A stretch of DNA of 32,972 bases from Thermodesulfovibrionales bacterium (GTDB taxonomy: Bacteria; Nitrospirota; Thermodesulfovibrionia; Thermodesulfovibrionales; Dissulfurispiraceae). This document shows, piece after piece, positions 1 to 32,972 of this stretch. Every line of letters begins with the position of its first letter. The first letter of the stretch is position 1. The position numbers and the translations under genes were made by a program. The DNA is taken from NCBI GenBank assembly GCA_026415415.1, contig JAOAHE010000017.1, forward strand, positions 1 through 32,972. Direction: 5' to 3'. A model generated the notes under the pieces. The model saw only the letters and a program-made list of their open reading frames with translations, was not told the DNA's origin and ran no database searches.

Positions 1-1086
1 CAGAGCCAGCATAGTAGCCAAAACACCAGCTGTAATATCACCACCTACATAGCTTGCAACACATGGCAAGGTATAGACAGGGGCTTGTGGGTTAATTGAT
101 AGTTTTGCTGTACCAGCTTTCCACATTGGAAAATAGTTAATAGGCGGGATATAAGGCTCTTCCCTTATTGGTGATGGATCAAGCCCCCAGAAGATATGGG
201 TCATAGTTGTATTGGCTGAGATTGTAGCTGAGTCAATTTCACATGCTTCGATGCTGTGCTTTTGCATCATTGAGTTTACTATAGTGTTAATGTCTGTTAC
301 TACCGCTTCTTGCAAATCTTTAAGTCCTTGCTCTTCTGCTGCATAAATTATTCTTGTTATTACATCGTCCCCATACCTGATCTGTGAGTTGTAAGTTGAG
401 CCGATATCAATAACTTCACCATTTATTAAGTTTACTAAATATACAACTACAGTAGTAGTTCCAATATCAACGGCTATGCCATATCTTCTATTACAGCTTT
501 CTGCTGAAGATAGAAAGAGGGCTTCAGCGGTTGTACTGTCTCTATCTACATAGGTTAATAGTACCATCCAGTTTGAAACCCTAAGTATTTTGTGCATATT
601 GGTGGCAAAGCCATGGGAAAAATGTATGTTTTTAATCCCTCTGTCTTCAAGTGCTCTTTTTAATCTCTCAAGATCACTGATGCTATCACTAATCGTAGGT
701 GTAGGAAGATCAAGAAAAATTCTTTTTGTTATGGGAGAGATACTTACTTTATATGATTTAAGATTTTCAAGAAGGTTTTTTGATTTGGCGATAGCAATTT
801 TATCTCCTATAATTAGTTGAGATTCCTTTGGTATCTCGATCACTATATCACTTTGTGGATATGTCTGGCAGGCTAACGAGATATTTGCTTCTCTTTCATA
901 TTTTGTAAGTTTTCCGTAGCTTTTAACTTTATAATCACCTTTAATTATTTTGATCTTGCATTTACTACAGATCCCTTTCCCACCACAAGGAGCAATGATA
1001 TAAACACCTGCTCTTTTAAGAGCAGAGTAAATTTCTTCCTCTTTTTGAAGTTTTATAACTTCATCTGATGTTAATCTTAGTTCCAT
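1..1086 (-). CDS. Corrinoid-activator ferredoxin/ASKHA protein (RACE, DUF4445), 3' part outside window
   Basis: The first 362 residues are present; the C-terminus lies beyond the left edge. An N-terminal 2Fe-2S ferredoxin domain has C34, C40 and C43 (APCGGKGICSKC) and C73. After a linker comes an ASKHA-fold part with the nucleotide-binding loop GIAVDIGTTT at residues 203-212, then NTTMTHIFWGLDPSP and VASYVGGDITAG, hallmarks of DUF4445 proteins. Proteins of this family (RamA, AcsV and relatives) use a low-potential electron and ATP to return oxidised Co(II) corrinoid proteins to Co(I), in methyltransferase or Wood-Ljungdahl systems. The corrinoid partner is not in the window. ATG at 1086 is the only start fitting the ferredoxin fold; no strong Shine-Dalgarno is seen. 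It lies 149 bases downstream of the phosphofructokinase on the same strand, so it probably has its own promoter. Family assignment is firm; substrate is unknown. Confidence 0.9.
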   Translation of the reverse strand, partial: MELRLTSDEVIKLQKEEEIYSALKRAGVYIIAPCGGKGICSKCKIKIIKGDYKVKSYGKLTKYEREANISLACQTYPQSDIVIEIPKESQLIIGDKIAIAKSKNLLENLKSYKVSISPITKRIFLDLPTPTISDSISDLERLKRALEDRGIKNIHFSHGFATNMHKILRVSNWMVLLTYVDRDSTTAEALFLSSAESCNRRYGIAVDIGTTTVVVYLVNLINGEVIDIGSTYNSQIRYGDDVITRIIYAAEEQGLKDLQEAVVTDINTIVNSMMQKHSIEACEIDSATISANTTMTHIFWGLDPSPIREEPYIPPINYFPMWKAGTAKLSINPQAPVYTLPCVASYVGGDITAGVLATMLAL

Positions 1087-1235
1087 TTATGTAACCAACT
1101 TATAAGATTTTGGCTGTAGATTAAGTTTTAGCATGAATAAAAATTTTTATATGTTGGATGCAATATAAAAACTTTAAACTCTTAAGAATTTTAAAAATAG
1201 CTTATTGTTTTAACTATTTATGGTATCATTAATTC

Positions 1236-2495
1236 TTATTGCAATCCAACAATATAGGCAAATCTTTGCTTGAAAGAGATAGGATCCATATTGGCTGTTT
1301 TTGCAATTAGTTTAAGGTTATTACCATTAAAATCCTCTTTCTCCAGTCTAATCATATATTTTCTTCCAACTTCATAAATTTCTGATTCTGTATTTACTTT
1401 TCTTACTTTCATAAGACCTGTTTCATAATCTATCATCTCAACAAATGGTATTGGTTTTAAATATCCTTCATCATAGACTATCATAGCACCTGTTCCGCCT
1501 TTTAAGAGATACCTGATCGCACCATAACCTAAGTTACGAGTATATTCTACATCAAAAGGGATTGGATCTGCAGCTCTTAACTCATAACCAATGTTTTTGT
1601 CTACAATGGTAACATTTAAGTTCATAGTTTCAAGGGTATTTTTTACAAGGTTTTTTAATATTCTGCCAAGTTGGATCTCTGAGAGCCTTATTCTACTTCC
1701 AGTTTCATCTTTAACATAGCTTTCATGTTGAGACAGTTCATCTAAGTCAAGGCGGTCAGCTATGCCTTCAGCAAGAATGGCAACTCCGTGATCTCTGTTC
1801 ATTGAAAGCCTTTTGATTATTGACCCTGTGAGTATATCAGAGAGTTTTTTCAGTGAGATTTTGCTCTCTTTAAACTCCTCAGATATTAAGGTTACAGTTG
1901 CACCTGCTGCTTTACCAATGCCAAGGGCAAGATAACCTGAGAGCCTTCCCATTGTAGTGATAAAATACCACCTACCAGTAGTTTTAGCGTCTTCCATAAC
2001 ATTTTTGACTATCTCAACTCCCCAGTGCCTTGCGGTTTCATACCCAAAAGTTGGAGCACCACCTGGCAAAGGGATGTCATTATCAATGGTTTTAGGTACA
2101 TGAACAACATTTAATGATCCTCGAGATTCTTTTTCAATTTTGTTTGCAACAAATAAGGTCCCTTCACCACCAATAGTTATTAAGTACTTTATACCCATAG
2201 CTTTTAGGGTAGACATGATAATCTTAAATCTTTCCCTAATTCTCTCAGGTTTTTCTCTTGATGTTCTGAGGATTGAACCTCCTTGAGTATGAATTCTTGA
2301 GACATCGTCAATGTTAAAGGGAATGGCACAATTTTTATCTCCTTCGCAGAGTCTTTTAAAGCCATCCATGATACCTACAACTTGCTTACCTTCATTGATA
2401 GCCTCTATAGTTGCAGAACTAATTACCCCGTTTATCCCGGGAGCTGGTCCACCGCCTACTATAATTCCTACTGTCTCTTTTTTACCTTTTGCCAT
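1236..2495 (-). CDS. pfkA: 6-phosphofructokinase (phosphoryl donor ATP or PPi uncertain)
   Basis: This 419-residue PFK-family enzyme interconverts fructose 6-phosphate and fructose 1,6-bisphosphate in the cytoplasm. With M1 at 2495, the donor loop GGGPAPG is at residues 14-20, GGEGT at 109-113, the catalytic PKTIDNDI at 134-141, and the fructose-6-phosphate motif MGRLSG at 182-187. The donor signature is mixed: Gly in GGEG resembles ATP enzymes, while Lys in PKTIDND resembles PPi enzymes (ATP enzymes usually have PGTIDND). The usual Asp of GGDG is Glu. An ATG ten codons upstream, at 2525, is possible but would overlap the aldolase gene. The 2495 start falls five bases after the aldolase stop, so the two genes are probably cotranscribed and catalyse consecutive steps. 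PPi-dependent PFK (pfp) is the main alternative name. Confidence 0.9.
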   Translation of the reverse strand: MAKGKKETVGIIVGGGPAPGINGVISSATIEAINEGKQVVGIMDGFKRLCEGDKNCAIPFNIDDVSRIHTQGGSILRTSREKPERIRERFKIIMSTLKAMGIKYLITIGGEGTLFVANKIEKESRGSLNVVHVPKTIDNDIPLPGGAPTFGYETARHWGVEIVKNVMEDAKTTGRWYFITTMGRLSGYLALGIGKAAGATVTLISEEFKESKISLKKLSDILTGSIIKRLSMNRDHGVAILAEGIADRLDLDELSQHESYVKDETGSRIRLSEIQLGRILKNLVKNTLETMNLNVTIVDKNIGYELRAADPIPFDVEYTRNLGYGAIRYLLKGGTGAMIVYDEGYLKPIPFVEMIDYETGLMKVRKVNTESEIYEVGRKYMIRLEKEDFNGNNLKLIAKTANMDPISFKQRFAYIVGLQ

Positions 2496-2499
2496 ATTA

Positions 2500-3864
2500 T
2501 TATAACCCCAACTTGTTTGCATCAAAAGTCTTTTTTACTAATACTGGTTTCACCGTTTGTTTCACTATATCTTTTGTATTAATTACATTAAGTTTTTCAA
2601 AAAGAAGTGCAAACTTTGCCTCTAACTCTTTCATTATAGGGTTTTTTATAGAATCGGGTAGGTCCCACCATTTTTTCTTTAGGGGTCCAAACCCTTTTTT
2701 CCTTATTGAATAAATAAATTGCTCATCTGATTGATTTTCCTTTCTTTCGTTGGCATACTCTTCTTTTATAAAGCTATATACTTGCCATCTAAATTCTTCT
2801 GGTAAGTGTATACTGTCATAAATAATGTTTTGAAAACCTGTCGCTAAGTGAACCTCTGATGTCCCTGTCTTAGGGAACATATCAAAGGCATCTTCAGGGA
2901 GGGTAGATGCTCCATGTTGGACACATCCTGATAGCCCATACTGATTGCGGACTAAATCTGATATGATTCTTAGAGCTTCAAAATCAATCTTAACGTCTGC
3001 CAGTGTACCATCAGGCAAGCAAACACCGCCATGAGAGGTGCCTGTTTGGATACTAAGTTTGCTCAACCCTTTTGAGCCTTTAAAGGTCTCATTAAACCCG
3101 TCAAGGAAGGCTTTTGCTTCTTCAGGGGTGCTGTTTTTACTGCCAATCTCTCCTATCTCACCTCCAATAGATATTTCTATACCTGTGGGTTGAATTTTTC
3201 TGATATACTCTGCCAGGGTTGCAGTATTTTCAAAATTTGGCCTTTGTTGTTCTTTTATAGAATCTTTACTTAAATCAACAACAGTAGAGGCATCAATATC
3301 TATATTGTAAAATTCCGCTTCTATAGCTTCACTGATCAGATTTTTTACATAATTAAACTCACCATCTGGTTCTTTAAGGTAATGTTTTCTTACTAACTGA
3401 AAATGATCTCCCTGAATAAATATAGGTTGTTCAAATCCCTCAGCAACTGCTGCTGCTGCTATTACAGTAGAATATTCAAGAGGTCTCTGTTTTGTATAGC
3501 CTATTTCAGATCGAGCTATCTCAAAAATTAAGGCTCCTACATTCATTTCTATAGCTTTCCTAAAGATAGCCTTTGCTACATCATAGGTTAAGCCACGAAT
3601 ATTAATTGCTGGCACGGTAAAGCCTGGATAGTGTTTTCCCATCTGCTCATAGAGTCCTTGGATTGAAGATGGTATAGCACCGCATTCCTTAGCTAATTCT
3701 TTGATGAAAAGAAAGAGGTTTGTTCTTTTGTCGTCTTCGCTTTCAAATACTGCAGAGTATATTAAAGAGTCCATAGATTTCCTTAGAATGTTTTTATCTT
3801 TTATTACTAAATTCCCTTCTTTATACTCTACTAAACTTTTCAAATCTGAGTAATTGTTGGACAT
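2500..3864 (-). CDS. Class II fructose-bisphosphate aldolase-like protein
   Basis: This 454-residue zinc-dependent class II aldolase-family protein probably splits fructose 1,6-bisphosphate into dihydroxyacetone phosphate and glyceraldehyde 3-phosphate, or runs the reverse. Visible family motifs in order are VPAINIRG (about 84-91), QGDHFQ with D153 and zinc-binding H154, GGEIGEIG around 234-241, TGTSHGG with H278, and VQHGAS with H317. The protein is about 100 residues longer than E. coli FbaA; the extra length is an N-terminal helical stretch and a C-terminal tail with KKKWWDLPD. A clear AGGAGGTTG Shine-Dalgarno precedes ATG 3864. The gene runs straight into the phosphofructokinase, which supports FBP rather than another ketose bisphosphate as substrate. 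Tagatose- or sedoheptulose-bisphosphate activity cannot be excluded from sequence. Confidence 0.88.
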   Translation of the reverse strand: MSNNYSDLKSLVEYKEGNLVIKDKNILRKSMDSLIYSAVFESEDDKRTNLFLFIKELAKECGAIPSSIQGLYEQMGKHYPGFTVPAINIRGLTYDVAKAIFRKAIEMNVGALIFEIARSEIGYTKQRPLEYSTVIAAAAVAEGFEQPIFIQGDHFQLVRKHYLKEPDGEFNYVKNLISEAIEAEFYNIDIDASTVVDLSKDSIKEQQRPNFENTATLAEYIRKIQPTGIEISIGGEIGEIGSKNSTPEEAKAFLDGFNETFKGSKGLSKLSIQTGTSHGGVCLPDGTLADVKIDFEALRIISDLVRNQYGLSGCVQHGASTLPEDAFDMFPKTGTSEVHLATGFQNIIYDSIHLPEEFRWQVYSFIKEEYANERKENQSDEQFIYSIRKKGFGPLKKKWWDLPDSIKNPIMKELEAKFALLFEKLNVINTKDIVKQTVKPVLVKKTFDANKLGL

Positions 3865-3890
3865 AAATCAACCTCCTGAATTTTTTAATT

Positions 3891-3899
3891 ATTATATCA
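3891..3899 (-). promoter_or_regulatory. Extended -10 promoter for the aldolase/phosphofructokinase unit
   Basis: Read on the minus strand, this is TGATATAAT, an extended -10 (TGn-TATAAT). It lies about 27 bases before the aldolase ATG, leaving a short leader that holds the AGGAGGTTG ribosome-binding site. No good -35 box is seen at 16-18 bases, which is usual for extended -10 promoters. This is an inference from consensus only. Confidence 0.5.
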
Positions 3900-3915
3900 A
3901 AAAAAATAAGTATAT

Positions 3916-3946
3916 TTGACATTATATTACTAAAATACTTTAATAT
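3916..3946 (+). promoter_or_regulatory. Putative promoter of the radical SAM gene
   Basis: TTGACA at 3916-3921 and TAATAT at 3941-3946 are separated by 19 bases, slightly longer than ideal. Transcription would begin at or next to the ATG at 3953. That gene has no Shine-Dalgarno sequence, so its mRNA may be leaderless. The spacing is the weak point. Confidence 0.35.
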
Positions 3947-3952
3947 TTTTAT

Positions 3953-4861
3953 ATGGATAAGAGATTTAATACTTTTGGTAGGTATTTAAAAGATTTATAC
4001 AGAACTCATGTGCATAAAGTTAATGTTGATGCTGGATTTACTTGTCCAAACAGAGACGGAACTTTAGATGTTACAGGCTGTATCTATTGTAACAATGATA
4101 GTTTTAGACCAGCTGAGTGTAAGCCACAGCTGACAATTAAAGAGCAGATAAGGAATGGTATTAATTATATCTCATTGAGGTATGGGGCAACAAGATTTCT
4201 TGTGTATTTTCAACCTTTCACAAATACATATGGTGATTTAGAAGACCTTCAGAGACTATATTCGGAGGCATTATCTTATCCTTCTGTTATAGGACTTGCT
4301 ATAGGAACAAGACCTGATTGCGTAGATGAAGATAAAATAAACTTTATAAAGACCCTTGCTAAAAAACATTTTATATTAATCGAGTATGGTTTACAGTCAA
4401 TATATGATAAAACCTTAAAGTTTATCCACCGTGGTCATGATTACAATAAGTTTTTAGAGGCAGTTGATCTAACTCTTGGAAAAGGAATACATATTGGTGT
4501 TCATCTAATAGTTGGGTTCCCTACAGAAACAAAAGAAGAAATGTTGATGATGGCAACTGAGATCTCTAAACTGCCTGTGGAGTTTGTCAAAATCCATCAG
4601 TTGCAGATAGTAAAAAATACCCCTCTTGCTGATTATTACTATAAAAATCCTTTTCATACCTTTCAGTATGATGAATACCTTGATTTCTTAGTAGATTTTA
4701 TAGAAAGGTTATCGTCTCATATAGTAATACAAAGATTTTTTGCATCTTCCCCTGAAAATATATTAATCGCACCTAAATGGGGCAAAACGAAGCATCAGGT
4801 CATGAGAGATATTCAAAGATGGTTTGATAAGAAAAATGCTTTTCAAGGAACTAAATATTAA
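3953..4861 (+). CDS. YhcC/TIGR01212-family radical SAM protein
   Basis: This 302-residue protein resembles E. coli YhcC. It has the atypical radical SAM cysteine pattern of that family, C31-x11-C43-x2-C46 within FTCPNRDGTLD and GCIYCNN, which should bind a 4Fe-4S cluster and S-adenosylmethionine. Downstream are YFQPFTNTYG, IGLAIGTRPDCV, YGLQSIYD and GVHLIVGFPTET, all typical of the TIM-barrel part of TIGR01212 proteins. Its length matches the family. The biochemical role is not established; roles in tRNA or other RNA modification have been suggested for relatives. The start at 3953 aligns with the family N-terminus, but no ribosome-binding site precedes it. It is divergent from the aldolase operon across an 88-base gap. 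Confidence 0.88.
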   Translation: MDKRFNTFGRYLKDLYRTHVHKVNVDAGFTCPNRDGTLDVTGCIYCNNDSFRPAECKPQLTIKEQIRNGINYISLRYGATRFLVYFQPFTNTYGDLEDLQRLYSEALSYPSVIGLAIGTRPDCVDEDKINFIKTLAKKHFILIEYGLQSIYDKTLKFIHRGHDYNKFLEAVDLTLGKGIHIGVHLIVGFPTETKEEMLMMATEISKLPVEFVKIHQLQIVKNTPLADYYYKNPFHTFQYDEYLDFLVDFIERLSSHIVIQRFFASSPENILIAPKWGKTKHQVMRDIQRWFDKKNAFQGTKY

Positions 4862-5393
4862 GGGCAAATGAGATTGAGGTTTGATCTTTTTGATTTTCAA
4901 TAATAAAAGCATGATTAGCATTTTATCTGTTTGTCTTTTTATTATAGTTAGATAAATATTTTAGTTTTAATGAAAGAAAAATAGGTATTATAAGATAAAG
5001 AAATTTATTATATGCCTGCCTATCTTCCCTTTGCTCTGAGCAACCCTACTTTATTTGATGTTAATGTTTATTTTTAATCATAAAAATTGTGGCTACTTTT
5101 TTATAGAAGATCTATAGTTGTTTCTTTAAATTTACTTTTCTAAATAGTCAAAGATTTAAAATTGTAAACGAAGGGCTAAAAGTTTTTTCGTTTTATAACC
5201 CTTTGAAGTGATATCTTTACTCAGCTATCTTATTTAGCTTAATATAGGTTTATAATGGTATTGTTAGTATTTTAAGAGATCATTGATGAAACTTTTTTAA
5301 GATTTTACAAGAAAGCTAAGTACTATTTTTATTATCATTTTATTAAATATCTCAATTTTTAAGTTGCCATAAGTTCCTATTAATAGAATAAAA
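4862..5393. other. Intergenic region, 532 bases, no gene seen
   Basis: AT-rich sequence with no credible reading frame on either strand. An imperfect inverted repeat at about 4899-4946 (ATAATAAAAG against CTTTTTATTAT) could weakly terminate the radical SAM transcript. A 7-bp inverted repeat, AAACGAA at 5166-5172 with TTCGTTT at 5187-5193, lies upstream of the sensor-kinase gene. I see no RNA gene and no strong promoter. Confidence 0.5.
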
Positions 5394-6992
5394 ATGCAAC
5401 CTAACAGGTTTAGTTTAAACTTAAAATTTAGTCTCGCTGTTGGCATAATATTACTTGTTTTCAGCACTATTATGTCAATAGTTCTTTTTTACTATTTAAG
5501 GTCTCAGGGTGTAAAAGACGCTGAAGAGAAGACAGCTATTATAATGGCTCATGTTAAAGCTACAGGAGATTATGTTAGGGAAACCTTAAGACCAGCAATT
5601 TTTGATGCCTTAAGAAGGCTTCATGCTAAAGATGAATTTATTATTGAAGCTATGTCTACTACTCATGTAAGCATGCAAGTGATGAAAAGATTCAATAATG
5701 ATCAAAAAGATTATGTTTTTAAAAGACTATCTGACAACCCTATGAATCAAAATAATTTGGCAGATCCCTTTCATCTTGAGATGTTAAATTATTTTCGCTC
5801 AAATCCACACCAAAAGGCATGGAAAGGGATAGTAGTAATAGATGGTAGACAGTACCTCTATAGGCTTAATCCAGTTGTGATGGATAAACCTTGTTTGCAA
5901 TGTCATGGTAAACCAGCAGATGCACCAGTTCAACTTATAAAAATTTATGGCACCGATGGCGGTTTTCATTGGAAAGTTGGGGATGTAGTTGGTATAAACT
6001 CTGTTTCAGTCTCTCTTGATTTAGCCTTTGCTCAGGCAAAAGAAACTGCTTTTAGAGCTTTTTTGTTCGGTTTTGTTTCTCTGTCAGTTTTGTTTATAGC
6101 TTTATTTACTACCTTTAGGCAGATTGTAACAAAGCCTATTGATAACCTTTCTAAGATTTTCAGGGGTATATCGCAGGGCAAAGAGCCTCTTGGCAAGACA
6201 ATACCTATTGAACGACATGATGAAATTGGTGACCTTACAGAGTCATTTAACATATTAGCAAGGCATTTATTGGAAGCCCAGGAAAAGTTAAAGAAAACTG
6301 TTGAGATAGAGAAACAGATGATAGAGACAGAGAAGTTAGCTGTTATTGGTCAGATCTCAGCGGGTGTAGCACATGAGATAAATAACCCTCTTGGTGGGAT
6401 GCAACTTTGTTTTAATAACTTGCTGAACACCAGAATGGATGAAAAAGAAAGAGAAGAACATATAAAAGTTATTAATGCAGGGTTTAAGAGGATACAAAAT
6501 ATAGTTAAACAGCTCTTGGACTTCTCAAAGAACACACCTCTCATTCTGGAGAAGGCTTCTATAAATAATTTGATAGAAAATGTTCTTATTCTTTCTGAGT
6601 ATACCATCTTGAAAAAAGGAATCAAAATTGAAAAGGACTTAAGCAATGATATTCCAGAGATGCTTCTTGATGCAAATAAGTTAGAGCAAGTTTTCCTTAA
6701 TCTGTTGATTAATGCTGCTCAAGCTATGGATAAAGGTGGTATTTTAAGTATAAAAACTTATATTGAGGACAATTTCTGTTGTCTTGCCATTTCAGATACA
6801 GGTCCTGGAATACCTCCTGAGATTTTATCTAAAATTTTTACACCTTTTTTTACAACTAAACCTGTAGGCGAAGGAACTGGACTGGGTTTGACTGTTAGTA
6901 AAGCAATCGTTGAGCAACACAAAGGTGAGATAAACGTAAAAACATCAGAAAAAGGCTCTACTTTTATTGTGAAATTACCTCTATCTTTATGA
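5394..6992 (+). CDS. Sensor histidine kinase with periplasmic haem-binding (Tll0287-like/DUF3365) domain
   Basis: This 532-residue membrane kinase has a membrane segment at about 11-34, a periplasmic domain of about 185 residues, a second segment at 221-241, then HAMP (about 242-295), HisKA with phospho-acceptor H327 in VAHEINNP, and a HATPase domain (DANKLEQ N-box, DTGPGIP, GEGTGLGL). The periplasmic domain carries a single CXXCH haem c site, C167-L-Q-C170-H171, next to RLNPVVMDKPCLQCHG. This is the pattern of Tll0287-like/DUF3365 sensors, which are thought to sense redox state or small gaseous ligands. The gene overlaps its response regulator by 4 bp, so the two are translationally coupled. 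No Shine-Dalgarno sequence precedes ATG 5394. Kinase identity is certain; the ligand is unknown. Confidence 0.93.
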   Translation: MQPNRFSLNLKFSLAVGIILLVFSTIMSIVLFYYLRSQGVKDAEEKTAIIMAHVKATGDYVRETLRPAIFDALRRLHAKDEFIIEAMSTTHVSMQVMKRFNNDQKDYVFKRLSDNPMNQNNLADPFHLEMLNYFRSNPHQKAWKGIVVIDGRQYLYRLNPVVMDKPCLQCHGKPADAPVQLIKIYGTDGGFHWKVGDVVGINSVSVSLDLAFAQAKETAFRAFLFGFVSLSVLFIALFTTFRQIVTKPIDNLSKIFRGISQGKEPLGKTIPIERHDEIGDLTESFNILARHLLEAQEKLKKTVEIEKQMIETEKLAVIGQISAGVAHEINNPLGGMQLCFNNLLNTRMDEKEREEHIKVINAGFKRIQNIVKQLLDFSKNTPLILEKASINNLIENVLILSEYTILKKGIKIEKDLSNDIPEMLLDANKLEQVFLNLLINAAQAMDKGGILSIKTYIEDNFCCLAISDTGPGIPPEILSKIFTPFFTTKPVGEGTGLGLTVSKAIVEQHKGEINVKTSEKGSTFIVKLPLSL

Positions 6993-8344
6993 AAAAAAGT
7001 ATTTTAATTGTTGAAGACGATCCTATAATGAGGTTGGGGATGAGTCATTTTCTTAAATCCCAGGGATACTTAGTTTTTCAGTGCAATGATGGCAGAGAAG
7101 CTATCCAAGCTATTGAAAAACAACGATTTGATTTAATAATCACGGATCTTAAACTTCCAGAGCTTGATGGAATGGAAGTGCTTAAAAAGGCAAAAGAACT
7201 TTCAAAGGATATCGGTTTGATAATTATTACTGCCTATGCTGAGATAAAAAGTGCTGTTCAAGCAATAAAGGAGGGAGCCTATGATTATCTTGCTAAGCCT
7301 TTCTCAAATGAAGAGCTACTTATTACGATAGAGAGATTTTTTAAATTTCAGAACCTTGAAAATGAGCTTTTTCAGTTAAAACAGACCCTTAAAGAGAAAG
7401 ACGGGCTTAAAAATTTTGTTGGTGTAAGTCCTGTTATGATGAACGTCTTTGATCGCATAACTGCTGTGGCCGCAACAGATGTGCCAGTGTTAATCTTGGG
7501 TGAAAGTGGCACGGGAAAAGAGCTTGTGGCAAATGCCGTTCATGGTATGAGTAATAGATGGGATAAACCTTTTATTAAGATTAATTGTGCAGCGATACCG
7601 GAAACATTATTTGAGTCTGAACTGTTTGGTCACGAAAAAGGTGCTTTTACAGGTGCTACCGAAAAAAGAAAGGGTAAGTTTGAGTTTGCAAATGGTGGGA
7701 CTATATTCTTTGATGAAATAGCTGAGATACCCTTATCATTACAACCAAAGCTATTAAGAGTTCTTGAAGAACAAACTATAACAAGATTAGGAAGTAATGA
7801 GCCAATAACAGTTGATGTTAGATGTATTTATGCAACCAGCAAAAATCTTAAGGAATTAGTAGCTTCAGGTTTATTTAGAGAAGACCTCTATTACAGGATT
7901 AATATTGTGCCAATACTACTTCCTCCTTTAAGGGAGAGGAAAGAGGATATCCCTTATTTTATAAAGAGATTTTTAACTTTTTTTTCAGAAAAGTATGGTA
8001 AACCAAACATAACAGTTTCTGGTACATCTTATAATGCTCTTCTTGCCTATGACTATCCTGGCAATGTTAGAGAGTTAAAGCATGCGATTGAAAGGGCTGT
8101 TATATTAGCAGAAAATGGGATTATTCAACCTAAACATCTCCCTGAAGAGATTACTTCTATTGTAGCTGATTCACCTTGTAGAAAAAATGATATGACCTTA
8201 GATGAAAGCCTTAGATGTTTTGAAAAACAGAAGATAATAAATGCCCTTCTTGAATCAGATGGAAGAAAGATAGAAGCAGCAAAAAAGCTTGGTATAAGCA
8301 GAAAGGTTTTGTGGAAAAAGCTTAAAGAGTATAATATTGAGTAA
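6989..8344 (+). CDS. NtrC-family sigma-54 response regulator
   Basis: This 451-residue activator has three domains. The receiver domain (1-120) has D53 as phospho-acceptor, acidic D10/D11 and K103. The AAA+ domain has Walker A GESGTGKE at 171-178 and the sigma-54-contacting GAFTGA loop at 218-223. The C-terminal Fis-type helix-turn-helix has [25 protein letters not shown] is intact, so it should act with sigma-54 RNA polymerase. It overlaps the haem kinase gene by 4 bp and is presumably phosphorylated by it. Candidate targets are the following genes: a sigma-54-like promoter lies at 8446-8460 and dyads with GGAAC arms lie at 8345-8402. The regulon link is an inference. Confidence 0.95.
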
Positions 8345-8360
8345 GTTCCCTCCAGGGAAC
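8345..8360. repeat. Perfect 7+2+7 palindrome, possible regulator site
   Basis: GTTCCCT-CC-AGGGAAC lies directly after the NtrC-type regulator gene. A related dyad with opposite arm order, GGAA-N6-TTCC, lies at 8389-8402, so GGAAC recurs 33 bp apart (8356 and 8389), about three helical turns. These are about 50-100 bp upstream of a sigma-54-like promoter, a usual distance for an enhancer. No T-run follows, so it is not an intrinsic terminator. Confidence 0.4.
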
Positions 8361-8445
8361 ATTACATGCCTCAAGACGTTTCTAAAATGGAACATAAATT
8401 CCTGCCTTGCCTTCTAACCTATTGATTTTTAAAGTTTTTTTAATT

Positions 8446-8460
8446 TGGCATTTTTATTGA
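8446..8460 (+). promoter_or_regulatory. Sigma-54-like promoter upstream of the stress-protein/rhodanese/exporter genes
   Basis: TGGCAT-N5-TTGA matches the -24/-12 consensus TGGCAC-N5-TTGC with correct spacing (GG to G, 12 bases). The last C of the -12 element is A, and C6 is T. It would start transcription about 100 bases before the universal stress protein ATG. It sits next to a gene for a GAFTGA-containing activator, which makes it more credible. Confidence 0.4.
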
Positions 8461-8574
8461 TACTAAAAAATAAGTTATGCGACTAAAGGCATCTTAAGCC
8501 AACCATATAGATTAAAAACAAAAGATTAAAAATAGGGTAGGCTGAGACTAATATTTTATGCTATGGAGGATGTG

Positions 8575-8997
8575 ATGAAAAAGGTTCTTGTAGCTACAGA
8601 CGGTTCTGATGAATCTATGAAAGCAATTGACAGAGCAGTGAAAATAGCAAAAAGTAGTGATACGGAAGTAGTAGTTGTAAATGTTGCAGAAGATTTTTGC
8701 CCGGTAGGTCTTGTTGAGGTTGATTGTGACACTATTCGGGAACTTGTTTTGAAAGAGTCAAAGGGGATAATGCAGACTGCTGTAAGTAAGCTCAAGGAGG
8801 CAGGTATCAAAAATATAAAGGAGGTGATAGAGTTCGGCTCTCCTGCTGAGACGATTGTAGAGGTTGCTGACAGGGAAAAGGTTGATGAGATTATTGTTGC
8901 ATCTCGAGGAAGACATGGTGTAAAAAAGCTTCTAATGGGAAGTGTTGCAGCAAGAGTGCTTGAATGGGCTAAGTGTCCTGTAGTTGTTGTTAAATGA
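8575..8997 (+). CDS. Universal stress protein (UspA family)
   Basis: This single-domain cytoplasmic Usp has about 140 residues. The N-terminal strand and loop KKVLVATDGSDES begin the fold. The ATP-loop region is ASRGRHGVKKLLMGS, which fits the G-2x-G-9x-G(S/T) motif except that the first glycine is alanine, so nucleotide binding is likely but not certain. It ends with AKCPVVVV, as usual. I chose ATG 8575 because GGAGG at 8565-8569 lies five bases before it; the ATG at 8563 includes that Shine-Dalgarno in its reading frame and has none of its own. It precedes the exported rhodanese by 78 bases and may share regulation with the rhodanese and exporter genes. Confidence 0.88.
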   Translation: MKKVLVATDGSDESMKAIDRAVKIAKSSDTEVVVVNVAEDFCPVGLVEVDCDTIRELVLKESKGIMQTAVSKLKEAGIKNIKEVIEFGSPAETIVEVADREKVDEIIVASRGRHGVKKLLMGSVAARVLEWAKCPVVVVK

Positions 8998-9026
8998 TTA
9001 GCATATAAAAAAGTTTTTGATCTATG

Positions 9027-9054
9027 TTGTCAAAATATTAGAAAAAAATAATAA
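9027..9054 (+). promoter_or_regulatory. Putative sigma-70 promoter of the rhodanese gene
   Basis: TTGTCA at 9027-9032 and TAATAA at 9049-9054 are 16 bases apart, about 20 bases before the ATG at 9076. This leaves room for the GGAGGG ribosome-binding site. The rhodanese-exporter genes may therefore also be transcribed independently of the upstream stress protein gene. Confidence 0.4.
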
Positions 9055-9075
9055 AATTGTTTGGAGGGTTACAAA

Positions 9076-9555
9076 ATGAAAAAGTTTTTTCTTTTAGCTT
9101 TAGCCATTATATTTGTGTTTGGGATGGCTATTAACACATACGCAGCTTGGGATGCTGATACTATTAAAAAATGTGCAGAGTGGAAAGAAATGGCAGCAGC
9201 AAAGCAAGAAATGCCAAAAGAGCTAAAGGGTGCAAAGATTATCTCAACTGCTGAGCTAAAAAAATGGATGGATCAAGGCAAAAAATTTATTCTTCTTGAT
9301 AACAGGGTAAAAGAACAGTATGATGCTGAAAGAATTAAAGGTGCAAAATGGTTATTAGCAGACCATCTATTAGCTGATCCTAAGTTACTTGATCAATTTA
9401 AAAAAGATGATGTTATAGTCAATTATTGTAACGGTGTACTTTGCTGGAGATCACCAGCAGTTGTTGAGATGATGGTTAAATCAGGATTTAAGAATGTATA
9501 TTGGTATAGAGATGGGTTACCAGATTGGAAGAAGATGAAATATCCAACTGAGTAA
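9076..9555 (+). CDS. Exported single-domain rhodanese-like protein with CNGVLCWRS loop
   Basis: This 159-residue protein has a Sec signal peptide (MKKFF, hydrophobic core, likely cleavage after NTYA at residue 23) and one rhodanese domain at about 50-155. The active-site region is C118-NGVL-C123-W-R125-S. The spacing from the first Cys to Arg is two residues longer than the usual rhodanese CX4-5R loop, and the second Cys plus Trp resembles CXXCW-type periplasmic rhodaneses. It probably handles sulfane sulfur or a thiol in the periplasm; the substrate is unknown. ATG 9076 is chosen because GGAGGG lies eight bases upstream and gives a clean signal peptide; the in-frame TTG at 9061 lacks both. 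A 13-bp hairpin separates it from the next gene. Confidence 0.88.
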   Translation: MKKFFLLALAIIFVFGMAINTYAAWDADTIKKCAEWKEMAAAKQEMPKELKGAKIISTAELKKWMDQGKKFILLDNRVKEQYDAERIKGAKWLLADHLLADPKLLDQFKKDDVIVNYCNGVLCWRSPAVVEMMVKSGFKNVYWYRDGLPDWKKMKYPTE

Positions 9556-9575
9556 GAAAATCAAGTGCTGTTTTT

Positions 9576-9607
9576 AGAAATAGAGAGGACAAAACCTCTC
9601 TATTTCT
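9576..9607 (+). other. Intercistronic 13-bp RNA hairpin
   Basis: AGAAATAGAGAGG at 9576-9588 pairs perfectly with CCTCTCTATTTCT at 9595-9607 around the loop ACAAAA. No T-run follows, and the next gene's Shine-Dalgarno starts about 10 bases later. It is therefore more likely a processing or mRNA-stability element, or a partial attenuator, than a full terminator. It would allow different amounts of rhodanese and transporter from one transcript. Confidence 0.75.
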
Positions 9608-9627
9608 GTCAATTAAGGAGGTAAATA

Positions 9628-9789
9628 ATGGCTGAAATAAACAAGGAGTTGGAAGCAAAGGCAAAAGCAACATTTTCTGCTGAAAGAAAAGAAGACATTG
9701 TTGTGCTTGTAATTGCTGCTATTGTAGTAATTCTTGTCGTGACAGGAGTTATAGGACCTAAGTTTTATAACTCACTATTTTTTAAATAA
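9628..9789 (+). CDS. Small single-pass membrane protein (53 residues)
   Basis: The protein has a charged N-terminal half (MAEINKELEAKAKATFSAE, then RKED), one strongly hydrophobic helix at about 24-42 (rich in Val and Ile), and a short tail GPKFYNSLFFK. A perfect AAGGAGGT ribosome-binding site lies upstream, nearly identical to that of the following transporter gene, which starts 18 bases later. I do not recognise a family. The context suggests an accessory or stabilising subunit of the YeiH-type transporter, with its N-terminus probably in the cytoplasm. Strong translation signals and coding-like composition make it a real gene in my view. Confidence 0.8.
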   Translation: MAEINKELEAKAKATFSAERKEDIVVLVIAAIVVILVVTGVIGPKFYNSLFFK

Positions 9790-9807
9790 TAAGCTAAGGA
9801 GGTAAAT

Positions 9808-11133
9808 ATGGCAGGTGGTGGAATAGGAGTAAGTTACTCCCTTAAGGACCTTCCGAAGATTCTCCCAGGTTTAATCCTGTGTGTAGTGCTCGGATGGCTT
9901 GCTCTTCAATGGGATGCATCAATGGGAGAGCTAAGAAAGGGGTACAGAGAATCAGAGGCGATCCTTAAACCTCATTTAGAGCTTGGCAAACCAATAATAC
10001 CTTATGAAGATTATGTAAAGGCAAAAGAAGATACTTATAAAGGAGCTTTAACACTTTATCAACTTGGCATAGAAAAAGTAAAACCAAGCAAACCTTATAT
10101 CTTGCCAAAGGAAGATTATGAAAAGCTCATTCAAGATAAATCTCCTGCTTTTAAATACAGCTTTGCTGAAAGGACAGTTCAGTTTCAGTTAACCTATGTA
10201 GCTTTACTATTGCTTGGTGGTATGCTAATTAGAAATACAGTTGGCGTACCAAAAATCTTTCAACCCGGAACAATAGCGGCAAGACCCATTATCAAACCTG
10301 GTATTATAATACTTGGTGCTTACTATATGTGGTCTGATGTTTTGAGAGTTGGTGCTATAGGGCTTGTTTTAGTAGTAGCTTTTGTTATGGGAACACAAAT
10401 CCTTATTTCTATTTGGGGTAAGCGAGCAAAAGTGGATGATGGTTTAAATGGAGTAATGGGCTCAGGTGTAGGTGTTTGTGGTGTCTCTGCCGCGGTTGCT
10501 GTTGCGCCTGTCGTAAATGCGAAGCCGAGAGATTTCTTCTATGCTATCGGGACTATACTTCTTTTTGGAACTCTTTGTCTTTTTACTTTCCCATATATCG
10601 GGAAAGCTCTTGGCATGGAAGAGCCTGTTTTTGGTGCATGGGTTGGTACAGCTATTCTTAATACTGCACAGTTAGTTGCAGCTGCTACATGGTATGGACA
10701 TGGCGCACTTCTGACTGCAAATATCATTAATATAGTTAGAGTTGGGTTTATACCAATTTGTGTTATCTGGGCAATATGGTATTTCATAGTAAGACCTGCA
10801 AAACAGGCAGGTGTTGACTCTGGTCAGAAAGTAAGTGCTATAGAAGTAATAAAAGAGAAATTTCCTATATTCGTTCTTGGCTTTTTTGCAATGGTTACGC
10901 TCAACCAGTTGGGTGTTTTTACCCCTGTTCAAAAGGATATGCTTGGTAGAGACTTGCTAAGAATATTTTTTGCTATAGGGTTTGCGGGTGTTGGCCTAAA
11001 TATAGCCTTTGAGGATCTTAAAAAAGCTGGAGGTAAGGCATTCGTAATTGGATTTGCATCAGCGACATTAAAGGCAGTTCTTGGAGCTATAGCTGTTATG
11101 GCAATAGGAGCAGAGGCATTTAGGGTGAAGTAA
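9808..11133 (+). CDS. Putative sulfate exporter family transporter (YeiH/UPF0324, PF03601) with periplasmic insertion
   Basis: This 441-residue polytopic inner-membrane protein has the family signature GVGVCGVSAAVAVAPV and the conserved GAWVGTAILNTAQLVAAA. Members are called putative sulfate exporters, but transport has rarely been shown; sulfite, sulfate or another sulfur anion is possible here because a rhodanese is adjacent. Helix 1 is at about 17-36. Residues 37-125 then form a hydrophilic stretch not usual between the first two helices of YeiH. It contains a degenerate internal repeat, KPIIPYEDYVKAKED (61-75) and KPYILPKEDYEKLIQD (95-110). The C-terminus contains further helices and ends at GAEAFRVK. 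A strong AAGGAGGT site precedes the ATG. The upstream 53-residue membrane protein and downstream Usp are probably cotranscribed. Confidence 0.9.
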   Translation: MAGGGIGVSYSLKDLPKILPGLILCVVLGWLALQWDASMGELRKGYRESEAILKPHLELGKPIIPYEDYVKAKEDTYKGALTLYQLGIEKVKPSKPYILPKEDYEKLIQDKSPAFKYSFAERTVQFQLTYVALLLLGGMLIRNTVGVPKIFQPGTIAARPIIKPGIIILGAYYMWSDVLRVGAIGLVLVVAFVMGTQILISIWGKRAKVDDGLNGVMGSGVGVCGVSAAVAVAPVVNAKPRDFFYAIGTILLFGTLCLFTFPYIGKALGMEEPVFGAWVGTAILNTAQLVAAATWYGHGALLTANIINIVRVGFIPICVIWAIWYFIVRPAKQAGVDSGQKVSAIEVIKEKFPIFVLGFFAMVTLNQLGVFTPVQKDMLGRDLLRIFFAIGFAGVGLNIAFEDLKKAGGKAFVIGFASATLKAVLGAIAVMAIGAEAFRVK

Positions 11134-11179
11134 TAGGCAGTGGCAAATAATAGAGTAGAGGATAAGCAGATTTATATCA

Positions 11180-11632
11180 ATGGTTAATTTATCTAAGATA
11201 TTGGTGTGTGTTGATGGGGAAGAACATACCTTTAAAGCTGAAGAGTATGCTATTACTATTGCGAAAAAATTCAACGCCGAGTTAGTTGGATTACATGTGG
11301 TAAATCCTTTTTTAAAAAAATTTACACATGAGATATACGCTATAAATAGAGATGAGTGTAGAGACCATTTAGATAGGAGTCTTAAAGAAGAGGGAGAAAT
11401 AGCGTTAATTAACTTCTCAAACAAAAGTAAAGAAGAAGGTATTCCTGTGGTTATCAAGATGCGTTATGGCGATCCTGAGGAAGAGATATTGAATGAAATG
11501 AGGGATGTCAATTATGATATTGTGGTGATGGGGGGAAAGATCCTTAAAGGTTGGAAGGAGAGGTTTGAGTCTTTCAATCTTTCAGAAAGGGTTTTAAGGA
11601 AATCTCCGTTGCCTATTCTAATTGTAAGATAG
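11180..11632 (+). CDS. Universal stress protein (UspA family), second copy
   Basis: This 150-residue Usp-fold protein begins LSKILVCVDGEEHTFKAEEYA and ends SPLPILIVR, with IVVMGGK before the last helix. The usual G-2x-G-9x-GS nucleotide loop is not clear: the corresponding region KGWKERFESFNLSERV lacks the glycines, so this copy may not bind ATP, unlike the first copy. It starts 46 bases after the YeiH-type transporter and is followed by a strong intrinsic terminator, so it is the last gene of that run. Usp domains often accompany or regulate transporters. The ribosome-binding site (AGAGGAT) lies rather far from the ATG. Confidence 0.87.
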   Translation: MVNLSKILVCVDGEEHTFKAEEYAITIAKKFNAELVGLHVVNPFLKKFTHEIYAINRDECRDHLDRSLKEEGEIALINFSNKSKEEGIPVVIKMRYGDPEEEILNEMRDVNYDIVVMGGKILKGWKERFESFNLSERVLRKSPLPILIVR

Positions 11633-11659
11633 ATATTTTTTTTGACCCTCCTTCTTATA

Positions 11660-11695
11660 ACCCTTCCATCATAATGGTGGAAGGGTCTTTTGTTT
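11660..11695 (+). terminator. Intrinsic terminator after the stress-protein/exporter genes
   Basis: ACCCTTCCA (11660-11668) pairs with TGGAAGGGT (11678-11686) around a 9-base loop, followed by CTTTTGTTT. The 9-bp stem is G+C-rich against an AT-rich background and has a T-rich tail, so it should terminate efficiently. Confidence 0.85.
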
Positions 11696-11708
11696 GATAG
11701 AGGTTAGT

Positions 11709-12233
11709 TTGCATAAGATTCAAGAATCTATTGAAATAAAAGCATCAGCAAAAAAAGTTTTTGCTTTGTTAAAGGATATTGATAGACGTCTTAGGCTCAA
11801 TCCTTTTTTAAAGATAATTTGGATCCAGAAACTTACCGAAGGGGAACCCAAATTAGGTAGCAGGTTCTGGATTGTAACAAGTTGCAACAACAGAAGGCGT
11901 GACTGTATTGTAGAATGGATTGAATATGAAGAAAATAAAAAAATAGTTTCCTATGAATCTATTACTCAAACAAAGCTTACATTAACGTTAAGTGAGACCT
12001 CTACAGGAACTATACTAACACACAAAGAAGAGTTTGAAATTCCTTTTGATATAGTCTTTAGAGATGAATTAGGGGAAGAGGAGATCCCTCTTTGGAGAAA
12101 GATCTTATATTTTGCTAAACCCTTTCCGAATATTGAATATACTAATAAGGTTGAGGTAATAAAAGAGAGATTGCGAGCTAACTTAAAAATTCTATTAACA
12201 ATAATAAAAAAGGAAGTAGAAAAGGATCTATAG
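11709..12233 (+). CDS. SRPBCC-fold (START-like) protein, first of a tandem pair
   Basis: This cytoplasmic protein of about 174 residues resembles the polyketide-cyclase/SRPBCC superfamily: beta strand IQESIEIKASAKKVFALLKD, then DIDRRLRLNPFLK, a central beta sheet and a long C-terminal helix. Such proteins bind hydrophobic ligands in a helix-grip pocket; the ligand here is unknown. There is no ATG near the start. TTG 11709 is chosen because AGAGG at 11699-11703 lies five bases upstream; an in-frame TTG at 11694 lies in the T-rich tail of the preceding terminator and is less likely. The gene begins only about 14 bases after that terminator, so it needs read-through or a promoter inside the Usp gene. 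The next gene is a paralogue sharing the DI-R-LRLNP motif. Confidence 0.75.
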   Translation: MHKIQESIEIKASAKKVFALLKDIDRRLRLNPFLKIIWIQKLTEGEPKLGSRFWIVTSCNNRRRDCIVEWIEYEENKKIVSYESITQTKLTLTLSETSTGTILTHKEEFEIPFDIVFRDELGEEEIPLWRKILYFAKPFPNIEYTNKVEVIKERLRANLKILLTIIKKEVEKDL

Positions 12234-12294
12234 TTATAATATTGACCTTGTTATTTTAGGTGATAAATAGATAATTTTTATCTTGTTTTTGGAG

Positions 12295-12313
12295 AGAAGC
12301 CTTGCTTCTTTTG
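12295..12313 (+). terminator. Short hairpin with T-run between the SRPBCC genes
   Basis: AGAAGC-CTT-GCTTCT is followed by TTTG. The 6-bp stem is short, so termination would be partial. A possible promoter (TTGACC at 12242-12247, TAAATA at 12264-12269, 16-base spacer) lies just upstream, in which case the hairpin would be in the leader of the next gene. Confidence 0.35.
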
Positions 12314-12437
12314 TGATATATTTCAAAACTCACCAGCAGGGCAAATCTTATATGAAGTGGAAAAGACAAAAAAATTTCATTGCATAACTTGCTTTTTTAA
12401 TTTTCCCTATTAGTTTTATAAGAGGTAAGGGGTTTTT

Positions 12438-13010
12438 TTGGATTATTCTTGCTTTGTTAAAGTTCCTTTTGAGAAGGATAGGGTGTTTCACTTTTTTCGT
12501 GATATAGAAAGGCTTCTGCGCCTTAATCCCCAGTGGGCTGTAATAGCTATGGAGGGTCATCTAAAAGCCGAAAAAGGCTCTGAATTTACTGCCTACTTAA
12601 AATATGACCGTTCTGATAAAGAGATTAGGTATTTAGGGAAGGTTGAAGAATATAAAGAAGGAGAACTTATCGGGATTAGACTGACTGCAGTTGAGATGAC
12701 AAGATTTTTTTCTTTTACTATTTATGGCGAGGGAAATGAATCCATTATAAATTATAGAGAGTCCAATGGAGGTGAACCACTGGCAGAGGAAAAGAGAGAG
12801 ATCATCTTTTGGTTAAGAAGTATTGCGAATTACATCATTATTAATGAAAAGAAAACTTTATTTTCAAAGGTCTGGAAATGGTTTCTTGATAAAGTATGGC
12901 TTAAAATGAGTCCTTCAGGTAAGAGGATAGCATTAATTATAGTTTTAAGTGAGGTCTTAGCTCTTTTTCTGTTTATAATTTTTTTAATATATCTAATGAT
13001 TCTTAAGTAA
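12438..13010 (+). CDS. SRPBCC-fold protein with C-terminal membrane anchor, second of a tandem pair
   Basis: This 190-residue protein has an SRPBCC-like domain at about 1-140: VPFEKDRVFHFFRD, then DIERLLRLNPQW, beta-rich middle, helix. A basic linker (KVWKWFLDKVWLKMSPSGKR) is followed by one hydrophobic helix at about 165-189 (LIIVLSEVLALFLFIIFLIY). It is a divergent paralogue of the preceding gene, which lacks the anchor, so the lipid- or ligand-binding domain would be held at the inner membrane. The start is TTG 12438; AAGGGG lies about five bases upstream and no ATG is suitably placed. Function is unknown. The pairing suggests the two proteins act on the same hydrophobic molecule. Confidence 0.75.
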   Translation: MDYSCFVKVPFEKDRVFHFFRDIERLLRLNPQWAVIAMEGHLKAEKGSEFTAYLKYDRSDKEIRYLGKVEEYKEGELIGIRLTAVEMTRFFSFTIYGEGNESIINYRESNGGEPLAEEKREIIFWLRSIANYIIINEKKTLFSKVWKWFLDKVWLKMSPSGKRIALIIVLSEVLALFLFIIFLIYLMILK

Positions 13011-13272
13011 TATTAAATTTGTTTTCAATAAATACTTCCAATATTTTCCATAAGATTACTAACTAACAAGTTATTAAGAGAAGTATTTTAAAAAATAGGT
13101 ATAGTACAGAAAAAAATTAGCTTAAAAATATTTAGATATGCTAAGGGAAGAAGAAAAAGAATGTCAGTAAAAGAAAATCTTTTAATTTAAAATGTTAAAT
13201 CTATTTTAGTTTTTTTCTTTTTGCTATTGATAGCTCAATGTTGTATATAGTTAAGTAATAAAGAAGTGTTTA

Positions 13273-14406
13273 TTAATTTTTGGGCAATATTCTATAGATC
13301 TTATCATCTCCTTGTTTAGGTTTTCCTCGTCCATCTCTGTTGTTAGTTAAAAAATATAAATAGCCATCGGGACCTTCAATGACATCTCTAATTCTCCCAT
13401 ATCTATTTTCAAACCATCTCTCTATTCGTGTGACTTTAAACCCCTTTTCTGTTTTTTGAAGTTTAATCCTTATTAAGGATTGGCTTTTTAAAGTTGCAAC
13501 AAATAAATCTCCTTGTAGATGACTAATTTTTTCTCTTTTATAAAAAGTAATACCTGATGGAGGTGTTGTTTTTTCCCATAATACTATAGGATCAATGTAA
13601 GGTGTTTTATTTTTTTTGCCTATTATTATTGGCCATCCATAATTTCCACCTTTTTTGATAATGTTGATCTCATCATTACCAAATCTAAGATACTCTCCTG
13701 AGGGACCATGTTCCGAGGAAAAAAGATCTCCTGTCTCAGGATGCCAACTGATTCCTTGAGGGTTTCTATGTCCATAAGAGTATATAGGAGAGCCTTTGAA
13801 AGGATTGTCATCAGGTATTTCACCCTCAGGGGTTATCCTAAGAATTTTGCCTGCAAGAGAATTTAGATTTTGAGCGAGGTCTGCTTCGTATATCTCACCA
13901 GTAGTTATGTATAGCATTTTATCTGGACCAAAGGCAATTCGGCCACCGTTGTGGAATTTTGCACCAGGTATGTTGTCAAGTATTACTTTATCAAATTTGC
14001 CGTAACTTCCAAAATCTCTTAATCTTATTATCCTATTAAGTAGAGAGGATCCTTTTCTATAGGTATGCATCACGTAGATATAAGGTTTTTCAGAGAAATC
14101 AGGATGTCTTGCGAGTCCCATTAGTCCACCTTCACCAGTGTGGGCAACATCTATTACAGCATAGGGATCTTTTTGTAAAACCCCTTTTTTGATTAGCCTT
14201 ATTCTGCCTGGTCTTTCGCTTACTAAAGCTCGTTCATCTGAAATGAATATGAGAGACCAAGGTATCTCAAGATTTTCTATCCATATCTCAACCTTTACTC
14301 TTTCACCTTGAGGCATTGTAATTTCCACTGGTTCTTGGGCGGTTACTGAGAAATATGTCAACAACAAGATCAATCCTATTAGCAGTATAAAGGAGCTTAT
14401 TTTCAT
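13273..14406 (-). CDS. Exported PQQ-dependent aldose sugar dehydrogenase-like protein
   Basis: This 377-residue protein of the soluble glucose/sorbosone dehydrogenase family (PF07995, YliI-like) has a six-bladed propeller expected to bind PQQ and oxidise aldoses in the periplasm. The signal peptide is MKISSF plus a hydrophobic stretch, with likely cleavage after VTA (residue 23). Family motifs are LEIPWSLIF (47-55), GEGGLMGLARHPDF (91-104), KFHNGGRIAFGPD with H152, SYGHRNPQGISWHP with R214, and FSSEHGPSG with H233, then NYGWP. The length is normal. No PQQ biosynthesis genes are visible here, so the organism must make PQQ elsewhere, import it, or the protein has another role. No Shine-Dalgarno precedes the ATG. 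The gene is a single unit, convergent with the SRPBCC genes. Confidence 0.88.
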   Translation of the reverse strand: MKISSFILLIGLILLLTYFSVTAQEPVEITMPQGERVKVEIWIENLEIPWSLIFISDERALVSERPGRIRLIKKGVLQKDPYAVIDVAHTGEGGLMGLARHPDFSEKPYIYVMHTYRKGSSLLNRIIRLRDFGSYGKFDKVILDNIPGAKFHNGGRIAFGPDKMLYITTGEIYEADLAQNLNSLAGKILRITPEGEIPDDNPFKGSPIYSYGHRNPQGISWHPETGDLFSSEHGPSGEYLRFGNDEINIIKKGGNYGWPIIIGKKNKTPYIDPIVLWEKTTPPSGITFYKREKISHLQGDLFVATLKSQSLIRIKLQKTEKGFKVTRIERWFENRYGRIRDVIEGPDGYLYFLTNNRDGRGKPKQGDDKIYRILPKN

Positions 14407-14780
14407 AATTTTATTTTAGCAAAACTTTATAGTAAATCATAAAATTTACATAAAAATTAACATCAATTGTTATATGAATATATGAAACAGCGACCGCTAA
14501 TTTCTGTTATAAATCCTAAGTTGAGTATCCTTTTAGGATGAAAGCATTTAACGCAGTTTACAATTAAATGATTTTCTAATCTTGAAGTTAGTTTAAGGAT
14601 AAAGATAGAAATTTATTATACAACGGCATCAATTTTGCTCATTTTTCTAAGAAGTTTTAACTTTCTTTGAGGTCTTATCACACTTAAGAGTTTAAGTGAG
14701 TTTTTTAATTACAAAGAAACTGATAAAGCAATTTTAATAGCAGAATTTGCTTTTTTATTGATAGCCTTAGAGATAGTCAC
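14407..14780. other. Intergenic region between divergent genes, no gene seen
   Basis: This AT-rich region lies between the sugar dehydrogenase and the LexA-like gene. It contains mutually exclusive small hairpins: ATCCT-TTT-AGGAT at 14527-14539, and ATCCTAA (14513-14519) with TTAGGAT (14533-14539). An in-frame 19-codon stretch from about 14482 overlaps them but has no ribosome-binding site. Nothing here supports a gene. Confidence 0.45.
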
Positions 14781-14809
14781 TTGACAGTGAACGATAGTTC
14801 AATTATAAT
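14781..14809 (+). promoter_or_regulatory. Consensus promoter with embedded LexA-type operator
   Basis: TTGACA (14781-14786) and TATAAT (14804-14809) are both perfect and separated by exactly 17 bases. The spacer contains TGAAC-GATA-GTTCA (14788-14801), a perfect dyad matching the GAAC-N4-GTTC core of the Bacillus/Gram-positive-type LexA box. A repressor bound there would block RNA polymerase. Transcription should start at about 14816, directly at the ATG (14817), which lacks a ribosome-binding site, so the mRNA is probably leaderless. Confidence 0.9.
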
Positions 14810-14816
14810 ATATATC

Positions 14817-15398
14817 ATGAAAGAAGAGGTTTTTAAAGAAAGAGTGAATCGGATTATTTACTTTTATCACCAAAAAGGCAGGATGCCTTCTTATTCAGAG
14901 ATTGCAGATATTATAGGGTTTAGATCTAAAAATGCATCGTTTAAGTTTGTAGAAAAGCTCATAGGGCTTAATCTTGTTGAGAAGGATTCAAGAGGAAGGT
15001 TAATACCTAAGAAAATTGCTAACTATATTAAAGTGCTTGGCGTTGTTGAGGCAGGGTTTCCTTCCCCTGCAGAAGAAGAACTTCTTGATACCTTATCTCT
15101 TGACAGATGGTTAATAAACAACCCTTCTTCAACCTTTATGCTTAAAGTTACAGGAGACTCAATGATAGAAGCAGGGATACTTCCAGGGGATATGGTGTTA
15201 GTAGATAGGTCTTTTACTCCTAAAAATGGGGATATAGTCATCGCGCAAGTAGATGGAGAGTGGACGATGAAATATTTCAGCAAAAAAGGAAAGGAAGTGA
15301 CCCTTCATCCTGCAAACCCTAAGTATCAACCTATTAAACCTAAAAGTGAACTTAACATTACCGGAGTAGTAATCTCTGTAATAAGGAAACTAAGATGA
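14817..15398 (+). CDS. lexA: LexA-like repressor with UmuD-type autocleavage domain
   Basis: This 193-residue protein has an N-terminal winged helix-turn-helix of LexA type (about 1-65; GRMPSYSEIADIIGFRSKNAS) and a C-terminal S24 peptidase domain. The cleavage site is A79-G80 in EAGFPSPAEEE, a sequence more like UmuD than classical LexA. The catalytic serine is S115 (TGDSMIEAGILPGD) and the lysine is K152 (EWTMKYF). RecA-stimulated self-cleavage after DNA damage should release repression. The upstream TTG at 14781 is the -35 box of the promoter, so ATG 14817 is the start. A LexA-type box in its own promoter implies autoregulation. It overlaps the Y-family polymerase gene by 4 bp. After cleavage, the C-terminal part could act like UmuD' on that polymerase (inference). 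Confidence 0.92.
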   Translation: MKEEVFKERVNRIIYFYHQKGRMPSYSEIADIIGFRSKNASFKFVEKLIGLNLVEKDSRGRLIPKKIANYIKVLGVVEAGFPSPAEEELLDTLSLDRWLINNPSSTFMLKVTGDSMIEAGILPGDMVLVDRSFTPKNGDIVIAQVDGEWTMKYFSKKGKEVTLHPANPKYQPIKPKSELNITGVVISVIRKLR

Positions 15399-16645
15399 GT
15401 GAACAGCCTCTTTTAATAAACAGCTTTAGCTTAGCTATACTTCATATTGATGCAGATGGCTTTTTCGCCTCTGTAGAACAAGCAGTAAATCCAGTCCTAA
15501 AAGGTAAGCCTGTCGTAGTAGGAAAAGAAAGAGGAATCGCTACAGCTATAAGTTATGAAGCAAAAGCAAGAGGAATAAAAAGAGGGATGCTTTTGCAGGA
15601 AATAAAAAAACTATGTCCTGATGCTATTTTAGTTCCATCTGATTATGAAAAATACTCCTTATTTTCAATAAGGATGTTTGATATTCTAAGGAGATTCTCT
15701 CCTCAAGTAGAAGAATATTCTATAGATGAAGCCTTTGTTGACCTTACGGGCCTAAGAAGGGTATACCATTGTTCTTATGGCGACATAGGGATGAAGATAA
15801 AAGAGACAATAAAGAAAGAACTGGGGATAACAGTATCAGTAGGAATAAGTCTTACGAAAGTGCTTGCTAAAGTAGCATCAGGACATAGAAAACCTGATGG
15901 TCTGACTGTGATACCTGGCAAAGAGGTGCATCTATATCTGAAGGACCTTCCTCTTGAGAAGGTATGGGGGATTGGTCTAAATACCTCAGCATATTGTGCA
16001 AAACTTGGTATTCATACTGCTCTTGATTTTGCAAAAAAAACAGAAGATTTTATAAAGAAATGTTTTTCAAAGCCCTTTTATAAGATATGGCATGAGTTAA
16101 ATGGTAGAAGCGTATATCCTGTAAACCCTGAACCAAAGAGAAATTATAAATCAATAAGCAAAGCAAAGACTTTTGAAGCTACTAAGGAAAAAGAAGTAGT
16201 GTATGGTCAGCTATTGGAAAATCTTGATGGTGCTTTTTTTAAAGCAAGGAGATATGGATTATGCACAAAGAAACTTGTAATTTTTCTTAAGACTCAAGAA
16301 TATCAAGATAGAGGTTGTGAGATAAGTCTTACCGATTACACATTATATTCAGAGGACGTAATTCCTTTCCTAAGAGAGGCTTTTGATCACATTTATGATG
16401 TGAACAAACTTTATAGACAAACAGGGGTGTTCTTGCTTGAACTTACTTCTGTGGAGATGCTGCAGTACTCTCTTTTTAGGAATCCACTCAAAGCAGAAAA
16501 AATAGAAAGACTTTATGATGCTGTTGATAAGTTAAAAGTAAAGTTTGGCAGAGATATTCTTCAGCATGGTGCGGTTTTAAACAAAAAAGAAAAAGAAAAA
16601 AGAAATCAAAAAATTGAGATCCCAGTGTTAAGTATGGATGTTTAG
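15395..16645 (+). CDS. Y-family (DinB/UmuC-like) translesion DNA polymerase
   Basis: This 416-residue error-prone polymerase has catalytic D19 in HIDADGFFASVEQ, D111-E112 in YSIDEAFVDLTG, steric-gate F24, a helix-hairpin-helix thumb (VWGIGLNTSAYCAKLGI), and a little-finger domain beginning at KSISKAKTF. QYSLF at 357-361 matches the beta-clamp binding motif QLxLF, placed as in E. coli UmuC. The N-terminal palm is DinB-like, so the exact subfamily is uncertain. A lysine-rich tail follows. It is coupled by an ATGA overlap to the LexA/UmuD-like gene, forming an umuDC-like unit under the GAAC-N4-GTTC operator and thus probably induced by DNA damage. Confidence 0.93.
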   Translation: MSEQPLLINSFSLAILHIDADGFFASVEQAVNPVLKGKPVVVGKERGIATAISYEAKARGIKRGMLLQEIKKLCPDAILVPSDYEKYSLFSIRMFDILRRFSPQVEEYSIDEAFVDLTGLRRVYHCSYGDIGMKIKETIKKELGITVSVGISLTKVLAKVASGHRKPDGLTVIPGKEVHLYLKDLPLEKVWGIGLNTSAYCAKLGIHTALDFAKKTEDFIKKCFSKPFYKIWHELNGRSVYPVNPEPKRNYKSISKAKTFEATKEKEVVYGQLLENLDGAFFKARRYGLCTKKLVIFLKTQEYQDRGCEISLTDYTLYSEDVIPFLREAFDHIYDVNKLYRQTGVFLLELTSVEMLQYSLFRNPLKAEKIERLYDAVDKLKVKFGRDILQHGAVLNKKEKEKRNQKIEIPVLSMDV

Positions 16646-17138
16646 TCTGGCTACAACAAAACCTTAAGTAAACTGGATATCTATTAACTCTGACATTATA
16701 ATTACAGTTTAAAGGGGGACATGGTTAGATTTAGGATGCCATCTCTTATATTTATTATTGTAATCTGATAGGTTGAGCCTACAAATGAGATTTACTTCAC
16801 TGATGCTTTTCCTAAAACTGAGTTATCCTTCTGTTTATTGCACTATATTTAACCGATGGTTTGCGCCTATTTATTCTGTATTTGTCAGTAAATTTTAATA
16901 GTAGGCATTATAAATATCTGCTAAATAATAATCTTAGTTTAAGTGTTAGGTCTCTGTCCTAATGAATGTTTATATCATAATTGGATTAACGGGAGGTAGT
17001 TGGGATTCTTTTTATTGGCATACAGGTATCCCAACATATGAAAAGGGATACTCATAAAAAGATAACAGCTTTCTTAATTCATTCTTTTTTTTATGAACAA
17101 TCAAGATGTTTTTTTGTTTGTTGTCTTAGTTACGAAGA
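16646..17138. other. Intergenic region with a possible 31-codon open frame, otherwise no gene
   Basis: An open frame at 16962-17057 encodes MNVYIIIGLTGGSWDSFYWH and continues to HTGIPTYEKGYS. Its composition is less AT-biased than random here, but it lacks a ribosome-binding site and could be a gene remnant. The same stretch holds two exclusive stems: TTGGGAT (17000-17006) with ATCCCAA (17028-17034), and TATCCC (17027-17032) with GGGATA (17045-17050). I see no clear terminator for the polymerase gene. Confidence 0.3.
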
Positions 17139-17855
17139 TTATATCGTTATAGGTTTTTTTGTATTATTTAGTACTATATAAGATTCCTCAGGGGCTACAT
17201 AATTTATGCCGTCTCCACCATGAACTTGGATACCAGTGAAAAGGGCATAATCTGCTCTTTCTGGATCTATTACATTAGAAATAGCTGATTCTAAGTCCTT
17301 TTGAATTACAGTTCTTGCAATTTTTGTAAAACTAAGCAGATCAGGACAATCACCATATGTTAAAGCCTGTAACATTTTGCATTTTAATATACTCATCTCA
17401 ACATCATCTTCACGAAGTATAGGTGTTAATTTTCCTTCTTTTAGTTCCTCATAGAAGTTTATTAAAGCTCCACATGCTGTAGATCTTTCAATCCCTTTTC
17501 TACTACAGATGCCAAGCTCACTGTTTTTATTAATGGCTATATGGGGGAGGGCATAAAAAATGTATCTTGGTTTTTCTGAGTTTTCAGGGGCATGGTGTAT
17601 GGCAGCTGTGAGTGCCATTTTACCTGCTATAAACATACCTCCAAGTCCTGCGAGATTAAACACATCGCCCCAGAGTTGTTTTGCAGCCTCTATAAAGGTC
17701 TGGGAAATCTCATCCCTGCATATACATACAGCGGCTATAGTATTGTTTTTATTGAACCCAAAGGGCTGGAGGATTTTGGCAGTTTTATCTATAAACTCTA
17801 ATTCTTTGTATAAGACAGGGAAATATGCTGATATTTTATCTTTTTGATGATTCAT
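17139..17855 (-). CDS. LCIB/LCIC-family (beta-type-fold) carbonic anhydrase-like protein
   Basis: This 238-residue cytoplasmic protein resembles the limiting-CO2-inducible protein B/C carbonic anhydrase domain (PF18599). Matching features are the AVCICRDE motif with C46-x-D48-E49, NLAGLGGMFIAGKMAL (about 67-82), AIHHAPE (H87, H88), FYALPHIAI with H105, GICSRKGIERSTACGA with C128. C46, H105 and C128 are the likely zinc ligands. These enzymes interconvert CO2 and bicarbonate; some homologues are inactive, and I cannot judge activity here. A GGAGG site precedes the ATG. The gene stands alone between long intergenic regions. A carbonic anhydrase would suit a CO2-fixing organism, consistent with the corrinoid-activator gene at the left edge. 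The assignment rests on motif recall. Confidence 0.7.
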   Translation of the reverse strand: MNHQKDKISAYFPVLYKELEFIDKTAKILQPFGFNKNNTIAAVCICRDEISQTFIEAAKQLWGDVFNLAGLGGMFIAGKMALTAAIHHAPENSEKPRYIFYALPHIAINKNSELGICSRKGIERSTACGALINFYEELKEGKLTPILREDDVEMSILKCKMLQALTYGDCPDLLSFTKIARTVIQKDLESAISNVIDPERADYALFTGIQVHGGDGINYVAPEESYIVLNNTKKPITI

Positions 17856-18449
17856 ATTTTGCCTCCTTAATAAATAGGGTAAAAAAATTGTATAAGAGAA
17901 ATTAATCTTGCTTATCTAAAATGATCTTTTTTTATCTTAAAATATGTTTTTTACATCTTATCACATAGAATACTCATATCTTAAAGGATAGCAATTGCCT
18001 TAGTTTACCCTTTAAAGAAAAGGAATATCAACTATCAAAATTTTTCTCCTATTCAAAGTTGAATTCAATGTAAATCTTTATCTATGTAATTTTTTACAAT
18101 TATTTATATAAATATTTATAAAATATCAGGATTTTTTCTATGTGGTATAATTTATATAAATACCTTTTTACTATTTGATATACTGGTTTGGTAAATTAAG
18201 GATTTTATACTTTACATTATAGCTTTGGGAGTTAGATTTTAGATGGTAGAGTTTTTAGTTATTAAATAAAAAGAAGAAAGCTGTTTTTAATATTTATAGG
18301 ATTTCTTGAGTTATACTCATAACATTGAGATATCTATATGAAAGTTATAATTATTTATTTTAATTGTTATATCATTAGTAAAGTTTGATGATAATCAGAA
18401 TAAAAAAAGCACAGTTATTTTAAAATTAGAAAAGGAGAAGTTTGAATTA
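17856..18449. other. Intergenic region with two identical 12-bp palindromes
   Basis: This region between divergent genes is very AT-rich, and no gene is seen. ATTTATATAAAT occurs at 18102-18113 and again at 18150-18161, exactly 48 bp apart. Each is a perfect palindrome, so they could be a pair of protein-binding sites, though such sequences arise easily in AT-rich DNA. Confidence 0.4.
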
Positions 18450-18881
18450 ATGTATAAAACTGAACCAGAATTAGAGGTTTTTATGGCTGAGATAATTGCC
18501 CAAACTATAAATGAAATAAAGGGTAAAAACGAGATACCAGAAGAAACAAGGGTTTTCTTAAGAAAAGGGAGTTATACTGCTTCTAAAACACTTCCCAAGA
18601 ACGTTTTCCTTAGTGGTATAAAAGAAATAGCTAAGGAAGAGCAACCAGATATGATAGTTATTGTTACAAAGGCAATAGCTAAATCTGTAGTTGAGGCAGA
18701 AGAGGAAAACGCAATAGCTGTAATGGGTGCTACTCCAATAAGTGAGATTTTTATCGTATTTCCCTATGTGTATCATCATCATATTATTGAGTTGAACGAG
18801 CCTTTTGAGCTAAATTTATCTGAGTTGGGATATCCAAACTTGTTTGATGAAATATGGATAGACTGTATAAAATTAAATTAA
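18450..18881 (+). CDS. Unrecognised 143-residue protein
   Basis: I do not recognise this protein. It is acidic and soluble-looking, with no signal peptide or membrane helix. The N-terminal half is helical and Glu/Lys-rich (AEIIAQTINEIKGKNEIPEE). A possible alpha/beta core follows: PDMIVIVTKAIAKSVVEAEE, then NAIAVMGATPISEIFIVFPY. A three-histidine run (H109-H111) and a C-terminal LFDEIWIDC segment with Cys could bind metal. Two starts are possible: ATG 18450, with AAGGAG rather far upstream, and ATG 18483 (132 residues), with AGAGG five bases upstream. It stands alone between two intergenic regions of about 600 bases. The open frame and Shine-Dalgarno support a real gene. Confidence 0.65.
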   Translation: MYKTEPELEVFMAEIIAQTINEIKGKNEIPEETRVFLRKGSYTASKTLPKNVFLSGIKEIAKEEQPDMIVIVTKAIAKSVVEAEEENAIAVMGATPISEIFIVFPYVYHHHIIELNEPFELNLSELGYPNLFDEIWIDCIKLN

Positions 18882-19467
18882 CAAACTGACAATAAAGAAG
18901 TTAAGACAATTAAGAAATAATAATCAATCTTTCTAATTATAAGAAAACCTTTTAAGTTGAAGTCAAATCACCCCTAAAGCCCAAAAAAGTCACTTTTTTT
19001 TGAAATCCTATTATTAAGTATGCCTTCTATTGTTGATTAATTGACAACTTACACTATTTTGCCTTTTTTGATTTAATGAAAGAGTTGCAATTAGGACTAA
19101 TAATTGATATTTATATAATATTCTTGTCTTAGTCTTTATATCGTTATCAGGGTAAGTGGTAATTTCTCTACAATAAATAAGAAGTTTAAACAGCAAAGCG
19201 TTAGTAAATGAATTTTAATTTTAAAGAGGCAAACTCTGATGATCTTTTTAACTATTTTAGATAAGACAAAGATTAAGATAGCTAAAATTGATGTTTTCAT
19301 TTCAGTTTAACCAAAGAAATATGATTTAATGCTTAAGCTCATTGATTAAAAAGGATAAAATCTTCTTTTAGGATTTTTAAAATTATACGCTACTTTATTT
19401 TTTAAAAAATAACTTCAGATTGTCTGAAGCTTTATGAAAATAGCAAAAAACTAAAAAGGATAAGGCA
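18882..19467. other. Intergenic region with inverted repeats
   Basis: No gene is seen. An A/T-rich hairpin, AAAAAAG-TCA-CTTTTTT followed by more T (18984-19000), could weakly terminate the upstream gene. CTTCAGA-TTG-TCTGAAG (19413-19429) is a perfect 7-bp inverted repeat about 40 bases before the G-rich ribosome-binding site. It could be an operator or a leader hairpin for the phosphoesterase gene. Confidence 0.45.
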
Positions 19468-19488
19468 GGGGAGGGGAGGGGAGGGAGG
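19468..19488 (+). promoter_or_regulatory. G-quadruplex-type tandem repeat overlapping the ribosome-binding site
   Basis: Three GGGGA units are followed by GGGAGG, ending five bases before the phosphoesterase ATG at 19494. Four G-runs of three or more with single-base loops fit a very stable parallel quadruplex. The GGAGG end is also the Shine-Dalgarno sequence. In this AT-rich genome such a tract is exceptional. The 5-base repeat may also vary in copy number by slippage. Both roles are inference. Confidence 0.7.
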
Positions 19489-19493
19489 TTTAT

Positions 19494-20693
19494 ATGAAGA
19501 TTGGTATAATTTCAGATGTTCATTTAGGTGATTCTAATTGCAAACTCATTAAAGATGGTAAGGTCACTTTAAAGTATAATGAGTTTAAAAATACAGTATT
19601 TCGGTTTACTAAGGGTGACTCCCTTGATTATCTTGTGCTTAACGGTGATATATTAGATTTTTCTATTAACTCGTTTGAAGAGTCATGTATTTCAGCGAAA
19701 CCTTTTTTTCAGGCTCTTCAGAGAGATAAACTCACTAAAGAGCTTATCTATATTCCAGGAAATCATGACAAGCATATTTGGGACGCTGTGGAGTGGGAGA
19801 CTAATGTTATAAGAAGGCTTAAAGAACATAAAGACCCGCGCCCCTTTAGAAGGACTCAACCAGGGTATATCGATTATGTTATTAACACGCCTCTTGTCTT
19901 GCAAGGAGTTTCCCGTGTTACAGGAACAGATCATTATGGAACGTTATACCTTGAAGGACTCTTTGAACTGAACAAGACTTTGCCCATAAATATTGTTTAT
20001 CCAAATCTTTATATAAAAACGAAGGAAGATGTTTATCTTATAACCCATGGGCATATGCTTGAGCTTGCCTGGGTGCTATTGTCAGAAATTCTTTGCAGTG
20101 AACCCGAGCTTGTCGGTAAAAAAGGTGTTAGAGAACTTGAGGAGTATAATATCCCTCTTACATCTATGATATGCACTGCAGTAGGGCAGGCAGGTGCAGT
20201 GTCAAGACTTTTTTATAAAATTCAAAGAGAGGCAAAAGTTGGCAGGACTGATAGGTTAAAAAAGCTTCTTGATAATATTTTGCCAAAGCTTGATAATTTG
20301 CTTGAACTACCTTGGTATGCTGAATTACTTGATAATGCACTTCTTATGGCAATTCGACAGTTTGCGCTATCTATAGCAGGTGATATAAGTGATGCAAGGT
20401 ATGATAAACAGTTTTATTTGAAAGACTCAATCAAAAGTAGGTTTATGAGATTTCTTGTTGCAAGTTTCTCTCAGGCGGAAGAGCTTGGCATAGGCTTCCC
20501 TAATAAGATCATCTTTGGGCATACTCATGAGCCTCGCTCTTATAATGATCCTATGGAGGTAGCTGTATCAGTCTTAAAAGATGGAAAGCTATATCTATAC
20601 AATACTGGTGGATGGCTTGATGAAAAAGGCAAAAGCGCAGAGATATTCTTTTTTGATGACAACGGGACCTTATCAAGTATAAATATAGAATAA
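19494..20693 (+). CDS. Calcineurin-like metallophosphoesterase
   Basis: This 399-residue cytoplasmic enzyme has the five dimetal phosphoesterase blocks: D8-V-H10 (ISDVHLGD), G-D52 (LVLNGDILDF), G-N90-H91-D92 (YIPGNHDKH), a later His in YLITHGH, and GHTHEP near residue 340. A helical insertion of about 120 residues between the last two His blocks is longer than in simple family members such as LpxH. The substrate is unknown; nucleotide, sugar-phosphate or lipid substrates are all possible. The ribosome-binding site is the unusual GGGGA repeat immediately upstream. The amidohydrolase gene begins 13 bases after its stop, so the pair is an operon. There is no signal peptide or membrane helix. Confidence 0.9.
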   Translation: MKIGIISDVHLGDSNCKLIKDGKVTLKYNEFKNTVFRFTKGDSLDYLVLNGDILDFSINSFEESCISAKPFFQALQRDKLTKELIYIPGNHDKHIWDAVEWETNVIRRLKEHKDPRPFRRTQPGYIDYVINTPLVLQGVSRVTGTDHYGTLYLEGLFELNKTLPINIVYPNLYIKTKEDVYLITHGHMLELAWVLLSEILCSEPELVGKKGVRELEEYNIPLTSMICTAVGQAGAVSRLFYKIQREAKVGRTDRLKKLLDNILPKLDNLLELPWYAELLDNALLMAIRQFALSIAGDISDARYDKQFYLKDSIKSRFMRFLVASFSQAEELGIGFPNKIIFGHTHEPRSYNDPMEVAVSVLKDGKLYLYNTGGWLDEKGKSAEIFFFDDNGTLSSINIE

Positions 20694-20706
20694 TAAGGAG
20701 AAGATT

Positions 20707-21780
20707 ATGAAGATTGATGTTCATTTTCACGCCCTTGGCAATGGCTCAGACATTGAAAGTGTAGAGACAGATATATTTTTCCGAGCAACTGATAATAATC
20801 ATTGGTTTACAAGGATACTCTATAATCTTGTGGAGGAGGATCTTATTAAGCTTGAGGCTGACCTAAATAATGATGGAAAAATATCAACATTAGAATACTT
20901 TGAACTTACTTATAGATTACTTAGAGATTCTGAAGAATTGGATGCTATAGTATTGTTAGCCCTTGATGGAGTTTATTCACCACGAACTGGGGTTCTTGAT
21001 GAAAAAAGGACAGATCTTTGGGTTTCAAATAGATTTCTTTACAGGAAAATCAAAGAATTAAATGAGAGATTAAGAAAAGAGGGAAAAACTGAGAAAAGGT
21101 TTTTCTTAGGTGCATCAATAAATCCTAACAGGAAAGATTGGCAATTTGAGCTTGAGTTTGCAATTAATCAGTTGGAGGCTGTCTTAATTAAATTAATTCC
21201 TTCAGCACAACATATTCACTTAATGGATGAACGGCACAGGGAGTTTTATAGAACCCTTACAAGATATAATATACCTCTTCTCTGTCATGTAGGACCTGAG
21301 TACTCATTTGCTGAAGGGATAAGGAATAGAAGACTTGATGATTTTAGATTTCTTGAAAAACCTCTTAAAGAAGGGGTAACTGTAATAGCTGCCCATTGTG
21401 CAACACCTGTTTTCCCTCTGATTGATAAGAATTACTTAAAGGAGTTTTATATATTTATGAAAGAAGCAAACGGCGGTGGAAAGATCAATTTATGGGGAGA
21501 TACCTCTGCACTGTCTCTTTCAACGAGAACACCTTTATTGCCTCAAATACTTGAGATTATCCCTCAAAATTGGCTTATTCATGGCTCAGATTTTCCAATT
21601 CCCATTGATGGTTGGGCACATCTGCCTTGGGTTACTTTTGATATAACTCCGCAGGAATACCTTTACATTGTCAAAACTAAAAATCCTCTGGATAGAGATG
21701 TTAGGATAAAGAGAGCTCATGGTTTTATAGATTCAATTTTAACAAATGCAGAAAAAGTTCTTAGGCTTCCAGCTTTTTGA
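20707..21780 (+). CDS. Metal-dependent amidohydrolase (TIM-barrel) with EF-hand-like loop
   Basis: This 357-residue enzyme belongs to the amidohydrolase-2 type. It has H6-x-H8 after the first strand (KIDVHFHAL), later metal or catalytic sites LLCHVGPE, IAAHCATP and HGSDFPIP, and no signal peptide. Residues 52-63 (DLNNDGKISTLE) match a canonical calcium EF-hand loop: D52, N54, D56, G57, I59, S60 and E63, flanked by helices (VEEDLIKLEA and YFELTYRLL). It lies in an insertion between the first strand and the next conserved block. A Shine-Dalgarno (AAGGAG) precedes the ATG. It is cotranscribed with the phosphoesterase, suggesting joint processing of one phosphorylated substrate. The specific reaction is unknown. 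Confidence 0.87.
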   Translation: MKIDVHFHALGNGSDIESVETDIFFRATDNNHWFTRILYNLVEEDLIKLEADLNNDGKISTLEYFELTYRLLRDSEELDAIVLLALDGVYSPRTGVLDEKRTDLWVSNRFLYRKIKELNERLRKEGKTEKRFFLGASINPNRKDWQFELEFAINQLEAVLIKLIPSAQHIHLMDERHREFYRTLTRYNIPLLCHVGPEYSFAEGIRNRRLDDFRFLEKPLKEGVTVIAAHCATPVFPLIDKNYLKEFYIFMKEANGGGKINLWGDTSALSLSTRTPLLPQILEIIPQNWLIHGSDFPIPIDGWAHLPWVTFDITPQEYLYIVKTKNPLDRDVRIKRAHGFIDSILTNAEKVLRLPAF

Positions 21781-22695
21781 TATATTAGAAGATATCAAAA
21801 TGTTTTAATAAATATAATATTCCCTGTTGTCTTGAATCTTATAATTAAAATGGAAAAGGATTATCAAAGATCTTAGGTTGCCAAAAATTCCAACAATGAG
21901 TTGATTATCTTCTTCTTGCTGTAGTAATAAAAAGTAGCATCTTTAAGGATTCTCAACAAAGTGTGGATATGTTTATTCTTCTTTAGCTTAACTGGTATTT
22001 TCTTGAGAATAAATTTTCTTTTGTTTGGTTATAGATTATTCTTCTTGTATATCCTTTGTGGTTTAAGGGTATTTAAAAGTTGATAAAGAGTATTTGATGT
22101 TGTCTTGATATCAATAATTATAAAGGTTTTAAAATTTCCTAATAAAATGTATTTAGTAGTTAGGTGATTTAATTATTCTATATTGAGAAAGCTTATTAAA
22201 TACTTGAATTCTTTTTGATACTTCAGTGTTGAATTTACCATATGACATTAAGTCATCATGTAAGTATTTATTCTCTTTTTGATATTACTCAAACTTGCCA
22301 TTACTATGGTAGACCAAGATAATTTTTAAATTTCATTTTTTATATTATTTTAAAACCCATTTAACCTTTAATCAATACAGGATTTTTCAATAATATCTGC
22401 CTATTATCTTTTAAAACTAAGTTAATGAGAAATAAGGTATTCAGTGTCATTATGTTTTAGTTTAGTTAAGTAAAGGTACAACAATATTTATCAGTAATTG
22501 TTATCTTTTAAAATCATAAAATAAAGTTAAGTATAGTTTATTATTTTAGTTTTAGAATTTTATTAAAAATATCTGAGCTATCACTAAATTATTTGCACAA
22601 ATCAATAAATATAGTTTTTATAATGTCATTTGGCAATTTAAATATTGCTTTAATCATTGTCAATTTTTAGAGAAAATGCCAAAGATTTTCAATAT
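21781..22695. other. Long AT-rich intergenic region, possible decayed gene on the minus strand
   Basis: No intact gene lies in this stretch of about 900 bases. On the minus strand, 22147-22315 reads VYHSNGKFE, then a stop, then YQKENKYLHDDLMSYGKFN, continuing in frame to about KSPNY. The HSNGKFE-like start faintly recalls DDE-integrase cores. Further lysine-rich frames (about 21890-22030) carry stops or frame changes. AT-rich DNA produces such peptides by chance, so a dead transposase is only a guess. No terminal repeats or target duplications were found. Confidence 0.3.
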
Positions 22696-22725
22696 TTGAC
22701 GAAATATGGAAGACTCGCTTATATT
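22696..22725 (+). promoter_or_regulatory. Putative sigma-70 promoter of the sensory operon
   Basis: TTGACG at 22696-22701 and TATATT at 22720-22725 have an 18-base spacer. Transcription would begin at about 22732, giving a leader of about 55 bases before the lipoprotein ATG at 22788. This is a consensus match only. Confidence 0.45.
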
Positions 22726-22787
22726 TAAGATGATAGGCTAAAAGAGTTTGTATAGATATAATTTTGGAAAAAACAAAGTTGCCAGCT

Positions 22788-24437
22788 ATGAAAATATATA
22801 AATCTATTTTTTTTGTTTTACTGTTTATTTTTTTATATTCTTGTGAAAAATCCCCAGAAATCGTTGATAATCAAATTAAATTTAATGAAAATAAGGGTGA
22901 ATTTATAGTTATTGGTGTTGTGGCTGAAGACTCTCCACGAATAATATACGAAAAACTATATCCTTTAAAAAAATTTATTTCTGATCAAATCCAGAGGCAT
23001 GTAGTAATTGAAATAGCAAAGGATTTTCAAGACTTAGAAAATAAGATTAAGGATGACAAGATTCATCTTATAATCGTAGACCCTGCTACTTATTGTGAAC
23101 TTAAATGGAATTTTAGAAATAAAATATATCCAATTGTTAAACCTGAGGGTGGGGTAGCTGAGACAAGGAGTGTTTTTGTCACAAAAGAAGGCATAGGTAT
23201 AGAAAAAATATTTGATTCTTTTGGAAAAAAACTTGCTCTGGGTGAAGAAAAGTCATCATTTAGCTATTTGATACCTCTTTCTATGTTGAGAGATGTTGAT
23301 ATTTCTATAAAGGATTTTAAATCTGTTGAAATGCTACAAAAAGAACAAAGGATTGCCCTATCTATATTGATCGGTGATTATGATATAGGAGCAATGAGTG
23401 AGATGACCGCTGCTAAGTATATTAGAGAGGGACTTAAGATAATCAGATACTCAGAGCCTACTCCACTGTTTTTAATTGCCTATACAAGCGCTTTAAAAAG
23501 CGAATACGTAGATAAAATAAAAGAATCTATTATTTTCAGGTCTGATAAAGAACTAAGTAAATCGATGGGGGTAGAAAGATTCTCATTAGCAGAAGATAGA
23601 GATTTTGATTATATAAGAGTGTTGATTAGAAATTTAAAAGATAAGGATTATACAGAATATGGGCCTAAAACAATAAAAGTTGCCATATTACCTCTGTATA
23701 GCCCTCTTACTATTTATAAAAGATACGACCCTCTCATGAGGTACCTTTCTGAGAAAACTGGTTATGAGTTTAAATTGGTTATCCCAAAAAACTTTGAAGA
23801 GTTTATTCAGTTAATCATGGATGGCAAGGTTGATTTTTCCTACCAGAATCCTTATGTCTTTTCAATAATATCTAAAAAATACCCAATAAAACCGCTTGCA
23901 ATAACTGTTGGTGAGGATTGCACTACTGAAGAGGGGATATGTGGGGATGAAAAGTTCAGAGGCTTAATAATAACGAGAAATGATGGGAAAATAAACACTC
24001 TTGAAGATCTTAAGGGAAAGAAGATAATGATAGTATCTCCCACCTCGGCTGGTGGTTATCTATCTCAGAAGCTGTATCTTGAAAAAAAAGGATTTAATTT
24101 GAGAAATGATTTTAAATTAATTGATGCAAAAAGACAAGAAAAAGTTATTATAGGGGTATATAGAGGAGAGGCAGATGCTGGTTTCATAAGGGAAGCTGCT
24201 TTAAGTGTATGGGCTGATGAAGTTGACTTATCTAAAATAAAGATTCTTGCCTATGGGGAGTATTTACCTAATTGGCCCTTTGCTTTGGTTAACAATTCTA
24301 ACAAAGAATTAGTTGAGAGAGTTAAGAAGCTTGTAACTAAAATTGATAACCCTGAAATTCTAAAAAGTGCTAAAGTAAAAGCCTTCAAAGAAGCTACAGA
24401 TAGTGATGTGGCATTACTTAAAAGACTCAGTTATTAG
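22788..24437 (+). CDS. Lipoprotein with two tandem PhnD-like periplasmic binding domains
   Basis: With ATG 22788, the 549-residue protein has a short lipoprotein signal (MKIYKSIFF, hydrophobic core, lipobox LYSC with C19). Domain 1 (about 39-285) begins FIVIGVVAEDSPRIIYEKLYPLKKFI. Domain 2 (about 295-549) begins IKVAILPLYSPLTIYKRYDPLMRYL and has VDFSYQNPYVFS, DLKGKKIMIVSPTSAGGYL and ADAGFIREAAL. Both resemble phosphate/phosphonate-type (PhnD) binding proteins. No ABC permease or ATPase genes follow. Instead a histidine kinase and response regulator do, so the protein is probably a ligand sensor that presents its signal to the kinase. An in-frame TTG at 22764 is possible but would lengthen the signal peptide unnaturally. 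Ligand is unknown; phosphite, phosphonate or other oxyanions are candidates. Confidence 0.87.
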   Translation: MKIYKSIFFVLLFIFLYSCEKSPEIVDNQIKFNENKGEFIVIGVVAEDSPRIIYEKLYPLKKFISDQIQRHVVIEIAKDFQDLENKIKDDKIHLIIVDPATYCELKWNFRNKIYPIVKPEGGVAETRSVFVTKEGIGIEKIFDSFGKKLALGEEKSSFSYLIPLSMLRDVDISIKDFKSVEMLQKEQRIALSILIGDYDIGAMSEMTAAKYIREGLKIIRYSEPTPLFLIAYTSALKSEYVDKIKESIIFRSDKELSKSMGVERFSLAEDRDFDYIRVLIRNLKDKDYTEYGPKTIKVAILPLYSPLTIYKRYDPLMRYLSEKTGYEFKLVIPKNFEEFIQLIMDGKVDFSYQNPYVFSIISKKYPIKPLAITVGEDCTTEEGICGDEKFRGLIITRNDGKINTLEDLKGKKIMIVSPTSAGGYLSQKLYLEKKGFNLRNDFKLIDAKRQEKVIIGVYRGEADAGFIREAALSVWADEVDLSKIKILAYGEYLPNWPFALVNNSNKELVERVKKLVTKIDNPEILKSAKVKAFKEATDSDVALLKRLSY

Positions 24438-26001
24438 TAAGGTATTGAAAAATATCCAAAGGCTAAGTATAGGTTGGAAGATTTTCATCTCATTTCTTCT
24501 TATTTTTTTAGTTATTGTGCTTTCCATCAATTTTTTGATCTTAAATTATCAAAAAAAATCTTTAAGAAATCAAATAAATTCAAATGTCTCAGTAGCTCTT
24601 GAGAATCTCTCAAAAGAAGTAATTGACAATCTTATTTTTTTTGACCCTTTAGCAATTGATGAAAAAATCACCTTAGCTATGAATAACCCTGGCATGGCTT
24701 ACATAATGCTAATAGATAGAAATGGTAGAGTTGTAGGACACAATAATAAAAATAAGCTTGGTAGATTTATAGAATTAGACTATAATAAATGGCAAAGAAT
24801 TGATCAGGAAGAAATTCTTCATATTAATATACCTATTGTTTATGGAGACAGCTATTTTGGAATCTTGAGAGCAGGTATATCTGAAAATAAGATCTCTTTG
24901 CATATAGATGAGTCTATAAAAGATTTAAAAAACTATATATTTATTATTAGTTCTTTCGCATTTTTTATGACCATAATCTTGTCGTTTATGCTCTCAAGAA
25001 CTCTTATCAAACCTTTACAGAGACTTAAGAATAAGATGTCAAGTATTCAGACTGATAAACTTGAGCTTTGTGAGAACCCAACAAATGTTCTTTGTAAAGA
25101 TGTTTTCCAGTGTGAAAAAACATATTGTGTAGCTTATGGAAAAGAGAGGTGTTGGATTATAAAAGAAGCAAAAGAAAACTGTTCTGAATTTTATCATAGT
25201 AATTGCAAAGATTGTTATGTTTATAAATTTTCTTGTGGGGATGAGATAGGATATCTAATAGAGACTTTTAACGAGATGATTATAAAACTAAAAAGGTCTC
25301 TTGAAGAGCTTGATAGAGCAACAAAGGAAAAACTAAGACTTGAAAAATCTTCTGCTATGGCAGAGATGGCTATGACAGTAGCTCACGAGATAAAAAATCC
25401 TTTGAATGCAATAAAAGCTTCTACCTCTTATTTGAAAGCAAATTTTCAAGGTGAAGTTTTAAGAGAGTTCTTAACGATAATAGACAAAGAAACAGAGAGA
25501 CTAAATGAGTTAATCACAAGCTTTTTATCTTATGCACGACCAGTTCCTCTTAAATATGAAAAGGGGAATATAAATCATGTTATAAAGGATGTAATAAAAC
25601 TTGTTGAGACCGAGATTAAAGAAGGAGAAAAAACTCTTGAGATCTCTTTTGATACAACTATACCTCATTTCTACTTTGACCATCATCAACTTAAACAAGC
25701 GGTGCTTAATCTTTTAGTAAATGCCACTGATGCAACGAAAAGTGGTGACACTATATCAATAAAAACTGAAAAAAGTAATGGAAATGTAAAGATAACAATA
25801 AAAGATACAGGATCTGGAGTGCCCGAAGATTTAATAGATAAAATATTTGAGCCTTTTTTTACTACAAAAACAACAGGCTCAGGACTTGGTTTGGCGTGCG
25901 TTGAGCGGATAATTAAAGATCATGAAGGAAATATAAGTGTTAAGAGCAAAAAAAATGAAGGAGCAGAGTTTATAATAAAACTGCCTATTAAGGAATATTA
26001 A
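24406..26001 (+). CDS. Sensor histidine kinase with a nine-cysteine insertion in its HAMP region
   Basis: This kinase has about 531 residues (numbers below count from the GTG at 24403, one codon upstream). It has a membrane segment at 27-47, a periplasmic domain at about 48-176, a second segment at 178-198, HAMP helix 1 at about 199-217, and a cysteine-rich insertion at 223-278 with C223, C231, C237, C242, C250, C260, C268, C271 and C278 (YGKERCW and CKDCYVYK). HAMP helix 2 follows (GDEIGYLIETFNEM), then HisKA with H328 in VAHEIKNP and a HATPase domain (DTGSGVP, TGSGLGLA). The Cys/Trp pattern resembles the two-CW type insertions seen in sensors of anaerobes and probably binds Fe-S or zinc. 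It overlaps the lipoprotein gene by about 30 bases; the start is uncertain, and TTG 24445 is another candidate. Confidence 0.9.
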   Translation: MWHYLKDSVISKVLKNIQRLSIGWKIFISFLLIFLVIVLSINFLILNYQKKSLRNQINSNVSVALENLSKEVIDNLIFFDPLAIDEKITLAMNNPGMAYIMLIDRNGRVVGHNNKNKLGRFIELDYNKWQRIDQEEILHINIPIVYGDSYFGILRAGISENKISLHIDESIKDLKNYIFIISSFAFFMTIILSFMLSRTLIKPLQRLKNKMSSIQTDKLELCENPTNVLCKDVFQCEKTYCVAYGKERCWIIKEAKENCSEFYHSNCKDCYVYKFSCGDEIGYLIETFNEMIIKLKRSLEELDRATKEKLRLEKSSAMAEMAMTVAHEIKNPLNAIKASTSYLKANFQGEVLREFLTIIDKETERLNELITSFLSYARPVPLKYEKGNINHVIKDVIKLVETEIKEGEKTLEISFDTTIPHFYFDHHQLKQAVLNLLVNATDATKSGDTISIKTEKSNGNVKITIKDTGSGVPEDLIDKIFEPFFTTKTTGSGLGLACVERIIKDHEGNISVKSKKNEGAEFIIKLPIKEY

Positions 26002-27342
26002 ATGGCAAATATCCTATATATTGATGATGAAATAAGTGCTTTGAAAGCTATATCTGCTATCCTAAAAAAAAATGGATACAACACTTATACAGCAACAACT
26101 GCAGAAGAAGGGTTAGATATTCTAAAAAATGTCTCTGTTGACTGTCTGCTTCTTGATTACAGATTACCAGGAATGAACGGGATAGATCTACTTAGGTGGA
26201 TGAGGCTTGGAGAGATATCAATTCCAACGGTTATGCTTACTGCTTACGGAACTATAGAGAAAGCCGTTGAGGCTATGAAACTTGGCGCCCATCACTATCT
26301 TATAAAACCAGTGGATACAGAATTACTTTTAAATGTGCTGAAAGAAGCTATAGCTAAAGCAAAAGGAATTAAGAAGATAGATAAGTTAGAGAGTCCTTTT
26401 CCTGAAATTATTGGCAAAAGTAAAGTAATGAAGGAAGTCTTCTATGTTATGGGGATGGTTGCAGAAAGCAATGCCAATGTATTGATCACTGGTGACTCTG
26501 GAACAGGTAAGGAGCTCGTTGCAAGGGCTATTCATAGAAAATCACTTAGAAAGACGAAACCCTTTGTGATAGTTGATTGCACTACTATACCAGATAATCT
26601 CCTTGAAAGTGAACTCTTTGGACACGAAAAGGGTTCTTTTACAGGTGCCACTGATAGAAAGACAGGGTTGATCGAACTTGCCAATGAAGGTACAGTTTTC
26701 CTCGATGAAATTGGGGAGCTACCACCTTCCTTACAGAAGAAGCTTTTGAGATTTCTTCAGGAAAAGGAGATTCAGAGAATCGGCGGTACCCTTAGAACTA
26801 AGGTAGATGTAAGGGTAATCTCTGCAACTAATAGAGATTTAGAAGGTGCCATAAAAGAAGGGAACTTCAGAGAGGATCTTTATTGGAGACTTAATGTAGT
26901 AAGGATAAATCTACCCCCTCTTAAAGAAAGAAAAGAGGATATTCCTCTTTTAGTTAATTATTTCTTAAATAAATTCTCAAAAGAGAATAACAAGACTATT
27001 CCTCAACTTGAGCCAGAGGTTATGGAATCCTTCATGAACTATGACTGGCCTGGAAATATTAGAGAACTGGCAAATGTTATTGAAAGAGCCGTTGTGTTGT
27101 CACCTTCAGGGTTAATATCGGTTAAATATCTTCCCAAGAAAATTCAAGAAAAGACAGGTTGGCTAATACCAGATCAAAAATCACTAAATCTATTAGAGAT
27201 TGAGAAATCCATTATTTTAAAAGCTTTAAACTCAACAGGATGGAATCAGACCAAGGCAGCTGAGATAATGGGTATTTCAAGAAAGCAACTTCGGACCAAG
27301 ATGAAAAACCATGGCTTATTGCCACAAATAGAAGAAGAATAA
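26002..27342 (+). CDS. NtrC-family response regulator, second copy
   Basis: This 446-residue regulator has a receiver domain with D52 as phospho-acceptor and K102, an AAA+ domain with Walker A GDSGTGKE at 164-171, and a Fis-type helix-turn-helix (QTKAAEIMGISRKQLRTKM). The sigma-54-contact loop reads GSFTGA (211-216), where most members have GAFTGA; the first regulator in this window has GAFTGA. It begins directly after the stop codon of the Cys-rich kinase, so the two are translationally coupled. It is presumably phosphorylated by that kinase in response to the PhnD-like lipoprotein. Its targets are not evident in this window; no sigma-54 promoter with correct spacing was found near the sensory operon. 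Confidence 0.94.
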   Translation: MANILYIDDEISALKAISAILKKNGYNTYTATTAEEGLDILKNVSVDCLLLDYRLPGMNGIDLLRWMRLGEISIPTVMLTAYGTIEKAVEAMKLGAHHYLIKPVDTELLLNVLKEAIAKAKGIKKIDKLESPFPEIIGKSKVMKEVFYVMGMVAESNANVLITGDSGTGKELVARAIHRKSLRKTKPFVIVDCTTIPDNLLESELFGHEKGSFTGATDRKTGLIELANEGTVFLDEIGELPPSLQKKLLRFLQEKEIQRIGGTLRTKVDVRVISATNRDLEGAIKEGNFREDLYWRLNVVRINLPPLKERKEDIPLLVNYFLNKFSKENNKTIPQLEPEVMESFMNYDWPGNIRELANVIERAVVLSPSGLISVKYLPKKIQEKTGWLIPDQKSLNLLEIEKSIILKALNSTGWNQTKAAEIMGISRKQLRTKMKNHGLLPQIEEE

Positions 27343-27378
27343 AAACTAAGTCTTAAAGAAATCTACTTTTATTTTATA

Positions 27379-27406
27379 AGATTTTTTCTATTTTGTAAGA
27401 AAATCT
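27379..27406. terminator. Weak bidirectional terminator between convergent operons
   Basis: AGATTTT (27379-27385) pairs with AAAATCT (27400-27406), and T-rich and A-rich flanks lie on the two sides. It lies between the convergent regulator and NuoN genes, where terminators are expected. The stem is A/T-rich and weak. Confidence 0.35.
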
Positions 27407-27456
27407 ATTCATTGACCAGAGCAAAATAAGAAAAGTTTATGAATACTTTGATCGTT

Positions 27457-28812
27457 TCAGTAAATCATTATCAATTGTGGTATAAGACCTGCTATTATCA
27501 AAAGGGATGCAGAAAATAAAGAGATACTTCTACTTATAAATTTGTTTTGGGTTGCTAAAGAAGTAGAGAAGTCTTCATAGATAAAAAAAACTATTCTTAG
27601 ATAGTAAAAAGCTGACAGTATACTCATACATAGCCCAAGCAGGACAAGCCACTCATAACCAGCTAAGAAAACATTTTTAAATAGATTAAACTTGACGATA
27701 AAGCCAGCTGTAGGAGGTAAACCAGTAAGAGAGATTAATATAACAGTCATTGAGAGGGCTGTAAGTGGGGAAACTTTATTTAATCCTTTATAATTATTGA
27801 TCTTTTCTCCTTCTGCCATACTTAAAATAACGGCAAAGACACCTACGTTCATAAGCACATAGACGATGATATAAGGTAAAGCAGAGGTCAATATAGCCTC
27901 CTTTTTCAGTAAAAGAGCCATTGAGATGTATCCCGCATGGGCTACAGAGGAGTAAGCAAAGAGCCTTTTAAGGTCAGACTGCCTTAGGGCAAGGATATTT
28001 CCTACTATCATTGATAATGCAGATAAAGCAATGATCATATAATGAGGCTTTATATCATGATGAGCAAGAAGCAATATCTTAATTAAAGCTCCAAGTACAG
28101 CTACCTTAGGTGCTGTAGAGAAGAAAGCAGTCACTGGAGTAGGTGACCCTTGATAAACATCTGGAGACCAAGCATGAAAAGGTACAAGGGAGAGTTTAAA
28201 GGCAAAAGTGGAGATAAGAAAAATTAAGCTAAGATAGCTTGAAAGACTCTTAGAGCTCATTAACTTGAAAGCCTCATAGGAGGTGCTACCCGTATTAGCA
28301 TAAAAAAATACCATGGAGGCTATAAGCAAAATAGAAGCTAAGGTGCCAAGAATAAAATATTTTATCCCTGCCTCTACACTCCTTTTGTCACTTTTGTAAA
28401 AACCAGCAAGTATATACATTGGCAGGGAGAAAGCTTCAAGGGCTAAGTAGAGTAATAAAATATCATTAGCAAGTACCATCATGTTCATCCCAAATATGGC
28501 AAGGGTTAATAAATAGATATATTCTGCTCCTTTCTCGATTGACCTTTTCATTTCTTCATAAGATAAAGCGATTATTAGGATGCCAATTATTAATATTATG
28601 ATTCTGAAAAGGTTTGCAAAAATATCTGTTTTTATCAATCCCCCTGAGAACTCCTTACTGAATGCAATTACAAGTCCTATGGAGAAAAACAGATTTATTG
28701 CACCTAAGAGATAGATTAGGTTACTATGCCGTTTGACAACTCCATAGAGAAAGGTTAAAGTCCCAAAGGAGATAAGGAAGATCTCAGGGATAAGCGTTAT
28801 GTATTGATTCAT
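27457..28812 (-). CDS. nuoN: NADH-quinone oxidoreductase subunit N-like (NuoN) proton-pumping protein
   Basis: This 451-residue polytopic inner-membrane protein belongs to the antiporter-like family of complex I. It carries the functional charges of the family: E126 in LALEAFSLPMY, K151 in GIKYFILG, K206 in FKLSLVPFHAWSPDVYQGSP, and K236 in TAPKVAVLG, then LKRLFAYSSVAHAGY. It should translocate protons across the membrane as one of the pump modules. It is the last gene of the minus-strand operon and overlaps nuoM by 4 bp. The length is typical. Whether the complex is NADH-, ferredoxin- or otherwise driven cannot be told from this window. Confidence 0.93.
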   Translation of the reverse strand: MNQYITLIPEIFLISFGTLTFLYGVVKRHSNLIYLLGAINLFFSIGLVIAFSKEFSGGLIKTDIFANLFRIIILIIGILIIALSYEEMKRSIEKGAEYIYLLTLAIFGMNMMVLANDILLLYLALEAFSLPMYILAGFYKSDKRSVEAGIKYFILGTLASILLIASMVFFYANTGSTSYEAFKLMSSKSLSSYLSLIFLISTFAFKLSLVPFHAWSPDVYQGSPTPVTAFFSTAPKVAVLGALIKILLLAHHDIKPHYMIIALSALSMIVGNILALRQSDLKRLFAYSSVAHAGYISMALLLKKEAILTSALPYIIVYVLMNVGVFAVILSMAEGEKINNYKGLNKVSPLTALSMTVILISLTGLPPTAGFIVKFNLFKNVFLAGYEWLVLLGLCMSILSAFYYLRIVFFIYEDFSTSLATQNKFISRSISLFSASLLIIAGLIPQLIMIY

Positions 28813-30251
28813 CCTCTTCCTCCGGTTATTTCTATTCCTTTTAGCCCTTCAAGTACTAAATCAGGGTTTAGACCAAGGTATATAGTTAAAGCAAAAATTA
28901 TGGATAGAATTATTAATTCCCATGACTGAACATCTCTAACAAGGAGACTTAACTCCCTTTGAGGTTTCCTTAAGAAGATTTTATAGAAAAACCAAGATAG
29001 ATAAATAACTCCTACTGCAATACCCAAAACACCAAAGAACCCTAACAGAAGATTTTCACTAAATATACTGCTTAGTAATAAAAACTCACCATTAAAATAG
29101 TTCAAACCTGGAAATCCCCCCATAGCCATTATATAGGCAAAACTGAAAAAGGTAATAGCTGGAATTTTCTTAGACAGTGCACCAAATTTATCTGAATCAA
29201 AAGAGTAGGTATTTCTATAAAGTAAATCGGCAACATAGAAAAAGGCAGCTGCAAGAATGCCATGATTAATGCTTTGCAGCAAGCTTCCTTGATAGCCATA
29301 GATATTTCCTGTAAAGACTCCTGCTGTAATAATCCCCACATGACTTAGACTCATGTAGGCTAACATAGCCTTAATATCCTTCTCAGTAAGGGCAACAAAG
29401 GCAGCATAAACAAAGGACAATAGACATATAGCTATGAACCACTCACCCAGTCTATCTAATACCTCTGTAAAAGCTGGTGCCACTCTTAATAAGCCATAAA
29501 TACCCATCTTTCCAAGAATAGCTGACATAAAAATAGTCACAGGCATGGGAGCTTCATAGTAAGCATCTCTCAGCCATCCATGAAAGGGCACGACGGGTAT
29601 CTTTACAGCAAAGGCTAAGAAGAAGCTTATAAAAATTAAAACCTTTCCTTCTAATGTAAGCTTAAGATTTAACAATTTATCAAAGCTGAAGCTGCCACCA
29701 TAACTATAGACAGCGATAATCGCTATAAAAAGAAAGATACTGAAGCCAAAAGTATATAGCATGAATTTCATTGATGCCCGCGATGAGTTTTCTGCGCCCC
29801 ATAATTTTATCAAGAAGATAGACGGAATAAGCATTGCTTCATAAAAGAAAAAAAACAAAAGAAGATTATTTGAAAGAAAGTAAGCATTCACTGTAGCAGA
29901 TAGAGACAGAAGCAGTGAAAGATAAAGAGATAATCTTTTTTCAATAGTTTTAAAAGACAAAAGTATGCTTATTAATGTTATAAAGCAACTTAAAACTACA
30001 AAGGGTGCATTAATTATATCAAGCCCAAAAGATATATTTACATCCCAAGAAGAGATCCACATGTAGTCCCAGACAAACTGAAAACCTTTTGAGGCTCTGT
30101 TTAGGCTTAGATACTGAAAGATACTGAATAATAAAGTGGCTAAGGAGGATAAAAGGGCAATAATTAACAAAAGATTACGCCTCTCCGTTAACCTTAGTAA
30201 AAGAGCTCCTAAGATTGGAATAATCACTAACAGATAGGTCTTCTCTAACAT
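28809..30251 (-). CDS. nuoM: NADH-quinone oxidoreductase subunit M-like (NuoM) proton-pumping protein
   Basis: This 480-residue protein is an antiporter-like membrane subunit with E138 (FFFFYEAMLIP), K217 (FAVKIPVVPFHGWLRDAY) and K248 (AILGKMGIYGLLR), plus the family segment LLQSINHGILAAAFFYVADLLY. These are the expected proton-channel residues, so the module looks active. Length and motif order fit NuoM rather than NuoL or NuoN. It overlaps nuoN by 4 bp (ATGA) and follows the NuoL/MrpD-like gene by 14 bases. No quinone- or NADH-binding subunits lie in the window; they may be upstream beyond the right edge. Confidence 0.93.
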   Translation of the reverse strand: MLEKTYLLVIIPILGALLLRLTERRNLLLIIALLSSLATLLFSIFQYLSLNRASKGFQFVWDYMWISSWDVNISFGLDIINAPFVVLSCFITLISILLSFKTIEKRLSLYLSLLLSLSATVNAYFLSNNLLLFFFFYEAMLIPSIFLIKLWGAENSSRASMKFMLYTFGFSIFLFIAIIAVYSYGGSFSFDKLLNLKLTLEGKVLIFISFFLAFAVKIPVVPFHGWLRDAYYEAPMPVTIFMSAILGKMGIYGLLRVAPAFTEVLDRLGEWFIAICLLSFVYAAFVALTEKDIKAMLAYMSLSHVGIITAGVFTGNIYGYQGSLLQSINHGILAAAFFYVADLLYRNTYSFDSDKFGALSKKIPAITFFSFAYIMAMGGFPGLNYFNGEFLLLSSIFSENLLLGFFGVLGIAVGVIYLSWFFYKIFLRKPQRELSLLVRDVQSWELIILSIIFALTIYLGLNPDLVLEGLKGIEITGGRG

Positions 30252-30265
30252 ATTAAACCTCGCCC

Positions 30266-32035
30266 CTATAAGGTAATGTATAAAATTAATGCTACCGAGA
30301 CAGAGATAATCATATAGAGTGCATAATCTTGAAGCCTTCCGCTCTGTATCTGAGAGAAGCTATCAGATAAGGTTTTAGCCATTTTAGATGCAAAAAGGGG
30401 TATCCTCCCCATACTCTCCGTCTCAAAAATATTAACTAATCTCCCAAGAGGGATTGTAACTTTATCCATTAGTCTCTTCCAAAGCATATTTATAAAGTCA
30501 TACTCAAGAGGTACAATAGTTCTATCTAAGGTTTTTACTGAAAGCCTGCAGCCCATTCTATAAAACCAATCTATGTCAAGATTTATGTATGCTTTAGGTT
30601 TCAATCTCTTTAAAAATAAGATAAAAACTAAAGCTGTAAAACTAAAGATCCCAAAGGTATCAAGTATATGTTGTGCTGTGTAGGGTTCATAATCCATAGG
30701 ATAGGGAAGGTATTGATAAAAGAGTTTGGGTAATATACCTATGAAAAGACAGAGAGCTGATGTCACTATCATAGATATCTTCATATTAGAGGGTATATCC
30801 TTTACAGAGTAGTCTGACTTCCGGTCAGAGAAAAAGGTGTAATATCCCATCTTGCATATAATGCTAATTATCGTCCCACAGGTAGCTATATTAAGCATAA
30901 TGTAAGCGAAGATATTTTGAATCTCACCAGCAGCTGAGATAATAGGTGATTTGCCTATAAAGCCGTTAGTTAATGGAAATCCTGCAATAGAGAAGGCGCC
31001 TATGAAGAAACAGATCGCGGTAAGAGGTGCAAACCTTCCAACATCTCCGAGCTCTGTCATCTTCTCTTTGCCTGTTGTATAAATAACTGCCCCTGCTGAC
31101 ATAAATAGAAGACATTTATAAAGTATATGATTAAAAGCATGGGAGGCTGATCCATTAAGCCCTAAGGTTACAACGCCAAGTCCAACCCCAGCTACCATAT
31201 ATCCCACCTGGCTTACTATGTGATAAGAAAGGAGTCTTCTGAGATTATTTTCAAGCAATGCATAGATAACTCCATATACAGCCATTACAGATCCTAAGTA
31301 AATCAAGACTTCTGCCCCTGGGAAGCCTCTAATTAGGGCATAGACGGCAGCTTTTGTGGTAAAAGGATTTAGAAAGACGCTGCCATAAATAGTAGCAGAG
31401 GGATAGGCATCAGGCAGCCATGCATGTAGTGGAGGTGCAGCAGCACAAAGAACGAAACCTATTAAAATAAGCCACCAGTAAAGCTCATTAGAGTTATTCA
31501 TAAAGGAGGAAAACTCATAACTTCCTGTCTGATGTATTAAAATAATTATCCCAGCAAAGAGGGATAACCCTCCCGCTATATGGACAAGAATATATCTATA
31601 TCCAGCCTCTGTTGCCTCCTTTGTTCTTTGAGCCCAAATAAGGAGGACAGCGCAGAAGGATAGCATCTCCCAGAAAAGATAAAAACTTAGTATATCTGCT
31701 GCAAAACTGACTCCTATTGATGCCCCAGTGTATATTAATCCAGCCATCTGCTGGATCCAGTCATCTATGTGATAACAATAAATTATCCCAATAAGTCCAA
31801 TGAAACTAAAGATATAGGCAAAAAGAAGGCTTAGTTTGTCAACTCTGACAAGAGGAGATATCTTTAACCCAAATAAATTTATATAGCCATACAACCCTGG
31901 TTCAGCAATAAGGGTAAGGAGAAAGCCTGAAGCAGCTAAAAAAACGCTGTATGGTCCTCTAAGTTTTTTGGGAAAAGCCGGCAGTAGTAATGAAAAGACA
32001 ATAAGAAGGAGCCCGGGGTGGATAAAATCAATCAT
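30266..32035 (-). CDS. NuoL/MrpD-like antiporter subunit lacking the TM7 lysine
   Basis: This 589-residue polytopic membrane protein has a glutamate, E123 (FYLFWEMLSF), as in antiporter-like subunits. R147 stands where many members have Lys (GYRYILVHIAGG). The TM7 signature PPLHAWLPDAYPSAT lacks the usual Lys five residues before PLH: C197 is there. K228 (FTTKAAVYAL) and the His/Lys of NHILYKCLLF remain. The C-terminal part (about 480-589) has an extra amphipathic or helical region ending QSGRLQDYALYM, as in NuoL/MrpA-type proteins. It resembles Na+/H+ antiporter subunit D-like proteins of anaerobes. It overlaps the small 70-residue gene by 8 bp. Whether it conducts protons itself is uncertain. 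Confidence 0.88.
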   Translation of the reverse strand: MIDFIHPGLLLIVFSLLLPAFPKKLRGPYSVFLAASGFLLTLIAEPGLYGYINLFGLKISPLVRVDKLSLLFAYIFSFIGLIGIIYCYHIDDWIQQMAGLIYTGASIGVSFAADILSFYLFWEMLSFCAVLLIWAQRTKEATEAGYRYILVHIAGGLSLFAGIIILIHQTGSYEFSSFMNNSNELYWWLILIGFVLCAAAPPLHAWLPDAYPSATIYGSVFLNPFTTKAAVYALIRGFPGAEVLIYLGSVMAVYGVIYALLENNLRRLLSYHIVSQVGYMVAGVGLGVVTLGLNGSASHAFNHILYKCLLFMSAGAVIYTTGKEKMTELGDVGRFAPLTAICFFIGAFSIAGFPLTNGFIGKSPIISAAGEIQNIFAYIMLNIATCGTIISIICKMGYYTFFSDRKSDYSVKDIPSNMKISMIVTSALCLFIGILPKLFYQYLPYPMDYEPYTAQHILDTFGIFSFTALVFILFLKRLKPKAYINLDIDWFYRMGCRLSVKTLDRTIVPLEYDFINMLWKRLMDKVTIPLGRLVNIFETESMGRIPLFASKMAKTLSDSFSQIQSGRLQDYALYMIISVSVALILYITL

Positions 32036-32240
32036 AGTAATCCTCCCTCTTTGTGATTATTTTGCTTAAAGATTTAGCGACAATTACAATCAGCAATGCA
32101 CCAAAGAAACCTATTAAAGCGCCAAAGGCTGGAATTTCTTCAAACTCAAAATATCCATGCCCAAGATGCATTATCTTAAGAACAACCACCTCTAAAATTA
32201 CAGTAACAACACAAACTATATATAGCAGTTTCTTGTTCAT
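32028..32240 (-). CDS. Small two-helix membrane protein (70 residues) in the antiporter operon
   Basis: The protein has two hydrophobic helices (about 5-22 and 38-56) separated by a short acidic loop, LGHGYFEFEEIPAFGALIGF, and a charged tail SKIITKREDYYD. It is embedded in the antiporter operon: its start overlaps the MrpD-like gene by 4 bp and its end overlaps the NuoL-like gene by 8 bp, so it is a translated member. I do not recognise a named family with certainty; similar small proteins accompany Mrp/complex-I-like clusters in anaerobes. It probably stabilises or links antiporter modules. Confidence 0.82.
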   Translation of the reverse strand: MNKKLLYIVCVVTVILEVVVLKIMHLGHGYFEFEEIPAFGALIGFFGALLIVIVAKSLSKIITKREDYYD

Positions 32241-32972
32241 ACACTAACCATGCTTTTGATAATCTCTTTAAGGAAATCTGGATAAATTCCAAGAATAATT
32301 GTAAATAAAGCAGTAACCAGAAGAGGGATGGCGCAGAAATAATTCTCTTTAACCCCATCCCATTTAAGATGGTGATCTGGCTGTTTAAAAAAAGCCCTGT
32401 ATGAGATAGGAAGAAAATAAGCTGCATTGAGAAAGGAGCTAAGGACGAACACACCTAAAAGCTCAGGTCTTCCAATCTCAAGTGCTCCTAAAGCGAGATT
32501 ATATTTACTAATGAACCCAGCAAAGAGAGGGATGCCTATCATACTTAGGGTGGCAAGGAAAAAGGAAAACATAGTAATTGGGATAGCCTTTCCAATGCCA
32601 TCAAGCTCACTAATCTTCTTTATATGAGTTGATACGTAAACGGAGCCAGCTACAAAGAACATGGTTATCTTTGAAAAGGCGTGCATGCTTATATGAATAA
32701 GTCCGCCAACTATACCAGAGGGAGAAAACATTGCAACACCGATGATTATATAAGAAAGATTTGCCACTGTTGAGAAAGCAAGTCTTGCTTTAAAGTCATC
32801 TCTTGTAAGAGCAATCAGTGAGCCAACAATTATGGTAAAACCTGTAAGGAAAAATATTAGTTCCTGCATTCCTATTGCCTTTATTGTGCTTTCACCATAA
32901 ACATTAAGTAAAACTCTTGAAACTGTAAAAACTCCTGCCTTTACGACTGCAACTGCATGAAGACTGTCTCTT
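32237..32972 (-). CDS. MrpD/NuoM-like proton-conducting antiporter subunit, N-terminal part outside window
   Basis: 244 residues of the C-terminal half are present; the frame is open through the right edge. The first visible residues, DSLHAVAVVKAGVFTVSRVL, are the TM7/TM8 region of MrpD-type subunits with its conserved Lys (VVKAGVF). Then come LTRDDFKARLAFSTVANLSY and HISMHAFSKITMFF, both family signatures. An internal ATG at 32869 is not the real start, because the open frame and homologous motifs continue upstream of it. It ends with a hydrophilic loop and a final helix, IPLLVTALFTIILGIYPDF. It overlaps the 70-residue gene by 4 bp and is the first visible gene of the operon. Confidence 0.88.
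   Translation of the reverse strand, partial: RDSLHAVAVVKAGVFTVSRVLLNVYGESTIKAIGMQELIFFLTGFTIIVGSLIALTRDDFKARLAFSTVANLSYIIIGVAMFSPSGIVGGLIHISMHAFSKITMFFVAGSVYVSTHIKKISELDGIGKAIPITMFSFFLATLSMIGIPLFAGFISKYNLALGALEIGRPELLGVFVLSSFLNAAYFLPISYRAFFKQPDHHLKWDGVKENYFCAIPLLVTALFTIILGIYPDFLKEIIKSMVSV

Follow-up and report, generated by a model that had tools for sequence, protein, structure and literature searches.

The nearest studied protein to the repressor considered here is UmuDAb of Acinetobacter, an S24 protein related to UmuD that has an extra DNA-binding domain at its N terminus. It acts as repressor of error-prone polymerases and of its own gene, and cleaves itself at an Ala-Gly bond, in a genus that has no LexA (PMC4807011, PMC11332147); it did not complement umuD, and was dispensable for mutagenesis (PMC4807011). 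The LexA of Bacillus and Clostridium pairs a winged helix with an S24 domain and has the operator core GAAC-N4-GTTC (PMC4234289). E. coli umuDC, which encodes Pol V, places the gene for UmuD, with its cleavage region, beside that of the polymerase UmuC. Features of all these systems meet in one gene pair in the window, the 32,972-nucleotide stretch of Thermodesulfovibrionales DNA analysed here: a two-domain repressor with a UmuD-like cleavage region, the GAAC-N4-GTTC operator core and an adjoining polymerase that is sister to UmuC. The cassette is real, and is a conserved, widespread variation on known SOS parts, in which LexA-type control is combined with a UmuD-type protease domain and a UmuC-type polymerase.

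The cassette lies on the forward strand and opens with a −35 element, TTGACA (14,781–14,786), and a −10 element, TATAAT (14,804–14,809), separated by the 17-nt spacer GTGAACGATAGTTCAAT. This spacer is filled by the predicted operator GTGAACGATAGTTCAA (14,787–14,802, with the dyad at 14,788–14,801), for which the consensus is GTGAAC-N4-GTTCAC. Seven nucleotides, ATATATC, then lead from TATAAT to an ATG (14,817–14,819) that coincides with the predicted transcription start and is the predicted leaderless start codon, without a Shine-Dalgarno sequence: the best match to AGGAGG in the 20 nt upstream is 2/6, where many neighbouring genes have 5–6/6. Every element put forward in the preliminary description, from the operator nested in a perfect promoter to the ATG at the predicted transcription start, was thus recovered, as was its statement that this ATG has no ribosome-binding site. 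The −10-to-ATG distance predicts that the 5′ end of the mRNA falls at the start codon, and the leaderless lexA of Mycobacterium tuberculosis provides an experimental precedent (PMC2897130). An Rfam search of the window gave no match.

How far this layout is kept was followed through homologues of the repressor. In 60 relatives these fell into two classes, namely class A, with 54–74% identity, and class B, which together with other S24 proteins showed about 28–41%; a class B LexA is absent from most class A genomes, the exceptions being G042 and G046. A scan of GTDB species genomes by protein similarity alone supplied 80 class A loci, the best 80 of more than 500 candidates, with repressors 53–77% identical to the window protein. 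The dyad stands upstream of the repressor in 81/81 loci, with at least 10 of its 12 arm bases matched in 78 of them; among these 78 the spacer measures 17 nt in 44 and 18 nt in 33. TTGACA is matched at five or more of six positions in all but one of the 81 loci and perfectly in most. The start codon follows the −10 element by 5–10 nt in 66 of the 81 (by exactly 6 nt in 47), and hence the proposed leaderless layout is itself conserved across phyla. L091 has a GTG start at the same distance, and some loci, including L023/L139, L095 and L138, have an apparent start further downstream. The DNA upstream of the promoter boxes is not conserved. Since the promoter was kept while the proteins diverged to 53% identity, selective constraint on the nested operator, the strong promoter and the leaderless start is the best reading of these data. 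The claim that the operator sits inside the promoter therefore extends from the window, where the dyad occupies the spacer, to the same nesting in 80 homologous loci.

Among the best 80 of more than 500 candidates, most loci come from Nitrospirota, and a Thermodesulfovibrio sp. MAG encodes the nearest named relative (76%) of the repressor. Class A loci also come from MAGs assigned to WOR-3, Lindowbacteria, Omnitrophota, Armatimonadetes, Riflebacteria, Lentisphaerae, Desulfurellales/Hippea and, in several cases, Patescibacteria. Such assignments are not always correct: L087, which bears a Bacteroidetes label, groups with the Nitrospirae locus L086, with a closely similar repressor and an identical promoter, and its contig is probably misbinned. 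Several other loci are on contigs of 170–400 kb, which makes misbinning less likely for them. A viral origin was considered and rejected. The class A set A1 had five remote S24 matches in IMG/VR, a search with the promoter-operator pattern gave two unrelated matches, and in phage and plasmid collections the relatives among the records counted were all below 60% identity.

The repressor (14,817–15,398, forward strand; 193 aa) joins a LexA-like winged-helix N-terminal domain (NTD; residues about 1–64) to a UmuD-like S24 C-terminal domain (CTD). Its predicted self-cleavage site, Ala79/Gly80 in EAGFPSPAEEE (15,051–15,056), aligns with Cys24/Gly25 of UmuD, and the catalytic residues are Ser115 in GDSM (15,159–15,161) and Lys152 (15,270–15,272); all four residues are invariant in 66 nonredundant homologues. 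In L010 and L011, from genomes G043 and G054, which have no class A polymerase, GYSM replaces the catalytic GDSM. The window protein scores above the cut-off of both the NCBIfam LexA model TIGR00498 (133.1 versus 110.95 bits, both domains covered) and the UmuD model PRK10276 (128.1 versus 110), and both models were matched by 20/20 class A members tested; the Pfam LexA DNA-binding model found no match in it. The AlphaFold model shows a two-domain LexA fold (pLDDT 82, low in the cleavage-site linker 70–94) and aligns over its full length with the LexA structures 3jso (DNA-bound), 3k2z and 8trg (RecA-bound); LexA–DNA and LexA–RecA complexes are among its best PDB matches.

Identity values and trees place the two domains differently. 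The NTD is 23% identical to that of LexA, and the class A CTD has a mean identity of 45% to E. coli UmuD versus 36% to LexA, with UmuD the higher in 64 of 66. Trees of the CTD alone, which are unrooted and have rough bootstraps, resolve three clades, class A, UmuD and LexA, with support of 100/98 for the split between LexA and class A plus UmuD and of 97/86 for class A. The repressor CTD thus falls inside neither the LexA clade nor the UmuD clade, and where UmuD has a short N-terminal arm without a DNA-binding domain it has a winged helix of about 64 aa. An operator in the repressor's own promoter, a property of LexA, is present as a sequence feature in 81/81 loci. By the CTD tree, the repressor belongs to a separate clade nearer to UmuD than to LexA, and its DNA-binding domain is LexA-like; the earlier assignment of a UmuD-like cleavage and protease domain holds on the PRK10276 score, the CTD tree and the model alike.

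The repressor stop and the polymerase start overlap in ATGA (15,395–15,398, forward strand), in agreement with the 4-bp overlap first reported. The second gene (15,395–16,645, forward strand) encodes a Y-family translesion polymerase of 416 aa with the Pfam domains IMS and IMS_C. In a quick tree that contains some long rows, class A polymerases form a single clade (support 98) whose sister group is UmuC (95), with DinB separate from it, as are the DinB-like polymerases that adjoin class B LexA; the window polymerase scores 158 with the UmuC model, below the cut-off of 431. That it belongs on the UmuC side therefore stands on the tree. The motif offered earlier as a sign of UmuC, the clamp-binding-type QYSLF at residues 357–361 (16,463–16,477), does not carry this weight: the same motif occurs at the same place in the class B DinB-like polymerases of the same order, and its position was discarded as proof of UmuC identity. 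Class A polymerases share a conserved C-terminal tail, which is shorter in the window protein than in most relatives. No homology of this tail to the UmuD′-binding tail of UmuC was detected; in a profile comparison the alignment was confined to the clamp/helix part.

The polymerase is co-inherited with the repressor. The distance matrices of the two proteins correlate with a Mantel r of 0.90 over 50 pairs, a value reached in 0/2000 permutations. In the 62 loci where a polymerase lies downstream, a distant one in the case of L122, the two genes overlap in 16, are 0–30 nt apart in 16, 31–300 nt apart in 19 and more than 300 nt apart in 11. G043 and G054 have the repressor without any such polymerase.

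The 11 long-gap loci hold 35 ORFs between repressor and polymerase, 31 of them on the operon strand. A variable cargo slot between the two genes was noted at L034, L035, L036, L074, L084, L085, L093, L095, L097, L101, L110 and L123. The Pfam matches of this cargo are nearly all to toxin-antitoxin, restriction-modification, nuclease or related families, namely BrnT, MazE/PemK, HEPN/nucleotidyltransferase, PIN, PDDEXK_3, SfiI, type IIG and ISP enzymes, and DUF5131; the slot also includes a Y1-transposase and TcmP/DUF5131, the latter matching the PADLOC candidate system PDC-M30. The 52 ORFs that flank these loci match metabolic and housekeeping families, among the 25 families listed. Judged by strand and position only, the cargo may be induced by DNA damage. 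On the Comamonas plasmid NZ_CP101744 (L151), a gene for an HTH-S24 protein is followed directly by DUF5131 and TcmP genes, so that the pair known as cassette cargo here sits beside a LexA-like regulator of its own.

The preliminary description regarded the cassette as self-contained, and a scan for further operators and for a second lexA was made in the window genome (1.89 Mb, 92.6% complete). GAAC-N4-GTTC occurs seven times in it, and GTGAAC-N4-GTTCAC at one mismatch or fewer occurs once, at the cassette promoter. There is one copy of recA; no GAAC-N4-GTTC lies upstream of or in the region of recA, and none of the other sites is in a recognisable promoter. The repressor is the sole Peptidase_S24 protein of this genome, in which no second S24/LexA protein was found, and the polymerase is its sole IMS Y-family protein. 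A wider regulon in this genome was accordingly rejected, there being no further operator at this threshold and none at recA; a LexA-type regulon with recA and other repair genes is not what the window repressor has. Self-containment is borne out to this extent: one S24/LexA protein, one operator genome-wide and none at recA.

Control confined to the cassette, which describes the window genome with its one operator, does not hold for all relatives. In a comparison of 296 genomes from the phylum, 40/55 with the repressor contained a perfect GTGAAC-N4-GTTCAC, against 31/241 without it (Fisher p 4e-18), and most of those 40 have one such site. In family f23, by contrast with the window genome, the operator also fronts intI and dinB. 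Genes for integron integrases lie behind this nested promoter at L186:795, L188:2455, L190:2355 and L192:155 (TIGR02249 above cut-off in L188, L190 and L192, partial in L186), and the operator precedes an ORF of about 80 aa followed by dinB at L187:2204, L191:2106, L194:2305 and L200:183, with an ATG close after the −10 element. The small ORF of L187 has no match in Pfam or NCBIfam. A survey of 1,103 intI promoters reported the E. coli-type LexA box only (Cambray et al., PMC3108266). Two further observations were made. In genome G022, three perfect operators (L038:3749, L039:2731 and 2794) belong to a dispersed repeat of intergenic DNA, GTGCCTTTGTTTTGA...GGTGAACNNNNGTTCACTGTGG, after which no gene is evident. 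In addition, an ORF of about 115 aa (..LKPGQPGTK.L..KYGDALLCVR(Y/F)(R/K)YD..) recurs near cassettes and operator-fronted integrases (L075, L102, L186:202-555, L188:1861-2232 and L201).

We propose that the cassette is a self-contained, horizontally spread SOS module. The LexA-type winged helix would let a repressor dimer bind GTGAAC-N4-GTTCAC between the −35 and −10 elements and so keep RNA polymerase from the near-consensus promoter of the repressor's own gene. Once RecA has formed filaments on single-stranded DNA, these would trigger self-cleavage at Ala79/Gly80 by Ser115/Lys152, and the opened promoter would yield a leaderless bicistronic mRNA and, from it, more repressor and the UmuC-like polymerase, for which the freed UmuD′-like fragment is a likely, though unproven, partner. 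Operator binding, RecA-dependent cleavage and leaderless translation are inferred by homology, and relief of repression by RecA-triggered cleavage is by the same token well supported. Leaving the mutasome step aside, we consider it very probable that this is a self-regulated SOS cassette.

Could the promoter be an accident of an AT-rich genome, its operator, boxes and ATG spacing coinciding by chance and the true start lying further upstream? Several other start codons in the window are closely preceded by 5/6 matches to TATAAT, as such a reading would expect; it is contradicted by conservation, since the arrangement persists across loci of many phyla even where protein identity has dropped to nearly 50%. 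Moreover, GAAC-N4-GTTC is rare in the genome, GTGAAC-N4-GTTCAC is unique in it and the nesting recurs in 80 loci, so the window arrangement is not a product of chance, which we regard as an extremely improbable explanation. A second alternative, that the repressor is the main LexA of the organism and governs a wider regulon through degenerate operators, would fit its standing as the sole S24 protein, its score above the LexA equivalog cut-off and the operators before dinB and integron integrases in one related family. It seems unlikely, since the window genome offers no other GTGAAC-N4-GTTCAC at one mismatch or fewer, recA has no GAAC-N4-GTTC upstream, the remaining core sites lie outside recognisable promoters and several relatives have two copies, or a canonical LexA in addition.

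As for the mutasome step, whether the cleaved fragment activates the polymerase as UmuD′ does is uncertain, and we would put it near even odds: the UmuD-like sequence, the shared operon, the co-inheritance (r 0.90) and the lack of any other UmuD in the genome speak for it, whereas the UmuDAb result, the repressors of G043 and G054 without a polymerase, the polymerase tail and the existence of UmuC-like YqjW/UvrX polymerases without any UmuD homologue (PMC6511836) count against it. That the repressor is a LexA analogue only is a serious contender, with a little under an even chance. The UmuDAb precedent (PMC4807011), the two genomes that retain the repressor alone and the cargo genes that sometimes part the two genes favour it; the tight co-inheritance, the frequent gene overlap, the grouping of the polymerase with UmuC in the tree and the want of another UmuD candidate in the window genome do not, and UmuDAb itself adjoins ddrR rather than standing in a umuC operon, whereas the window repressor shares its operon with the polymerase. 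The self-regulated cassette can also be taken in a fuller sense, which we advance tentatively as somewhat less probable than not. One polypeptide would be both SOS repressor and mutasome subunit, the cleavage that opens the promoter also making the UmuD′-like partner; promoter, operator, leaderless start and sensor would move as one unit, which would let the module pass between phyla; and the module would also house toxin-antitoxin and restriction genes under damage-inducible control and, in some genomes, govern integron integrases.

In many little-studied bacteria, a compact gene pair thus encodes both an error-prone polymerase and a DNA-damage switch of its own, a protein partly LexA and partly UmuD in kind, and gives a compact SOS circuit to lineages with a scarcely described damage response, such as Nitrospirota and Patescibacteria MAGs. 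It makes the union of LexA and UmuD functions in one protein a directly testable question. Integron integrases fronted by the operator suggest that integrons are under SOS control through a box that is not of the E. coli type, and a slot for defence and toxin cargo in an SOS operon would join mutagenesis, phage defence and DNA damage under one switch.

We found no published description of this cassette family in the open-access literature, which is no proof of absence, and its distinctness is best seen against the described systems. SOS-controlled integron integrases likewise have the operator of a damage repressor in the intI promoter, but there it is an E. coli-type LexA box (PMC3108266), whereas the f23 relatives use GTGAAC-N4-GTTCAC. 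The Geobacter lexA–imuB-C–polY operon, as far as it is summarised where cited in PMC6511836, is likewise an autoregulated damage operon that encodes both a repressor and a Y-family polymerase and leaves recA outside; its repressor is a true LexA, however, its PolY group and its box differ from those of the window, and it is more closely resembled by the class B LexA–DinB operons (34–38%) of the same order. Unlike the LexA of Bacillus and Clostridium, the window repressor has a CTD nearer to UmuD and a regulon that is effectively one operon. Unlike the window repressor, E. coli UmuD has no DNA-binding domain, and umuDC is under a separate LexA. The UmuDAb type, finally, is defined by descent from UmuD within Moraxellaceae. 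Its NTD is about 10% identical to that of LexA, with no HTH found by BLAST or Pfam, whereas the window NTD is LexA-like; it adjoins ddrR outside any umuC operon, whereas the window cassette keeps the polymerase in the operon; and it acts at an atypical box with the corepressor DdrR, from which, by the published description, the GAAC-N4-GTTC box of the window is set apart.
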